From Geodermatophilus sabuli (GTDB lineage Bacteria > Actinomycetota > Actinomycetes > Mycobacteriales > Geodermatophilaceae), in contig NZ_OBDO01000001.1 of assembly GCF_900215145.1 (NCBI RefSeq), positions 186,001 to 250,000 on the forward strand: 64,000 bases of DNA, read 5' to 3'. The notes beneath the pieces are model-generated. The model was not told the origin of the DNA. It did not search any database and worked only from the letters and a program-made list of their open reading frames with translations. Of this stretch, positions 1 through 64,000 are shown one piece after another; positions within the stretch are counted from its first letter, which is position 1; the number at the start of each line of letters is the position of its first letter. The position numbers and the translations under genes were made by a program.

Positions 1-631
1 GGTTGGTGTCCTGACTGACCTTGGCCAGCACGGCGAACGCCTGGTCTGAGGTGATCTTGAACCGCTCCATCAGGATGCCCTTGGCCTGGCCGATGACGTC
101 CCGATTCACCAGGGCGCTGGTCACGTTCTCGAAGTGGTGGGCGTCCGCTGCCGCGATGGCGGCGTGGCTGGCGAGCAGCAGGCCGACGTGCTCGGACTCG
201 TCGGTGAAGGCCGACGTGGCACGGGCCAGCAGGTCCAGCGCGCCGAGGGTGTCCCGGTGTACGAACAGTTGGAGGCACAGCATGCTGCCCACTCCGCGTT
301 CCGCGGCCCGGGGGCCGAGGACCGGCCAGCGCGGATCGTTGGCCAGGTCGTCCACCCGAACGGTCTCCTGCTGCCAGATGGCGTCCAGGCACGGACCCTC
401 ACCGGTCTCGTCCTGGAGGACGTCGAAGTCGCTGGCCAACGCGCTGGTGGCCGCCGCTGAATAGCAGTGGCGGTCCTTGCCGACCATGGTGATCGTCGCC
501 TCGTCGGCACCGGGCACCATCGAGCGTGCCAGGTCCACGACGCCGTCCAGCACCTGCCGGGGAGAGGTCTGCCCCTGGAGGCTGCGCGCGGCCTCGGCCA
601 GTCGCCGGGCCAGCGCGTCACGGCGGACCAT
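1..631 (-). CDS. GAF and ANTAR domain-containing regulator (3' end cut by window)
   Basis: Reading the minus strand from an ATG at 631 gives about 210 residues that run off the left edge. Residues about 20-145 look like a GAF sensor domain, with the run GEGPCLDAI typical of GAF-ANTAR proteins. After it comes VIGQAKGILMERFKI, the start of an ANTAR RNA-binding helical domain, followed by DQAFAVLAKVSQDTN. ANTAR proteins bind paired hexaloop RNA structures and act by antitermination. The GAF domain probably senses a ligand or redox state. The last helix and stop codon lie outside the window, so completeness cannot be judged. The family call is firm; the signal and the RNA targets are unknown. Confidence 0.9.
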   Translation of the reverse strand, partial: MVRRDALARRLAEAARSLQGQTSPRQVLDGVVDLARSMVPGADEATITMVGKDRHCYSAAATSALASDFDVLQDETGEGPCLDAIWQQETVRVDDLANDPRWPVLGPRAAERGVGSMLCLQLFVHRDTLGALDLLARATSAFTDESEHVGLLLASHAAIAAADAHHFENVTSALVNRDVIGQAKGILMERFKITSDQAFAVLAKVSQDTN

Positions 632-1029
632 CGTGCCGGTGTCCTGCGCGGAGGGCTGTCCCCACTGACGCGGACCTCCGCCGCCCTCAGTGCTCACAGC
701 CCACCGTGGCACGGTCGGAACCGCTGAGGTAGTCCTTGCCTGCGCGGGACGACCCCACGTGCGGGAGCTTCCACGCGCGGGGCCTGACCCGCTTCCGCTC
801 CATGGCGCGCCGGCTGGCTACGGCCAGCACAGCACAGGAGCACACCCGCGCCGGTGGACCGTCGGCCTCACCTGAGCCCTGCGGTGCGGGGGAAGTCCGG
901 GACACGGCACAGTCGGTCCCGCGATCGCCAGGACGGCCCCTGGGTGTGGCGAGTCGGCGGCGCACCAGCGACAGCGTGCCCAGCAGGTCCTGCGCGTTGT
1001 CCTCGCGCAGTCGCCCGCCGGAACGCAGG
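632..1029. other. Region with no recognisable gene between the GAF-ANTAR gene and the left att site
   Basis: About 400 bases hold open frames on both strands, but none gives a protein I recognise or has a convincing start. A minus-strand frame near 690-1010 is Arg/Ala-rich and resembles GC-driven noise. It may be decayed sequence displaced by the neighbouring integrated element. Confidence 0.4.
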
Positions 1030-1061
1030 GAGGCCCTGGTCAGCGGACTGACCAGGGCCTC
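1030..1061. terminator. Hairpin at the left end of the element (copy of the tRNA-His terminator)
   Basis: A perfect 14-bp stem (GAGGCCCTGGTCAG at 1030-1043, its complement at 1048-1061) encloses a CGGA loop. A near-identical hairpin with a different loop (TCGC) follows the intact tRNA-His at 8195-8226. In the usual tRNA-integration model this copy would be the original chromosomal terminator, pushed away by the insertion. Confidence 0.7.
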
Positions 1062-1063
1062 CT

Positions 1064-1096
1064 GCGTGGGGTGAGTGACGGGGCTCGAACCCGCGA
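1064..1096 (+). repeat. Left attachment site, 33-bp direct repeat of the tRNA-His 3' end
   Basis: These 33 bases are identical to 8230-8262. They cover the T-arm and acceptor 3' strand of the tRNA-His gene plus a few bases beyond it. Identity stops sharply at both ends: GTGAGG follows here and CACCCA follows at the intact tRNA. This is the pattern left by a tyrosine-recombinase element integrating into a tRNA 3' end. Confidence 0.85.
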
Positions 1097-1163
1097 GTGA
1101 GGCCAGTCCCGGGCCTGGTGGCCCGGTGGATGCGCAGGCTACGCGCGCCCTCGGACGTCGTAG

Positions 1164-1200
1164 AGCGGTCCCGAGCGGTCTACAGCGGTCCTGAGCGGCC
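1164..1200 (+). repeat. Four AGCGGTC repeats spaced exactly 10 bp
   Basis: AGCGGTC occurs at 1164, 1174 and 1184, and AGCGGCC at 1194, one copy per helical turn. The array lies about 70 bp inside the left att repeat. Such phased repeats fit arm-type integrase or excisionase binding sites, but a regulator operator is also possible. Just after it, at about 1205-1223, is a C-rich motif (GCCCCCCAATCTGCCCCCC) that recurs in similar form at 8121-8139 near the other end. Confidence 0.55.
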
Positions 1201-1551
1201 TGTTGCCCCCCAATCTGCCCCCCCGATCGGGACTGCGACCGGCCGGCAGGGACGACCCCTCGCACTATGCCGGCCCGGTCGCGGTCACACGACCGGTCTG
1301 CAGGTCCAGGTGCACGGTGGCGTGGGTCGCGCCACCCTCCCGCCTGCGGGCTGCGCCCGCGACGTCGCTGACGCCACGCTCGGCCCTCCTCGCTCTCCGG
1401 TCGGACGGCCGCGCCGGCCGACGACGTCCGGCCACATGCTTCGCTCCTGCGGCGGGACGCGCCTCACCCGACGCGGAGGACCGCGATGCGGTCACCACCG
1501 GCCGCGATCGGACGCGGCCTCAGAGACGCTCCGGCCTGGTACACCTCCAGG

Positions 1552-3141
1552 ATGGATGCCGTCCATGTGGCAGTCGAGAAGAGGTACGCCGCGGACGAGT
1601 CGTTCGAGCTGCCGCGCCTGGCGGAACTGGTGGCCGGGCCCACGGAGGCCCACGACGCGGCGATCGAGCCGGGAGCTCCCGTCGCCGAGGGCGAGGCGGG
1701 AAGCCAGCGGCTGGAGGCGACCTGGTTCGACACCGCGGACCGCCGTCTGGCGGCGGCGGGCCTGACCCTGCGCCGGCGCACCGGCGGCGACGACGCCGGG
1801 TGGCAGCTCGACGTCCCCGCGGGGACCGGGGCGCGCTCGGGGGTGCGCCTGCCGCTGGGCCGCGCCACTCGGACCGTGCCCGAGGCGCTGCGGAACCTGG
1901 TCTGGGCCCACAGCAGAGGCGCGCCGCTGCGACCGGTCGCTTCGAGCGTCACCGACCGGACGGTGCGCCGGCTGGTCGACGCGACCGGGCAGGTGCTGGC
2001 CGAGGTCGCCGACGACCGCGTCGAGGCGCGCCGGCTGCTGCCCACCGACGGCGGCGGGGACGCGGCCGGCGCCGCCACGTCCTGGCGCGAGATCGAGGTG
2101 GAACTGGTCGGCGGCCGCACCGAACTCCTCGACGCCGTCGACACCGGCCTGCGGGCACGGGGGCTGCGTGTGGCCGCGTCCTCCGCGGCGCTCGCGCAGG
2201 TGCTGGACGGGAACGAGCGCATCCGGCCGGCCGAACGGCAGGCGGCCAAGCTCACGACCAGGTCGGCGGCGGGGGACGTGGTCCTCACCCACGTCCGCGA
2301 GCAGGTGGAGCAGATGCGGTCGCAGGACCTGCCGGTGCGCCTGGACGCCCCGGACGCCGTCCACAAGATGCGCGTGGCCACCCGGCGGCTGCGCAGCGCC
2401 CTGACCACGTTCAAGCCGCTGTTCGCCGCCGACGTGGTGCGACCGCTGCGCGGGGAGCTCAAGTGGTTGGCCGGCGAGCTGGGCGCGGCCCGGGACGCCG
2501 AGGTGATGCGCGACCGGGTCAGCCGGGCCGTCGCGGCGGAGACCACGGTCGTCGAGCCCGGCCCGACCGGCGAGGTCGCCGGCGCGGAGCTGGGCGAGGC
2601 CTACCGCGGCGCCCACGACCGGGTGCTCGCCGAGCTGGACGGCGACCGCTACCACCACCTCCTGACCAGCCTCGACGAACTGGTCGCCTCGCCGCCGTTC
2701 ACCGGACGCGCCGCGGCCCGCGCCGGGAAGGTGCTGCCGCGGCTGGTGGCCCGCAGCTACGCCCGCGTGCGCCGCCTCGTCGAGGACGCCGCCGCCCGGC
2801 CCGCCGGCGCCGAGCGGGAGGAGCTGCTGCACGACGCCCGCAAGGCCGCGAAGGCCGCCCGCTACGCCGGGGAGTCGGTCAGCCGGGTCTTCGGCGCCGA
2901 CGCCACCGCGTTCGCGCAGGCGATGGAGGCGGTCCAGGAGGCGCTGGGGGAGCACCAGGACTCCGTCCTCACCCGGGAACGGCTGCGCGACCTGGCCCTG
3001 ACCACCTCGAGCACCCGTGCCGCCTTTCTCTACGGGCGCCTGCACGCGCTCGAGGAGGCGCGAGCGGAGCAGTCCCAGCAGCACTTCGACAACGCCTGGA
3101 AGGCGGCCGGGCGCAAGTCGCTGCACCGCTGGCTGCGATGA
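1552..3141 (+). CDS. CYTH and CHAD domain-containing protein
   Basis: 529 residues from the ATG at 1552. A start at 1486 in the same frame is possible, but the CYTH fold should begin at VAVEKRY, right after the chosen start. Residues about 4-215 form a CYTH (triphosphate tunnel) domain with VEKRY near the N-terminus, WFDT and EIEVEL. Residues about 225-520 form a CHAD domain, with the His/Lys/Arg pattern VHKMRVATRRLRSAL and a repeat-like HDARKAAKAARYAGE. CHAD domains bind inorganic polyphosphate; CYTH domains hydrolyse or bind triphosphates. A role in polyphosphate metabolism or granule binding is inferred. It is the largest cargo gene of the tRNA-His element. Confidence 0.9.
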   Translation: MDAVHVAVEKRYAADESFELPRLAELVAGPTEAHDAAIEPGAPVAEGEAGSQRLEATWFDTADRRLAAAGLTLRRRTGGDDAGWQLDVPAGTGARSGVRLPLGRATRTVPEALRNLVWAHSRGAPLRPVASSVTDRTVRRLVDATGQVLAEVADDRVEARRLLPTDGGGDAAGAATSWREIEVELVGGRTELLDAVDTGLRARGLRVAASSAALAQVLDGNERIRPAERQAAKLTTRSAAGDVVLTHVREQVEQMRSQDLPVRLDAPDAVHKMRVATRRLRSALTTFKPLFAADVVRPLRGELKWLAGELGAARDAEVMRDRVSRAVAAETTVVEPGPTGEVAGAELGEAYRGAHDRVLAELDGDRYHHLLTSLDELVASPPFTGRAAARAGKVLPRLVARSYARVRRLVEDAAARPAGAEREELLHDARKAAKAARYAGESVSRVFGADATAFAQAMEAVQEALGEHQDSVLTRERLRDLALTTSSTRAAFLYGRLHALEEARAEQSQQHFDNAWKAAGRKSLHRWLR

Positions 3142-3178
3142 CTCCCCGCACCCCCACGCAGCCGAGAGCCCCCCGATA

Positions 3179-3361
3179 GCCGCCCACGGCCGGGACCCGG
3201 CCACCGGTGGCCTGGGACTCTCCCTGGTCGCTGCCCTGTCCGCCGCACACGGCTGGACGGTGAACGGGGACCGCAAGCACCTCTGGGCCCGCATCGACGC
3301 CGGCTCTCCGGCGCTTCCCTGGCCCTCCGGCGCCATCCCCGCCCCACGCACCCCGGTGTGA
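3179..3361 (+). pseudogene. C-terminal fragment of a HATPase_c_2 (anti-sigma/RsbW-like) ATP-binding protein
   Basis: The frame reads GGLGLSLVAALSAAHGW and then a short WARID-like strand before a stop at 3359-3361. This matches the last part of the small GHKL ATPases used as anti-sigma factors or serine kinases, where a G-x-G-L-x-L-V helix is followed by a W and two closing strands. The N-box and most of the fold are absent; only about 60 residues remain, directly after the CYTH-CHAD stop. There is no credible start codon. I read it as a gene remnant left by deletion. The evidence is motif resemblance only. Confidence 0.5.
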
Positions 3362-3521
3362 GCGCCAGGCCACAAGCGCACCAGCCTCGTCGCGTCGGGG
3401 CGCCGCAGGCGGGGCAACGGGGAGTTCCGTTGCGCTGCGGTCCGGTCCGGAGCACCCTCTGACATCGGGCAACTGCAGGCCAAGCGGGTAGCCAAACCGA
3501 CGACAGACCGAAGAGGCCGTC

Positions 3522-4922
3522 ATGTCCGACCGGTCATCGGAGCTGGCTTCACCGGCCGCGCTGCGACCGGATGCGCGGCGGCGCGGCAGGCTCACCGAGT
3601 CCGTTCCCGCTGGCCGGCCGCTGCCCCGGCCGCGGCTGCTGACCGCGCTGTCCCGGGCCGTCGAGCGTGCGCCGATGACGCTGGTGAGCGGGCCGCCCGG
3701 CTCGGGCAAGACCGTGCTGGTGGCCACCTGGGCCGGCCGGGCGGCCGCCTCGACCGCGGTCGCGTGGGTCCGACTGGGCCGCGACGACGTCGACGTGGCC
3801 GAGTTCTGGACCGCCGCCCTCAGCTCCCTGGCCGGCGCCGGGCTGCCGCTCCCGGGCGTGCCGCGACCGGTGCCCGGCGAGCCACTGCCGGGTGACCTCG
3901 TCGACCGCCTCGCCGCCGCGCTTGCCGCCGCGCCCACGCCGGTGGTGCTGGTGCTCGACAAGGCCGACCACCTGCACGGCGAGCTCGTCGACGGTGTGCA
4001 CCGGCTGCTGGGGCGGTCCGCAGACCGCCTGCGAATGGTGCTGACCGCGTCGGCCGATCCGCTGCAGCTGCTCGGCCCCTCTCGGAGGTCCGGTGCGCTG
4101 GCCCAGATCCGCGGCGACCAGCTGGCCTTCCGCCCACCGGAGACCCGGGAGCTGTTGAGCCGGCTGGGCACGCCGGTGTCCGCCGGTGCCGCCGAGGAGC
4201 TGACCGCGGCCACCGACGGCTCACCGACCGCCCTGGTCCTCGCCGCGGCCGAGCTCGCCCGCGGCGTCCCCGCCGAGCGGCTGCTGGCCGACCTCGCCGC
4301 CACCGACACCGCCCCGGTCCACCACCTCGCGGCGACGGTGCTGGCCGCGCAGCCTCCGCCGCTGCGGCGCTTCCTGCTGCGCGTCTCGGTGAGCGACCAC
4401 CTGTGGCCCGACCTGGTCGCGCGGCTCACCGGTGTCCCCGCGCCCGACCGGCCGCTGGCCGCGTTGGCCCGTGCACACGCGTTCGTCGAAGCCGACGCCG
4501 GCGCGCCCGGCGGCTACCGGATCCCCGGCCTGCTGCGCACCCTGCTCGCAGCCCAGCTCGACCACGAGGACCCCGCGCTGGCCGCCGTCCTGCGCCGGCA
4601 GAGCGCCGACTGGTACGCCGCCACCGGGCCCCTGAACGACGGCGTGATGCTGGCCGTCCCCACAGCGCCGCCGCGCGCCCACCCCGACGGGCGCGGCCCT
4701 CGTGCACGGCCGGGGGCCCAGGTCGCCGTCCCGGACCTGAGCCCGCGCGAACGCGAGGTCCTCCACCGGCTCGCCGGGGGGGACTCGACGTCGCGGATTG
4801 CCACCGCGCTGGCCCTGTCGACCAACACGGTGCGGGGCCACGTCCGGACGTTGCAGCGCAAGCTGACCTCCCCGGATCGGGAGGGCATCATCGGCCGCGC
4901 CCGCGAGCTGGGGTTGCTGTAG
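3522..4922 (+). CDS. Compact LuxR-family transcriptional regulator with a STAND-type ATPase domain
   Basis: 466 residues. Walker A is GPPGSGKT at residues 57-64. The Walker B region reads VVLVLDKAD, so the usual second acidic residue is replaced by Lys. A LuxR helix-turn-helix fills residues about 404-466 (LSPREREVLHRLAGG...NTVRGHVRTLQRKL). MalT/LAL-type regulators are usually about 850-950 residues with a long TPR-like sensor region. Here the HTH follows almost directly on the winged-helix part, so the sensor region is missing. It may be a deletion derivative or a natural short form. The inducer is unknown. It is convergent with the response regulator at 5012-5662. Confidence 0.85.
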   Translation: MSDRSSELASPAALRPDARRRGRLTESVPAGRPLPRPRLLTALSRAVERAPMTLVSGPPGSGKTVLVATWAGRAAASTAVAWVRLGRDDVDVAEFWTAALSSLAGAGLPLPGVPRPVPGEPLPGDLVDRLAAALAAAPTPVVLVLDKADHLHGELVDGVHRLLGRSADRLRMVLTASADPLQLLGPSRRSGALAQIRGDQLAFRPPETRELLSRLGTPVSAGAAEELTAATDGSPTALVLAAAELARGVPAERLLADLAATDTAPVHHLAATVLAAQPPPLRRFLLRVSVSDHLWPDLVARLTGVPAPDRPLAALARAHAFVEADAGAPGGYRIPGLLRTLLAAQLDHEDPALAAVLRRQSADWYAATGPLNDGVMLAVPTAPPRAHPDGRGPRARPGAQVAVPDLSPREREVLHRLAGGDSTSRIATALALSTNTVRGHVRTLQRKLTSPDREGIIGRARELGLL

Positions 4923-5011
4923 CGGGGACACCGCCTCATCGAGCAGCCGGCACTCCGCCGAGATGGAGGTGCAGGGCATGCGAGCAATGGCGACCAGACC
5001 TGCTGGCTCGG

Positions 5012-5662
5012 TCACAGATCAGCCCGCAGCTGGACGGCGAGGATGGTGACCTGGGTGCGCCGCTGCATGCCCAGCTTGCCCAGGAGTCGGGTGACGTAGT
5101 TCTTCACCGTCTTCTCTGTCAGACGCAGCCGGGCGCCGATCTCCCGGTTGGACAGACCCTCACCCAGCAGCTCGAAGACAGCCCGCTTCTGGGGTGTGAG
5201 TGCGGCGAGCAGTCGGGTCGGGTCCGTCGTGGCGGTGCTGCGCTCTTGTGCCGCGGTGACCGCGGCTGGGTCCAGCAGCTCACCGCCTGCGGCGACGGTG
5301 CGCACCGCGCGGACCAGGTCCGCGCCCGGCACGTCCTTGTGCAGGTAGGCCGACACCCCGGCGAGGACCGCGTCCATCAGCCCTTCGTCGTCGTAGCCGA
5401 TCAGGATGACCACCTGCAGCTCGGGCAGGCGGGCGCGCAGCTCCCGGCAAACGGTCACGCCGTCCCCGTCAGGCAGACTCAGCCCGAAGATCCCGACGTC
5501 CGGGCGCACCGCGGGTACCCGGGCCAGGGCGCCGGTCGCAGTGCTGGCCTCGCCGACCACGGTGAGGTCGCCGGCCTCCGTCAGTACTCCGGCGATGCCG
5601 CGGCGGGTGACCTCGTGGTCATCGAGCAGGAAAACCCTTGTCGGTGCGTGGCCGTCGCTCAT
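5012..5662 (-). CDS. NarL/FixJ-type response regulator with a degenerate receiver domain
   Basis: 216 residues from the ATG at 5662, which has AGGTGGGG just upstream. A longer frame to 5917 lacks support. Receiver residues about 8-125 keep the acidic pair D14-D15 and K109. The phosphoacceptor Asp is replaced by Gly60 (context PDVGIFGLSLPDG), and the conserved Thr/Ser is Ile88 (VVILIGYDD). A LuxR-type HTH covers residues about 150-212 (LTPQKRAVFELLGEGLSNREIGARL). Without the Asp, normal phosphorelay control is unlikely. It may be constitutive or controlled by ligand or protein binding. No histidine kinase lies nearby. Confidence 0.9.
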   Translation of the reverse strand: MSDGHAPTRVFLLDDHEVTRRGIAGVLTEAGDLTVVGEASTATGALARVPAVRPDVGIFGLSLPDGDGVTVCRELRARLPELQVVILIGYDDEGLMDAVLAGVSAYLHKDVPGADLVRAVRTVAAGGELLDPAAVTAAQERSTATTDPTRLLAALTPQKRAVFELLGEGLSNREIGARLRLTEKTVKNYVTRLLGKLGMQRRTQVTILAVQLRADL

Positions 5663-5779
5663 CTCGCCCCACCTTTCCCCACCGTCGCCGCCTCGACGGT
5701 CTGTCTCCACCGTCGGACGGACCCGGACCACATCCGGCGGTGACTGCCGTGCGAGTGAGCCCCCCGGACGGATCACAGG

Positions 5780-6109
5780 GTGAACGAAGAGCAGCTCGCC
5801 ATCGTCCGCTGCTACAAGCGCCGCGAGCCGGCAGAGAAGCTGGACATCCCCGAGACCTGGCTGAAGAGGTGGGTCACTGCCCGGTGCGTCCCGCACCAGC
5901 GCAGCGGTGACCCCCACGCGAAGCAGCAGCGGGGGGTGTGGTTCACCGCGGCGGACATCCTGGAGATCGGCCGGATGTTGCCCGAGCTCATGACGTCGCG
6001 TCAGGCAAAGGCGGCCGCATGCGCCACCCTGGACATCCCGTCGCTGGGCGCACCGGAGCTCATCAGCACCGAGTTGGTGGACAAGTGGGCCACCATCGGC
6101 CTGACCTAG
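5780..6109 (+). CDS. Excisionase-like small DNA-binding protein
   Basis: 109 residues from a GTG at 5780. The N-terminal half (AEKLDIPETWLKRWVTARCVPHQ, then KQQRGVWFTAADILEIGRML) matches the winged-helix layout of excisionase/MerR-like HTH_17 proteins: a helix-turn-helix, a basic wing and an F/Y-T-x-x-D-L-x-x-I turn. Such proteins bend attachment DNA and steer integrases towards excision. Its place in the same tRNA-bounded element as the integrase supports this. The C-terminal 45 residues are not recognised. A plain transcriptional regulator is the alternative. Confidence 0.65.
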   Translation: MNEEQLAIVRCYKRREPAEKLDIPETWLKRWVTARCVPHQRSGDPHAKQQRGVWFTAADILEIGRMLPELMTSRQAKAAACATLDIPSLGAPELISTELVDKWATIGLT

Positions 6110-6516
6110 TCCGCGGCTCCCAGTTGTCTCTTGCGTAGCGATACTGGTCCCGCCACCCCGATGCGGTCATGCCAGGCGGCGCCGGCCGAGCCCGTCGGCC
6201 AGATGGCTGATCGCCGTTTGCCGATCCTGTCGCCGACCTACCGGATGATCACGGTGTGGAAGGGCGACAGTCCGGGGTGGAGCTCCCACCCAGATGGCGC
6301 TGGCGACGGCTCGAGAGGCCATGAAGCTGATCATCGGAAAGGGCAACGCAGCCTGAGTCGCGGCGCGCTCATGCACGGCTCATCGGCACGCAACGAGGTG
6401 TGCCTGACCGGCGGGCCACGCTGTCGCCCGGTCGGGGCTGCCCGGTGGGCTGCGTGAGGTCCGTGTGCCTGGGGGGATGGGAGCTGTGGCGGCTGGACCT
6501 TCTCCAACACGCCGGA
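6110..6516. other. About 400 bases with no supported gene inside the element
   Basis: A plus-strand frame at 6131-6457 exists but has no recognisable motif and atypical residue use. I see no RNA gene. A remnant of a former cargo gene is possible but cannot be shown. Confidence 0.35.
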
Positions 6517-6544
6517 GCGCCCCCGGCCGTGAGACCGGGGGCGC
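6517..6544. terminator. Intrinsic-type hairpin downstream of the integrase
   Basis: A perfect 10-bp stem (GCGCCCCCGG at 6517-6526, complement at 6535-6544) encloses an 8-base loop. It lies 12 bp after the integrase stop on the minus strand. No U-tract follows, as is common in actinomycetes. Confidence 0.7.
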
Positions 6545-6555
6545 ACCGTGGGATG

Positions 6556-8026
6556 TCAGGCGGCGAGGTCGTCCGCGTCGTCGATGTCGAACTCGGGCAT
6601 CTGCTCCTCCGCCGGGGTGAGCGTCACGACCGTGGCCCCCTGTTCATCGCGGGCCAGCACGTCGGGCAGGAGTCCGTCGACGATGGTGGTGGCCCGGTCG
6701 TCGGACTCGGTGGTGATGTGCCCGTAGACGTCCTGCGTGGTGGTGGTCGAGCTGTGCCCGAGCCGCTTGGCGACCACGATCGGCGCCTCGCCGGCGCACA
6801 GCAGCCAGGCGGCGTGCGTGTGCCTCAGATCGTGGATGCGGATCGCCGTCGGCACGCCGACGCCGGCGGCGGCCACGGCCTCCGTCCAGTACCGCTTGTG
6901 GAAGTTGCCGTGGTGCAGCGGGTCGCCGGGCCTGCCCTCGACCATGTTGAACACGTAGTCCTCCGACCCCTTGCCCTCGACGAGCGGACGCAGCACCTGC
7001 ACCAGCTTGGCCGGCAGCAGGATGCGGCGGATCGAGGACCGCGTCTTCGGCCGCCCGAGCGTCCACTTCCGACCGCGCCACTTCAGCGCCAGCCGGATGT
7101 CGACGTAGGGACGGTCGGCGTCGAGGTGCAGGTGGCGCACGAGCAGGCCAGCCGCCTCGCCGTAGGGCGCCGGTGCCCACCAGGAAGTCCAGCAGCGGTC
7201 GGAAGTGCGCGTGCATGGCACACCGCAGCGCGGCGTAGGCCGCGGCGTCGTTCAGGAAGAACATCTCCCGCCGGTCCTGCTTGGGCAGCCGGATCCCGGT
7301 GGCCGGGTTGAGGTCCAGCAGCGGCGGCCGCTCCCGGATCGCCATGTCGAAGCACTGGCCCAGCACGGTGAGCACGTTGCCGATGAAGTCGTAGCTGATC
7401 AGCGTCCCGGGCCGGAGGCGACCCATGTTGTCCCGCTTCGGCGTGGCCTCCATCTTCTTCAGCCAGTCGTCCTCCACGTACAGCGCGCCGGGGAGCGCGT
7501 CGGCGGACCGCAGCGGCCGGGTGCGCTGGATCAGCGCGATGTCCGTGTCGCCGAAGAACGGCAGCAGGTGGTACTTCCCGTAGCTCTCGTACAGCGTCCG
7601 GGTCCCCTTTCGGATGTGGCGGTGCCGCTCCAGGAACCTCGTCCACAGCTCGCGGAACGACACCCCGGTCAGCCGGTCGTCCGCCACGCCGGTGGTCGGG
7701 GTCGCCGCCGACGTCAGCCCCGGCGTGGGCTGCAGCGGGGCCGCCGCCGCCCTCGCGGCCGGTCGGGAGGTCGGGAGGCCCCGCTCGGCGAGCACCGACG
7801 CGAGAAGCGTCCGCCGGGAGGCCAGGTCGGGGGCGTCCATCACCTGGCAGGCCGTCTCCGGGCCGAGGTGCGCGGCCATGCTGATGAAGTCGTCGGCCTG
7901 GCCCCGCGTGTACAGGCGGCCGTAGTAGGAGCGGGCGGGCAGGCCGCTGCCGGGCGTGTTGCGCCAGTACACGCGGTGCTGGCGGCCGCGCTTCTCGATC
8001 CACATGCTGGGGGGCTTGAGGGCCAT
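6556..8026 (-). pseudogene. Tyrosine recombinase/phage integrase, frameshifted
   Basis: The ATG at 8026 opens a frame of 287 residues with an N-terminal arm-binding part and a core-binding SAM-like domain (FRELWTRFLERHRHIRKGT...). It ends at GTGA near 7166. The catalytic domain continues in another frame from 7164: YGEAAGLLVRHLHLDAD, HDLRHTHAAWLL, LGHSS and DVYGH with the nucleophilic Tyr, stopping at 6556. The join needs one base skipped or two restored. Family proteins read TGxRxxE here, and the Arg codon is reduced to a single C at 7165. So the lesion hits catalytic Arg I. A sequencing error is possible; otherwise the integrase is inactive. Confidence 0.85.
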
Positions 8027-8120
8027 CGTGACGTTCTCCGTGCGGTGAGCGGTCGGTTGACCGGCCGCACGGTGCGCAGCGGGATCCGCTAGTCAGTCGC
8101 CCCGCCACTGCCCCTGAAGT

Positions 8121-8139
8121 GCCCCCCAGATTGCCCCCT
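8121..8139 (+). repeat. C-rich motif shared by both element ends
   Basis: GCCCCCCAGATTGCCCCCT here resembles GCCCCCCAATCTGCCCCCC at about 1205-1223 in the same orientation (about 15 of 19 bases). Each lies about 110 bp inside an att repeat, between it and the element body. They are candidate arm-type integrase sites. Confidence 0.45.
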
Positions 8140-8194
8140 CATCGAGGGGGCAGCGGGGTCCCGACTGCCGTCGCCGACGGCTTCGGAGACGGTG

Positions 8195-8226
8195 GAGGCC
8201 CTGGTCAGTCGCCTGACCAGGGCCTC
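8195..8226. terminator. Hairpin after tRNA-His
   Basis: A perfect 14-bp stem (8195-8208 with 8213-8226) around a TCGC loop, 9 bp beyond the tRNA 3' end on the minus strand. The stem equals that at 1030-1061 apart from the loop, so the element seems to have brought a matching terminator along with the restored tRNA 3' end. Confidence 0.7.
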
Positions 8227-8229
8227 TCC

Positions 8230-8262
8230 GCGTGGGGTGAGTGACGGGGCTCGAACCCGCGA
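8230..8262 (+). repeat. Right attachment site, 33-bp repeat within tRNA-His
   Basis: Identical to 1064-1096. It overlaps the acceptor and T-arm 3' strand of the intact tRNA-His, so integration here kept the tRNA functional. Confidence 0.85.
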
Positions 8263-8308
8263 CACCCAGGATCACAACCTGGTGCTCTACCAGCTGAGCT
8301 ACACCCAC
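8236..8308 (-). tRNA. tRNA-His (GTG)
   Basis: The 73-nt minus-strand cloverleaf has acceptor GTGGGTG pairing with CACTCAC, D-arm TAGCTCAGCTGGTAGAGC, anticodon loop TTGTGAT (GUG) and T-arm GGGTTCGAGCCCC. The template base before it (8309) would give the extra G-1 that pairs with C73, a hallmark of tRNA-His. CCA is not encoded. It serves as the integration site of the neighbouring element. Confidence 0.95.
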
Positions 8309-8376
8309 CACGTCACCCGGCCGGCCGCTGGCGAGAGCGGGGCGGCCGGGGAACCGGGACCACGATACCGGGCGGC

Positions 8377-9051
8377 TCAGATCCCCGACGCGGTGGGTGG
8401 CGCGCCCGCCTCGCCGGCCTCCTCGACCGCGAAGACGGCGGCGAAGGCCTCGGTGACCTCCGCGGAGGCCGCCTGCGCCTCGGACGTCGAGGGACCGGGG
8501 CCGTCGACGAACAGGGTCCTGCGGTAGTAGGCCAGCTCACGCACGGACTCGATGATGTCGGCCAGCGCGCGGTGGGCCAGCCCCTTCTGCGGCTGGGCGA
8601 AGTACACCCGGGGGAACCAGCGGCGGGCCAGCTCCTTGATCGACGAGACGTCGATCATCCGGTAGTGCAGGTGGTCGTCGAGCTCCGGCATGTCGCGGGC
8701 GAGGAAGCCGCGGTCGGTGCCGATCGAGTTCCCGCACAGCGGCGCGGTGCGCCGCTCGGGGACGAAGCGCTTCACGTAGGCCAGCAGCTGCTGCTCGGCC
8801 TCGGCGACGGTGAGCGTCGTGGCCCGGACGGCGTCGGTGAGGCCGGACTTCGCGTGCATCTCGGTGACGACGTCGGCCATGCCGTCCAGGTCGGCGTCGG
8901 GTGCCGAGATCACCAGGTCCAGCCCCGGGTCCAGCACGTTGAGCTCGGAGTCGGTGACGAGGACCGCGACCTCGATGAGCTTGTCCCGGGTCAGGTCCAA
9001 CCCGGTCATCTCGCAGTCGATCCAGACCAGGTGTCCCGCACTCTCCGCCAC
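8377..9051 (-). CDS. orn: Oligoribonuclease
   Basis: 224 residues from a GTG at 9051; upstream starts to 9159 add unrelated residues. It is a DEDDh 3'-5' exonuclease: [11 protein letters not shown] holds the first Asp and Glu, [11 protein letters not shown] the next Asp, and HRALADI the His and final Asp region. It degrades 2-5-nt RNAs and the linear dinucleotide pGpG from c-di-GMP breakdown, which suits a genome with two GGDEF-EAL proteins in this window. The C-terminal 45 residues are Ala/Glu-rich and variable. It sits alone, upstream of tRNA-His on the same strand. Confidence 0.95.
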
Positions 9052-9201
9052 GTCGCACGACCCTACGTCCCGCCCGCCACGGCCGCCCGCGTGCATGCCG
9101 TCTACCGCATGCGGCACACCGGCGCCACTCGAGGGGCGGGGATCGGGGGTGTCCGCCACTAGGCTCGGTCGGGTCCCGTCCCGAGCCCAGGAGCAACCGC
9201 C

Positions 9202-10416
9202 GTGCCCGCTGCCTCAGCACCCGTCGCGACCGAGCGACCGGTTCCGCCGGCGCCGGGATCACTGCCCGCCGCGCTGCGCCACCCGATCGCCGCCCTGCGC
9301 TGGCTGTGGCCGGCGTACCTGACCCCCGGGCGCCCGGGCCGGCCGACCTCGCAGGAGGAGCTGCGGTGGATCTACACCGCCTGGCTCGGTGCCTTCCTCC
9401 TGAAGATGCTCGGCTCCTCGTGGGACGTCTCCTGGCACTTCCGGTGGCTGCGCGACGACCTGGCCCCGCCGCACCTGCTCAACTCCGCGGGCACCGCCGT
9501 CGTCGTGGCGCTCGTGGTGTTCCACAGCTACAGCGGCTACGGCGTCGACCGCCGCGCGCTGCGGCTCATGCAGGTGGGCATCGCCACCTTCCTGGTCGCC
9601 ATCCCGATCGACATCCTCAACCACCGCATCAACGGTCTGGACATCACCAGCTGGAGCCCCAGCCACGCGCTGCTCTACATCGGAACGGCGATCATGCTGG
9701 CCGGCGCGATCCGCGGCTGGTGGCTGTACGCCGCGCCGGGCCGGGTCCGCGACCTCGTCGCGCTGGGCCTGTGGCTGTTCTTCGTCGAGAACGTCGTGTT
9801 CCCCAACCAGCACCAGGAGTACGGCGTCCTCTCGCTGGAGGCCTACGACGCCGGCCGGACGACGGCCGAGCCGCAGCTGCTGGACTTCGCCGCCTCACAG
9901 GGCCAGACGCCGGCGATGTTCATGCTGCCGGTGCCCTCGTGGGTGCACCCGGCGTGGATGCTCTGCGCCGGCCTGCTGGCCCTCGTGGTGGCCCGGAAGC
10001 TCGTCGGCCTTCGGTGGACCGCCACCGTCGTCGCCGGCACCTACCTGGCCTACCGCGCGGTCATGTGGCTCGGCTTGGTCGCGATGGACTTCCCGCCGTC
10101 GGTGCTCCCGCTCGTGCTCGTCGTGGGCGCGGTGGCCGTCGACCTGGCGGTGACCTGGCGGGTTCCCGGGTGGCTCGCCGCGCCGGTGGTCACCGCCGTC
10201 TTCTACGCCGCCGGGGCGCTGCAGGACGCCATCGGGTTCCTGCCCCCGTGGAACTGGACGTGGTGGTCGGTGCTGCTGGTCGGAGCCGCCTTCACCGGCC
10301 TCTGGACCGCGGTGGACCTCGTGGCCCGCAGCCGCTGGCTGACCGCCTGGGCACAGCCGGTGGAGCCGGGGCTGGCGGTCCCGGCCGGCCGGTCCGGCGG
10401 CGCGCCGACCCCCTGA
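9202..10416 (+). CDS. Multi-pass membrane protein of unknown function
   Basis: 404 residues from a GTG at 9202. After a Pro/Ala-rich cytoplasmic start there are about nine hydrophobic segments, beginning at [15 protein letters not shown] and ending at [19 protein letters not shown]. Conserved-looking polar residues sit near membranes ([35 protein letters not shown]), which suggests an active or binding site facing one side of the membrane. I do not recognise the family. It is divergent from orn with a gap of about 150 bp. Confidence 0.75.
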
Positions 10417-10559
10417 GCGCTGCGGCTCGTCCCGTCACATGACGTAACGTCTACATAACGACTCTGCCGGGAGCGGGTTCCGCCTCGCCCCGTTCGCCGC
10501 GGGCGACCAGCGCCGATGCGCGCCGCCCCCATCCCGACCCGACCCGCCCGGAGGACGAC

Positions 10560-12350
10560 GTGCTGCCCCTCACCCCCCTGCCGCTGCAGACGGCGGGTGA
10601 GCGCGCGCTGTTCGAGGAACTGCGCCGCTGGGACACCGGTGGGGCGGTCCGCGGCGCGGTCATGGCCTCGATCCCGGTGGTCGACGGGCCGATGGAGCGC
10701 CGGCTCTCCGACGCCGTCCTGTTCGTGCCCGAGGGGCTGGCCGTCGTCCGCGTGGTCGAGGTGGTCCGCCAGAGCGGCGTCGTCACCGCGTCCGCCGAAG
10801 GCGCCTGGACCATCGGCCCCGAGGCGGGGCGCCCCGGTGACGTCCTCCAGCTCGCCGGCGGCGGCTCCAGCCCGCTCGACGGCCTCATGCGGGCGGGCAT
10901 GGACGCCGCCGTCCGGCTGCGCCGCGCGGGCCTCGAGCCCGGTCGCATCGCCCGGCTGACCGTGCTCGTCGGGGAGCTCGCCGGGCTGGTCCCCGCCGAC
11001 GGCGACCTCGGGGAGGGCGACCAGGTCGCCCTCCTGGAGCCACGGTCACTGCTGCTCGGCATCGCCCGCAGCGCGCGCTACACGGGGGTGGACAACCCCC
11101 GGTTGTGGACGACGGCCGACGTGCGGGCCGCGCTGGAGGCGCTGGGCCTGGCCGGCCGCGGCCCGTCGGTCCAGGAGCTCAACGGTGAGGGCTTCCCGTA
11201 CTCGCCGTACGTCCTGCGCACCCCCGAGCTGCTGGCCCCGGCCGCGATGGCGGCGGCCCCCCGGTTCGCGGCCCCGGCGACGGCTCCGGCGCCGGACCAC
11301 TCCCCACCGCACGCCGCCGCCACGCCCTGGCAGGCGCCCGCCCGTCCACTGGTGGACCCGGCGGCGGCCGCGGCGGTCGCGGCCGCCGCCATCCGTGCCG
11401 ACGAGGAGGCCGCGGCCCGCGCGGCCGAGGCGCGGGACGCCGCGGTCGCCCAGGCCCTCGTCTCGACGCCGGGTCCCGCGGAGAGCCCGCCCGGCGGCCC
11501 GAAGGACACCCTCGTCGGGCCGACGGTGGGTGTCACCGCCGACGAGACCGGCGGCATCGGCGGCCTGTTCGCCGGCGCGGAGCGGGAGGACGCCCCGCCG
11601 GCGTCGGCCGCCCCGGCGCAGCCGTCCCCTCCTCCGGTCACGGACCCGCCGCCCGCGGTCCGGGGGCCCCTGCCCGACGGCGTGCCGCTCGTCGCGGCCC
11701 GGACGCGCCCGTCGTCGTCGCGGCGGGCGGCGCTGCTCGTCGCCGTGGCGCTGGCGCTCGTCGCCGTCCTGGGGATCGGTGCGGCGCTGCTGTTCGGCGA
11801 CGACGAGACCCCTGCCGCCTCCGGCGCCGTGCCCTCGGAGGCCGGCAACACGGCCGAGCCCGACGTCGCGACCGGCCCCGAGCCGGGTGACCGCGAGGTG
11901 GTCGACGGCAACACCTTCGTCGTCGAGGAGGTCCGGGTCGACGCCACCTGCGTGGGCAACGCCTACGGCACGGTCGCCGACTTCTTCGCCGACACCGACT
12001 GCACCGGCCTGGCCCGGGCCCTGTACTCCACCGAGACCGGCGGCCGCCCGGTCGTCGTCTCGGTCGTCACGGTCGACATGGGTGACACCGCGGGAGCGCG
12101 GGCCCTGCGCGCGCTCACCGACCGCAACGGCAGCGGCAACGTCAGCGACCTGCTGCGTGAGGGGGTGCGCTACGACGGCGGTCCCGACGGGCTCAGCGGG
12201 GCCGAGTACGCCAGCGCCGTCTCCGGCAGCACGGTGACCATCGTGGAGACCGCCTGGGCGGCGCCCGGTGCCACCGGCAGCACCGCCGACCTCGACGTGC
12301 TCGCGTCGACGGCGCTCGTGCTCCCGATGCCGGAGTCCGCCGCCGACTGA
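10560..12350 (+). CDS. Hypothetical single-pass membrane-anchored protein
   Basis: 596 residues from a GTG at 10560. Residues 1-220 look like a globular cytoplasmic domain starting TAGERALFEELRRW, which faintly resembles NERD-type starts but lacks clear nuclease motifs. Residues about 225-385 are an Ala/Pro-rich linker. One membrane segment (ALLVAVALALVAVLGIGAALLFG) lies at about 391-413. The outer 180 residues contain three Cys (DATCVGNAY, DTDCTGL region) and VVVSVVTVDMGDTAGARAL, a sensor-like extracellular domain. The function is unknown. It ends 46 bp before the convergent TetR gene stop. Confidence 0.75.
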   Translation: MLPLTPLPLQTAGERALFEELRRWDTGGAVRGAVMASIPVVDGPMERRLSDAVLFVPEGLAVVRVVEVVRQSGVVTASAEGAWTIGPEAGRPGDVLQLAGGGSSPLDGLMRAGMDAAVRLRRAGLEPGRIARLTVLVGELAGLVPADGDLGEGDQVALLEPRSLLLGIARSARYTGVDNPRLWTTADVRAALEALGLAGRGPSVQELNGEGFPYSPYVLRTPELLAPAAMAAAPRFAAPATAPAPDHSPPHAAATPWQAPARPLVDPAAAAAVAAAAIRADEEAAARAAEARDAAVAQALVSTPGPAESPPGGPKDTLVGPTVGVTADETGGIGGLFAGAEREDAPPASAAPAQPSPPPVTDPPPAVRGPLPDGVPLVAARTRPSSSRRAALLVAVALALVAVLGIGAALLFGDDETPAASGAVPSEAGNTAEPDVATGPEPGDREVVDGNTFVVEEVRVDATCVGNAYGTVADFFADTDCTGLARALYSTETGGRPVVVSVVTVDMGDTAGARALRALTDRNGSGNVSDLLREGVRYDGGPDGLSGAEYASAVSGSTVTIVETAWAAPGATGSTADLDVLASTALVLPMPESAAD

Positions 12351-12396
12351 GGCCCCGTCCCGGCCACGATCAGGGGCATGATCATCGCGGAGGTCC

Positions 12397-12990
12397 TCAG
12401 CTGGTCGCGGCGGCCTCGGCCATCGCGGCGAGCAGTCCGGCCATCTGCGCGCGCGGCAGCCGGCCGGCGCTGTGCGGCGTGGAGTTGATCAACCCGAACA
12501 CCGCGTGTGCCCGCGCCCGGCTGGTCGCGTCGTCGGCCGACGGGTGCAGCCGGCCCAGGACGCCGACCCACACCTCGACGTAGCGGCGCTGCAGCCGGCG
12601 CACCTGCGCCGCGTCGCCGTCGGGCAGGGAGCCGAGGTCGCGGTCGTGGACGGTGATGAGCGCGGGGTTGTCGAGGGCGAAGTCCACCTGGAAGGCGATC
12701 AGCGTGCGCAGCTGGGCGAGCGGGTCATCCCCGGCGGCGGCCACCCGCTCGACGCCGCCGGCGAGCAGCCGCTCGCTGATCCGCAGCAGCATCTCGGCGA
12801 GCATCGCGTCCTTGCTGGCGAAGTGCCGGTAGATGGCCGGCCCCGTCACCCCCACGGCCGCGCCGACGTCGTCCACACCGACCGCCCGCGACCCGCGCTC
12901 GGCGAACAGCTGCGCGGCCGCCCGGAGGATCTGCTCGCGACGCGAGGGCCGCGCGGCGTCGGTGTGCAGCGCGGTGTCGACGTCGGTCAT
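12397..12990 (-). CDS. TetR-family regulator of the acyl-CoA carboxylase operon
   Basis: 197 residues from the ATG at 12990, preceded by AGGAGG. The N-terminal HTH ([40 protein letters not shown], residues about 18-60) is classic TetR. The ligand domain is generic and would bind an acyl-CoA or acid intermediate. It diverges from the carboxyltransferase gene at 13125 across 134 bp that contain palindromes over the promoter. In mycobacteria, the accD1-accA1-fadE19 locus likewise has a TetR regulator (BkaR-like). Repression of the operon and itself is inferred from this layout. Confidence 0.9.
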
Positions 12991-13070
12991 GCGGCCTCCT
13001 CGCTGGCGCTCGTCGGCCTCGTGACCGGCGGTGCCGTGTCTCCGGGTGCCCTCGCGAGCTCGGTCACGCG

Positions 13071-13125
13071 GGGATGCTAACGCGCGTTGACCCGGGACGT
13101 GAACCGTCGTTAACATCCCGCACCG
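13071..13125 (+). promoter_or_regulatory. Promoter and twin operators for the carboxylase operon; likely leaderless start
   Basis: TTGACC at 13087-13092 and TAACAT at 13111-13116 are 18 bp apart, a good -35/-10 pair. The expected transcript start falls at about 13122-13125, on the GTG at 13125, and no Shine-Dalgarno sequence precedes that GTG. A perfect palindrome AACGCGCGTT (13079-13088) touches the -35. GGGATGCTAACG (13071-13082) is matched by an inverted CGTTAACATCCC (13108-13119) over the -10. Binding by the divergent TetR protein there would block RNA polymerase. Confidence 0.6.
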
Positions 13126-14738
13126 TGGATGCGCCCGTGCTGGCCCGCACATCGACCTCCGACGCGGATGCCGCGCGGCGCTACGCCGACGCCCACGCCG
13201 GCCTCGCCGCCGACCTGGCCGCGCAGCTGCGCCGGGTGGCCGAGGGCGGGGGCGAGCGGGCCCGGCAGCGGCACGTCGAGCGCGGGAAGCTGCTGCCCCG
13301 GGAGCGGGTCGACGCCCTGCTCGACCCGGGCAGCCCGTTCCTGGAGTTGTCCCCGCTGGCCGCGCACGGTCTCTACGGCGGGGACGCCCCGGCCGCGGGG
13401 ATCATCACCGGCGTCGGGCGGGTCTCCGGCCGCGAGTGCGTGGTGGTCGCCAACGACGCCACCGTCAAGGGCGGCACCTACTACCCGATGACGGTGAAGA
13501 AGCACCTGCGCGCACAGGAGGTGGCGCTGCACAACCGGCTGCCGTGCGTGTACCTGGTGGATTCGGGTGGTGCGTTCCTGCCGATGCAGGACGAGGTGTT
13601 CCCCGACCGCGAGCACTTCGGCCGGATCTTCTACAACCAGGCCACGATGTCCAAGGCCGGCATCCCGCAGATCGCCGCCGTCCTCGGCTCGTGCACCGCC
13701 GGGGGCGCCTACGTTCCGGCGATGAGTGACGAGGCGGTGATCGTCCGGGAGCAGGGCACGATCTTCCTCGGTGGCCCGCCGCTGGTGAAGGCGGCGACCG
13801 GCGAGGTGGTCACCGCCGAGGAGCTCGGCGGGGGAGACCTGCACAGCCGGGTCAGCGGGGTCACCGACCACCTGGCGGAGGACGACGCGCACGCGCTGCA
13901 GCTGGTCCGGCAGATCGTCGGCACCCTCGGACCGCGCAGCCCTCGGCCGTGGGACGTCGAGCCGGCCGAGGAGCCGCTGTACCCGCCGGAGTCGGTGTAC
14001 GAGGTGGTGCCGCCGGATCCGCGCACCCCCTACGACGTCCACGAGGTCATCGCCCGGCTGGTCGACGGCAGCCGGTTCGCCGCGTTCAAGCCGCTCTACG
14101 GGCAGACGCTGGTCACCGGCTTCGCGCGGCTGCACGGCCACCCGGTCGGGATCATCGCCAACAACGGCGTCCTGTTCGCCGAGTCCGCACTCAAGGGCGC
14201 CCACTTCATCGAGCTGTGCGACCGGCGCAGCATCCCGCTGCTGTTCCTGCAGAACATCTCCGGGTTCATGGTCGGCCGCGACTACGAGGCCGGGGGGATC
14301 GCCAAGCACGGCGCGAAGATGGTCACCGCCGTGGCCTGCGCCCGGGTGCCCAAGCTGACCGTCGTCATCGGCGGCTCGTTCGGCGCCGGCAACTACTCGA
14401 TGTGCGGCCGGGCCTACTCGCCCCGGTTCCTCTTCACCTGGCCCAACGCCCGCATCTCGGTGATGGGCGGGGAGCAGGCGGCGTCGGTGCTGGCCCAGGT
14501 GCGCCGCGACGGCCTGGAGGCCCGCGGGCAGGAGTGGCCGGCCGAGGAGGAGGAGGCGTTCAAGGCGCCGATCCGGGAACGGTACGAGCACCAGGGGCAC
14601 CCCTACTACGCCACCGCCCGGCTGTGGGACGACGGCGTCATCGACCCCGCCGACACCCGCACCGTGCTGGGCCTGGCGCTGTCCGCCTGCGCCAACGCCC
14701 CGTTGGAGGACGTCGGCTACGGCGTCTTCCGGATGTGA
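13125..14738 (+). CDS. mccB: Acyl-CoA carboxylase beta subunit, 3-methylcrotonyl-CoA carboxylase type
   Basis: 537 residues, the usual MCC-beta length. Two crotonase-like carboxyltransferase halves are present: [19 protein letters not shown] in the N half and [19 protein letters not shown] with [13 protein letters not shown] in the C half. These are closer to MCC beta than to propionyl-CoA carboxylase. It moves the carboxyl group from biotin to 3-methylcrotonyl-CoA in leucine breakdown. The gene starts a three-gene operon with 14 bp to the biotin carboxylase gene. In mycobacterial naming it equals accD1. Geranyl-CoA carboxylase is a less likely alternative. Confidence 0.88.
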
Positions 14739-14752
14739 CCGGAGGTCCCACC

Positions 14753-16762
14753 GTGTTCGACACCGTGCTCGTCGCCAACCGCGGCGAGATCGCCGTCCGG
14801 GTCATCCGCACGCTGCGGTCGATGGGCATCCGCTCCGTCGCCGTCTACAGCGCAGCCGACGCCGGGGCGCTGCACACCCGGGTCGCCGACGTCGCCGTCC
14901 CCATCGGCCCGGCGCCCGCCGTCGACAGCTACCTGTCCATCGAGCGGGTGCTCGACGCCGCCGTCCGCACCGGGGCGCAGGCGGTCCATCCCGGGTACGG
15001 GTTCCTGTCCGAGAACGTCGAGTTCGCCCGGGCCTGCGAGAAGGCGGCGATCGTCTTCGTCGGCCCGCCGATCGCCGCCATCGAGGCCATGGGCGACAAG
15101 ATCCGGGCGAAGCGGACCGTCATGGCCGCGGGGGTGCCGGTCGTGCCCGGGCGGACCGAGCCGGGCATGGACGACGCCACGGTCGCCGCCGCGGCGGTCG
15201 AGGCCGGCTTCCCGGTGCTGCTCAAGCCCAGCGCCGGCGGTGGCGGCAAGGGCATGCGGGTGGTGCGGTCGGCGGCCGAGCTGCCCGACGCGATTGCGGC
15301 CGCACGGCGGGAGGCGCGGGGGTCCTTCGGCGACGACACGCTGCTCGTCGAGCGCTACATCGGCTCCGCCCGCCACATCGAGGTGCAGGTGCTCGGCGAC
15401 GCGCACGGCACCGTCGTCCACCTGGGTGAGCGCGAGTGCAGCCTGCAGCGCCGGCACCAGAAGGTCATCGAGGAGGCGCCGTCGCCGCTGCTGGACGACG
15501 GGCAGCGGGCGGCCATGGGCGCCGCCGCGGTCGAGGCCGCTCGCGCGGTGGGCTACACCGGCGCCGGCACGGTGGAGTTCATCGTCGACGCGCAGTCGGG
15601 TGGGCGGGGAGGCGACCTCGACTTCTTCTTCCTCGAGATGAACACCCGGCTGCAGGTGGAGCACCCGGTCACCGAGTGCGTCACCGGCCTGGACCTGGTC
15701 GAGCTCCAGGTCCGGGTGGCGGCCGGGGAGGCGCTGCCGTTCGGCCAGGACGACGTCCGGCTGGACGGCCACGCCATCGAGGCCCGGCTCTACGCCGAGG
15801 ACCCGACCCGCGGTTTCCTCCCGCAGACCGGCACCGTGCTCGGCCTGCGGGAGCCCACCGGCGCGGGCATCCGGCTGGACAGCTCGCTGGCGGTCGGCTC
15901 GGTCGTCGGCACCGACTACGACCCCATGCTGGCCAAGGTCGTCGCATGGGGCCCGGACCGGGCGACCGCCCGCGCCCGGCTGGTCGGCGCGCTCGGGCAC
16001 ACCGCCGTCCTCGGCGTGCCGACCAACACCGCGTTCCTGCGGGCGCTGCTCACCGACCCCGACGTGGTCGCCGGCCGGCTGGACACCGGCCTCATCGAGC
16101 GGCGCGGGGAGGCGCTGACCGCCCCCGAGCCGGTGCCGCCGGCGGTCTACGCGGCCGCCGCGCTGGCCCTGCTGGTCGAGGCCGAGCCGGCCGGGCCCGT
16201 CGTCGACCGCTGGGACGTCCCCGACGGCTGGCGGCTCGGCGAGCCGGCGTGGACGGTGCGCCGGCTGCAGGCCTCCGGCGGCGACCCGGTGACCGTGCGC
16301 GTGCGCGGCCGGGCGGCGGCGGCGCAGGTGCGCGTGGCCGACGACGACCCGGTGCCGGCCTCGGCGGTGCGCGACGGCGACGAGCTGGTCGTGACCCTCG
16401 ACGGCGTCACCTCCCGGTTCGCCGTCGTCCACACCGGGGGCGACGTCTGGCTGGCCGCGAACGGCCGGGTGACCGCGTTCCGCGAGCACGAGCGGCTGCA
16501 CTCGGCGACGGAGGGGGCCGCCGGCGGCGGCGTCGTCACCGCGCCGATGCCCGGCACGGTGACGGTGGTGCAGGTGTCCGTCGGCGACCAGGTGCAGGCG
16601 GGGACCCCGCTGCTGGTCGTCGAGGCGATGAAGATGGAGCACGTGCTGACCGCCCCCGTCGCGGGGACGGTCACCGAGCTCGGCGTGACGGCCGGCCAAC
16701 AGGTCCGGCTCGACGAGCGGGTGGCCGTGGTGACCCCACCGGCCACCGACGAGGGGGAGTGA
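14753..16762 (+). CDS. mccA: Acyl-CoA carboxylase alpha subunit (biotin carboxylase plus biotin carrier)
   Basis: 669 residues from a GTG at 14753 with GGAGG upstream. Biotin carboxylase covers residues 1-450: [15 protein letters not shown] at the start, the ATP-grasp glycine loop [10 protein letters not shown], and the active-site strand [13 protein letters not shown]. The C-terminal biotinyl domain, about 595-665, has the EAMKMEH motif whose Lys takes biotin. It carboxylates biotin using ATP and bicarbonate for the beta subunit encoded just upstream. Biotin would be supplied by the bioYMN uptake operon at 56633-58586. The middle BT linker region fits MCC or accA1-type alpha subunits. Confidence 0.9.
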
Positions 16763-16768
16763 CCCGAG

Positions 16769-17923
<1,155 letters not shown>

Positions 17924-17937
17924 GCGTTGTCGCTCCC

Positions 17938-18000
17938 GTCGAGATCGCGCGATCTCGCACACTCCGGAGCCTGGAGCCGTGCGAGATCGCCGATCTCGAC
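17938..18000. repeat. REP-like double palindrome between convergent genes
   Basis: Two arms (17938-17960 and 17979-18000) are inverted near-copies around an 18-base spacer. Each arm is also a palindrome: GAGATCGCGCGATCTC is perfect, and the second is GAGATCG-C-CGATCTC. The spacer contains CTCCGGAG. It lies between the convergent dehydrogenase and oxidoreductase genes and can fold into a long hairpin or a cruciform, so it may end transcription from both sides. The nested symmetry suggests a dispersed intergenic element. Confidence 0.7.
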
Positions 18001-18017
18001 GAAGGGGGGCGGCCGAC

Positions 18018-19031
18018 TCAGGCGGTGACGTCGACGAGCACCTTCCCGACGGCGCCCTCCTCCACCGCCCGGTGCGCCTGCGCGGTCTCGGCCAGCGGGA
18101 ACACGTGCAGCGGCAGCCCGGCGTCCTCACCGACCCCGATCGCGCCGTCCAGGACGGCGGCGTTGACGTCCTCGACGGCGATCTCCTTGGCCCGCCGCGG
18201 CTCGGTGTAGACGAAGACGAACTGCCAGCGGGCGTTGGCGACCATCTGCGCGCGCACCGGGACGGTCACCTCGGCGCCGCCGTCGTCGGCGTACATCGCC
18301 ACGGCGCCGTGCCGGCCGATCACCTGGGCGTCCACCGTGGCGTTGCGGGCGGCGGACACCTCCACGATCGCGTCGACGCCGTCCGGGACGATCTTGCCGA
18401 CCTCCGTCACGACGTCCTGCCGGGTGTAGTCGACGACGTGCGAGGCGCCGGCGGCCGCGGCCAGCTGGGCCTTCTGCGGGCTGCTCACGGTGGTGATGAC
18501 CGTGGCGTCGGACCAGCGGGCCAGCTGGATGGCCGCGTTGCCGACCGCGCCGGCGCCGCCCTGCACGAGGACGGTGCGGCCGTCCAGGGTGCCGGGGCCC
18601 AGCCGGTCGGGCACCGACTCCCCGAGGGTCAGGCAGCGGTGCGCGGTGAGGAACGGGATGCCCAGCGCGGCGCCGAGCTGGAGGGAGGGCTCGGCGCCGA
18701 GCAGCACGGTCTGCCGGGCCGGGACGACGGTGTACTCGGCCGCCGTCCCGTGCGGGCGCTGCCACGCCGCCTCCCACACCCACACCCGCTCGCCGACCAG
18801 CGCGGGGTCGACGCCCTGACCGACGACCTCGACGGTGCCGGCCCCGTCCTGGCCCGGCACCTGGCCGCCGGGGCCCGGTGGGGTGTTGCGGCGGGACTTC
18901 CAGTCGGTCGGGTTCACCCCGGCGAAGGCCAGGCGCACACGCACCTCACCGGGGCCGGGCTCGGGCGTGGGGCGTTCGCCCAGGTGCAGGACGGCGGGGT
19001 CGCCGTTGCGCGTGTAGACGACGGCGCGCAT
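18018..19031 (-). CDS. Zinc-type alcohol dehydrogenase family oxidoreductase (quinone reductase-like)
   Basis: 337 residues from the ATG at 19031. The N-terminal GroES-like fold has GEVRVRLAFAGVNPTDWK, and the Rossmann part has VLVQGGAGAVGNAAIQLARW, the glycine-rich NADPH loop of quinone reductases. Zinc ligands of true alcohol dehydrogenases are absent. It would reduce quinones or reactive carbonyls with NADPH. The ATG overlaps the stop of the cupin gene (TGATG), so both are co-transcribed. The substrate is unknown. Confidence 0.88.
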   Translation of the reverse strand: MRAVVYTRNGDPAVLHLGERPTPEPGPGEVRVRLAFAGVNPTDWKSRRNTPPGPGGQVPGQDGAGTVEVVGQGVDPALVGERVWVWEAAWQRPHGTAAEYTVVPARQTVLLGAEPSLQLGAALGIPFLTAHRCLTLGESVPDRLGPGTLDGRTVLVQGGAGAVGNAAIQLARWSDATVITTVSSPQKAQLAAAAGASHVVDYTRQDVVTEVGKIVPDGVDAIVEVSAARNATVDAQVIGRHGAVAMYADDGGAEVTVPVRAQMVANARWQFVFVYTEPRRAKEIAVEDVNAAVLDGAIGVGEDAGLPLHVFPLAETAQAHRAVEEGAVGKVLVDVTA

Positions 19032-19396
19032 CACTGGCCCCGGTGTGCGGTGGCGACGCTCAGCAGGACGACGGAGTCCTCGTCGGCGTGCAGGCTGTGC
19101 CGGCGGTTCGGGATGGGGCTGATCTGGTGCGGACCCACCTCGATGCTCTCCTCGCCGGCGATCAGCCGCGCGCGCCCACGCAGGACCATCAGGCTCGCCG
19201 GGCCGGGGCTCTCGTGATCGGCGAGGTCCGCTCCGTCCTCCAGCGCGATCAGGGTCTGGCGGAGTCCGTCGACCGGGTGCGGCAGGGTGCGCGCCGCCCG
19301 GCCCGAGTGCTCGCTGCGGGCCCGCGCCAGCAGCTCGTCGGCGAGTCCCTCCAGGTCGACGGGCGCCGGGGTCTCGTGCGTGGCGGCGGGGTCCAT
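19031..19396 (-). CDS. Cupin-domain protein
   Basis: 121 residues. A single small beta-barrel is suggested by SLMVLRGRARLIAGEESIEVGPHQISPIPNRRHSL, a cupin-2 pattern with GRARL-x(n)-G-PHQ and a late His. The classic G-x5-H-x-H metal motif is only partly kept (DHESPGPASLMV), so metal binding is unsure. It is the first gene of a two-gene operon with the quinone reductase and is divergent from narG. It may sense or stabilise a small ligand, possibly in oxidative or nitrosative stress. Confidence 0.7.
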   Translation of the reverse strand: MDPAATHETPAPVDLEGLADELLARARSEHSGRAARTLPHPVDGLRQTLIALEDGADLADHESPGPASLMVLRGRARLIAGEESIEVGPHQISPIPNRRHSLHADEDSVVLLSVATAHRGQ

Positions 19397-19531
19397 CGGT
19401 GTTCGGCCTCCGGTGGTCGGTGTCGCGGGCAGCCGCCGGGCGGGCCGACGACCGAGGCCCCATCGTGCCGCTGTGCCGTCCCGCTGGCGACCGCACCTGC
19501 ACCCGGGGGTTGCGGGGGGAGGCGGCTCCCG

Positions 19532-19545
19532 GTGATCTGTGTCAC
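19532..19545. promoter_or_regulatory. Crp/Fnr-family binding palindrome upstream of narG
   Basis: GTGATCTGTGTCAC matches the core GTGA-N6-TCAC used by Crp, GlxR and related regulators. It is 70 bp before the narG GTG and in the gap shared with the divergent cupin gene. Control by oxygen or cAMP status is inferred; no regulator gene lies nearby. Confidence 0.5.
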
Positions 19546-19614
19546 GCTCGGCCCAGGACCAGCAGCGATGGGCGCCCGCGTCGACGCGTCGCGGCCGCCC
19601 GGAGGGGCGGGGCT

Positions 19615-22600
19615 GTGACCGGCACGCGGCAGGACGACGCAGGGACGGCCGGCGGGGCCGCCGGGTTCGACAGCGCGGTGTCCGAGGCGCTCGTCCGGAC
19701 CTCCCGCTTCTTCCGCAAGGGTGAGGTCAGCGCCGACCTGCGCTCCCTGCACCAGATCGGCGGGCGTGACGCGGACAGCTTCTACCGGGACCGGTGGGCC
19801 CACGACAAGGTCGTCCGCTCCACCCACGGGGTCAACTGCACCGGGTCGTGCTCGTGGAAGGTCTACGTCAAGGACGGGATCATCACCTGGGAGTCGCAGC
19901 AGACCGACTACCCGTCCACGGGCCCGGACCGCCCGGAGTACGAGCCCCGCGGCTGCCCGCGCGGAGCCGCCTTCTCCTGGTACACGTACTCGCCGACCCG
20001 GGTGCGGTACCCCTACGTCCGCGGTTCGCTGCTGGAGATGTACCGCGAGGCCCGGCGGCGGCTCGGGGACCCGGTCCTCGCGTGGGCCGACGTCGTGTCC
20101 GACCCCGAGAAGGCCCGCCGGTACAAGTCGCAGCGCGGCAAGGGCGGGTTGGTCCGCGCGTCGTGGGACGAGGCGACCGAGATGATCGCCGCTGCCCACG
20201 TGCACACAATCAAGGAGTACGGGCCCGACCGCGTCGCCGGCTTCTCCCCGATCCCGGCGATGTCGATGGTGTCGCACGCGGCCGGGGCGCGGTTCATGTC
20301 GCTCATCGGCGCACCGATGCTGTCGTTCTACGACTGGTACGCCGACCTCCCCGTCGCCTCCCCGCAGGTGTTCGGCGACCAGACCGACGTGCCGGAGTCC
20401 GGCGACTGGTGGGACGCGTCGTACCTCGTCCTGTGGGGCTCCAACGTCCCGGTGACCCGCACGCCCGACGCGCACTGGATGACCGAGGCCCGCTACCGCG
20501 GCCAGAAGGTCGTCGTGATGAGCCCGGACTACTCCGACGCCACCAAGTTCGCCGACGACTGGCTGTCTCCGCACCCGGGCACCGACGGTGCGCTGGCGAT
20601 GGCCATGGGGCACGTCGTCCTCAGGGAGTTCTTCGTCGACCGGCAGGTGCCCCGGTTCACCGAGTACGTCAAGACCTACACCGACCTGCCGTTCCTGCTC
20701 ACGCTGACCCCGCGCGGCGACGGCTTCGTGCCGGGCAAGTTCCTCACCGCCGCGGACCTGGGGGACGTCGAGGAGGGCGCGGAGTTCAAGACCGTGCTGA
20801 TCGACGCAGCGACCGACCGGCCGCACGTGCCCAACGGTTCCCTCGGCTTCCGGTTCGGCGAGGCGGGCAAGGGGCGCTGGAACCTCCACCTGGGCGGGGT
20901 GGACCCGCTCCTGTCGCTCTACCGCGCCGGTGCCGAGAACGCCCCGGTGGACCTCGCCCGCTTCGACACCACCGGCGGTGAGGGCGCCGCGATGCGTCGC
21001 GGCGTGCCGGTGCGTCGGATCGGCAAGCACCTGGTGACGACGGTCTACGACCTGCTGCTCGCCCAGTTCGGCGTCGGCCGCACCGGGCTGCCGGGGGAGT
21101 GGCCGACCGGGCCGGACGACGCGTCACAGCCCTGCACCCCGGCCTGGCAGGAACAGTTCACCGGCGTGCCGGCTGCCGCCGCGGCGCGGATCGGGCGGGA
21201 GTTCGCGCAGAACGCCGAGGATTCCGGCGGCCGTTCGATGATCATCATGGGCGCCGGGACCAACCACTGGTACCACTCCGACACGATCTACCGCGCCTTC
21301 CTGACCCTGACGACGCTCACCGGGTGCCAGGGGGTCAACGGCGGCGGATGGGCGCACTACGTGGGCCAGGAGAAGTGCCGGCCGGTCACCGGCTGGATGA
21401 CGCTGGCCTCGGCGCTGGACTGGGCGCGCCCGCCGCGGCAGATGATCCAGACCGCCTACTGGTACCTGCACACCGACCAGTGGCGCTACGACCGCACGAC
21501 GCTGGACTCGTTCGCCTCCCCGCTGGGCGAGGGGCGGTTCGCCGGGATGACGCCGGCCGACGTGCTGGCGCAGTCGGCCCGCATGGGCTGGATGCCGTCC
21601 TACCCGACGTTCGACCGGAATCCCCTGGACCTCGCCGACGACGCGGCGGCGGCGGGCAAGGAGCCGGGGGAGTACGTCGTCGACGAACTCCGGGCGGGTC
21701 GGTTGCGGTTCGCCTGCGAGGACCCCGATGCCCCGGAGAACTGCCCCCGCGTGCTCACGGTGTGGCGGGCCAACCTGCTCGGCTCCTCGGCGAAGGGCAA
21801 CGAGTACTTCCTCGAGCACCTGCTCGGCACCGACTCGAACCTCCGCGCCACCGAGGCCGCCCCCGACGCCCGGCCCACTGACCTGGTCTGGAGGGACGAG
21901 GCCCCGCGCGGGAAGCTCGACCTGCTCCTGGCCCTGGACTTCCGGATGACCAGCACGACGGTCTTCTCCGACATCACGCTGCCCGCGGCGACCTGGTACG
22001 AGAAGCACGACCTCAACACCACCGACATGCACCCGTACGTGCACTCGTTCAACCCGGCCATCGCGCCGCCGTGGGAGACCCGTACGGACTTCGACGCCTT
22101 CGGCACGATCGCGACGGCGTTCAGCCGACTGGCAGCGGCGCATCTCGGCGTCCGCAAGGACCTCATGGCCCTGCCGCTGCTGCACGACACCCCGGACGAG
22201 ACGGCCAACCCGCGCGGCGTCGTGCGTGACTGGAAGGCCGGGGAGTGCGACCCGGTGCCCGGGAAGACGATGCCGAAGTTCGTCGTCCAGGAGCGTGACT
22301 ACGGCGCGGTCGCGCAGAAGTGGGCCGCCCTCGGGCCGCTGGTGGAGCAGCTCGGCCTGCAGGTCAAGGGCGTGCGGACGAAGCCGGACGAGGAGGTGGA
22401 ATACCTCCGGCACAAGAACGGTGTCGTCCGCGAGGGCGTCGCCGCGGGGCAGCCGGCCCTGGCCCGGGACGTGCACTGGTGCGAGACGATCCTCGCGATC
22501 TCCGGGACGACGAACGGGCGCCTGGCCACCCAGGGCTTCCACGACGCCGAGGAGCGCACCGGCACCCGGATGGCCGACCTCGCCGCCGAGCACGAGGGCA

Positions 22601-23328
22601 AGCTGATCACCTTCAGCGACACCCAGGCGCGACCCACGCCGGTGATCACCTCACCGGAGTGGTCGGGCAGCGAGCACGGTGGACGGCGGTACTCGCCGTT
22701 CACGATCAACGTCGAGCGGCTCAAGCCCTGGCACACGCTGACCGGGCGGATGCACTTCTTCCTCGACCACGACTGGATGACCGAGGCCGGGGAGAACCTG
22801 CCGGTGTTCCGTCCCCCGCTGGACATGACGGCGCTCTACGGCGAGCCGCAGGTCGGGGAGGTCACCGGGCTCGGCGTCGCCGTCCGCTACCTGACGCCGC
22901 ACAACAAGTGGTCGATCCACTCGGAGTACCAGGACAACCTGTTCATGCTCTCGCTGTCGCGCGGTGGCCCGACGATCTGGATGAGCAACGCGGACGCGGC
23001 CAAGGTCGGCGTCCGGGACAACGACTGGATCGAGGCGGTCAACCGCAACGGCGTCATCGTCGCGCGGGCGATCGTGTCCACCCGGATGCCCGAGGGCACC
23101 GTCTACATGTACCACGCGCAGGACCGGCTGATCGACGTCCCGAGGTCGGAGACGACCGGGAGGCGCGGCGGCATCCACAACTCCGGCACCCGGCTCTTCC
23201 TCAAGCCCACGCACCTGATCGGTGGCTACGCGCAGTTGTCGTTCGCCTTCAACTACCTGGGCCCCACCGGCAACCAACGCGACGAGGTGACTGTCATCCG
23301 CCGCCGCAGCCAGGAGGTGACCTACTGA
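19615..23328 (+). CDS. narG: Respiratory nitrate reductase alpha subunit
   Basis: 1237 residues from a GTG at 19615 after GGAGGGG. The N-terminal HGVNCTGSC with RGCPRG further on gives the His/Cys ligands of the FS0 [4Fe-4S] cluster. YDWYADLPVASPQVFGDQTD contains the Asp that binds molybdenum in NarG. GPDRPEYEPRG and GTNHWYH are also family blocks. With Mo-bisMGD it reduces nitrate to nitrite on the cytoplasmic face of the membrane, taking quinol electrons through NarI and NarH. There is no twin-arginine signal, as in other NarG enzymes. It is the first gene of narGHJI-narK. Confidence 0.97.
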   Translation: MTGTRQDDAGTAGGAAGFDSAVSEALVRTSRFFRKGEVSADLRSLHQIGGRDADSFYRDRWAHDKVVRSTHGVNCTGSCSWKVYVKDGIITWESQQTDYPSTGPDRPEYEPRGCPRGAAFSWYTYSPTRVRYPYVRGSLLEMYREARRRLGDPVLAWADVVSDPEKARRYKSQRGKGGLVRASWDEATEMIAAAHVHTIKEYGPDRVAGFSPIPAMSMVSHAAGARFMSLIGAPMLSFYDWYADLPVASPQVFGDQTDVPESGDWWDASYLVLWGSNVPVTRTPDAHWMTEARYRGQKVVVMSPDYSDATKFADDWLSPHPGTDGALAMAMGHVVLREFFVDRQVPRFTEYVKTYTDLPFLLTLTPRGDGFVPGKFLTAADLGDVEEGAEFKTVLIDAATDRPHVPNGSLGFRFGEAGKGRWNLHLGGVDPLLSLYRAGAENAPVDLARFDTTGGEGAAMRRGVPVRRIGKHLVTTVYDLLLAQFGVGRTGLPGEWPTGPDDASQPCTPAWQEQFTGVPAAAAARIGREFAQNAEDSGGRSMIIMGAGTNHWYHSDTIYRAFLTLTTLTGCQGVNGGGWAHYVGQEKCRPVTGWMTLASALDWARPPRQMIQTAYWYLHTDQWRYDRTTLDSFASPLGEGRFAGMTPADVLAQSARMGWMPSYPTFDRNPLDLADDAAAAGKEPGEYVVDELRAGRLRFACEDPDAPENCPRVLTVWRANLLGSSAKGNEYFLEHLLGTDSNLRATEAAPDARPTDLVWRDEAPRGKLDLLLALDFRMTSTTVFSDITLPAATWYEKHDLNTTDMHPYVHSFNPAIAPPWETRTDFDAFGTIATAFSRLAAAHLGVRKDLMALPLLHDTPDETANPRGVVRDWKAGECDPVPGKTMPKFVVQERDYGAVAQKWAALGPLVEQLGLQVKGVRTKPDEEVEYLRHKNGVVREGVAAGQPALARDVHWCETILAISGTTNGRLATQGFHDAEERTGTRMADLAAEHEGKLITFSDTQARPTPVITSPEWSGSEHGGRRYSPFTINVERLKPWHTLTGRMHFFLDHDWMTEAGENLPVFRPPLDMTALYGEPQVGEVTGLGVAVRYLTPHNKWSIHSEYQDNLFMLSLSRGGPTIWMSNADAAKVGVRDNDWIEAVNRNGVIVARAIVSTRMPEGTVYMYHAQDRLIDVPRSETTGRRGGIHNSGTRLFLKPTHLIGGYAQLSFAFNYLGPTGNQRDEVTVIRRRSQEVTY

Positions 23329-23392
23329 TGCCTGGGAGGGCGACCGGAGGGGGAGAGATGGCCATGTCTGCCCTCGGGAGAGGAACCGACTG

Positions 23393-25120
23393 ATGCGCGT
23401 CATGGCCCAGATGGGCATGGTCATGAACCTCGACAAGTGCATCGGGTGCCACACGTGCTCGGTCACCTGCAAGCAGGCGTGGACCAACCGCACCGGAGTC
23501 GAGTACGTGTGGTTCAACAACGTCGAGACCCGACCGGGACAGGGCTACCCGCGCACCTACGAGGACCAGGAGAAGTGGAAGGGCGGATGGGAGGTCGGCC
23601 GCAACGGCAAGCTCAGACTGCGCACCGGCAGCCGGCTCAAGCGACTGCTGACGATCTTCTCCAACCCGATCCAGCCGTCGATCGACGACTACTACGAGCC
23701 CTGGACCTACGACTACGAGACGCTGACCAACGCGCCGCTCCAGGAGCACACCCCGGTCGCCCGGCCGCGCTCGCTGCTGAGCAACGAGCCGATGAAGGTG
23801 GAGTGGAGCGCCAACTGGGACGACGACCTCGGTGGGGCCCCGGAACTCACCCAGGCCGACCCGGTCCTGCAGAAGATCTCCGCGCAGGTCAAGCAGCAGT
23901 TCGAACAGACCTACATGTTCTACCTGCCGCGGATCTGCGAGCACTGCATCAACCCGTCGTGCGCGGCGTCCTGCCCGTCGGGCGCGATCTACAAGCGGGA
24001 GGAGGACGGCATCGTCCTGGTGGACCAGGACCGCTGCCGCGGCTGGCGGATGTGCGTCACGGGCTGCCCGTACAAGAAGGTGTACTTCAACCACCGGACC
24101 GGCAAGGCCGAGAAGTGCACGTTCTGCTTTCCCAGGGTGGAGGTCGGCATCCCGACGGTCTGCTCGGAGACCTGCGTCGGCCGGCTGCGCTACATCGGCG
24201 TCGTGCTCTACGACGCCGATCGCGTCCTCGAGGCCGCCTCCACACCGGATGAGCAGGACCTCTACCAGGCCCAGCGGTCGGTCCTCCTGGACCCGGACGA
24301 TCCGCAGGTCGTCCGGGCCGCGGAGCAGGCCGGGATCCCGCGCGACTGGATCGACGCCGCGCAGCGCTCGCCGATCCACGCACTGATCAACCGCTACGAG
24401 GTCGCACTCCCGCTGCACCCGGAGTACCGGACCATGCCGATGGTCTGGTACATCCCGCCGCTGTCCCCGGTGGTGGACGCGCTCACCGGGACCGGACACG
24501 ACGGCGAGGACGCCGGCAACATCTTCGGGGCGATCGAGTCGCTGCGGATCCCCGTGGAGTACCTCGCAGAGCTGTTCACCGCCGGGGACACCGGCCGCGT
24601 CACCGGCGTGCTCCGCAAGCTCGGGGCCATGCGGTCCTACATGCGCGACCTGAACCTCGGCCGGCCGGCCGACGAGTCGATCGCCGCGGCGGTCGGCATG
24701 ACCGGACGCGACATCCAGGACATGCACCGGCTGCTCGCCGTCGCCAAGTACGACGAGCGCTACGTCATCCCCACCGCGCACGCCGAGCAGGGCCCCGAGC
24801 GGGAGGAGTACGACAGCGGCTGCTCCCTGGACTACGACGGTGGCCCAGGCATGGGCGGCTGGGGGCCGTTCGGCGAGACCTCGGGCGGATCGACGCCGAT
24901 CGCGGTGGAGAACTTCCACATGCTCGCGGCCCGCCAGACCACCGACACGCTGGCGGCGCCAGGGGACAGGGAGCAGCGGGTCAACCTGCTGAACTGGGAC
25001 GGCAAGGGCTCCCCGGTGGGCCTCTTCCCGCCGCAGCCCCACGAGCGACCGGGCCCGCACGGGGAGGACGGCGGTGGCGTCGGGCCGGACTCGCCCGCGG
25101 TCACGGACCCGAAGCCGTGA
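23393..25120 (+). CDS. narH: Respiratory nitrate reductase beta subunit
   Basis: 575 residues; starts 64 bp after narG. Four cysteine groups bind Fe-S clusters: CIGCHTCSVTC, CEHCINPSCAASCPSG, CRGWRMCVTGCP and CTFCFPRVEVG with CSETC. In the third group Trp replaces a Cys (CRGWRMC), as in E. coli NarH, giving the [3Fe-4S] cluster. It passes electrons from the NarI hemes to NarG. The last about 90 residues are Gly/Pro-rich. The stop overlaps the narJ start. The 64-bp gap from narG is the largest in the operon and may hold an independent ribosome site. Confidence 0.97.
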   Translation: MRVMAQMGMVMNLDKCIGCHTCSVTCKQAWTNRTGVEYVWFNNVETRPGQGYPRTYEDQEKWKGGWEVGRNGKLRLRTGSRLKRLLTIFSNPIQPSIDDYYEPWTYDYETLTNAPLQEHTPVARPRSLLSNEPMKVEWSANWDDDLGGAPELTQADPVLQKISAQVKQQFEQTYMFYLPRICEHCINPSCAASCPSGAIYKREEDGIVLVDQDRCRGWRMCVTGCPYKKVYFNHRTGKAEKCTFCFPRVEVGIPTVCSETCVGRLRYIGVVLYDADRVLEAASTPDEQDLYQAQRSVLLDPDDPQVVRAAEQAGIPRDWIDAAQRSPIHALINRYEVALPLHPEYRTMPMVWYIPPLSPVVDALTGTGHDGEDAGNIFGAIESLRIPVEYLAELFTAGDTGRVTGVLRKLGAMRSYMRDLNLGRPADESIAAAVGMTGRDIQDMHRLLAVAKYDERYVIPTAHAEQGPEREEYDSGCSLDYDGGPGMGGWGPFGETSGGSTPIAVENFHMLAARQTTDTLAAPGDREQRVNLLNWDGKGSPVGLFPPQPHERPGPHGEDGGGVGPDSPAVTDPKP

Positions 25121-25812
25121 GCCCGCGACCCGCGCGACGATCGCCGACGACCCCGGCGCAGCTGGCCACGGCCCGGCAGGTGGCGTCGCTGCTGCTGGGC
25201 TACCCCGACGAGGAACTCCTCACGCGGCTCCCGCTGCTGCGGGCCGTCACCGCGCCCCTACCCGCGGAGCTGGCGGGCCCGCTGGGACGGTTCCTCGACC
25301 ACCTGGAGACGACGCGGCTCGAGCGGCTGCAGACCGACTACGTCGAGACCTTCGACCTGCAGCGCCGGTGCAGCCTCTACCTCACCTACTACGCCTACGG
25401 GGACACCCGGAGGCGCGGGATGGCGCTGCTGCAGTTCACGCACCTCTACGGCCGGGCGGGCCTGCACCTGGCCGACGGCGAGCTCCCCGACCACCTGGCG
25501 GTCGTGCTGGAGTTCACCGCGCTCGGGGACACCGCCCGCGGCGAGCGCCTGCTGCACGAGCACCGGGCCGGCCTGGAGCTCATCCGGCTGGCGCTCGAGG
25601 AGCGCCGCTCGCCGTGGGCCGCGGTGCTCGCAGCGGTCTCGGCCACCCTGCCGCCGGTCGCCGCGGCCGACCGCGAGGAGGTGGCCCGCCTCGCCCTGCA
25701 GGGACCGCCGACCGAGGAGGTCGGCCTCGACCCGTACGGGGCGGCACCGTTCGCCCCGCCGGAGTACATGCCGCAGCCCGTCTCCGGAGCACCGGCTGGA
25801 GCCCCTCGATGA
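25117..25812 (+). CDS. narJ: Nitrate reductase molybdenum cofactor assembly chaperone
   Basis: 231 residues from a GTG overlapping the narH stop (GTGA). It is an all-helical TorD/DmsD-type fold with YVETFDLQRRCSLYLTYYAYGDTRRRGMALL, the best conserved block of NarJ. NarJ holds apo-NarGH and helps insert Mo-bisMGD; it is not part of the final enzyme. The Pro/Ala-rich last 30 residues are variable. It overlaps narI by 4 bp (ATGA). Confidence 0.95.
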   Translation: MSPRPARRSPTTPAQLATARQVASLLLGYPDEELLTRLPLLRAVTAPLPAELAGPLGRFLDHLETTRLERLQTDYVETFDLQRRCSLYLTYYAYGDTRRRGMALLQFTHLYGRAGLHLADGELPDHLAVVLEFTALGDTARGERLLHEHRAGLELIRLALEERRSPWAAVLAAVSATLPPVAAADREEVARLALQGPPTEEVGLDPYGAAPFAPPEYMPQPVSGAPAGAPR

Positions 25813-26549
25813 ACGCCCTCGACGTCGTCCTCTGGGTCATCCTCCCGTACATCAGCCTGGCCGTCTTCGTGGTGGGCCACTACTGGCGGTACCGCTACGA
25901 CAAGTTCGGCTGGACCACCCGGTCGACCCAGTTGTACGAGCGGCGGCTGCTGCGCTGGGGCAGCCCGTTGTTCCACTTCGGCATCCTGTTCGTGCTGCTC
26001 GGGCACGTCATGGGCCTCGGCATCCCGAAGTCCTGGACCGACGCGGTCGGCCTCTCCGAGCAGACCTACCACGCCCTGGCCATCGGGGTCGGCGCCATCG
26101 CGGGGATCGGGACGCTGGCCGGGCTGGCCATCCTGATCTACCGGCGGCGGACCGTCGGCCCGGTCTTCTCGGCGACCACCAAGAACGACAAGCTGATGTA
26201 CGTCGTCCTGACTGCCACGATCCTGTTCGGGATGAGCAACACGGTCCTCGGCGTACTGGGGCACGAGGGCGTCGACTACCGCGACACGGTGTCCCCGTGG
26301 TTCCGGAGCATCTTCTACTTCTCCCCGGATCCCGAGCTGATGCGGGAGGCGGGTCTGGGCTTCCAGCTGCACGCCCTCTCCGCTCTGGTGCTCTTCGCGA
26401 TCTGGCCGTTCACCCGGCTCGTGCACGTCTTCAGTGCACCGCTGGGCTACTTCACCCGCCCCTACATCGTCTACCGCAGTCGCGACACGGAGCTGGGCAA
26501 CCGGGCCGCACCTCGTGGCTGGGACCGGGTGGGCGGAGGCCGGCGGTGA
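25809..26549 (+). CDS. narI: Respiratory nitrate reductase gamma subunit (cytochrome b)
   Basis: 246 residues with five membrane segments: the first from about 5 to 25, others around FHFGILFVLLGHVMG, YHALAIGVGAIAGIGTLAG, LMYVVLTATILFGM and FQLHALSALVLFAIWPFTRLVH. His residues at HFG, LLGHVMG, QLHAL and RLVHVF match the heme b ligands of NarI. It oxidises menaquinol at the outer face and anchors NarGH. It overlaps narJ (ATGA) and narK (GTGA). Confidence 0.96.
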   Translation: MNALDVVLWVILPYISLAVFVVGHYWRYRYDKFGWTTRSTQLYERRLLRWGSPLFHFGILFVLLGHVMGLGIPKSWTDAVGLSEQTYHALAIGVGAIAGIGTLAGLAILIYRRRTVGPVFSATTKNDKLMYVVLTATILFGMSNTVLGVLGHEGVDYRDTVSPWFRSIFYFSPDPELMREAGLGFQLHALSALVLFAIWPFTRLVHVFSAPLGYFTRPYIVYRSRDTELGNRAAPRGWDRVGGGRR

Positions 26550-27778
26550 GCTCGCCGCGCGTCCCCGTCGGCACCGCGCCCGCCCCGGTCGCCGTGTCGC
26601 GGCGGGCCTGGGTGGTGCTCGCCGTCGCGACGGTCGGGTTCACGGTCAACTTCTGGGCGTGGGCGCTGATCAGCCCGCTCGGGGCGTTCTTCAGCGACGA
26701 GCTGGGCCTCAGCGCACTGCAGACCTCCCTGCTCGTCGCGGTGCCCGTGGTGGTGGGCTCGCTCGGGCGAATCCCGGTGGGGGCGCTCACCGACCGGTTC
26801 GGCGCCCGGCTCATGTTCCCACTGGTCAGCGCGCTGACAATCGTCCCGGTGCTCTTCGTGGGCTTCCTGGCAGCCGACTCCTACGCGCTGCTGCTCATCG
26901 GGGGCTTCGTCCTGGGCCTGGGCGGCACCACGTTCGCCATCGGCGTCCCGCTGGTCAACTCCTGGTTCCCCCCCGCGAAGCGCGGCATGGCACTCGGGGT
27001 GTTCGGGGCGGGCATGGGCGGCACGGCGATCTCGGCGTTCACCACCGTGGCTCTCAAGGACGCCTACGGGCTGGGTTTCCCGTTCGCACTGGTCGCCGTC
27101 CTGCTCGCGGCGTACGCGGTGGTCTCCTACCTGCTGTTGCGGGACGCTCCCGGCCGGACGCCCCCCACCGGCAGCTTCGTGCGCCGTGCATGGGACACCG
27201 CCAGACTCCCCGTCACGCTGCAGCTGTCGTTCCTCTACGCGGTCGGCTTCGGCGGGTTCGTGGCCTTCAGCGTGTACCTGCCGACCTACCTGCGGACGGC
27301 CTTCGAGCTGAGCCCGGGCGACGCCGCGCTGCGCACCGCCGGTTTCGTCGTCCTGGCCGTGGTGATGCGACCGGTCGGCGGGATGCTGTCCGACCGGCTC
27401 GGCCCGGTCCCGGTCCTGGTGGCGTGTTTCGCCGTCGTCGCCGTGTTCGCGGCGATCTCGGCGCTGGAGCGGCCCCTGGAGTGGGTCGGCACCGTCGCCT
27501 TCCTGGCGATGGCGGCCGCACTGGGGGCCTCCTCCGGTGCGGTGTTCGCACTGGTGGCGATCGCCGCGCCCGCCGGGATGGTCGGTTCCGTGACCGGCAT
27601 CGTGGGAGCCGCTGGCGGGCTCGGTGGCTTCGCGCCGCCCCTCGTGATGGGCTTCATCTACGGCTGGCAGGGGAATTACCGGCCCGGGCTGTGGCTTCTA
27701 GCAGTGACAGCACTGATCGCGGCCGTCTACACCGCCCGTGCCATGAGGTCGGTGGGCCAGGGCCGCCCCCTGAGCTGA
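26546..27778 (+). CDS. narK: Nitrate/nitrite transporter (MFS)
   Basis: 410 residues from a GTG that overlaps the narI stop. Twelve membrane segments are predicted. The nitrate signature GIVGAAGGLGGFAPPLVMG in the C-terminal half and GRIPVGALTDRFGAR in the first loop identify a NarK/NasA-type porter. It would import nitrate for NarG and/or export nitrite. Being co-transcribed with the reductase, it should appear only when nitrate respiration is on. A Gly-x-x-Gly-N in the first nitrate signature region reads GFVLGLGGTTFAIGVPL, a variant seen in actinobacterial forms. Confidence 0.94.
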   Translation: MSSPRVPVGTAPAPVAVSRRAWVVLAVATVGFTVNFWAWALISPLGAFFSDELGLSALQTSLLVAVPVVVGSLGRIPVGALTDRFGARLMFPLVSALTIVPVLFVGFLAADSYALLLIGGFVLGLGGTTFAIGVPLVNSWFPPAKRGMALGVFGAGMGGTAISAFTTVALKDAYGLGFPFALVAVLLAAYAVVSYLLLRDAPGRTPPTGSFVRRAWDTARLPVTLQLSFLYAVGFGGFVAFSVYLPTYLRTAFELSPGDAALRTAGFVVLAVVMRPVGGMLSDRLGPVPVLVACFAVVAVFAAISALERPLEWVGTVAFLAMAAALGASSGAVFALVAIAAPAGMVGSVTGIVGAAGGLGGFAPPLVMGFIYGWQGNYRPGLWLLAVTALIAAVYTARAMRSVGQGRPLS

Positions 27779-27792
27779 GGACGTCTTCCCCG

Positions 27793-28275
27793 ATGTGCGA
27801 CCACTGCGGCTGCCGCGATCTGACCCCCGTCGCCCGGCTGATGGACGAGCACGACCGGCTGCGTGAGCTGAGCAACCACATCCGCCGGCACCTCGACGTC
27901 CGCGACGACGAGGCCGCCCGGGCCCACTTCCGGGAGTTGCTCGTCGTGCTCGGGCCGCACGTGGCGAAGGAGGAGGGTGTCCTCTTCCCCATGCTGCGGC
28001 GCGCCGAGGAGCTCGCCGGGCACGTCGGTGTCCTCGAGGGTGAGCACGCCGCCCTCTTCGACGACGTCGACGACCTCGACGACCTCGACTACGCGATCGC
28101 CCAGGCGTGGCGGGACGGGGTGCTGCGCGTCCTGCACGACCTGGACGAGCACATGTACAAGGAGGACTTCGGGCTGTTCCCCGCGGCGCTGGCCACGCTC
28201 GACGGCAGCGAGTGGGACGAGATGGACAGCTGGGAGCAGCAGCACACGGTGGAGGCACCGCTCAGCGTCAGGTGA
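27793..28275 (+). CDS. Hemerythrin-like (HHE domain) protein
   Basis: 160 residues; the ATG lies 14 bp after narK. It opens with MCDHCGC, a Cys-rich start, then an HHE four-helix domain with likely iron ligands in LMDEHDRLRELSNHIRRH, HVAKEEGVLFP, LEGEHAALF and LDEHMYKEDFGLFP. Such proteins bind O2 or NO at a diiron site or repair Fe-S clusters. As the last gene of the nar operon, it may protect the reductase clusters from NO made from nitrite. That role is an inference from position. Confidence 0.88.
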   Translation: MCDHCGCRDLTPVARLMDEHDRLRELSNHIRRHLDVRDDEAARAHFRELLVVLGPHVAKEEGVLFPMLRRAEELAGHVGVLEGEHAALFDDVDDLDDLDYAIAQAWRDGVLRVLHDLDEHMYKEDFGLFPAALATLDGSEWDEMDSWEQQHTVEAPLSVR

Positions 28276-28362
28276 CGGTCTCCGGACGATGGCTGTACCC
28301 CGTGCGGGTGAGGGGGGCCGGGCATCGCTCCAGCCGGGCACCGTCGCGCCGATCACAGGGAG

Positions 28363-30222
28363 GTGCAGCTCAGACTCCCCGGCCGCCTCATGGCGCTCCT
28401 GCCCGAGGGGCGGAGCCTGCCCGACGAGGTGTGGCGGCGCCGGCACCGCGCCATCACCTGGATCGCCGCCGCGCAGGCCGTGGCCCTGGGCATCCTGACA
28501 CTGGCCGTCGGGCACCAGCCGCTCACCGCGCTGTTCGTGGCGTGCACGGTGGCCTACCCGTTGACCTTCCTGGCGCTGCCGGGGGCCGGCCGCGGGCTGC
28601 AGTCGACGGCCACCACCCTGAGCCTGCTCGTCGCCTCCGTCGCCCTCATCCACGTCCTGGACGGGCTCACCGAGGCGCACTTCCTCTTCTTCGTCGTGGT
28701 CGGCGTGGTCGCGCTGTACCAGAGCTGGCTGCCCTTCGGCCTGGCCCTGCTGGTCGTGCTGGTCCACCACGGCGCCGCCGGCACCGTCTTCCCGCACGCC
28801 GTCTTCGGGCACGAGGGCGCCCACCGCTCGCCGTGGACGTGGGCAGCGGTGCACGGCGGGTTCGTGCTGGCCGCCAGCCTCGCCCACCTCGCCGCCTGGC
28901 GGCTCAACGAGCAGCAAGGGCTGCGCGACCCCCTCACCGGGCTGGCCAACCGGACGCAGCTGGTGGAGAACGCGGACCGGCTGCTGGCCCGGGGTGCCGC
29001 ACCGGTGAGCGCGCTGATGCTCGACGTCGACGACTTCCGTGACGTCAACGACGCCCGCGGCCACACCGCGGGCGATCGGCTGCTGGTCGCCGTCGCCCGG
29101 CGGCTGGCCGGGTGCGTGCGCCCGGGGGACCAGGTCGCCCGCCTCGGCGGCGACGAGTTCGCGATCGTGGTCGACGGTGGCCCGGAGGTGGCCGCGGCCG
29201 TCGGCGAGCGGGTCCTGCGGGCACTGGCCGACCCGGTCGCCGTCGACGGCCGGCCGCTGGCCGTGCACGTCAGCATCGGCGCCGCCGACACCGGCACCGG
29301 CGAGCGGGACGCGGTCACCCTGCTGCGCAACGCCGACCTGGCGATGTACATGGCCAAGGCGCTGGGCAAGAACCGGCTGGTCCACTACGCCGACGGCATG
29401 GCGCAGGACGCGCAGGACAAGGCGCGGCTGATCGAGGACCTCGCGGGCGCCACCGCGGCGGGGCAGTTCGAGGTGTACTACCAGCCGACCATCGACCTGG
29501 CCGCCGGCGTGACCACCGGTTACGAGGCGCTGCTGCGCTGGCATCACCCGACGCGGGGGCTCGTGCCGCCCGTCGAATTCGTCCCGCTGGCCGAGGAGGG
29601 TGGCCACATCGTGGAGATCGGCCGCTGGGTGCTCGGCGAGGCGACCCGGCAGGCCGCCGCGTGGTCGGCTCAGGCCGGCCGGCCGGTCGGGATCGCCGTC
29701 AACCTCTCGCCACGCCAGCTGGCCGACGACGACGTGGTCGCCACCGTGCGCGACGCGCTCGCGGCGAGCGGGCTCCCGGCCCGCCAGCTGACGCTCGAGG
29801 TCACCGAAGGCGTGCTGGTGCGGGACGTGGACCAGGTCGTCACCCAGCTGCTGGCCCTGCGTACGACCGGTGTCCGCATCGCCATCGACGACTTCGGCAC
29901 CGGCTACTCCAGCCTGTCCTACCTGCGCCGGCTGCCCGCCGACATCGTGAAGATCGACCGCAGCTTCGTGCAGGAGCTCGGCACCGGGAACCGGTCGACC
30001 ACGCTGGTCGCCTCGATCATCGAACTGGCCCGCAGCCTGCACCTCGACGTCGTCGCCGAGGGCGTGGAGACCCCGGAGCAGCAGGCCGTGCTCGGCCGGC
30101 TGGCCTGCTCGCACGCCCAGGGGTACCTGTTCGGCCGCCCGGCCCCCGCGGGCGCGCAGCAGCCGCCCGCGCAGGCCCTCCCCGCTCCCCGCGGACCGGT
30201 CCGCGCGGCCGCGCGGCGGTGA
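28363..30222 (+). CDS. Membrane-bound GGDEF-EAL cyclic-di-GMP enzyme
   Basis: 619 residues from a GTG at 28363. Residues about 28-185 hold five to six membrane segments forming a MASE-like sensor. The GGDEF domain (about 190-345) keeps LGGDEF and LDVDDFRDVND. The EAL domain (about 365-600) keeps YEALLRW, TEGV, DDFGTGYSSL and KIDRSF. Both domains look intact, so it could make or break c-di-GMP. The product pGpG would be cleared by Orn (8377-9051). It lies 87 bp after the hemerythrin gene and before a strong terminator. The membrane part may sense respiratory state; this is speculative. Confidence 0.92.
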   Translation: MQLRLPGRLMALLPEGRSLPDEVWRRRHRAITWIAAAQAVALGILTLAVGHQPLTALFVACTVAYPLTFLALPGAGRGLQSTATTLSLLVASVALIHVLDGLTEAHFLFFVVVGVVALYQSWLPFGLALLVVLVHHGAAGTVFPHAVFGHEGAHRSPWTWAAVHGGFVLAASLAHLAAWRLNEQQGLRDPLTGLANRTQLVENADRLLARGAAPVSALMLDVDDFRDVNDARGHTAGDRLLVAVARRLAGCVRPGDQVARLGGDEFAIVVDGGPEVAAAVGERVLRALADPVAVDGRPLAVHVSIGAADTGTGERDAVTLLRNADLAMYMAKALGKNRLVHYADGMAQDAQDKARLIEDLAGATAAGQFEVYYQPTIDLAAGVTTGYEALLRWHHPTRGLVPPVEFVPLAEEGGHIVEIGRWVLGEATRQAAAWSAQAGRPVGIAVNLSPRQLADDDVVATVRDALAASGLPARQLTLEVTEGVLVRDVDQVVTQLLALRTTGVRIAIDDFGTGYSSLSYLRRLPADIVKIDRSFVQELGTGNRSTTLVASIIELARSLHLDVVAEGVETPEQQAVLGRLACSHAQGYLFGRPAPAGAQQPPAQALPAPRGPVRAAARR

Positions 30223-30273
30223 GGTGCCGCAGGCGTGGTCGTCCGGACTCGGGGACCACGCCTGCGGCACCTC
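30221..30273. terminator. Strong bidirectional hairpin
   Basis: A perfect 20-bp stem (30221-30240 with 30254-30273) around a 13-base loop lies between the convergent GGDEF-EAL gene and the APC permease gene. Its 5' arm starts inside the stop codon of the GGDEF-EAL gene. Confidence 0.85.
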
Positions 30274-30289
30274 ACCGACGGTCAGACGC

Positions 30290-31771
30290 TCACGGCCGGC
30301 GCTCCGGCTCGCCGGGTCCACTGACGTGGACCTGAGCCGTCCCCGGCGGGACCGGCTCCTCCTCCACCGTCCCGACCTCGGCGAGCACCTGTGGGTTCCG
30401 GACCCGGACGGCGGCGTACCAGGCCATGCCGAGGGCGAGTGCTCCCAGGAAGATCCACGGCATCAGGTTCATCGGCCAGTCCGGGACCGGGACGACGTTC
30501 TTGTAGAAGACGTAGAGCAGCGTCGCCACGACGACGACCGCGAGGACCGTCGACAGCGGGTTGGCCTCGCCCCGCCGGCGGAGGAAGAACGGCAGCGCCG
30601 CGGCCATCAGCAGGTACCCGAGCATGTAGCCGAACGTGCCGATCGTGCCCACGTAGGCGTACACCTCGAGCGGCCCCCGCCCGGCGATCATCAGGAGGAT
30701 CGGCACCAGGCCGATGACGGGCGCGATGACGCCGATGGCGACGTGCGGGGTCTTGTGCCTGGGGTGGGCCCGGCCCAGCACCGCGGGCAGCACGTCCTCC
30801 TCGCCCATGGTGTAGAGCACGCGTGCGGCGGCGTTGATGCTGGCGATGGCGACCGCGAAGAAGGACGCCGTGACCCCGAGGTCGACCAGCCAGGTCACCC
30901 CGCCGAGACCGTTCCGCGTGGCCAGGTCGCTGATCGGGGCCGCGCTGGCGCTCAGCGCCTCGGTCCCTCCGAAGCCGAGCACGGAGGCGTAGGTCGCGAA
31001 GACGTACAGGATGCCGACGAGGACCGCGCTGCCGATCACCGCGCGGGGGATGGTCCGGTGCGGGTCGCGCGCCTCCGCACCCAGGCTGGCCGAGCTCTCG
31101 AACCCGACGAAGCCCAGGACGGCCAGGACGATCCCGAAGGTGACGCCGTCGAACGTGAGACCGGACAGGTCGAACTGCGACGGAGCCGAGCTGTCACCGC
31201 CGCGGGCGACGACGACGACGAGCACGAACAGGACGGCGGCCACCGAGACGACCTCCAGCACCAGCCCGATGCGCGTGGAGATCTTGATGCCCGCGATGGC
31301 GAAGGTGGCCGCGGCGATCGTGGTGACCGCGGTGATGACGATGAACCCGGTCATGGTGGCCGCGGGCAGGCCGATCGTCTCGAGGAAGCTGGCGGCGTAG
31401 GGGCCGATCAGGGTCACGCCGAGCATCGCGATGCAGGTGTAACCGATGACCAGGCCCCAGCCGGCCGCGAACGCCCCGGTGGGGCCCAGCCCCCGGGCGA
31501 CGTAGCTGTACAGCGACCCCGACGACGCGAACCGCCGTCCGAACTGCGCCACGACCAGCCCCACGAGGACGACGAGGACCGTGGCTGCCACGTACGACAG
31601 CCACGCCCCCTGGCCGGCGAACAACACGATCAGCGCGGGTCCGGTGGCCATGACAGCGCTGGGCGCGATGCCGGCCACCGACTGCGACAGCACCTCGACC
31701 TGGCTCATCGAGTCGTGCGCCAGGCCCCGGTCGGAGCGGACGGGGTGCGGCTGCGTCTCCGGTTCGCTCAC
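30290..31771 (-). CDS. APC-family amino acid/amine permease
   Basis: 493 residues from a GTG at 31771. About twelve membrane segments; SQVEVLSQSVAGIAPS and GLGPTGAFAAGW near the N-terminus and GFVGFESSASLGAEARDPHRTIPRA after segment five are typical of APC porters for amino acids or polyamines. The GTG overlaps the stop of the copper amine oxidase gene (GTGA), so it probably imports the amine that the oxidase uses. The substrate cannot be read from the sequence. The C-terminal 30 residues are polar. Confidence 0.9.
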   Translation of the reverse strand: MSEPETQPHPVRSDRGLAHDSMSQVEVLSQSVAGIAPSAVMATGPALIVLFAGQGAWLSYVAATVLVVLVGLVVAQFGRRFASSGSLYSYVARGLGPTGAFAAGWGLVIGYTCIAMLGVTLIGPYAASFLETIGLPAATMTGFIVITAVTTIAAATFAIAGIKISTRIGLVLEVVSVAAVLFVLVVVVARGGDSSAPSQFDLSGLTFDGVTFGIVLAVLGFVGFESSASLGAEARDPHRTIPRAVIGSAVLVGILYVFATYASVLGFGGTEALSASAAPISDLATRNGLGGVTWLVDLGVTASFFAVAIASINAAARVLYTMGEEDVLPAVLGRAHPRHKTPHVAIGVIAPVIGLVPILLMIAGRGPLEVYAYVGTIGTFGYMLGYLLMAAALPFFLRRRGEANPLSTVLAVVVVATLLYVFYKNVVPVPDWPMNLMPWIFLGALALGMAWYAAVRVRNPQVLAEVGTVEEEPVPPGTAQVHVSGPGEPERRP

Positions 31772-33774
31772 CGGGTCACTCCCCCGTTCCCGGCGGTCGC
31801 GTGGCCGTTGCCGTGCCCGTTGCCCGTGTGGCACGACGGCGCCGACGGCGGCAGGTCGAGGGCGGGGTTGCCGTCGAAGAAGCCGACCGGCTTGAGGTGG
31901 AACCCGATGTAGCTGACCGGCATGACCGGCCAGTCCTCGGGGCGGACGACGTGGTGGGCGCCGAACGAGTACCAGACGACCACGTCCTGGTCCTCGAGGG
32001 GCCGGTCGGCCTTGACGAACTCGGGGAGCCCGCCGGCGTTCTCGCTCTGGTTGGGGTAGTCCCCAGCGGCGAACATCTCGTGCGGGTCGTACGCCGTGAC
32101 CCACAGGTGCTTGTAGGCGAACTGGGCGCGCGAGAAGGCCTGCGAGCCCTCCTGCTGCAGCGGGAGCACGTTGTCCCCGGGCATGAGCTTGTACCCGGCC
32201 GGCTGGCCGAGCTCGTTGACCGACGAGGGGTTGACGACGTACCAGACGCGGGCGGCGAAGGGGTCGATCAGCCGCTGGGCCTCGCTCTCCCGGCCCAGCA
32301 GGGACTTCTGGGTGACCCAGGCGTTTCCGTACGGGTTGTCCGCACCCGGCGGGAGCGGGACGGAGTCGACCTCGTAGACGGAGTTGTGCTCGCCGTCGAC
32401 CTGCATGTCCAGGCGGACGTTGAAGAAGTGCTGGTGGTGCGGGCCGTAGAGGCCGGGGGCGACGAGGTTGCCGAACCGCGGCTGTTCGCCGGGCGGGACG
32501 GCGCCGGTGGAGATGACCCCGGTGAGCTTGACCTCGAACTGGATGCTGCCGTCGGTGTAGAGGTACCAGAAGAACCCGTACTCGTAGTTGCCGACGGTGG
32601 CGAAGCAGGAGATGACCAGCCGGCGGGAGCGCCGGACCTCCATCTTCTCCGTGCGGAAGTCGGTGTGCTTCCAGGCGACCCCGTAGTCCTCCTCGTGCAT
32701 GCAGATCGCGTTGGGGATGGTGACCGGCTGGCCGTCCTGGTCGTTGGCGACGGCGTCGAAGTAGTGGATCTCGCCCAGGCAGTCGCAGCCGAGCTGCAGC
32801 GGGTTGAGCAGCAGCCCCACGCCGTACTCGCCTTCGTCGAAGACGTTCTTGATCCGGTGCGTGGGTGCCGGGTCGGCGTATGGGATGTACATCTCCGACA
32901 GGGACGCCCGGTAGATGACCGGGCGCAGCCGGCCCTTGTCCTCGTAGCCGATCTGGTGCAGCACGAGGCCCTCGCGGGGGCTGTAGCCCACCCGCAACCG
33001 CCACTTCTGCCAGCTGACCGCGTGGCCGTCGACGGTGAAGCTCGGCCCCTCCGACTGGGTGATCTCGATCGGCCGGACGTCGTCGCGCAGCCCGGTGAAC
33101 GCCGGGCGGTTGTCCTCGTCGAACGCCAGCTCGGCCATGTAGTTGCCGGCCTTCTCGGGCAGCGGCACGACGCCGTGGTCCCGGACGTCGATGACCTCCA
33201 TCAGGTCGAGGTCGACCAGCACGATCAGGCCCTCGACGGGGCGGGCGTAGCCGTTGTCGTCCTCCCGGGAGCGGACGAAGGTCAGCGGTCGGATGAGCCG
33301 ACGACCCCTGGGGTCCTCGAGGTCGTAGCCGGCGGCCCACGGGTCGATCATCGTCAGCGAGAAGTCGGTGACCCCACGCTTGCGCATCGCCTCCTGCCAG
33401 CGGGGGTCGGCGCGGGTGATCTCCTCGGTCCGGAAGAACTCCTCCAGCATCACGCTGGGCTGGACGCCGTCGACGACCTCCCACGAGGTCACCGCGCCAC
33501 TGGTGAGCGAGACCACCGCCTCGACGGTCTGCTGGTGTGCCCGGTCGTAGAGGAGGGCGAAGGCCATCCGTTCCGGCTCGGGCCCGCCCGTGCGGTCGTG
33601 CCCGAGGACCTCCTGCTTGGACGGCTCCTGCAGGCGGATCATCACGAACCGGACCTGGTCACCGACCTCCCTCTGCTCGCGGAGGATCTCCGACGTCCGC
33701 CGGATCTCGTCGGCGCTGAGGGGTTCGAGCGGGTTGCTGGTGGTGGTGCGTACATCGGGAGCGTGGATGGCCAC
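31768..33774 (-). CDS. Copper-containing primary amine oxidase
   Basis: 668 residues. The NYEY motif (VGNYEYGFFW) holds the Tyr that becomes the topaquinone cofactor. HHQHFF and the later SYIGFHLKPVGFF give the three copper His ligands. GCDCLGEIHYFD and the NAICMHEEDYG block, with the Asp base nearby, complete the active site. It turns primary amines into aldehydes, ammonia and H2O2. No signal peptide is visible, so it is likely cytoplasmic, as in Arthrobacter-type enzymes. It is co-transcribed with the permease at 30290-31771. Phenethylamine, tyramine or histamine are possible substrates. Confidence 0.95.
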   Translation of the reverse strand: MAIHAPDVRTTTSNPLEPLSADEIRRTSEILREQREVGDQVRFVMIRLQEPSKQEVLGHDRTGGPEPERMAFALLYDRAHQQTVEAVVSLTSGAVTSWEVVDGVQPSVMLEEFFRTEEITRADPRWQEAMRKRGVTDFSLTMIDPWAAGYDLEDPRGRRLIRPLTFVRSREDDNGYARPVEGLIVLVDLDLMEVIDVRDHGVVPLPEKAGNYMAELAFDEDNRPAFTGLRDDVRPIEITQSEGPSFTVDGHAVSWQKWRLRVGYSPREGLVLHQIGYEDKGRLRPVIYRASLSEMYIPYADPAPTHRIKNVFDEGEYGVGLLLNPLQLGCDCLGEIHYFDAVANDQDGQPVTIPNAICMHEEDYGVAWKHTDFRTEKMEVRRSRRLVISCFATVGNYEYGFFWYLYTDGSIQFEVKLTGVISTGAVPPGEQPRFGNLVAPGLYGPHHQHFFNVRLDMQVDGEHNSVYEVDSVPLPPGADNPYGNAWVTQKSLLGRESEAQRLIDPFAARVWYVVNPSSVNELGQPAGYKLMPGDNVLPLQQEGSQAFSRAQFAYKHLWVTAYDPHEMFAAGDYPNQSENAGGLPEFVKADRPLEDQDVVVWYSFGAHHVVRPEDWPVMPVSYIGFHLKPVGFFDGNPALDLPPSAPSCHTGNGHGNGHATAGNGGVTR

Positions 33775-33882
33775 GGCATTCTCCTCGAGGAGCGTCGACC
33801 GGGTCTGGGGGCGCAGGGGTGCGCGGCCAGGTTCGGCGGACCGTACCGAGGGCGGTTGCGGTCGACAAGGAGTTGTAGTGAC
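33775..33882 (-). promoter_or_regulatory. Upstream region of the amine oxidase operon with a candidate promoter
   Basis: On the minus strand TTGTCG and TACGGT lie 17 bp apart about 60 bp before the oxidase ATG. The match is modest, so this is only a candidate. Confidence 0.3.
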
Positions 33883-33890
33883 CTAGGTCA
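33879..33890. promoter_or_regulatory. Perfect 12-bp palindrome, candidate operator
   Basis: TGACCTAGGTCA overlaps the fbiC stop codon (33883-33885) and lies about 105 bp upstream of the amine oxidase start. Perfect 6+6 symmetry suggests a dimeric regulator site, for example of the GntR or Lrp kind. No regulator gene adjoins it. Confidence 0.4.
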
Positions 33891-36525
33891 TAATTGCTGG
33901 TCGCGGGCCCTGCGTCCCCCGCGTGCGCGGCGTGATGGAGAGGGTCAGGGCGCGGCGGCCCTCCTCGGTGCGGGCGGTGGTCATCCGCTCGGCCGACGGG
34001 GTGCCGTACTCGGTGGTGCGCTGGCGGGCGGGACGGCCGATGGCGGCGGCGATGGCCTCCAGTTGCGCGATGGTCTTCAGTGAGCCGTTCTCGCTGCCGG
34101 CCATCCGGCTGATCGTCTCCTCCATCAGCGTGCCGCCCAGGTCGTTGGCGCCGCCTCGGAGCACCGCCTGGGTGCCGGCGTCGCCGAGCTTCACCCACGA
34201 GGTCTGGACGTTGGGGATGCGGCCGTGCAGGAGGAGGCGGGCGACGGCGTGCACCGCCCGGTTCTCCCGCACCGTCGGCCCCGGGCGGGCGACGCCGGCC
34301 AGGTAGATCGGTGAGCTGTGGTGCACGAAGGGGAGCAGCACGAACTCGGTGAAGCCGCCGGTCTCGTCCTGCACCCGGGCCAGGGTGCGCAGGTGGGCGA
34401 CCCAGTGGGCGGGGGTGTCGACGTGGCCGTACATCATCGTCGACGTCGTCGGGAGGCCCACCCGGTGCGCGGTGGTGATGATCTCGATCCAGGTGGCGGT
34501 GGGCAGCTTGCCCTTGGTGAGCACCCAGCGGACGTCGTCGTCGAGGATCTCCGCCGCGGTGCCGGGCACCGAGTCCAGCCCGGCCTCCTTGGCCGCGAGC
34601 AGGAACTCGGCGAACGACAGGCCGGTGCGGGCGGCGCCGTTGACGATCTCCATGGGGGAGAAGGCGTGCAGGTGGATGCCGGGCTGCCGGCGCTTCACCT
34701 CGCGGGCGAGGTCGAGGTAGGCGGTGCCGGGCAGGTCGGGGTGGATGCCGCCCTGCATGCAGATCTCGGTGGCGCCGGCCCGCCACGCCTCGTCGACGCG
34801 GTCGCCGACCTGCTGCATCGACAGCGTGTAGGCGTCGGCGTCGGTGCGCCGCTGGGCGAAGGCGCAGAACCGGCAGCCGGTGTAGCAGACGTTGGTGAAG
34901 TTGATGTTCCGGTTCACCACGTAGGTGACGTCGTCGCCGACGGTGTCCCGGCGGACCGAGTCCGCCAGCGCCACGAGTGCATCGAGGTCCGGCCCGTCGG
35001 CACCGAGCAGCGCCAGGTACTCGGCGTCGGACAGCCCGGCCGGGTCGGTCTCGGCGTGCCGCAGCGCGGCGCGCACCTCCGGGTCGCCGACGGTGAGCGC
35101 GGTGGAGTGCCCGTCGCGCGCCGACGTCGTCCGGTCGCGCAGCTCGGCCCAGTCGCCGTAGACGGCGTCGAAGTCGCTGCGCCGCTCGGCGGTGCGCCCG
35201 ACGGTGTCCACCTCGACGTGCAGCTCGGTGCGGCCGGTCGACGTCCACGCCTGGTCCGGCTCCTGCCAGGGCAGCCCGGCCGGGACGCGGCCCTCCACGG
35301 CCAGCCCGTCGGGGCCGGCCAGCGCCGCGACGTGCGGTCGCACCCGCGGGTCCAGCCACGGCTCGGGCTCGAGCACGTAGCGGGGCTGGGCGGCCAGCCG
35401 CTCGCGCAGCTCGAAGCCGGCGTGGTCGGACAGTTCGGCCAGTTCCGCCAGGTTGGGCCAGGGCCGTTCGGGGTTGACGTGGTCCGGCGTCAGCGGGGAC
35501 ACCCCGCCCCAGTCGTCCACGCCGGCGCGCAGCAGCAGCCCCAGCTCGGTGGAGTCCGACAGGTTCGGCGGCGCCTGCACCCGGGCCTTCGGGCCGAGCA
35601 GCAGCCGGGTGACGGCGACCGCGGCGACGTACTCCTGCAGCGCCAGATCGGCGGAGGCGGCCATCGCGGTGCGCGGCTTGGCCCGGAAGTTCTGGACGAT
35701 GACCTCCTGCACGTGCCCGTGCCGCTGGTGGGCGGCCCGGATCCGCAGCACGGCGTCCACCCGCTCGGCCGCGGTCTCGCCGATGCCCAGCAGCACGCCG
35801 GTGGTGAACGGCACCGCGGACCGGCCGGCGTCCTCCAGCACCCGCAGCCGGAGCGCCGGCTCCTTGTCCGGTGAGCCGAAGTGCGGGCCGCCGGGGGTCG
35901 ACCACAGCCGGGTCGCCGTCGTCTCCAGCATCATCCCCATCGACGCCGACACCGGCTTGAGCCGCTGGACCTCCTCCCACGACAGGACGCCGGGGTTGAG
36001 GTGCGGCAGCAGCCCGGTCTCCTCCAGCACCCGGATCGCCATCGCGCGCAGATAGGCGAGGGTGGAGTCGAAGCCGTGCGCCTCCAGCCACTCGCGCGCC
36101 ACCGGCCAGCGCTGCTCGGGGCGGTCGCCGAGGGTGAACAGCGCCTCCTTGCAGCCCAGGGCCGCGCCGGCGCGGGCGACGTCGAGCACCTCGTCCGGCG
36201 ACAGGAACGGCGCCTTCCCGGCGGCCCGCAGCTGCCCGGGGGTGGTGACGAACGTGCAGTAGTGGCAGCGGTCGCGGCACAGGTGGGTCAGCGGGAGAAA
36301 CACCTTGCGGCTGTACGTCACCACCCCCGCCCGCCCGGCCGAGGCCAGACCCGCGTCCCGCACCCGCCCGGCCGCGGCCAGCAGCCGGTCCAGCGGCTCG
36401 CCCTCACCCAGCCCGCGGGCGGACAGCAGGGTCTGCGCCTCGACGGCATCCAGGGGAACGCCGCGCTCGGCGCGGACGACGGCGCGGCGCACGGCGGACT
36501 CGGTGGGGATCAGCGGCTCGGTCAT
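33883..36525 (-). CDS. fbiC: FO synthase (coenzyme F420 biosynthesis), fused CofG-CofH
   Basis: 880 residues, the normal length for the fused actinobacterial enzyme. Two radical-SAM domains are present: [10 protein letters not shown] near residue 80 (CofG half) and [12 protein letters not shown] near residue 550 (CofH half), both CxxxCxxC. It joins tyrosine to the ribityl-aminouracil precursor to make 7,8-didemethyl-8-hydroxy-5-deazariboflavin, the F420 chromophore. F420 would serve LLM-type oxidoreductases such as that at 46096-47136. It stands alone; the amine oxidase operon follows on the same strand. Confidence 0.97.
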
Positions 36526-36589
36526 CGCGGCCGACGCTATCCCCTGGCCCCCTGCCGGGTCCCGCCGCGAGCCGGTGACGCGATGGAAC

Positions 36590-36643
36590 GGCCACCCTCC
36601 AGGTGCCCGCGCCGAGCCTGCGAGGCGGGAGAGGAGGGTGGCC
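36590..36643. terminator. Hairpin and dispersed-repeat copy after the ABC permease
   Basis: GGCCACCCTCC (36590-36600) pairs with GGAGGGTGGCC (36633-36643) around a loop that itself contains GCCTGCGAGGC. It begins 3 bp past the permease stop. Sequence further out (36560-36595) shares blocks with 61320-61420, so it is one copy of a 3'-end repeat family. Confidence 0.6.
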
Positions 36644-36645
36644 CC

Positions 36646-37494
36646 TCAGACGTCGCGGCGCTGGAACGACAGCGCGGTCAGCCCCCAGACCACGGCCACC
36701 CACACCACCGCCCACGCCAGGTAGGCCGGGGTGAGGGGAGCATCGCTCAGGAACGGGAAGCCGCCCTCCCCGGGGCCCATCTGGACGAGCGCGACCGGGT
36801 CCTGGAAGGCGTTCATGGCCCCCCGCCACAGGCCGTCGGTGGGCAGCAGGACCCGCGACACGGTGCCCACGCGTGCTACGCCCTCGTTGCCCAGGGCCGC
36901 GCCGAGGCCGCCGACCACCCCCGCGACCCAGGTCGCCCCGAACAGACCGACGGCGACGATGCCCGAGGCCATCGTCGAGACGACGCTGGACAGCAGCAGG
37001 GCGAGGGTCAGCAGCACGATCGTCTCGGCCGCGAGCAGCGCGAGCCCCGCCACGGGTGCCGGGGGCCAGTAGCCGACGACCGTACGGACGACGAGGATCT
37101 GCGCCAGGCCGGCCAGGACCACGTAGCCGCAGCCGAAGGCGACCAGGCCCAGCCACTTGCCGAACAGGACGGCCGAGCGGCGCACCGGACGCGCGAGCAG
37201 CGCCAGCGCCTGACCCGACTCCACCTCCCCGGCGACCGTGGGGCCGGCGAGGAAGGCCGTGCCGATCGCCGCGATGAGGCTGTACCCGAACATGATCAGG
37301 TTGAGCAGCAGGGAGGCCACGAGGCGGGCCTCACCGCTGGTCATCGTGCCCAGCTCGGTGTCCAGGCCGATCAGCTTCGAGAAGCCCCAGGCACTGAGCG
37401 CGAGCAGCACCACGGTCAGCACCAGGAGGGCCCACACCACGCGGCGCCGGGCGGCCTCGCGCACCGTGAGCCCGGCGACGGTCAGCGCCGTCAC
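36646..37494 (-). CDS. ABC-2 type transporter permease
   Basis: 282 residues from a GTG overlapping the ATPase stop (GTGA). Six membrane segments with LAGPTVAGEVESGQALALLARPVRRSAVLFGKWLG after the second, the usual ABC-2 coupling block. It pairs with the ATPase at 37491-38462 as an exporter. The operon also encodes an ECF sigma factor and its anti-sigma factor, so cargo linked to cell-envelope stress, such as a lipid or antimicrobial, is plausible but unproven. Confidence 0.9.
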   Translation of the reverse strand: MTALTVAGLTVREAARRRVVWALLVLTVVLLALSAWGFSKLIGLDTELGTMTSGEARLVASLLLNLIMFGYSLIAAIGTAFLAGPTVAGEVESGQALALLARPVRRSAVLFGKWLGLVAFGCGYVVLAGLAQILVVRTVVGYWPPAPVAGLALLAAETIVLLTLALLLSSVVSTMASGIVAVGLFGATWVAGVVGGLGAALGNEGVARVGTVSRVLLPTDGLWRGAMNAFQDPVALVQMGPGEGGFPFLSDAPLTPAYLAWAVVWVAVVWGLTALSFQRRDV

Positions 37495-38462
37495 GGTGCG
37501 GGTTCCTCGTGTCGCAGGACGGCGAGCAGGCGCTCCTCCAGGCTGATCCGCACCGGCTCGACGGCGTGCACGCGCACGCCCAGGCCGACCAGGTCACGCA
37601 CCAGGTCGGGCACGGTGACGCCGTCGTCGTCCGCCGGGAGGGCGACGGTGAACCAGTCGCCGCTGCGCGACAGGGCCCCGGCGGCCCGCAGCCGGTCCTC
37701 CACCCGGCCGTCCGCGGCCCCCAGCCGCAGCCGGACCTCGCGCTGGCCGAGCAGCTCGGCCAGGGTGCCCGACGCCGCCACCCGGCCCTTGTCGAGGATC
37801 ACCACCCGGTCGCACACCCGCTCCACCTCGCCGATCAGGTGGGAGTTGAGCAGCACCGTGACGCCCCGCGACCGCAGCGAGAGGACGAGGTCGCGGACGT
37901 CGACCCGGCCGAGCGGGTCCAGCGCGCTGGTGGGCTCGTCGAGCACCACGAGCTCCGGGCGGGCGACCAGCGCGACGGCGAGGCCGAGGCGCTGCTGCAT
38001 GCCCTTCGAGAACCCCCCGACCCGGTCCCCGGCCCGGTCGGCGAGGCCGACGAGCGCCAGGCACTCCCGCCGCTCGGAGGCGCCGACGTCGACGCGGGCC
38101 AGCTTCACGTGCAGGTCCAGCACCTCCGCCGCGGTCAACCACGGCTGGTAGCGGAACAGCTCGGGCAGGTACCCGACGGCGCTGCGGGACCGGGGGTCGG
38201 ACGCCCGCCGCCCGAGCAACAGCACCTCACCGGCATCGGGGCGCACGAGGCCCAGCAGCATCTTGATGACGCTGGTCTTCCCGGCCCCGTTGGGGCCGAG
38301 CAGGCCGAGCACCTCGCCGCGGGCGACGGTGAAGGAGACGTCGTCGACGGCGGTCTGGCGCCCGTACCGCTTGCGCAGCCCGGAACACCAGACCGCCGGG
38401 GACGGCGGCAGGCCGTCGACCTGGTCGGCCGTGGACCCCGCGGCAGCCGTCTCGGAGGTCAT
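37491..38462 (-). CDS. ABC transporter ATP-binding protein
   Basis: 323 residues from the ATG at 38462; a GTG at 38495 would overlap the anti-sigma gene. Walker A is GPNGAGKTS, the signature reads GGFSKGMQQRLGLA, and Walker B LVVLDEPTSALDPLGR. The 90-residue C-terminal part after the H-loop (LLNSHLIGE) is typical of ABC-2 drug, lipid or nisin-type exporters. It is co-expressed with the permease just downstream. Confidence 0.92.
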   Translation of the reverse strand: MTSETAAAGSTADQVDGLPPSPAVWCSGLRKRYGRQTAVDDVSFTVARGEVLGLLGPNGAGKTSVIKMLLGLVRPDAGEVLLLGRRASDPRSRSAVGYLPELFRYQPWLTAAEVLDLHVKLARVDVGASERRECLALVGLADRAGDRVGGFSKGMQQRLGLAVALVARPELVVLDEPTSALDPLGRVDVRDLVLSLRSRGVTVLLNSHLIGEVERVCDRVVILDKGRVAASGTLAELLGQREVRLRLGAADGRVEDRLRAAGALSRSGDWFTVALPADDDGVTVPDLVRDLVGLGVRVHAVEPVRISLEERLLAVLRHEEPAP

Positions 38463-38481
38463 CCCCCGGACGGTAGCGGTG

Positions 38482-39558
38482 TCACCGGAGGTCACGGGCG
38501 ACCGTCAGGAGCTCCTCGGCGCTCAGCGACCCGGCGACGCCGGTGACCACACCGTCCTCGACCCACATCACGGCGGCGAACAGCCCGTCGCGGGAGGTGA
38601 GCACCGTCGCGTCGGCGCCGTCGACGTCGGCCGACGAGCTGGTCACCAGCTCGGCGGGCACGGGCAGCGGCAGCGTCGAGGCGTCGGCGGAGAGCTCGCG
38701 CAGCTGGTCGGCGAGACCGTCGGGCAGGCCCGGGAGGGACAGCAGGTAGTCGCGCACCACCTCGTACGGCACGCCGGAGGAGTACACCTGCGGCGCGACC
38801 ACGCGGGCCACGACCAGGGTCGGCGCACCGGTGGGCTGCGACCAGACCGCCGCGACCCCGGGGCCGGCCTGCAGCCGGAGGGCGGCGCCGTCCACCCCGG
38901 CGGGCGGAGGCGGCAGGACCTCTCCCTCGGCGGCCGCGGCCTGCGCGGCCTTCGCAGCCGAGAAGGTGAACGTCGCGCTCACGACGTCGGCCGCCTGGTA
39001 GGTCGGTTCCCCGGTCACGCCCTCGGGCAGCTCGGCGACCCCGGGGACGGTCAGGCCGGTCCGCTCGTACGCGGCCGCGGCGTCGGCCACCTGCTCCGTG
39101 CCGGGCTCCTGCGGGACGTCGAGGTCGCCGTAGGCGGAGAGGTCGGGCAGCTGGACCAGCTCGGTCGAGGTCAGCTCCACCGGGTCGACGCGTTCGGTCT
39201 GGAAGATCGGCAGCCAGTCGTTGGCCGCCGCCACCCCGGCCCCGCCGACCAGGACGGCCGCGCTGACGACGGCGACCGCCGGGCGGCGCACCGCCGTCCG
39301 CCACGAGCGGCGCGAGCGCGGGCTCGACTGTCGCCGTCCGGCCACCTCGGTGGCCGTCAGCCGGGCCCAGGCCGCGTCCAGGTCGATCCCGTCGGCCGCG
39401 GGGGCGAGGGCGGAGTCGACGAGCCGGGCGTCCGCGCGGATCTCCTCCAGCGCCTGCAGGCAGGTGGGGCACGAGGCGACGTGCGCGCGGTCGGCGTCGG
39501 TCACGCCGGCGGGCTCGTCGACGAGCCGGCGGAGGTCGCCCTCAGTCGGATGACGCAT
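38482..39558 (-). CDS. Zinc-finger anti-sigma factor, single-pass membrane
   Basis: 358 residues. HVASCPTC near residue 26 is the H-x3-C-x2-C zinc motif of ZAS anti-sigma domains. A membrane segment (VAVVSAAVLVGGAGVAAA) lies at about 93-110. The outer 240 residues (QAADVVSATFTFSAAKAA...) form an uncharacterised sensor domain. The start overlaps the sigma gene end by 17 bp. It would hold the sigma factor at the membrane until an envelope signal releases it. Confidence 0.9.
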   Translation of the reverse strand: MRHPTEGDLRRLVDEPAGVTDADRAHVASCPTCLQALEEIRADARLVDSALAPAADGIDLDAAWARLTATEVAGRRQSSPRSRRSWRTAVRRPAVAVVSAAVLVGGAGVAAANDWLPIFQTERVDPVELTSTELVQLPDLSAYGDLDVPQEPGTEQVADAAAAYERTGLTVPGVAELPEGVTGEPTYQAADVVSATFTFSAAKAAQAAAAEGEVLPPPPAGVDGAALRLQAGPGVAAVWSQPTGAPTLVVARVVAPQVYSSGVPYEVVRDYLLSLPGLPDGLADQLRELSADASTLPLPVPAELVTSSSADVDGADATVLTSRDGLFAAVMWVEDGVVTGVAGSLSAEELLTVARDLR

Positions 39559-40165
39559 GACGGTTCAACTCCTTGCGAAGGGCGGACTCGGCGCGCCGCA
39601 CGGTCGTGCCGACGCTGCCGGGGGACATGTCGAGGGCCGTCGCCACCTCGGTGTAGCTCAGCCCGCTGTGCCGGAGGACGAGGGCGACGGCCTGTTTCTT
39701 CGGGAGCCGGCCGAGGGCGGCCCGCACCCGGCTGCGTTCCTCGCGGGTGACGACGGCGTCGGCCACGTCCGGTTCGACCGGGGGGACCGCGGCGAGGGAC
39801 TCCTCGCGGGCGGTGCGCCGGCGGCCGGTGCGGAGGTGGTTGAGCGCGGTGTGGGCGGCGGCCACCGACAGCCAGCCGGGGGCCTCGCCGGCGGGCACCG
39901 ACGACCGGCCGAAGGCGAGGAACACCTCCTGCGCGACGTCCTCCGCCTCGTCCCGCGACCCGAGCACCCGGGCGGCCACGCCGACGACCCGGGCGTAGTC
40001 GCGGCGGAACACCTCACCGAGGTCGTCCCGGACGGCTCCGTGCGCCGCTGCCCCCGCCACCGCCACGCCCTTCCTCCCGGCCCGGACCGGCGCCCGCCCC
40101 GGGACCGTCCCGGGAGCCGGGACGGCCGCCGCGGCTGTCGGTGGTCCGTGCCGAACGAGGTCCAT
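39542..40165 (-). CDS. ECF-family RNA polymerase sigma factor
   Basis: 207 residues from the ATG at 40165. Region 2 is FRRDYARVVGVAARVLGSRDEAEDVAQEVFLAFGR, and region 4 is LGRLPKKQAVALVLRHSGLSYTEVATALDMSPGSVGTTVRRAESAL. The first 45 residues are an Ala/Pro-rich extension before region 2. It leads the operon sigma, anti-sigma, ABC ATPase, permease, so the transporter is probably in its regulon and it probably drives its own operon. Confidence 0.92.
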   Translation of the reverse strand: MDLVRHGPPTAAAAVPAPGTVPGRAPVRAGRKGVAVAGAAAHGAVRDDLGEVFRRDYARVVGVAARVLGSRDEAEDVAQEVFLAFGRSSVPAGEAPGWLSVAAAHTALNHLRTGRRRTAREESLAAVPPVEPDVADAVVTREERSRVRAALGRLPKKQAVALVLRHSGLSYTEVATALDMSPGSVGTTVRRAESALRKELNRHASSD

Positions 40166-40272
40166 GTCCGTAGAGCACCGCCGGGGGCAGCAATGTGACA
40201 CCGGGTCGCAGTGTGCGCGACCACGGGACGACCGTGTGCCGCCCTGCACCGGCTGGGGTGCGGCGGGAGGGG

Positions 40273-40785
40273 TCAGGCGCGGCCCGCCGGGCGGCCGGCC
40301 GCGTCGACGTAGCGGCCGCGGTGCCGCAGCAGCGGGGCGGCCGACGCCTCGCCCGGCAGCACCTCCTCGACGCCGAGCAGCGCGAGGACGTGGTCCCCGG
40401 CCTCGACCACCCGCACGAGGCGGCAGTCGAGGGCGACCAGCCCACCGCTGAGCACGATCGCCCCGCTGCCGGAGGCGCGCGTCCAGCGCACCGCCTCCAG
40501 CAGGTGCCGGGCGCTGGGCCGGCCCGCCGAGGAGAACCGTGACGCCACGATCGCGTGCTCGGCGGCCAGCACGGTCAGCGCGCAGGAGCCGACCTCCTCG
40601 AGCACCTCCGCGGGGTAGCCGTCGGCGGTCAGCCCGACGGCGACCAGCGGGGGCTCGGCCGACGCGCTCATCACCGAGGTGACGGTGGTCCCGACGTCGT
40701 CGATGCCGTCGCGCACGGTCAGCAGGCACACCCCGGCGGCGTACTGGCGGAGGGCCTCGGCGAAGGCGGCGGCGTCGACCGGCAT
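40273..40785 (-). CDS. Flavin reductase-like protein
   Basis: 170 residues. It has the FMN-binding split barrel: RQYAAGVCLLTVRDG, GTTVTSVMSASAEPPLVAVGL and FSSAGRPSARHLLEAV match DIM6/NTAB flavin reductases, which supply FMNH2 or FADH2 to partner monooxygenases. No partner monooxygenase adjoins it; the LLM gene at 46096-47136 is the nearest candidate. It is divergent from the disulfide oxidoreductase. Confidence 0.88.
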   Translation of the reverse strand: MPVDAAAFAEALRQYAAGVCLLTVRDGIDDVGTTVTSVMSASAEPPLVAVGLTADGYPAEVLEEVGSCALTVLAAEHAIVASRFSSAGRPSARHLLEAVRWTRASGSGAIVLSGGLVALDCRLVRVVEAGDHVLALLGVEEVLPGEASAAPLLRHRGRYVDAAGRPAGRA

Positions 40786-40898
40786 GGCGGCCAGTCGACC
40801 ACACGGCCAGGATCGGGCGCGTGAGCGGACAGGGGCGTGAGCATCGCAGCGAGGAACGAGCGAGGAGCGGAGCGCCCCGCGGGAGCGAACCAGGGGAC

Positions 40899-42320
40899 GT
40901 GAGCGGACAGGAGCAGGAGTTCGACGTCGTCGTCCTGGGCGCGGGGTCGACGGGGGAGAACGTCGCCGACGTCGTCGTCCGGGGTGGGCTCAGCGCCGCC
41001 CTGGTCGAGGCCGAGCTGGTCGGCGGGGAGTGCTCCTACTGGGCGTGCATGCCGAGCAAGGCGCTGCTGCGCGGCACCGAGGTGCTGACCGCGGCGCGGG
41101 CGGTGGACGGCGCGCGGCAGGCGGTCACCGGTGAGCAGGACGTCGCGGCCACGCTCGCCCGCCGGGACTCCTTCACCCACGGCTGGGACGACTCCTCCCA
41201 GGCCGAGTGGGTCGACGGCGCCGGCATCGCGCTGCTCCGCGGCACCGGCCGGCTCGACGGCGAGCGCACGGTGGTCGTCACCGGCACCGGGGGGACGACG
41301 ACCCGGCTCACCGCCCGGCACGCGGTGGCCGTCTGCACCGGGTCGGAGGCCGCCGTCCCGCCGATCGAGGGGCTGCCCGGCATCGACCCGTGGACCCCGC
41401 GGGACGCCACCAGCGCCAAGGAGGCACCGGGCCGGCTGCTGGTCGTGGGCGGCGGCTACGTCGGCTGCGAGATGGCCACGGCGTGGCAGGCCCTCGGTGC
41501 CCGGGTCACCCTCGTGCAGCGCGGCGACCGGCTGCTCGAGGAGATGGAGCCCGAGGCGGGGGACGCGGTCGCCGCGGCGCTGCGCGACCGCGGCGTCGAC
41601 GTCCGGCTGCGCACCGACGTGCTCGCCGCCCGGCGGGACGGCGGCGAGGTGGTGTTGCAGTGCACCGGCGGCGAGCTGCGCGGCGACGAGGTGCTCGTGG
41701 CCGTCGGCCGGCAGGCGCGCACGGCCGACGCCGGGCTGGGCACGGTCGGCCTGACGCCGGGGGAGTACCTCGACGTGGACGACTCGCTGCAGGTGCGGGG
41801 TCTGCCGTGGCTCTACGGCGTCGGCGACGTCAACGGCCGGCGGCAGTTGACCCACATGGGCAAGTACCAGGCGCGGCAGGCCGGCGCGGCGATCGTGGCC
41901 CGTGCCCGCGGAGAGCAGGTGTCGACGGCGGACTGGTCGCCGACCGCCGCCACCGCCGACCGGCGGGCCACCCCGTCGGTGGTCTTCACCGAGCCGCAGG
42001 TGGCCAGTGTCGGGCTGACCCGCGCGCGGGCGGCGAAGGCCGGGGTGCCGCACCGGGTCGTGGTGTACCCGATCGGCAGCGTCGCCGGGGCCTCGCTGCA
42101 CGCCGACGGCTACACCGGGACGGCGGTCGCGGTGGTCGACGCCGAGCGGGAGGTGCTGCTCGGCGTCACCTTCGTGGGGCCGGGTGTGGCCGAGCTGCTG
42201 CACGCCGCGACCGTCGCGGTGGTCGGCGAGGTGCCGATCGCGCGGCTGTGGCACGCCGTCCCCGCCTACCCGACGATGAGCGAGATCTGGTTGCGGTTGC
42301 TGGAGACCTACCGCGGGTGA
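40899..42320 (+). CDS. FAD-dependent pyridine nucleotide-disulfide oxidoreductase
   Basis: 473 residues from the GTG at 40899. An in-frame GTG at 40821 is possible, but the 78 bp between them carry a repeat. FAD-binding GAGSTGENVA and the redox pair in GGECSYWACMPSK (Cys-x4-Cys) place it beside lipoamide dehydrogenase and mercuric reductase. VVGGGYVGCEMA binds NAD(P)H, and the C-terminal HAVPAYPTMSE holds the His base. No mercury-binding Cys pair is present. The substrate may be mycothione, lipoamide or a quinone; it cannot be told from sequence. Confidence 0.88.
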   Translation: MSGQEQEFDVVVLGAGSTGENVADVVVRGGLSAALVEAELVGGECSYWACMPSKALLRGTEVLTAARAVDGARQAVTGEQDVAATLARRDSFTHGWDDSSQAEWVDGAGIALLRGTGRLDGERTVVVTGTGGTTTRLTARHAVAVCTGSEAAVPPIEGLPGIDPWTPRDATSAKEAPGRLLVVGGGYVGCEMATAWQALGARVTLVQRGDRLLEEMEPEAGDAVAAALRDRGVDVRLRTDVLAARRDGGEVVLQCTGGELRGDEVLVAVGRQARTADAGLGTVGLTPGEYLDVDDSLQVRGLPWLYGVGDVNGRRQLTHMGKYQARQAGAAIVARARGEQVSTADWSPTAATADRRATPSVVFTEPQVASVGLTRARAAKAGVPHRVVVYPIGSVAGASLHADGYTGTAVAVVDAEREVLLGVTFVGPGVAELLHAATVAVVGEVPIARLWHAVPAYPTMSEIWLRLLETYRG

Positions 42321-42330
42321 GGCGGTGGGC

Positions 42331-42858
42331 TCAGCCGCGGTCGAGCAGCAGCAGGCTGTAGGCGGCCAGGCTCGGGCCGTCGGTGAAGCGGCCGTCGCGC
42401 ACCCGCGCCCGCAGCTCCGCCTCCGGGACGAAGGCACAGCGCATGTCGGCCTCGGTGGCCTCCCGCGCGGTCGGGCCCGGGGTCAGGTCGGTGGCCAGCC
42501 AGACGTCGAACTCCTGCGGGGACAGCCCCGGCGCGAGGTCCAGGCGGCCGAGGTGACGCAGCGACCCGGCCCGCAGCCCCGTCTCCTCGGCCAGCTCCGC
42601 CCGGGCCAGCTCCTCGGCGGTGCCGGAGGCTCCGTGCGACCAGGTGCCCTGCGGGAACTCCCAGGCCCGCCGGCCGACCGGGTGGCGGAACTGCTCGACC
42701 AGCCAGAACCCGTCGCGCTCGGCGGGGAGCACCACCGCGAAGTGCGGCTTCTCCACGACGCCGTAGACGCCCCTGGACCCGTCCGCCCGCTCGACCTCGT
42801 CCTCCCGCACCCGGATCCACGGGTTGCGGTAGACCTCCCGGCTGCTCGTCGTGCGCAT
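42331..42858 (-). CDS. Nudix hydrolase (ADP-ribose pyrophosphatase type)
   Basis: 175 residues from the ATG at 42858. The Nudix box reads GTWSHGASGTAEELARAELAEETGL, with the metal-binding EE pair and an Ala in place of the Arg of the REUXEE form, as in many ADPRase relatives. VVEKPHFAVVLPAERDGFWLVEQFRHPVG before it fits that subfamily. It would hydrolyse ADP-ribose or related sugar nucleotides. It is convergent with the oxidoreductase gene. Confidence 0.9.
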   Translation of the reverse strand: MRTTSSREVYRNPWIRVREDEVERADGSRGVYGVVEKPHFAVVLPAERDGFWLVEQFRHPVGRRAWEFPQGTWSHGASGTAEELARAELAEETGLRAGSLRHLGRLDLAPGLSPQEFDVWLATDLTPGPTAREATEADMRCAFVPEAELRARVRDGRFTDGPSLAAYSLLLLDRG

Positions 42859-43085
42859 GCGGCCATCCTGCAGGGGCCGGCCCCGTCCCGGGTCTGCGCA
42901 GGGTGGGGGACGGGTCCGGCTGGGCCGCAGCGCCTCCGCCCAGGCGCGGGAGGAGATCGTCAGGGTCGCCGCGACGTCGGTGCGCATGCACCCCTGGTGG
43001 CGTCGGCGCAGGTGGGGCGCCCTGTGTGGGGCCTCACCACGGCCGTGGTCGCCGGTCGATCGGGCGCCGTGCTGGAGTGGACGCC

Positions 43086-43880
43086 GTGCAGCTCGAGCCC
43101 TCCCGTACCTCCTGGCGCCGCTACGTCGCCCTCGGCGACTCCTTCACCGAGGGGCTCAGCGACCCCGACCCGCAGCGGCCGGGGGAGTACCGCGGCTGGG
43201 CCGACCGGCTGGCCGAGCACCTGGCGGCCGCGGCCGACGGCGAGGTGGAGTACGCCAACCTCGCCGTCCGGGGGCGGCTGCTGCCGCAGGTGGTCGCGGA
43301 GCAGGTGCCGGTGGCGCTGGACGCGCGGCCGGACCTGGTGAGCCTGGTGGCCGGCGGCAACGACCTGCTGCGTCCGGGCGCCGACCCCGACCGGCTGGCC
43401 GCCGTGCTGGAGGACGCGGTCGTGCGCCTCCGGGCCACCGGTGCCGACGTGCTGCTGGCCACCGGCGTCGACCCGCGCCAGACGCCGATCGTCCGCCGCA
43501 CCCGGGGGCGGGTGGCGGTGTTCAACGCCTCGCTGTGGTCGATCGCGGCCCGGCACGGCGCCGTCGTCCTCGACCAGTGGGGCGCCGGCTGGGTCCAGGA
43601 CTGGCGCATGTGGGACAGCGACCGCATCCACCTCACCGACGAGGGGCACCGCCGGACGGCGCTGGCCGCCGCCACCGCGCTCGGCCTGCCGGTCGGCGAC
43701 GACTGGCGGCAGCCGCTGGCCCCCCAGCCGCCGCGGGCCCTGCGGGCGGCGCTGGCCGAGGAGGCGGCGTGGGTGCGCGGCTTCGTCGCCCCGTGGGTCG
43801 CCCGCCGTCTGCGCGGCCGCTCCTCGGGGGACGGCCGCGCGGCCAAGCGGCCGGTCCCGCTGGCGCTGGCCCGAGGCTGA
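43086..43880 (+). CDS. SGNH/GDSL-family esterase
   Basis: 264 residues from a GTG at 43086 with CTGGAG eight bases upstream; a GTG at 43077 is in frame. Block I is YVALGDSFTEGL (nucleophile Ser), block III is VAGGNDLLRP, and block V is DRIHLTDEGHR (Asp and His). There is no signal peptide, so it is likely a cytoplasmic lipase or esterase. The C-terminus is basic (VARRLRGRSSGDGRAAKRP). The substrate is unknown. Confidence 0.9.
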   Translation: MQLEPSRTSWRRYVALGDSFTEGLSDPDPQRPGEYRGWADRLAEHLAAAADGEVEYANLAVRGRLLPQVVAEQVPVALDARPDLVSLVAGGNDLLRPGADPDRLAAVLEDAVVRLRATGADVLLATGVDPRQTPIVRRTRGRVAVFNASLWSIAARHGAVVLDQWGAGWVQDWRMWDSDRIHLTDEGHRRTALAAATALGLPVGDDWRQPLAPQPPRALRAALAEEAAWVRGFVAPWVARRLRGRSSGDGRAAKRPVPLALARG

Positions 43881-43882
43881 GA

Positions 43883-45913
43883 TCAGGCCCGGTCGTCGTC
43901 CTCGTCGTCGTCCTCGCCGGCAGCGTCGTCCTCGGCGCGGGTGGCCTCGGCGCGGGTGGCCTCGGCCTCCGGGCCGCGGACCAGCCGCAGCGCCGGGCCG
44001 GACGGCGGGCCGGACGGCGGGCCGACGTCCGGAGCCGGGTCGGCGTACTCCATCTCCTCCACCACCAGGGCGTGCTCGGCGGCCAGGACGTCCTCCACGG
44101 TGACCGTGCCGGGCGGCATGGTCCCGGCCAGCTCGACGTCCTCGGTGGTCGGGGCGGGGCCGGGCAGCGGCGCGGGCCGGCCGAAGGCGTATCCCTGGGC
44201 CATCTCGCAGCCGTGCTCACGCAGCCAGTCGGCCTGGTCGAGGTCCTCGATGCCCTCTGCGATGACCTGCAGGCCCATGCCCAGGCCGAGCTGCACCAGG
44301 CCCTGGACCAGCGCCGCGGTGGAGGGCTCGGTGACCACGTCGGCGACGAAGGTGCGGTCGATCTTCACCGTGTGGATGGGCAGCCGGTGCAGCGCGGTGA
44401 TCGCCGAGTAGCCGGTGCCGAAGTCGTCCAGCGCCAGGGTGACGCCGGCGTCGGTCACCTCCGACACCGCCTGCAGGGTGGCTTCGGCGGCGAACAGCGC
44501 CGTCGACTCGGTGATCTCCAGCTCCAGCCGCTCCGGCGGCAGGCCGGACTCGGCCAGGGCGTCGGTCACCAGCTCGGCGAAGCCGGGTTCGGCCAGGTGC
44601 CGGGCGGAGATGTTGACGTGCACGCGCAGGCCGGCCGGCCAGGTGGCGGCGTCCACGCAGGCGCGGCGCAGCACCCACGCGCCGAGCTTGGAGGTCAGCC
44701 GGTTGTCCTCGGCGGCGGCCATGAACGCAGCCGGCGGCAGCAGCCCGCGGGTGGGGTGCTGCCAGCGGATGAGCGCTTCGTAACCGAGCAGCGTCTCGTC
44801 GGCCAGGGCCACGATCGGCTGGTAGAACAGCCGCAGCTCGTCGGAGTCCAGGGCGTGCCGCAGATCGGTCTCCAGCTGGAGCTGGTCGACCTCGCTGTCG
44901 CTGAGCACGCCGTCGTGCACCTCGATGCGGGCGCGGCTGCCGTCGGCCTTCGCCCGCGCGAGCGCGTTGTGTGCCTGCCGCAGCAGGTCGTCCGGGGCGA
45001 CGTCGTTGCCGAGGGTCAGGCCCACGCTGGCCGACAGCACGATCTCGCGGTCGCCGATGAGGAAGGGGTCGTCGAGCACCGACAGCAGGCGGTCGGCCAG
45101 CGCGCGCAGCCCGTCGAGGTCCTCGACGTCCTCGGCGAGGATGAGGAACTCGTCGGCACCCAGGCGCACGGCGGTGTCCTCCATGCGGGTGCTCCAGCGC
45201 AGCCGGTCGGCGACCTGGGTGAGCAGCTGGTCGCCGGCCTCGTGACCCAGGACGTCGTTGACCGCCTGGAACCGGTCGAGGTCCAGGTGCACCAGGCCGA
45301 CCTGCAGGCCGCGGCGGCGGGAGAGGGCCAGCGCGTGGTTGAGGCGCTCGCCCAGGGCCCGGCGGTTGGGCAGGCCGGTCAGCGGGTCGGTGTAGGCGCG
45401 GCGGACGAGGTCCTCCTCCGCCCGGCGGCGGTCGGTGACGTCGACCAGCGACAGGACGACGAACTGCGGCGCGCCGGTGCTGGTGTGGATGACCTCGTGG
45501 GACTGCATCGCCCACAGCTCGCTGTTGTCGGTCCGGCGCAGCCGGCGCTCGCCGTCCAGCCGCAGCCACGGGTCCAGCGGGCCCTCGGGGGCCGGCGGCA
45601 GGTCCGGGACCGGTGCCTCGTCGGGGTGGGCGAGCAGGTCGACGTGCCGGCCGACGAGTTCCTCGGCGGTGCGCCCGGTCATCGAGCACAGCGCCTCGTT
45701 GACCACGAGGAGGTGCCCGTCGAGGTCGACGAGGGCCTTCGGGATCGGCGCGGCGAGGAACAGGGCGCGGAAGAGCTGGCCGCGGTCGGCGAGCAGCGTG
45801 TCGATGGCGCGGAGCCGCGAGCCGGTGGCGGCGCCGGGGGTCCCCGCCCGGGGCCGCGGTACGTCGGGGGCGCTCAGGTTCACCGGTCCAGGGTGAGGGA
45901 CCGATGCCGTCAA
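43883..45913 (-). CDS. PAS-GGDEF-EAL protein, probable c-di-GMP phosphodiesterase
   Basis: 676 residues. A PAS domain (about 50-170) is followed by a GGDEF domain whose signature is GADEF (RLGADEFLIL), so cyclase activity is doubtful and GTP-binding regulation is more likely. The EAL domain (about 355-600) keeps YEALIRW, ITES, DDFGTGYSAI and KIDRTF. The tail is low complexity: GPPSGPPSG, EATRAEATRAE and an acidic GEDDDEDDDRA, with matching tandem DNA repeats at about 43935-43970 and 44000-44025. It is cytoplasmic. Confidence 0.9.
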   Translation of the reverse strand: MTASVPHPGPVNLSAPDVPRPRAGTPGAATGSRLRAIDTLLADRGQLFRALFLAAPIPKALVDLDGHLLVVNEALCSMTGRTAEELVGRHVDLLAHPDEAPVPDLPPAPEGPLDPWLRLDGERRLRRTDNSELWAMQSHEVIHTSTGAPQFVVLSLVDVTDRRRAEEDLVRRAYTDPLTGLPNRRALGERLNHALALSRRRGLQVGLVHLDLDRFQAVNDVLGHEAGDQLLTQVADRLRWSTRMEDTAVRLGADEFLILAEDVEDLDGLRALADRLLSVLDDPFLIGDREIVLSASVGLTLGNDVAPDDLLRQAHNALARAKADGSRARIEVHDGVLSDSEVDQLQLETDLRHALDSDELRLFYQPIVALADETLLGYEALIRWQHPTRGLLPPAAFMAAAEDNRLTSKLGAWVLRRACVDAATWPAGLRVHVNISARHLAEPGFAELVTDALAESGLPPERLELEITESTALFAAEATLQAVSEVTDAGVTLALDDFGTGYSAITALHRLPIHTVKIDRTFVADVVTEPSTAALVQGLVQLGLGMGLQVIAEGIEDLDQADWLREHGCEMAQGYAFGRPAPLPGPAPTTEDVELAGTMPPGTVTVEDVLAAEHALVVEEMEYADPAPDVGPPSGPPSGPALRLVRGPEAEATRAEATRAEDDAAGEDDDEDDDRA

Positions 45914-46095
45914 GTGACGGAACCTCTCATCGGAGAGTCGTGGTCAACCGAACACGTTGAGTGATGACGAGGGACGGTGGCGGCACACGTGACGCATGGG
46001 GCGCCAGTGTGGCCGTCGTCCCCCGCCGGGGGGCTCCGGGAACACCGGACGCCGCCGGTGCGCTGCCCTCCACGGACGACGAGAGAGGTGGAGCA

Positions 46096-47136
46096 GTGGA
46101 CGGCTCTCCGAAGCGGATCGGTTTCCTGTCCTTCGGGCACTGGCAGCCGGTCCCCGGATCACAGGTGCGCACCGGCCGCGACGCGCTGGTGCAGAGCATG
46201 GAACTGGCGGTCGCCGCCGAGGAGCTCGGCGTGGACGGTGCCTTCGTGCGCGTGCACCACTTCGCCCGGCAGCTGGCCTCCCCGTTCCCCCTGCTGGCCG
46301 CCATGGCCGCGCGGACCTCCCGGATCGAGATCGGCACCGGGGTCGTCGACATGCGGTACGAGAACCCGCTGTACATGGCCGAGGAGGCCGCCGCGACCGA
46401 CCTGCTCGCCGACGGCCGGCTGCAGCTCGGCATCAGCCGGGGGTCACCCGAGACGGCGCTGCGCGGCTCGGAGGCCTTCGGGTACATCCCCGCCGAGGGC
46501 ACCTCGGACGCCGACTTCGCCCGGCAGAAGACCGCGCTGTTCCTCGCCGCGATCTCCGGTCAGCCGGTGGTGGACGCCGACCCGCAGATGACCGGCGGGA
46601 TGACCGGCCGGCTGGCGGTCCAGCCGCAGTCGCCGGGCCTGGCCGAGCGCATCTGGTGGGGGTCGGGGACCCGCGCGACCGCCGAGTGGACGGCGCGGCA
46701 GGGCATGAACCTGATGAGCTCCACCCTGCTGGTCGAGGACACCGGCGTGCCGTTCGACGAGCTGCAGGCCGAGCAGATCGCCCGCTACCGGGCGACCTGG
46801 GCCGACGCGGGCTGGGAGCGGACGCCGCGGGTGTCGGTCAGCCGCAGCGTGATGCCGATCGTCACCGACCTGGACCGGCAGTACTTCGGTGAGCGGTCCG
46901 GCGACGACCAGGTCGGCCTGCTCGAGGGCGTGCGGGCCCGCTTCGGGAAGAGCTACGTCGGCGAGCCTGACCAGCTGGCCGAGGAGCTGGCCAAGGACGC
47001 CGCCGTCCGCGAGGCCGACACCCTGCTGCTGACCGTGCCCAACATGCTCGGCGTGGACTACAACGCCCGCCTGCTGGAGACGGTCGTCCGCCACGTGGCC
47101 CCCGCCATCGGCTGGGTGCCTCCCGCCGAGCGCTGA
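46096..47136 (+). CDS. LLM-class flavin- or F420-dependent oxidoreductase
   Basis: 346 residues from a GTG at 46096 with GAGAGGTGGAG just upstream. The luciferase-like TIM barrel is seen in IGFLSFGHW, EELGVDGAFVRVHHFARQ, ARTSRIEIGTGVVDMRYENP and LLADGRLQLGISRGSPE. Its cofactor may be FMN or F420; fbiC lies in the same window, but the family alone does not settle this. It could act on aldehydes or aromatic compounds. It is divergent from the PAS-GGDEF-EAL gene. Confidence 0.88.
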   Translation: MDGSPKRIGFLSFGHWQPVPGSQVRTGRDALVQSMELAVAAEELGVDGAFVRVHHFARQLASPFPLLAAMAARTSRIEIGTGVVDMRYENPLYMAEEAAATDLLADGRLQLGISRGSPETALRGSEAFGYIPAEGTSDADFARQKTALFLAAISGQPVVDADPQMTGGMTGRLAVQPQSPGLAERIWWGSGTRATAEWTARQGMNLMSSTLLVEDTGVPFDELQAEQIARYRATWADAGWERTPRVSVSRSVMPIVTDLDRQYFGERSGDDQVGLLEGVRARFGKSYVGEPDQLAEELAKDAAVREADTLLLTVPNMLGVDYNARLLETVVRHVAPAIGWVPPAER

Positions 47137-47150
47137 CCTCCCTCCGCCGC

Positions 47151-47192
47151 ACAGGGCGGTGCCGCCGGGTCCGCCCGGCGGCACCGCCCTGT
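47151..47192. terminator. Perfect 19-bp bidirectional hairpin
   Basis: Arms 47151-47169 and 47174-47192 pair perfectly around a TCCG tetraloop between the convergent LLM and DUF4333 genes. Confidence 0.88.
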
Positions 47193-47205
47193 GTCGTCGC
47201 CGGGG

Positions 47206-47883
47206 TCAGGCCACCTCGTAGCTGACGTCGCCGGCCTCGTCCACCGTGGCGAGGACGTCGATGCTGTCGGTGGCGTCCTCGGCGTTGGTGACCGTGCAGG
47301 GGATCGGCGTGCCCGTGGCGCCGACCAGCACGCCGCGGCCCTCGGTCTCGCAGGTGGCGACCGCCTCGACGCCGGCCTCGGCGCCGACCTGCTGGGCCAG
47401 GGACTCCTCCACGGTGGCGACGACGACGAAGGTCTCGTCGCTCTCGATCTGGACGTTGCCCTCGGCGTCGGTCTGCTCGACGGTGAAGCGGATCGGCTGG
47501 CCGTCCAGCGTGGCGGTGCAGGAGAACGTGCCGCCGGCCTCGGCCTCGACGTCCTCGGGGCAGGAGACGTCGGCCGCCGCCACGCCGACCTGCTCCTCGG
47601 TGAGCGTGGCGATCTGCCGCTCGGCCTCGGCGGTGTCGATGGTGGTCGTGCCAAACAGGAGGACCGCGCCGACGGCCAGGCCCGCGACGAGGACCAGCAC
47701 GCCGACGACGGCGCCGACGATCGCGCCCGTCTTCTTCCGCGGGGCGGGCGGCTGCGGGGGGCCGAAGCCGGCCGGCGGGGGGCCGCACGGCGACTGGCCG
47801 TACGGGGCCGCCGGCTGACCGGGGGCGCCGACGGGTGGGAGCGGCGGCTGCGGGTGGCCGGGGGTGTTGATCTGCTGGGTCAT
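47206..47883 (-). CDS. Proline-rich membrane protein with two DUF4333-like domains
   Basis: 225 residues from the ATG at 47883, preceded by GGAGG. Residues 1-50 are Pro/Gly-rich and cytoplasmic. One membrane segment (AIVGAVVGVLVLVAGLAVGAVLLFG) follows. Outside are two similar domains, each with a Cys pair: VSCPEDVEAEAGGTFSCTATLDG and VATCETEGRGVLVGATGTPIPCTV. This is the DUF4333 layout common in actinobacterial envelope proteins. The function is unknown. Confidence 0.8.
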   Translation of the reverse strand: MTQQINTPGHPQPPLPPVGAPGQPAAPYGQSPCGPPPAGFGPPQPPAPRKKTGAIVGAVVGVLVLVAGLAVGAVLLFGTTTIDTAEAERQIATLTEEQVGVAAADVSCPEDVEAEAGGTFSCTATLDGQPIRFTVEQTDAEGNVQIESDETFVVVATVEESLAQQVGAEAGVEAVATCETEGRGVLVGATGTPIPCTVTNAEDATDSIDVLATVDEAGDVSYEVA

Positions 47884-48298
47884 GGTTCCTCCTCCAACGG
47901 GGCTCGGGAGGGACCCTGGCGGGAAGGCCTTTTGCCGCACTTGTCGCTGCCTGGTGGCCGACTTGGAGACCGGCCCGAGCCGGGTCCGGACGTGGCGGTG
48001 GTGATGGGCGCGCAGCGCCGGATGGCGGGCTCAGCCGGAGCTGGCCGACGGGCGTCCCAGCCGCGCGCTGGTGGCCGGGTCCTCGTCGGCCGAGTGCGAG
48101 GTGTGCGTTCCCTCGCGCGCGGACGAGGGCGCCCGCCATGCAGGGTTGGGCACGCCCATGCTCGACGTGTGTGGCGGCACGCACACTGTTGGCAGCCATA
48201 ACAGTGCGGAGCGTGACGAACCGCGCGTTACCGTGCTGGTCCCCGCGGCGTTCGGAGCCCGCGGTGATGCACGAGTTCGACTGATCTGGGGGCGCGCG
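47884..48298. other. Intergenic region with an inverted repeat upstream of the secreted protein gene
   Basis: The 415 bp between divergent genes show no convincing small gene. CACTGTT (48184-48190) and AACAGTG (48200-48206) form an inverted repeat with a 9-base spacer about 95 bp before the chosen start. It could be an operator. Confidence 0.4.
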
Positions 48299-51200
48299 GT
48301 GCGCGGACGTTCTGGACGCGCGCGGTGGCGCGCGCAGGTGGTGATGCTCCTGGCGGGGCTCGCCCTGGCGGGGGCGATGGTCGTCCCAGGGCAACAACTG
48401 GCGGGCGCGGCGCCGGTCCCGTGGGAGTACGACACGACGGTGGACCTGGTGGCGCTGACGAAGGACCACGCCCCAGCACCGACCGTCGTCGACTGGGACG
48501 GTGACGGTCGGGACGACCTCGTCCTCGGACTGCGCACCGCGGAACAGTTCGGCGGGGTGGCTGTTGCCACTCGAGGCCCCGATGGGGGCCTTGGGCCGCT
48601 GGCGTCGGTCTTCACCGCCGGCTCCGTGTCGTCCGTGGCCGGCTCCGTGTCCTTCGTCCGGCCGTCCGTCACGGACTGGAACGGGGACGGCCGGAACGAC
48701 CTGCTCTTCGGCACGCTCACCGGCAGCAAGGGCGTCCACCTCTGTCTCGCAGCGGCCACCGGGGTGGACGGTGGGAGTTGCGGGCAGCTGCGCACGACGA
48801 GCGGCGCGCTGGTCGGGGGGACGACCGGCAGCAGCACCGCCTACGTCTCCCCGGAGGTCGTGGACTGGGACCGGGACGGCGACGCGGACCTGCTCGTCGG
48901 CACCGGGGGAGTGGCCAACGAGAAGGCCGTCCGGCTCTACGCCAACGTCGGAACGGCGACGGTCCCGGTGCTCGAGGACCCGCGGACCGTGGTGTCCCGC
49001 TCGACCTCCGGCCTCGGGACCGAGAGCTATTTCGAGCCGACGGTCGTCGACATCGACGACGACGGCAGGCGCGACCTCCTCGTCGCCGGATCGAGGGACG
49101 GCACGACTCAGCAGTTCTCCCTCCGGCAGTGCCTGAACAGCGGGACCGACGCCGCCCCGGCGTTCCGGTCCTGCACGTCGAGGAGCCTGCCCGGGCTGGT
49201 GCACAACGTGGTGGACACGGCCGACTGGGACGGCGACGGCTACCTCGACCTGGTCCGTGGCTTCCACTCCGCATTCGTGGACAACCCAGTGACGATGCTG
49301 CACGGCGAGGCGCCGGACACCGATGGCGACGGACTCTCGGATTCCCTCGACAACTGCCCGACGACGCCGAACGAGCCGGACCTGGAGCTCGACAACGCCA
49401 ACCCCGCCCAGTTGGACACCGATGGGGACGGCGCCGGGGACGCTTGTGACCCGGACGACGACGGCGACGCCACCGCCGACGGCGCCGACAACTGCCCGTG
49501 GACGCCCAACCGCGACCAGGCCGACGGCGACGGGGACGGCCGGGGGGACCGCTGCGACGCCCGTGACGACCGGACGGACCACCCCGGGGCCGGGTCCTAC
49601 GAGGTGCAGATGGCGGACCGGATCGGGTGGGGCCGAAAGCCCGTCATCACCCAGCGGGCGGACGCGATGTCCGTCGGCTACCGGCAGGAGATCGCGGAGG
49701 CCCTGACGGACGAGTCGCTCGCTCGCGGTCTGCCCTTCAGCCTTGCTGTCATCCCCTGGGACACGCAGCGGTTCGGCGCCGCCCGCGGCTCCGCGTACCT
49801 CGACGAGGTGATCGACGACCCCAACTTCGAGGCGGTCCAGCACGGTACCTACCACACCTGCGTCTACAGCCCCTACGTCGAGGAGCACGGCACCTCGGCG
49901 GCGGAGTTCGACTGCGGTATGGACGCCGCCCGGTCGTACAACCTGATGCGGGTCGGTCACGACGCGATGCTCGAAACGGTGGACTTCGGGCGTGCATCGC
50001 ACCAGCTGAGCGGATTCGTGCCGCCGACGGACGCCTATGACGCGGCGGCCGGCGAGGCCATCCAGGCCCTCGGCTACCGCTGGGTCGCGTCCGCCTGGTA
50101 CGCCGAGACGCCGAGGTTCACCTACGTGGACGACACCGGTCTCGTACACCTGCCGTGGTCGCAGATCGCTTGCGGCAACGGAGCTGCGTCGTGGACCGAC
50201 TGCCAGCGCACCGACACCCAGGGGATGGCCGCGCACAGCGGCGTGGACTGCGACGACCCCGAGGTGTGCACTCCGACCCGGGACGGCAAGGACTACTCGG
50301 ACTGGGAGCAGTACGCCTCGACGTCGCTGGCCGACCGCTGCCGCAACGACTTCGAGCGCTACGGGGTCTGCTCCGTCCTGTACGAGCTCACGTCCTTCGA
50401 CGGCGACTTCAGGACCGGCGCGCTCGACCCGGTGGCGTTCGCGGGCTTCCAGCAGACCCTGACCGAGCTCCAGCACCTGGCGGCCGACAGCGGTGCGGTG
50501 TTCATGACCCTCGGGGACTACGCGGCCGCGCTGCAGGCCGAGGACAGCGTGGCGCCGGCGATCGAGATCGCCACGCCGGGGGAGCGCAGTTACGGCTACC
50601 AGGAGACGTTGACCGTCGACGTCGCGGTCTCCGACGACCTCAGCGGCATCCATGAGGCGGTGATCCTCCTCGACGGTGCCGCGGTCGAGGACGGCGCATC
50701 GATCGACCTGTCCTCGTTCTCCCTCGGTGAGCACACCCTCCAGGTGACGGCCGCGGACGTCGCGGGAAACACGAGCTCGTCGAGCGTCACGTTCACCGTC
50801 GTCGACTCGGTTCCGCCGACGATCTCGATCGCCAGTCCCACGGCAGCGGACTACGAACACCACGAGGTGGTTCCGGTCGACGTCGAGGTCGGGGACGCCA
50901 AGAGCGGCATCGGCGACGTGCGGATCACCCTGGACGGAGCCGACGTGGCCGACGGTGCTGCGCTCGACCTGCTGGAGCTGCCGCTGGGTGAGCACACGCT
51001 GTCGGTCGAGGCGCGGGACGAGTCGGACAACGTGAGCAGACAGAGCGTGACGTTCGCCGTCCGGGCGTCGCTCACCTCGCTGCAGGCCACGCTGGAGCGG
51101 TATGCCGCCGAGGGCGTCATCGTCGGCCAGGGGCTCGTCCGCAGCTTGGAGCGGGAGCTCGCGGCCGCCGAGGCCGCGTTCGACCGTGGACGGATCTCGG

Positions 51201-51322
51201 CCGCGGCGAACCAGCTGCGGGCCTTCGCGCAGCACGTCAGGGCGCGCGAGGACAAGGACATCCCCTCGGCCGCCGCCGAGCTGCTCGTCACGGATGCGAC
51301 GGTCGTCGTCACGGACCTGTAG
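48299..51322 (+). CDS. Large secreted modular protein (FG-GAP, TSP3, deacetylase-like, Ig-like, FIMAH-like)
   Basis: 1007 residues from a GTG at 48299 with GGGGG upstream; longer in-frame starts exist from 48071. The signal peptide has an Arg-rich start, then [16 protein letters not shown] and AGAAP. Five FG-GAP/VCBS-type repeats (such as [15 protein letters not shown]) lie in residues about 60-320. Thrombospondin type-3 calcium repeats ([13 protein letters not shown]) follow at 340-420. Residues 440-750 resemble a polysaccharide deacetylase fold with QHGTYH. Two Ig-like domains come next (about 755-935), then a helical FIMAH-like end ([27 protein letters not shown]). It probably binds and modifies extracellular glycans. 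No cell-wall anchor is seen. Confidence 0.8.
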
Positions 51323-51336
51323 GGCCCGGGAGCAGC

Positions 51337-51366
51337 GGGGCCCTCGTCGACGTCGACGAGGGCCCC
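51337..51366. terminator. 30-bp perfect palindrome between secreted protein gene and tRNA-Arg
   Basis: Two 15-bp arms (51337-51351 and 51352-51366) are exact complements. It sits 14 bp past the secreted protein stop and 5 bp beyond the tRNA-Arg 3' end, so it can serve both convergent transcripts. Confidence 0.8.
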
Positions 51367-51371
51367 GTCGG

Positions 51372-51444
51372 CGCGCCCGGCAGGGATCGAACCTGCGACC
51401 AAGTGCTTAGAAGGCACCTGCTCTATCCGCTGAGCTACGGGCGC
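51372..51444 (-). tRNA. tRNA-Arg (TCT)
   Basis: A 73-nt minus-strand cloverleaf: acceptor GCGCCCG with CGGGCGC, D-arm TAGCTCAGCGGATAGAGC, anticodon loop CTTCTAA (UCU, reads AGA) and T-arm CAGGTTCGATCCCTG. CCA is not encoded. Confidence 0.95.
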
Positions 51445-51579
51445 TCGGCTGCCGATCATCGCACCCACCACGCCGACCGCGCGGGCCGCCGGGCCGGGCG
51501 TGGCGGCGCTCCTGGCGCCCGCGGCAGCCGCAGGACGACGATGGCCGCCGCGCCGTCGCCGCGCGTCGGGAGGTGCCCC

Positions 51580-52386
51580 GTGGGTGAACCGGTTCCCGCT
51601 GCCGGACCGTGGGCCGGAGCGGCCGGCTACGAGGCGTACGTCGGCCGGTGGAGCCGTGCGGTGGCGCCGCGGTTCCTCGCCTGGCTGGGCGTGCCCGCCG
51701 GTCGGGCCTGGCTCGACGTCGGCTGCGGCACCGGCGCGCTGACCGAGGCGGTGCTCGCCGGCTGGTCGCCGGCGTCCGTCGTCGGCGTCGACCCCTCGCC
51801 CGCCTTCCTGGCCTCCGCCAGGTCGCACGTCCCCGACGGCCGGGCCTCCTTCCGGGAGGTGGCCGCCCAGGCGCTGCCGCTGCACGACGAGTCGGTCGAC
51901 GCGGTGGTCTCGGGCCTGGTGCTCAACTTCGTGCCCGACCGGCCCGCCGGCCTGGCGGAGATGCGGCGGGTGGTCCGGCCGGGCGGCGTGGTGGCGGCCT
52001 ACGTCTGGGACTACGCCGACGGGATGCAGCTCATCCGACTGTTCTGGGACGCCGCCGTCGACCTCGACCCCGCAGCCCGGGATCTCGACGAGGGCCGCCG
52101 ATTCGGCGACTGCCGGCCCGGGCCGCTGCGCGACCTGTTCCTGGCCGCCGGGTTCGACGACGTCGAGGTGGAGGGCATCGTGGTGCCGACCGTGTTCGCG
52201 GACCGCGACGACCACTGGACGCCCTTCCTCGGGGGGACGGGGCCCGCACCGGCGTACGTGGCCTCGCTCGGGGAGGACCGGCGCACCGCGCTCCGGGAGG
52301 GGCTCCGTGCCCGGCTCACTCCCGCACCGGACGGGTCGATCCACCTGTCCGCCCGCGCGTGGGCGGTGCGCGGCCGGCGCGGCTGA
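51580..52386 (+). CDS. Class I SAM-dependent methyltransferase
   Basis: 268 residues from a GTG at 51580 with GGGAGG six bases upstream; an ATG at 51541 is in frame. Motif I is WLDVGCGTGALTEAVL, and motif II/post-I VVGVDPSPAFLA. VSGLVLNFVPDRPAGLAEMRRVVRPGGVVAAYVWDY is the UbiE/COQ5-like core. It methylates an unknown small molecule. It stands alone between tRNA-Arg and the SSB gene. Confidence 0.9.
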   Translation: MGEPVPAAGPWAGAAGYEAYVGRWSRAVAPRFLAWLGVPAGRAWLDVGCGTGALTEAVLAGWSPASVVGVDPSPAFLASARSHVPDGRASFREVAAQALPLHDESVDAVVSGLVLNFVPDRPAGLAEMRRVVRPGGVVAAYVWDYADGMQLIRLFWDAAVDLDPAARDLDEGRRFGDCRPGPLRDLFLAAGFDDVEVEGIVVPTVFADRDDHWTPFLGGTGPAPAYVASLGEDRRTALREGLRARLTPAPDGSIHLSARAWAVRGRRG

Positions 52387-52571
52387 GACGGTCACGCGGG
52401 ACAGTGCAGCAGCCCCCGCGGACGTGGCCCTCCCGCTCGTCCACAGGAGCCGGCGCCGTCCACAGATGCCGACGGGCGGTGCCGCATGGGCCGGGCGGCA
52501 CCGAGGGTCGATCGCACACCGGCACCGTGCCGGCCGCGCCGGTCCCCGGCGCAGCAGCCCCGAGGAGCACC

Positions 52572-53117
52572 GTGAACGACACGATCGTCACCGTCGTCGG
52601 CAACGTCGTCGACTCACCCCGCCGGTACCGCCCGGAGGGCGGCAGCCCGGTCACCAACTTCCGCCTGGCGTCCACCGCCCGCCGCTTCGACAGCCGCAGC
52701 CAGGAGTTCGTCGACTCCGGCACCTTCTGGGTCGACGTCGAGTGCTGGAACGACCTGTCGGGCAACGTCTCCGGCAGCGTCAGCAAGGGCGATCCGGTGA
52801 TCGTCCACGGCACGCTGACCACGCACAGCTGGGAGTCGGAGAACGGTCGCCGCAGCACGCCGCGGATCCGGGCGGCCGCGGTGGGCCCGAACCTCGCCCG
52901 CGGCACGGCGGCGTTCCTGCGCACTCGGCCGGCCCGCGCGGCCGACGTCGGCAACGGCCCGGCCGAGGAGGCGATGGCCGCCCTGCCGCGCCCGGCCGCC
53001 GACGGTTTCGCGGCCGAGTCCGACATCCCGGTGCCCGGGCGGGACTACGTGGACGCCACCGCGGCGTTGCACGGGGTGGACGCCACCGACCTCACCCCGG
53101 AGCCCGCGCACGCCTAG
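52572..53117 (+). CDS. ssb: Single-stranded DNA-binding protein paralogue
   Basis: 181 residues from a GTG with GAGGAG upstream. The OB fold shows TIVTVVGNVVDSPRRYRPEGGSPVTNFRLASTARRF and FWVDVECWNDLSGNVSGSVSKGDPVIVHGTL. The C-terminus (DLTPEPAHA) lacks the acidic DDDIPF tip of the main SSB, as in actinobacterial SsbB-type paralogues used in recombination, competence or chromosome segregation. The 103 bp after it lead to ettA. Confidence 0.9.
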   Translation: MNDTIVTVVGNVVDSPRRYRPEGGSPVTNFRLASTARRFDSRSQEFVDSGTFWVDVECWNDLSGNVSGSVSKGDPVIVHGTLTTHSWESENGRRSTPRIRAAAVGPNLARGTAAFLRTRPARAADVGNGPAEEAMAALPRPAADGFAAESDIPVPGRDYVDATAALHGVDATDLTPEPAHA

Positions 53118-53220
53118 TTGCCCGGGCTGGGAGGATCGGGGGCGAGAACGCACGGGGGCGGGCCGGCAGTCGGCCGGCCCGCCCTCCACTCGCGAATCGA
53201 CGGAAGGCCTGCGAAGCCCA

Positions 53221-54891
<1,671 letters not shown>

Positions 54892-54909
54892 AAAAGAACA
54901 CGCGACGCC

Positions 54910-54945
54910 GACGGCCGGCCGGAGCACCCGCTCCGGCCGGCCGTC
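54910..54945. terminator. Hairpin terminator after ettA
   Basis: A 16-bp stem (54910-54925 with 54930-54945) around an ACCC loop, 18 bp beyond the ettA stop. Confidence 0.75.
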
Positions 54946-55008
54946 GCCGTCGGTGGCCCCGTCCGGCTGCGGCGACCGCGTGCGGGTGGCCGCGGGCGGT
55001 ACGGCAGG

Positions 55009-55434
55009 GTGGAGCCCGTGAGGCACACCGTGCGCGTCCCGATGCGCTGGTCGGACATGGACGCCTACCAGCACATCAACAACGTCGCCTTCCTCGGCTA
55101 CTTCGAGATGGCCCGGGTCAACCTGTTCTTCGAGCACCCGACCCACGACTCGGAGACCGGGATGCGGCGCGGACTGGTCGTCGCCGGGCACGACATCCAG
55201 TACAAGCGTTCGGTGGTCTACGGCGCCGAACCGCTGGAGGTGCAGGTCTGGGTCTCCGGCGTCCGTGCGGCGGCGTTCTCCTGCCACTACGAGCTCTTCG
55301 ACCACGGGCAGCTCGCCGCCACCGGCAGCACCCTGCTGGTCCCCTTCGACTTCGCCCTCAACCGGCCGCGCCGCCTCACGTCGGGGGAGAAGGCGTTCCT
55401 CGCCCGCTGGACCGACGAGCCACCGGCGGCCTGA
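55009..55434 (+). CDS. 4HBT-family acyl-CoA thioesterase
   Basis: 141 residues from a GTG at 55009; a GTG at 55018 is equally possible. The hotdog fold starts MRWSDMDAYQHINNVAFLGYFEMAR, where the Asp of DAYQHINN is the catalytic residue of the 4-hydroxybenzoyl-CoA thioesterase family. VVAGHDIQYKRSVVYG and AATGSTLLVPFDF complete it. It would hydrolyse an acyl-CoA. The substrate is unknown. Confidence 0.9.
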   Translation: MEPVRHTVRVPMRWSDMDAYQHINNVAFLGYFEMARVNLFFEHPTHDSETGMRRGLVVAGHDIQYKRSVVYGAEPLEVQVWVSGVRAAAFSCHYELFDHGQLAATGSTLLVPFDFALNRPRRLTSGEKAFLARWTDEPPAA

Positions 55435-55456
55435 GCGGCCCCGGCGCGACCCGGCG

Positions 55457-55888
55457 TCAGCGGGTCGGCGCCGCCTGCACCAGATCGGGGCCCGCGTGCA
55501 CCCAGCCGCGCGGGGCAGCCGTGCGCACCACCCGCTTGCCCAGCGGGAAGAGCCCGACCGCGGCCAGCTTGAAGGACGCGATCCCGAACGGGATGCCGAT
55601 GACGGTCAGGCAGAACCCGATCCCGCTCACGACGTGGATCAGTGCCAGCCACCAGCCGGCCACGACGAACCAGACCACGTTGCCCAGCGCCGACGCCGCC
55701 CCGGCCTCCGGCGCCGGCACCGTCGTCCGGCCGAAGGGCCAGACCACGAAGCCCGCCAGCCGGAACGCGGCGATGCCGAACGGGATGGTGACGACCAGCA
55801 GACAGGCCACCACGCCGGCCAGCGCGTAGGCCAGCGCCAGGACCCAGCCCTGGAGGACCAGCCAGACGAGGTTCAGCAGGGTCCGCAT
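55457..55888 (-). CDS. YccF domain-containing inner membrane protein
   Basis: 143 residues from the ATG at 55888. Two related halves each read LLNLVWLVLQGWVLAL..VTIPFGIAAFRLA and LGNVVWFVVAGWWLAL..IGIPFGIASFKLA, the internal repeat of YccF proteins. Four membrane segments. Function unknown. It is convergent with the thioesterase gene with a 22-bp gap. Confidence 0.9.
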   Translation of the reverse strand: MRTLLNLVWLVLQGWVLALAYALAGVVACLLVVTIPFGIAAFRLAGFVVWPFGRTTVPAPEAGAASALGNVVWFVVAGWWLALIHVVSGIGFCLTVIGIPFGIASFKLAAVGLFPLGKRVVRTAAPRGWVHAGPDLVQAAPTR

Positions 55889-56075
55889 CGTGTCCACGTC
55901 TGTTCCACGGTTCGCGCGGCCGGGTGGTTCCACCGGCGGCTCGGCAGGGTGGGAGACGCGCGGCACGCGAGCGCCAGGCGGGCACCGGATCCCGGCGTGC
56001 TCGTGCTCTGCCCACGAGGGTGGGCGGATCAGGAGTTCCCGCGGACCGACCCCGGCCGCGGCCGGCCGACGGCGG

Positions 56076-56636
56076 TCAGCCGCCGACGACGCGGGGCACC
56101 GGGCGGTCGGGCCCGGTGGGCGCGCCGCGCCGGACCGGCTCCTCCTCCGGCACCGTCCGCACCGGAGCGCCCTCGGCGATCGCGGCGCCGGCGAACACCG
56201 CGGCGTTGATCCCGCCGCGGTGAACCATCGCCTTGACCAGGCGTGCGCCGGTCAGCCGCTCCAGGTGCGTGCACGGCGGGCAGCGCTTCATCCCGAACAG
56301 CAGCGCGTCGCCGACGGCGAACCAGCGGCCCACCAGCGAGGGCAGGTCGATCCCGGCCGTGACCAGGTTGCGGCGGGTGTCACCCGGCGTCAGCTCCGTC
56401 CCCACCTCGGCGGCGACGGCGGCCACGTCGGCGGCGTCGATGAGCGTGAGCTGCTTCTCCAGGTCCGGGTACTGCGCCCACGTGCCCCCGCCGAGGGCGT
56501 AGCGGTCACCCTCCAGGCCGCGGCCGGCCAGCAGCCGGGCTGACCGCACCCGCCGCATCGGCGCCGCCGCCGCCTCGGTCAGCCAGATGCCGGTCACGAC
56601 GCCCGGACCGTCCCCGGCGCCCCCCGGCCCGCTCAC
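56076..56636 (-). CDS. MOSC domain-containing protein
   Basis: 186 residues from a GTG overlapping the bioN stop (GTGA); a GTG at 56597 is an alternative. It is a small MOSC domain with GRGLEGDRYALGGG, RRNLVTAGIDLPSLVGRWFAVGDALLFG and the conserved Cys in KRCPPCTHLERLTG, which in relatives receives sulfur or contacts the molybdenum cofactor. It is the last gene of the biotin uptake operon. The link between biotin and a MOSC protein is unclear; a YiiM-like role in detoxifying N-hydroxylated bases is possible. Confidence 0.88.
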   Translation of the reverse strand: MSGPGGAGDGPGVVTGIWLTEAAAAPMRRVRSARLLAGRGLEGDRYALGGGTWAQYPDLEKQLTLIDAADVAAVAAEVGTELTPGDTRRNLVTAGIDLPSLVGRWFAVGDALLFGMKRCPPCTHLERLTGARLVKAMVHRGGINAAVFAGAAIAEGAPVRTVPEEEPVRRGAPTGPDRPVPRVVGG

Positions 56637-57280
56637 GCGGGCCCCACCGAACCGGCCGCCCGGCGCAGTGGGCGCGCCGGGGTGTCGTCGGCGCCCCGGG
56701 CGTCGAGGGCCTCGCTGAGCGTGTGCGCCAGCTGCAGCACCGAGATGACCAGCGGCACGAGCAGGCCCAGCCGCACCCGTTCGGCACCGCGGGCGGTCTG
56801 CGCCTCCCGGATCCGCGCCGCGCGCTCGGCCAGCAGCGGGATGAAGCGCAGGGTCATCGCGACCACCAGGCCCACCCGCGCGGGACGCACACCCACCAGC
56901 CGCAGCGGCTGGACCAGCCACTCCACGACCGCCACCAGCGCCGTCACCCGCGTGGTCGCGGTGACCACCGCGGCGGCCAGCACCAGGGTGAGCAGGCGCA
57001 GGACCGCCACCGCGCCGGGCAGCGGTCCGGTCACGAGCAGGTGGACGACGAACAGTGCGGCCAGCCAGATCCACACCGGCCGCACCTGCGCCCACAGCGC
57101 CCGGCCCGGCAGCCGCGCCACCGCCAGCCCGACCGCCAGCACGGCCGCCAGCGCTCCGGCCACCACCTCGACCCGCGACACCAGGAACAGCCCGACGCCG
57201 AGCGCCGCCAGCACGGCCAGCTTCAGGCCCGCCGGCGCGCGGTGCACCGGACTGGCGCCCGGGAGGTACAGCGACAGCAT
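56633..57280 (-). CDS. bioN: ECF transporter transmembrane (T) component, biotin type
   Basis: 215 residues from an ATG overlapping the ATPase stop (TGATG). Five or so membrane segments. The two coupling helices hold ARIREAQTARGAERV and LSEALDARGADDTP, the A-R-G motifs of EcfT/CbiQ that dock on the ATPase. It joins bioM and bioY into an energy-coupling-factor biotin importer. Confidence 0.92.
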   Translation of the reverse strand: MLSLYLPGASPVHRAPAGLKLAVLAALGVGLFLVSRVEVVAGALAAVLAVGLAVARLPGRALWAQVRPVWIWLAALFVVHLLVTGPLPGAVAVLRLLTLVLAAAVVTATTRVTALVAVVEWLVQPLRLVGVRPARVGLVVAMTLRFIPLLAERAARIREAQTARGAERVRLGLLVPLVISVLQLAHTLSEALDARGADDTPARPLRRAAGSVGPA

Positions 57281-58011
57281 CAGCTTATCCTCGCCACGTA
57301 CCAGGGCACCGTCTCGGCGGGGGAGCCGTCGGCGGCGACGCGGCCGTCCTCGAACACCAGCACCCGGTCGAAACCGGCCAGCAGGTCCAGGTGGTGGGTC
57401 ACCACGACGACGTCCTGCTCGAGCTCGTCGATCACGCGGGCCACCCGCCGGGTGTTGGCGAGGTCCAGCAGCGTGGTCGGCTCGTCGAACACGATCCGTT
57501 CCGGGCGCATGACCAGCACGCCGGCGATCGCGAGCAGCTGCTTCTGCCCGCCGGAGAGCAGGTGCGCCGGGTGGTCCCGGTGCCCGTCCAGGCCGTACCT
57601 GACCAGGACGTCGTCCACCCGCCGGTCGATCTCCGCGGGCGCCACGCCCTGGTTGGTCGGCCCGAAGGCGAGGTCCTCGGCGACGGTCGGGTGCACGATC
57701 TGGGCGTCGGGGTCCTGGAAGACGAAGCCGACCCGACGGCGGACCTCCCGCGCCCGGCTCCGGGTGTCCAGCCCGTCGACGAGCACCGTCCCCGAGCTGG
57801 GCAGGACGAGCCCGTTGAGCAGGCGGGCGAACGTGCTCTTGCCCGAGCCGTTGCCGCCGATGACCCCCACCCGCGGCTCGGTCAGGGTGAGGGAGATCGA
57901 CGACAGCACGGTGCGGTCGCCGTAGGCGTGGGTCACGTCCCGGAGCTCGACCGCCGTCCGCGGGAGGGTCTCCGCGGGCGCCGTGGCCGCAGCGCGCCGT
58001 CCCCACCGCAT
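57280..58011 (-). CDS. bioM: ECF transporter ATPase, biotin type
   Basis: 243 residues. Walker [11 protein letters not shown]-loop [25 protein letters not shown], signature [13 protein letters not shown], and Walker [14 protein letters not shown]. The sequence DPDAQIV is a hallmark of CbiO/EcfA ATPases. It lies 8 bp after bioY. A single ATPase gene suggests a homodimer, as in BioMNY systems. Confidence 0.94.
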
Positions 58012-58019
58012 GCCAGGGC

Positions 58020-58586
58020 TCAGCCGGCGGTGGCGCGCCGGGTGGGCAGCTCGATCACCGGGTACGCGCGGTGGACGGCGACCGCGACCACCGAGGCGGC
58101 CACCGCCTTGACGACGTCACCGGGGATGAACGCCAGCGAGCCGGTGAACGACGTCCACAGCGGGACGTCGGCGTAGAGGCTGGTGAACGGGATCCCGATC
58201 GCGTAGATCACGACCACACCGCCGACCAGGTTGGCCACCAGTGCCCAGGCCAGGTTGAACCGGCGCCAGGACAGCTGCGTCAGCCAGCCGATCACGAACG
58301 CGGCGACCGGCCAGCTGTAGAGGAAGCCGGCCGTCGGGCCGACGAAGACGCCCAGCCCGCCGCGGCCCCCCGACAGCACCGGCGCCCCGACGGCGACCAC
58401 GGCCAGGAACACCAGCAGCGCCAGCGCTCCGCGACGGGCGCCGAGCACCGAGCCGGCCAGCATCACGCCGAGGGTCTGCGCCGTGATCGGCACCGGGATC
58501 CCGGGCACCGGAACCGGCGGCAGCAGCCCGAGCACGGCCACGATCGCCGCGAAGAGCGCGACGTACGCGAGGTCCCTGGTCTTCAC
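58020..58586 (-). CDS. bioY: Biotin transporter substrate-binding subunit
   Basis: 188 residues from a GTG at 58586 with AGGAGGAGAG upstream; a longer frame to 58724 has no such site. Six membrane segments. [31 protein letters not shown] and [20 protein letters not shown] are the BioY blocks. It binds biotin in the membrane. Biotin import supports the biotin-dependent carboxylase at 13125-16762. Confidence 0.95.
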
Positions 58587-59183
58587 GGCGCTCTCCTCCT
58601 GACGGCGGGGCGGTGCGCGCCCGCTCGGGTCCCAGCGGAACGTACCCGAGGGCAGGCCGGCGGCCTCCGCGCGGTTTCCTCTCCGCCCGGGGGCCGCCAC
58701 CCTGACCGTCGTACCGGCCGTCACGGCACCGTCGGGCGGCCCCGGATCCGGTCGCGGTCGGTGTCGGCGCGCTCACCTGCAGATACGTGGGCCGGTTTGC
58801 CGGGCCCGTTGGGCGCGTGTTGTCTGGGTGTCCTGAGCCTCTCGTCGAAAGCGGATCTTGGCATGGCAACCGGGTGGTGGGCGTCGCTGTGGTTGCGGGG
58901 CCGCCCCGCACCGCGCGAGCTCCCCGCGGAACAGCCGCAGGGCGCCGCACGGGTGCCTCCCCGGCCCGCGCGGGACCCGCCGTCCGACGTGCCTCCCGCT
59001 GCCGGCGATGCGGCTCGGCACCGCGCTCCATCCGGTGCGACGCCCGACGGCGGGGGAGCGACACCACCCCGCCACACCGCGCGCCGACAGACCCCCGGTA
59101 CCTCGGGTCGGCCCGGTGCACCCCCCGACCCGGTTCCCAGCACCGCGCTGCGGACCCCCAACGACACGACAGGAGCCCCATCC
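58587..59183. other. Region between bioY and the roadblock gene
   Basis: About 600 bp separating divergent genes. The plus strand is open in the roadblock frame from an ATG at 58863 and would encode a Pro/Ala/Arg-rich extension. No ribosome site supports that start. No other feature is seen. Confidence 0.45.
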
Positions 59184-59552
59184 ATGGCATCCCTCGACAA
59201 CGTCATCGCCGACCTCCTCGCGATCGAGGGCGCCAGCGGCGCCGCGATCGTCGACATCGACAGCGGGATGGCCCTCGCGGCCGGCGGCACGCCCGGCTTC
59301 GACCTCAACGTCGCGGCCGCAGGGAACTCGAACGTGGTGCGCGCGAAGCTGCGCACCATCCAGGACCTCGAACTGAAGGACGAGATCGAGGACGTCCTGA
59401 TCACGCTGCAGAGCCAGTACCACCTGATCAACGTGCTCAAGGGGCAGGCCAACACCGGCCTGTTCATCTACCTCGTGCTCAACCGCGTGACCGCGAACCT
59501 CGCCCTCGCCCGGCACAAGCTCCGGGCCGTCGCGGGCACCGTGAGCGTCTGA
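59184..59552 (+). CDS. Roadblock/LC7-like domain protein
   Basis: 122 residues from the ATG at 59184 with AGGAG eight bases upstream. The sequence (MASLDNVIADLLAIEGASGAAIVDIDSG, then YHLINVL and TGLFIYLVLNR) matches roadblock/LC7 folds, which act as small-GTPase partners such as MglB. No GTPase or DUF742 gene adjoins it. An in-frame ATG at 58863 would add 107 mostly disordered Pro-rich residues. The function is unknown. Confidence 0.7.
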   Translation: MASLDNVIADLLAIEGASGAAIVDIDSGMALAAGGTPGFDLNVAAAGNSNVVRAKLRTIQDLELKDEIEDVLITLQSQYHLINVLKGQANTGLFIYLVLNRVTANLALARHKLRAVAGTVSV

Positions 59553-59564
59553 CGCCGCCGCCGC

Positions 59565-59595
59565 GGCGCCGCCTGGCCCAGGGCCGGGCGGCGCC
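59565..59595. terminator. Hairpin after the roadblock gene
   Basis: GGCGCCGCC (59565-59573) pairs with GGCGGCGCC (59587-59595) 12 bp past the stop codon, between convergent genes. Confidence 0.5.
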
Positions 59596-59677
59596 GGCGG
59601 TCGCCGGCACCGGCCGGGCATAGCCGGCGGTGGCCGGCACGCGGGCGGTGGCCGGTCCGCACGACCCGAGGCGGGCC

Positions 59678-61210
59678 TCAGGCAGCGGTGGCGGCCTCGA
59701 CGATCCGCTCCCGCACGGCGTCGACGGCCAGCTCGCCGGTGTCGATCCAGCGGGCGACGCGGCCACCGGCCACGATGCCGACGCGGTCGCAGAAGTCGGC
59801 CAGCTCGTCGGGGTCCACCGACACCACGACGACCGAGGTCCCGTGCGCGGTCGCCTCGTCGAGCAGCTGGCGCACCTGCTGGCGGGCCCGGACGTCCAGG
59901 CCCCGGGCGGGCTCGTGCAGCACGACGACGTCCCGTGCCGAGGCCATCCACCGGGCCAGTGCGAGCTTGTGCTGGTCGCCGCCGGACAGGGCGCCGAAGA
60001 CGGTGCGGATGCTCATCGTCTTGACGTCGAGCTTGTGCACGGTGTTGATCACGCTGCGCAGCGTGGCGATCTCCTTGCGCAGGTCGGTGAGCGTGCCCCA
60101 TGCCTCCTGGGTGAGGGTGCGGGCGATCGTCTCGCCGGGGTCGACCCCGTAGGCGTCGTCGTCGGGCCGGTAGGCGGGCAGCCGGAGGGCGGCGTCGGCC
60201 GCCGAGGGGTCCAGCGAGCGCGGCTCGCCGTGCAGCACCGCCTCGTCGCTGAGCGCCGGCAGCTCTCCGCTCAGGGCCCCGGCGATCTCGCGGACGCCGG
60301 AGGTGCGGTGCCCCGTCAGCCCGACCACCTCACCCCGGCGCAGCACGAGGTCGACGCCCTCGACCCGGCCGGGGACGCGCAGGTTGCGGACCTGCAGGGC
60401 GACCTCGTCGGAGGGAGCCGGCCGGGCTGGTGCGGGGACCGGGGCCTGGTCCGGCCGGGACGGCTGGGGGGCGGCCGGTTCCCGGCGCACCGGCAGCGTC
60501 ACGGGGATGCCCACCGTCTCCGCGGCCAGCCGGACCGAGTCCAGGGCCGAGCTCGGGGCGTCGAGGGCGATCCGGCCCTCCCGCAGCACCAGCACCCGGT
60601 CGACCACCTCGAGCATCTCGGGCAGCCGGTGGCTGATGTAGAGCACGCCGCGCCCCTGCCGGCTGAGCTCCCCCGCGACGGCGTGCAGCCGGGCGACCTC
60701 CGAGGGCAGCAGGACCGCCGACACCTCGTCGAGCACGACCAGCCGGGTGTCCTCGGCCAGTACCCGCGCGGTCTCCACCAGGGGGTGCACGAAGTGCGGC
60801 AGCTCCCCGACGAGGGTGTCCGGGTCGACGTCGAGGTCGACCTCGCCGAGCAGCGCCCGCGCCTGCTCGCGCAGCTCGGTCTGCGGGCGTCCGGCCTGCG
60901 GCGTCCCGCGGAACACGGCCTGGGCGACGGTGAGCTCGGCGTCGATCCGGACCAGCTGCTCGACCACCCCGACGCCGAGGTGGCGGGCGTCCTCCGCCGA
61001 CAGCGGGGCGTAGGCGTGGCCCAGCAGCGTCATCGTCCCGGCGTCGGGCGCGGTGATCCCGGACACGATGTCGCCGAGGGTCGACTTGCCCGCTCCGTTG
61101 GTGCCGACGAGCCCGACGATCTCGCCCTCGCGGAGGGCGAAGGACACGTCCCGCAGGACCCGCCGCCCCCCGAAGGACTTGGTGAGGCCCTCGACCTCCA
61201 GCAGCGACAT
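59678..61210 (-). CDS. Sugar-ABC-type double ATPase, orphan
   Basis: 510 residues from the ATG at 61210. Two ABC domains as in RbsA/MglA. Domain 1 keeps Walker A GTNGAGKST and LVVLDEVSAVL, but its signature is degenerate (ELPHFVHPLVETARVL in place of a LSVAQQQ-like run). Domain 2 has a weak P-loop (GLTGHRTSGVREIAG) but a full LSGGDQHKLALARW. One composite site may therefore work. No permease or binding-protein gene adjoins it, so its partner is unknown. It may act with a remote transporter or not in transport. Confidence 0.85.
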   Translation of the reverse strand: MSLLEVEGLTKSFGGRRVLRDVSFALREGEIVGLVGTNGAGKSTLGDIVSGITAPDAGTMTLLGHAYAPLSAEDARHLGVGVVEQLVRIDAELTVAQAVFRGTPQAGRPQTELREQARALLGEVDLDVDPDTLVGELPHFVHPLVETARVLAEDTRLVVLDEVSAVLLPSEVARLHAVAGELSRQGRGVLYISHRLPEMLEVVDRVLVLREGRIALDAPSSALDSVRLAAETVGIPVTLPVRREPAAPQPSRPDQAPVPAPARPAPSDEVALQVRNLRVPGRVEGVDLVLRRGEVVGLTGHRTSGVREIAGALSGELPALSDEAVLHGEPRSLDPSAADAALRLPAYRPDDDAYGVDPGETIARTLTQEAWGTLTDLRKEIATLRSVINTVHKLDVKTMSIRTVFGALSGGDQHKLALARWMASARDVVVLHEPARGLDVRARQQVRQLLDEATAHGTSVVVVSVDPDELADFCDRVGIVAGGRVARWIDTGELAVDAVRERIVEAATAA

Positions 61211-61449
61211 GGGCGGGCGGCCTCCCCTGCATGGTCCCCCGACCACGGGGTCGGTCGATCGTCGCGTCAGCGTTCTCCGCGACGCTTCGTCACGGGTCCG
61301 ATGCTACCTGCGCACGGCATCGGCGCCCGGTGAGGCGATGGAAACGGCCCCGTCGCGAGCTCGGGGGGCAGGGGGTCCCGCCTCGGCTCCTGGCCTCCTG
61401 CAGGGTCCCGCCGCGAGCGCGCGAGCGGTGGGGGGCAGGGGGTCCTTGT
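61211..61449. repeat. Intergenic region holding a dispersed 3'-end repeat
   Basis: On the minus strand the repeat starts at the GH13 stop codon (TGAACAAGGACCCC) and runs about 120 bp. It contains GACCCCCTGCCCCCC twice and the blocks GCTCGCGGCGGGACCC and CCATCGC-TCACCGG, which recur near 36560-36645. The first 45 bp recur at 63078-63128. Confidence 0.6.
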
Positions 61450-63042
61450 TCAGGCCCGCAACCACACCGACGTGTCCGGCGGGACGACGCCGCCGGACAC
61501 GTCGGCGCTGGCCAGCAGCACCTCGCCCTCGGGCAGCGGGACGCCGTCCGCCGAGGGGTTGAGCAGGCACACCAGGCCACCCGGACGACGGAACGCCAGG
61601 CACCCCGCCGGCGCGGGCAGCCACTCCAGGGACTCCCCGGCGAACGCCGGTGAGGTCCGCCGCAGGGCCAGCGCCGACCGGTACAGCGAGAGCACCGACC
61701 CGGGGTCGGCCGCCTGCGCCTGCGCGGTCAGCGGACCCCAGCCCTCCGGCATGGGCAGCCAGGTCTCCCGGCGCGCCGAGAACCCGTACGAGGGCTCGTC
61801 GCCGGACCACGGGACCGGGATGCGGCAGGCGTCGCGCCCCCGCTCGGCGTGGCCGGAGCGCTCCCAGATCGGGTCCTGCAGTGCCTCGTCGGGCAGGTCG
61901 ACGTCGGGCATGCCGAGCTCGTCGCCGTTGTAGACGTACGCGGCCCCGGGCAGGGCCAGCTGCAGCAACGCCGCCGCCCGCGCGCGCCGGGTGCCCACCT
62001 CGCCGCCGCCGTAGCGGGTGACGTGCCGTGGGCGGTCGTGGTTGGACAACACCCAGCAGGCCGGCGCCGGCGTCCCGGCCACGGTGGCCAGCGAGTGGTC
62101 GACGGCGTCGCGCAGGTCGTCGACGTCCCAGTCGGCCGTCAGCAGCTTGAAGTTGAACGCCAGCTGCAGCTCGTCGGGGCGCAGGTACCTGGCGAGTCGG
62201 TCGTCGTCGGACACCCACACCTCGCCGACGGCCATCGCGCCGGGGTACTCGTCGAGCACCGCCCGGATGTGCCGGTGCACCGCGTGCACGCCGTCGTCGT
62301 CGAAGCGGTGGTCACCGGGGCCGTGGTCGTCGAGCAGGCCGGTGTCCTCCATCGGCTGCATGTCGGGCAGGCCGGCGGGCTTGGCCATGCCGTGCGCGAC
62401 GTCGATCCGGAAGCCGTCGACGCCGCGGTCCAGCCAGAAGCGCATCGTCGTCTCGAGGTCGGCGAGCACCTCGGGGTTCGTGAAGTCCAGGTCCGGCTGC
62501 TCGGGGGCGAACAGGTGCAGGTACCACTGGCCGTCGGCCACCCGGGTCCACGACGGCCCGCCGAAGACCGAGGGCCAGTTGTTCGGCGGCTCGGCACCGT
62601 CCGGGCTGCGGCCGTCGCGGAACAGGTACCGCGCCCGCTCCGGGGAGCCCGGGGCCGCGGCCAGCGCCGCCCGGAACCACTCGTGCTGGTGGGAGCTGTG
62701 GTTGGGCACCAGGTCGACGGTCACCCGGATGCCGGCGGCGTGCGCCTCGGCCAGCAGGGCGTCGAACTCGGCGAGGTCCCCGAAGGTCGGCTCCACGTCG
62801 CGGGGGTCGGCCACGTCGTACCCGTGGTCGGCCATCGGCGAGGGGTAGAACGGCGTGATCCACAGGGCGTCGACGCCGAGCTCCACCAGGTGCGGCAAGT
62901 GCGCCCGGATGCCGGCGAGGTCGCCGACGCCGTCGCCGTTCCCGTCGGCGAAGCTGCGGATGTAGACCTGGTAGAAGACCGCGTCCCGCCACCAGTCGGG
63001 GCCGGTCGAGCGGGCAGCGGGCAGGGATCGGTCCGGGTCCAC
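61450..63042 (-). CDS. GH13 alpha-glucosidase/amylase family enzyme
   Basis: 530 residues from a GTG at 63042 with GAGGAG upstream. It starts WWRDAVFYQVYIRSFADGNGDGVGDL. Region I is DLVPNHSS, region II GFRIDVAHG (nucleophile Asp), region III VGEVWV (acid Glu) and region IV LSNHDRPR (Asp). This pattern fits alpha-glucosidases acting on short malto-oligosaccharides or isomaltose. There is no signal peptide, so it is cytoplasmic. The typical glycine-rich calcium region DGNGDGVGDL is present. Confidence 0.93.
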   Translation of the reverse strand: MDPDRSLPAARSTGPDWWRDAVFYQVYIRSFADGNGDGVGDLAGIRAHLPHLVELGVDALWITPFYPSPMADHGYDVADPRDVEPTFGDLAEFDALLAEAHAAGIRVTVDLVPNHSSHQHEWFRAALAAAPGSPERARYLFRDGRSPDGAEPPNNWPSVFGGPSWTRVADGQWYLHLFAPEQPDLDFTNPEVLADLETTMRFWLDRGVDGFRIDVAHGMAKPAGLPDMQPMEDTGLLDDHGPGDHRFDDDGVHAVHRHIRAVLDEYPGAMAVGEVWVSDDDRLARYLRPDELQLAFNFKLLTADWDVDDLRDAVDHSLATVAGTPAPACWVLSNHDRPRHVTRYGGGEVGTRRARAAALLQLALPGAAYVYNGDELGMPDVDLPDEALQDPIWERSGHAERGRDACRIPVPWSGDEPSYGFSARRETWLPMPEGWGPLTAQAQAADPGSVLSLYRSALALRRTSPAFAGESLEWLPAPAGCLAFRRPGGLVCLLNPSADGVPLPEGEVLLASADVSGGVVPPDTSVWLRA

Positions 63043-63077
63043 CGGGCTCCTCGGGGTCGTGCGGGTGTCCGGCCCCG

Positions 63078-63128
63078 TCCAGAGGCTCGCCGCGAGCGTG
63101 CGAGCGGTGCGGAGGACGGGGTCCTTGT
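63078..63128. repeat. Second copy of the stop-linked 3'-end repeat
   Basis: On the minus strand it begins at the hemoglobin stop (TGAACAAGGACCCCG) and continues with CCGCACCGCTCGCACGCTCGCGGC, matching most of the first 45 bp of the copy at 61449. Confidence 0.6.
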
Positions 63129-63527
63129 TCAGCGGTTCTGCATGCTGTGGGCGGCCATCTCCAGGTAACCCCACAGCGTCGCGTCGTGCTCGGCGGAGAG
63201 CTCCAGGGAGTCCACGGCGTCGCGCATGTGGGCCAGCCAGGCGTCGCGCTCGGCGGGGCCGATCGCGAACGGCGCGTGCCGCATGCGCAGCCGGGGGTGG
63301 CCGCGCTGCTCGGAGTAGGTCGTCGGACCGCCCCAGTACTGCTCCAGGAACCCGCGCAGCCGGGTCTCCGCGCCCTCCCAGTCGTCCTGCGGGTAGAGCG
63401 GGGCCAGCACCGGGTCGGTGCGCACCCCGGCGTAGAAGCGGGCCACCAGCCGCCGGAAGGTCGGCTCGCCACCGACCTCGTCGTAGAACGTCCGGGCCGA
63501 GGGCAGGGACCGGCTGGGCTGGCTCAT
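63129..63527 (-). CDS. glbO: Group II truncated hemoglobin
   Basis: 132 residues from the ATG at 63527, overlapping the MFS stop (ATGA). [55 protein letters not shown] and HPRLRMRH match TrHbO: the proximal His lies in RMRH, with the Trp of the group II G helix in WLAHMRDAV. It would bind O2 or NO and serve in NO removal or respiration. It ends where the dispersed repeat begins. Confidence 0.93.
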
Positions 63528-64000
63528 GACACCGATCGTCCCGCAGGCCCGGCGCCCGCTGCCACGTGACCCTGCGTACGTCGGTAGGCCAGCAGCGGCG
63601 GGACGACGGCGACCACGCCCACCGCGCCGAGCAGCGCCCACACCCCGGCGGCCGGCAGCCCCTCGGCCGCCAGCCCCGCGACGAGCACCCCGAGCCCCTG
63701 GACGCCGTACAGCCCGCTGGCCGCCACCCCGAAGGCGCGGCCGCGGTAGGCGGCCGGCACGGCCTGGACGAAGGCGACGTTGAGCGGGATGACCCACGCC
63801 GCGCCGAGTCCCGCCACGAACGTGAGCGCGACGACCACCGCGTAGACCCCGCGGCCCGGACCGGCCCACGCGGCGACGAGCCCGGCGGCCACGACGGGCA
63901 CCAGGGACAGCAGCACCAGGGCCGGCACCAGCCGCTCGCGACGGTCCTGGGTGATCGTGCGGGCCACCAGCAGCCCGCCGATGGTGACGCCCAGCGGGTT
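63524..64000 (-). CDS. MFS transporter, 5' end cut by window
   Basis: The frame is open to the right edge ([16 protein letters not shown]...), so the true start lies beyond 64000. Four to five membrane segments are visible, with [28 protein letters not shown], an MFS loop and helix pattern of drug-efflux-like porters. It overlaps glbO, suggesting co-transcription. The substrate is unknown. Confidence 0.8.

Follow-up and report, generated by a model that had tools for sequence, protein, structure and literature searches.

What does a deacetylase-like domain do in a protein otherwise composed of calcium-type repeats, Ig-like modules and a FIMAH domain, when part of the residues expected of a deacetylase are replaced? 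This question is raised by a gene of Geodermatophilus sabuli found at 48299-51322 of the window, i.e., the whole stretch of 64,000 nucleotides that was analysed. The answer depends on whether the middle part of the protein adopts the deacetylase fold, on which residues of the active site are kept, and on how widely this arrangement is conserved.

Architecture, distribution and genomic setting

From its N-terminus onwards, the protein is built of a signal-like start, FG-GAP repeats, thrombospondin type-3 repeats, a middle domain, two Ig-like modules and a FIMAH domain (Table 1), and it is encoded in an open frame whose upstream limit is at 48071. The earlier note had listed these domains and had called their combination uncommon, and both statements are borne out. 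FG-GAP, TSP_3 and FIMAH exceed their Pfam cut-offs in the 1007-aa protein. The Pfam matches of the Ig-like modules remain narrowly below cut-off (Big_13, 25.6 vs 27; Glucodextran_B, 24.8 vs 27), and the NCBIfam domain model NF047446 covers these modules with 43.9 against a cut-off of 40, in two stretches, the best of which is 769-834. Solved thrombospondins and COMP match the protein at E 1.5e-14 to 2.3e-25, with the best stretches in residues 340-428, and the protein contains 12 D-x-[D/N]-x-D motifs, whereas 1000 shuffles gave 1.6 on average and never more than 8. The FG-GAP/type-3 part probably binds calcium, and the product is likely secreted. An antisense open frame of 1457 aa at 46862-51235 (-) runs through the gene, in all likelihood as a shadow of the high-G+C coding strand.

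Table 1. Coordinates of the gene, of the parts of its product and of adjacent elements in the window
Feature	Position	Strand	Basis or remark
Whole coding sequence	48299..51322	+	1007 aa; GTG start 48299, stop ends 51322
Signal-peptide-like N-terminus, residues ~1-38	48299..48412	+	Arg-rich, hydrophobic stretch, Ala-rich end; read from the sequence by eye
FG-GAP repeats with calcium-type DxDxD motifs, residues ~44-336	48428..49306	+	FG-GAP_3 (PF13517), 57.1 bits, four stretches; motif count
Thrombospondin type-3 repeats, residues ~337-425	49307..49573	+	TSP_3 (PF02412), 42.3 bits, two stretches; thrombospondin/COMP sequence matches
NodB-like (deacetylase-type) barrel, residues 437-750	49607..50548	+	hhalign profile comparison; predicted model
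Motif-1 equivalent R-A-D-A-M-S, residues 453-458	49655..49672	+	R, A, D, A, S invariant in 4/4
Motif-2 H-G-T-Y-H, residues 515-519, metal-type His pair	49841..49855	+	Invariant in 4/4
Glu-Phe, residues 536-537, common to DUF2334 rows	49904..49909	+	Invariant in 12/12
Motif-3 equivalent G-F-(V/I)-P-P-x-D-x-Y, residues 572-580, no Arg	50012..50038	+	Second Pro invariant in 12/12
Family-specific stretch, residues ~610-692	50126..50374	+	Six of the eight invariant barrel Cys; low-confidence part of the model
Glu696, aligned to motif-5 His	50384..50386	+	Invariant in 4/4
Two Ig-like modules, residues ~751-922	50549..51064	+	Pfam near cut-off; NCBIfam NF047446
FIMAH domain, residues 926-1003	51074..51307	+	PF22888, 49.8 bits
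Hairpin directly 3' of the stop codon, 15 bp stem, candidate terminator	51335..51368	+	Fold -36.3 kcal/mol
tRNA-Arg (TCT)	51370..51444	-	ARAGORN; Rfam 51372-51444

A scan of genome contigs revealed three loci with a relative of the middle domain, in Georgenia sp. EYE_87 (72%; barrel identities 228/314), Nostocoides sp. F2B08 (69%; 218/314) and Anaeromyxobacter terrae (53%; 169/306), the last of which is a myxobacterium. Full-length alignment of these relatives gives identities of 65, 60 and 54%, respectively, with a single Ig-like module in the Anaeromyxobacter protein, and the barrel and the type-3 repeats are their best conserved parts. Since three relatives keep the architecture over its full length, it is no accident of a single assembly, and since this conservation spans two phyla, it points to the calcium repeats and the barrel acting as one unit. 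Because it depends on exact matches to short peptide patterns, the scan may overlook distant members, and thus the family may be larger than the four members considered here.

Whole-genome searches found the middle domain in one of 296 genomes of the phylum of G. sabuli, in one of 200 genomes of its order and in one of 26 genomes of its genus, which in each case is its own genome (0/25 for the others of the genus). The situation is the same in the phylum of the Anaeromyxobacter genome, where one genome of 195 contains the domain, namely itself. Two of 198 genomes match in the order of the Georgenia genome, i.e., itself and a chance match (E 0.0034) antisense to a frame of 836 aa, which we take to be leucyl-tRNA synthetase. 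Likewise, 2/186 genomes match in the family to which the Nostocoides genome belongs, one being the Nostocoides genome and the other a weak match (E 0.0079) that spans 49 profile positions within a frame of 154 aa and was set aside. Viral contigs, plasmids and phages yielded no relative of the middle domain. The distribution is therefore rare and patchy across two phyla.

The gene is preceded by an opposite-strand DUF4333 gene and a luciferase-like monooxygenase gene, and followed by tRNA-Arg (TCT), a methyltransferase and an ABC protein, presumably of the ABC-F type. The hairpin behind the stop codon has a z of -3.4, and 0/200 shuffles were equally stable. The ABC gene is present in 25 of the 26 genomes of the genus, own included, and the stretch upstream of it was compared in 20 of the other 24 (loci L057-L076), with the middle domain encoded at that spot in none of the 20. 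DUF4333 is found in ten of these loci, at 91, 232, 233, 358, 1446, 1659, 1717, 1897, 2070 and 3410 bases from the tRNA as measured from the aligned part of the gene; in the G. sabuli window, the DUF4333 gene ends ~3430 bases from tRNA-Arg. Another six loci have only the monooxygenase, 24 to 5360 bases from the tRNA, and in four neither anchor was found. The spot beside tRNA-Arg is variable, and with the middle domain encoded there in 0/20 loci, gain of the gene by this genome is the simplest account. A scan of 46500-51300, which began one base inside the ARAGORN end of the tRNA, revealed no copy of its 3' end (14-30 bases, at most one fifth mismatched), and hence integrase-mediated integration gains no support.

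Several observations on this region stand by themselves. The interval from the monooxygenase or DUF4333 to tRNA-Arg (TCT), which corresponds to 47940-51370 of the window, ranges from 24 bases to more than 5 kb in the 16 of 20 loci where it can be measured. In locus L057 of the same genus, the same spot (5600-10950) is occupied by other genes, which by eye include a secreted alpha/beta-hydrolase-like peptidase and a methyltransferase. In the Nostocoides locus, a tRNA-Leu (TAG) gene (L003, 6480-6562) ends ~150 bases before the gene of the relative; no tRNA gene was found in the 17-kb Georgenia and Anaeromyxobacter loci.

Fold of the middle domain

Residues 437-750 (~314 residues), which separate the type-3 repeats from the Ig-like modules, have no Pfam match, and in none of the four members did Pfam return one at E up to 10. 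The cut-offs of PF01522 (CE4/NodB) and PF10096 (DUF2334) were not reached by the middle domain of any of the four, nor did scans against Pfam, NCBIfam and PHROGs at E up to 10 give a convincing match. An oxidoreductase model, the sole match of these scans (E 0.11, in one of the four members), and four 4-aminobutyrate aminotransferase sequences from a search of PDB sequences with the four-member profile (E ~0.5) were of no help. When only the four members were used, the structural model was of low quality (pLDDT 43.6, pTM 0.51), and Foldseek found no match to it under E 0.001, the best being at 0.067. In a second structural look at the same model, the top four rows were deacetylases, with Z from 8.5 to 9.1 (HP0310 of H. 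pylori, Z 9.1). The missing Pfam matches and the poor model obtained without distant DUF2334 rows are what would be expected if the middle domain were no NodB barrel and the HGTYH match were due to chance. We consider this very improbable, since the profile match is far above reversed controls, the model that includes those rows is good and has high Z scores, and the order of motifs is the same.

The profile of the four members, compared by hhalign, matches DUF2334 with a probability of 95.2 (E 2.7e-8, one comparison against 12 of 18 genome-search matches, the weak partial L011-L016 being left out) and, weakly, CE4 with 56.9 (E 1.1e-4, against 20 of 26 genome-search matches); the reversed-column controls gave 0.1 and 0.2, respectively. 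For the predicted barrel, this comparison is a line of evidence independent of the DUF2334 rows that were added to the model. The aided model and the mixed 12-row alignment contain, besides the four members, eight of the 12 DUF2334 rows, chosen for HxxxH, all of which exceed the PF10096 cut-off (seven in one scan, L019 in another); L024-L027, in which the second His of HxxxH is absent, were dropped. The profile of the mixed alignment finds chitin and xylan deacetylases of the PDB at E 1.5e-4 to 8e-3 and, with its eight DUF2334 rows, leans towards the DUF2334 fold. As for L024-L027 themselves, these four proteins of the same order are above the DUF2334 cut-off and have neither the second HxxxH His nor the motif-1 Asp, which means that other degenerate NodB-like proteins exist in that order.

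With the eight DUF2334 rows, which bias the result towards the NodB fold, the model reached a pLDDT of 78.1 and a pTM of 0.81, and only model residues 191-237 were below pLDDT 50. Foldseek matched this model to 43 PDB chains under E 0.001 (best E 6.3e-8), which include polysaccharide, chitin and xylan deacetylases, ArnD, NDST1, Golgi mannosidase II, GH57 enzymes and a viral turret protein; we take all of these to belong to one superfamily. The best VIA match is a polysaccharide deacetylase of M. smegmatis (Z 20.6 over 240 residues, rmsd 3.3), followed by, among others, HP0310 (Z 19.3), PuuE allantoinase (19.0), Agd3 (16.2) and human NDST1 (16.1). In a library of viral structures, 16 predicted proteins, including tail proteins of Arthrobacter phages, matched the aided model under E 0.001. 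The earlier note had suggested a deacetylase-like region that structure prediction of residues 440-750 should either show as a barrel or disprove, and the barrel is present in the DUF2334-aided model of residues 437-750, with polysaccharide deacetylases as its best matches. Taken together, profile and model show the middle domain as a predicted, divergent NodB barrel akin to DUF2334 and CE4. The open-access literature, as searched, contained nothing on a polysaccharide deacetylase with FIMAH or on the FIMAH domain, nothing on DUF2334 with a deacetylase, and nothing that joins polysaccharide deacetylase, thrombospondin type 3 and FG-GAP; DUF2334 by itself occurs there in a single marine-metagenome paper.

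Active site and possible function

A typical CE4 enzyme has two tandem Asp in motif 1, which serve as base and metal ligand, two His in motif 2, Arg and Pro in motif 3, Asp in motif 4 and the acid His in motif 5 (PMC10967932, available part). The tandem Asp pair is absent from the protein of G. sabuli and its relatives: a single Asp is placed between two Ala in 4/4 members, and the doubt expressed earlier about the metal Asp pair was thus justified. Both His of motif 2, H515 and H519, are present in all four. In the alignment of the members with the DUF2334 rows, the prolines of motif 3 are kept and its Arg is absent; an Arg from elsewhere in the chain may stand in for it, by analogy to CE18. 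The motif-5 His is replaced, with LYEL in the place of the FYHP or LHP of seven of the eight DUF2334 rows (L020 is gapped there), so that the assignment of Glu696 to this position rests on seven rows. H515, G516, H519, E536, F537 and P576 are invariant in all 12 rows of the mixed alignment. The eight Cys of the barrel, invariant in the four members, suggest disulfides, as might be expected of an exported protein.

Since motif 1 reads R-A-D-A in all four members, one of the two Asp must be Ala in either register. MAFFT and the full-length hhalign path, the latter with low confidence there, place D455 opposite the first Asp and Ala456 opposite the second, and the spacing to the beta-2 proline agrees with this in six of the eight DUF2334 rows (of 12) used for the register test. 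An 11-residue score prefers D455 as the first Asp in four of the eight rows, namely L010 (by a hair), L018, L019 and L020, and as the second in L017, L021, L022 and L023, although L021 scores highest in a third register. With the rows evenly split, Ala is the more probable residue opposite the second Asp, and the register is uncertain by one residue. In CE4 enzymes, the metal ligand is usually given as the second Asp of the pair. The two papers available in part disagree on this point: PMC10967932 names the first Asp, while for Agd3 PMC7229062 gives D377 as the base, D378-H510-H514 as the metal triad and H668 as the acid, i.e., the second Asp binds metal. Our analysis follows PMC7229062; the disagreement means that D455 could be a metal ligand in either register.

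A broken Asp pair, a motif 3 devoid of Arg and a Glu aligned with the motif-5 His make it most likely that the protein does not catalyse the standard metal-dependent CE4 reaction. We favour, with a probability of roughly 55%, the reading that the gene encodes a secreted, calcium-stabilised multi-domain protein whose divergent NodB barrel binds glycan or performs a non-standard reaction. According to this proposal, the FG-GAP and type-3 repeats would form a stiff, calcium-loaded N-terminal part, the cleft of the barrel would meet a glycan that is probably extracellular, and the Ig-like and FIMAH modules would extend or anchor the protein as spacer or anchor.

The His-His pair, the single Asp, the Pro-Pro and the invariant Glu speak against this proposal insofar as they would also fit an active enzyme with a rebuilt site. 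These residues keep the suggestion of the earlier note, that the protein may bind glycan instead of cutting it, at the level of a possibility. Such a metal-dependent deacetylase would hold its metal by H515 and H519 together with D455 or E696 and would use another base or acid. The retention of His-His, Asp and Glu in 4/4 members, the better score of D455 opposite the second (metal) Asp in half of the DUF2334 rows and the disagreement about the metal Asp are all compatible with it, and Agd3 of CE18 is active although its motif 3 has no Arg and its motif 4 is absent (PMC7229062, available part). However, the pair is reduced to a single Asp here, and Agd3 possesses both Asp and the acid His, of which the pair and that His are absent here; we therefore regard an active deacetylase as possible but somewhat unlikely. 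The degree of conservation cannot tell an enzyme from a binder, since the excess of invariant positions in the motif segments (24/41) over the remaining domain (115/273) is not a clear one (P 0.063).

GH57 enzymes are not known to need a metal, and with Z ~15 to 17.5 they are among the best structural matches together with PuuE allantoinase, which raises the alternative of a metal-free hydrolase of another kind on the same barrel. PuuE is non-metal-dependent and has motifs 1 to 3 changed, but the second motif-2 His, replaced in PuuE, is kept in our protein (PMC10967932, available part). The profile links, in a comparison limited to two families, are to DUF2334 and CE4, and we judge a hydrolase of this kind to be improbable.

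NodB barrels are commonly labelled deacetylases from homology. Here, a known fold is combined with a rare, patchily distributed variant active site that is kept across two phyla: the fold and the metal-type His are retained, but neither the Asp pair nor the Arg nor the acid His, which makes this family a test case for a fold that turns into a binder or takes on another reaction. A bolder and rather doubtful extension would be that this small secreted family, with its rebuilt site of His-His, single Asp and Glu for the acid His between calcium repeats and Ig/FIMAH modules, represents a new class of carbohydrate-active enzymes and is transferred between actinobacteria and myxobacteria as a single gene.

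Comparison with known systems

The closest relation is to DUF2334 (PF10096), with which the middle domain shares the profile match of 95.2, the order of motifs, and HG..H, E-F and the motif-3 Pro in 12/12 rows. In contrast to the R-x-[E/D]-D or x-H-D of the DUF2334 rows, motif 1 is R-A-D-A here, LYEL replaces FYHP or LHP, there is a Cys-rich family-specific stretch, and the Pfam model PF10096 is not matched. The likeness to CE4 (PF01522, NodB) consists of the fold of the model (Z ~15 to 20), the weak profile match of 56.9 and the retained HxxxH and PP, whereas the tandem Asp pair, the motif-3 Arg and the motif-5 His are absent.

The barrel of CE18 Agd3 agrees with the model in the order of motifs (Z 16.2 over 252 residues), and Agd3 also has a motif 3 without Arg and is an extracellular multi-domain protein (PMC7229062, available part). 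Unlike our protein, Agd3 has D377, D378, the acid H668 and R613 supplied from elsewhere, and of the CE18 residue set described in that part of the paper (two Asp, HxxxH and acid His) only HxxxH and one Asp are present here. MtsC (NF047638), a myxobacterial cell cohesion protein, resembles the type-3 repeats with 58 bits against a cut-off of 350, but the match covers residues 309-422 only and the barrel is outside of it.

BA3943 and BA0150 of Bacillus, named pseudoenzymes in PDB titles or in the available part of PMC10967932, have a NodB barrel similar to the model (Z ~16). According to the same source, BA0150 groups with MurNAc peptidoglycan deacetylases, whereas the barrel described here is linked to DUF2334 and is embedded in another architecture. 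NodB proteins acting without this activity have a precedent: two Bacillus proteins of the class are reported to be devoid of deacetylase activity and to stabilise the cell wall (PMC4505593, available part).
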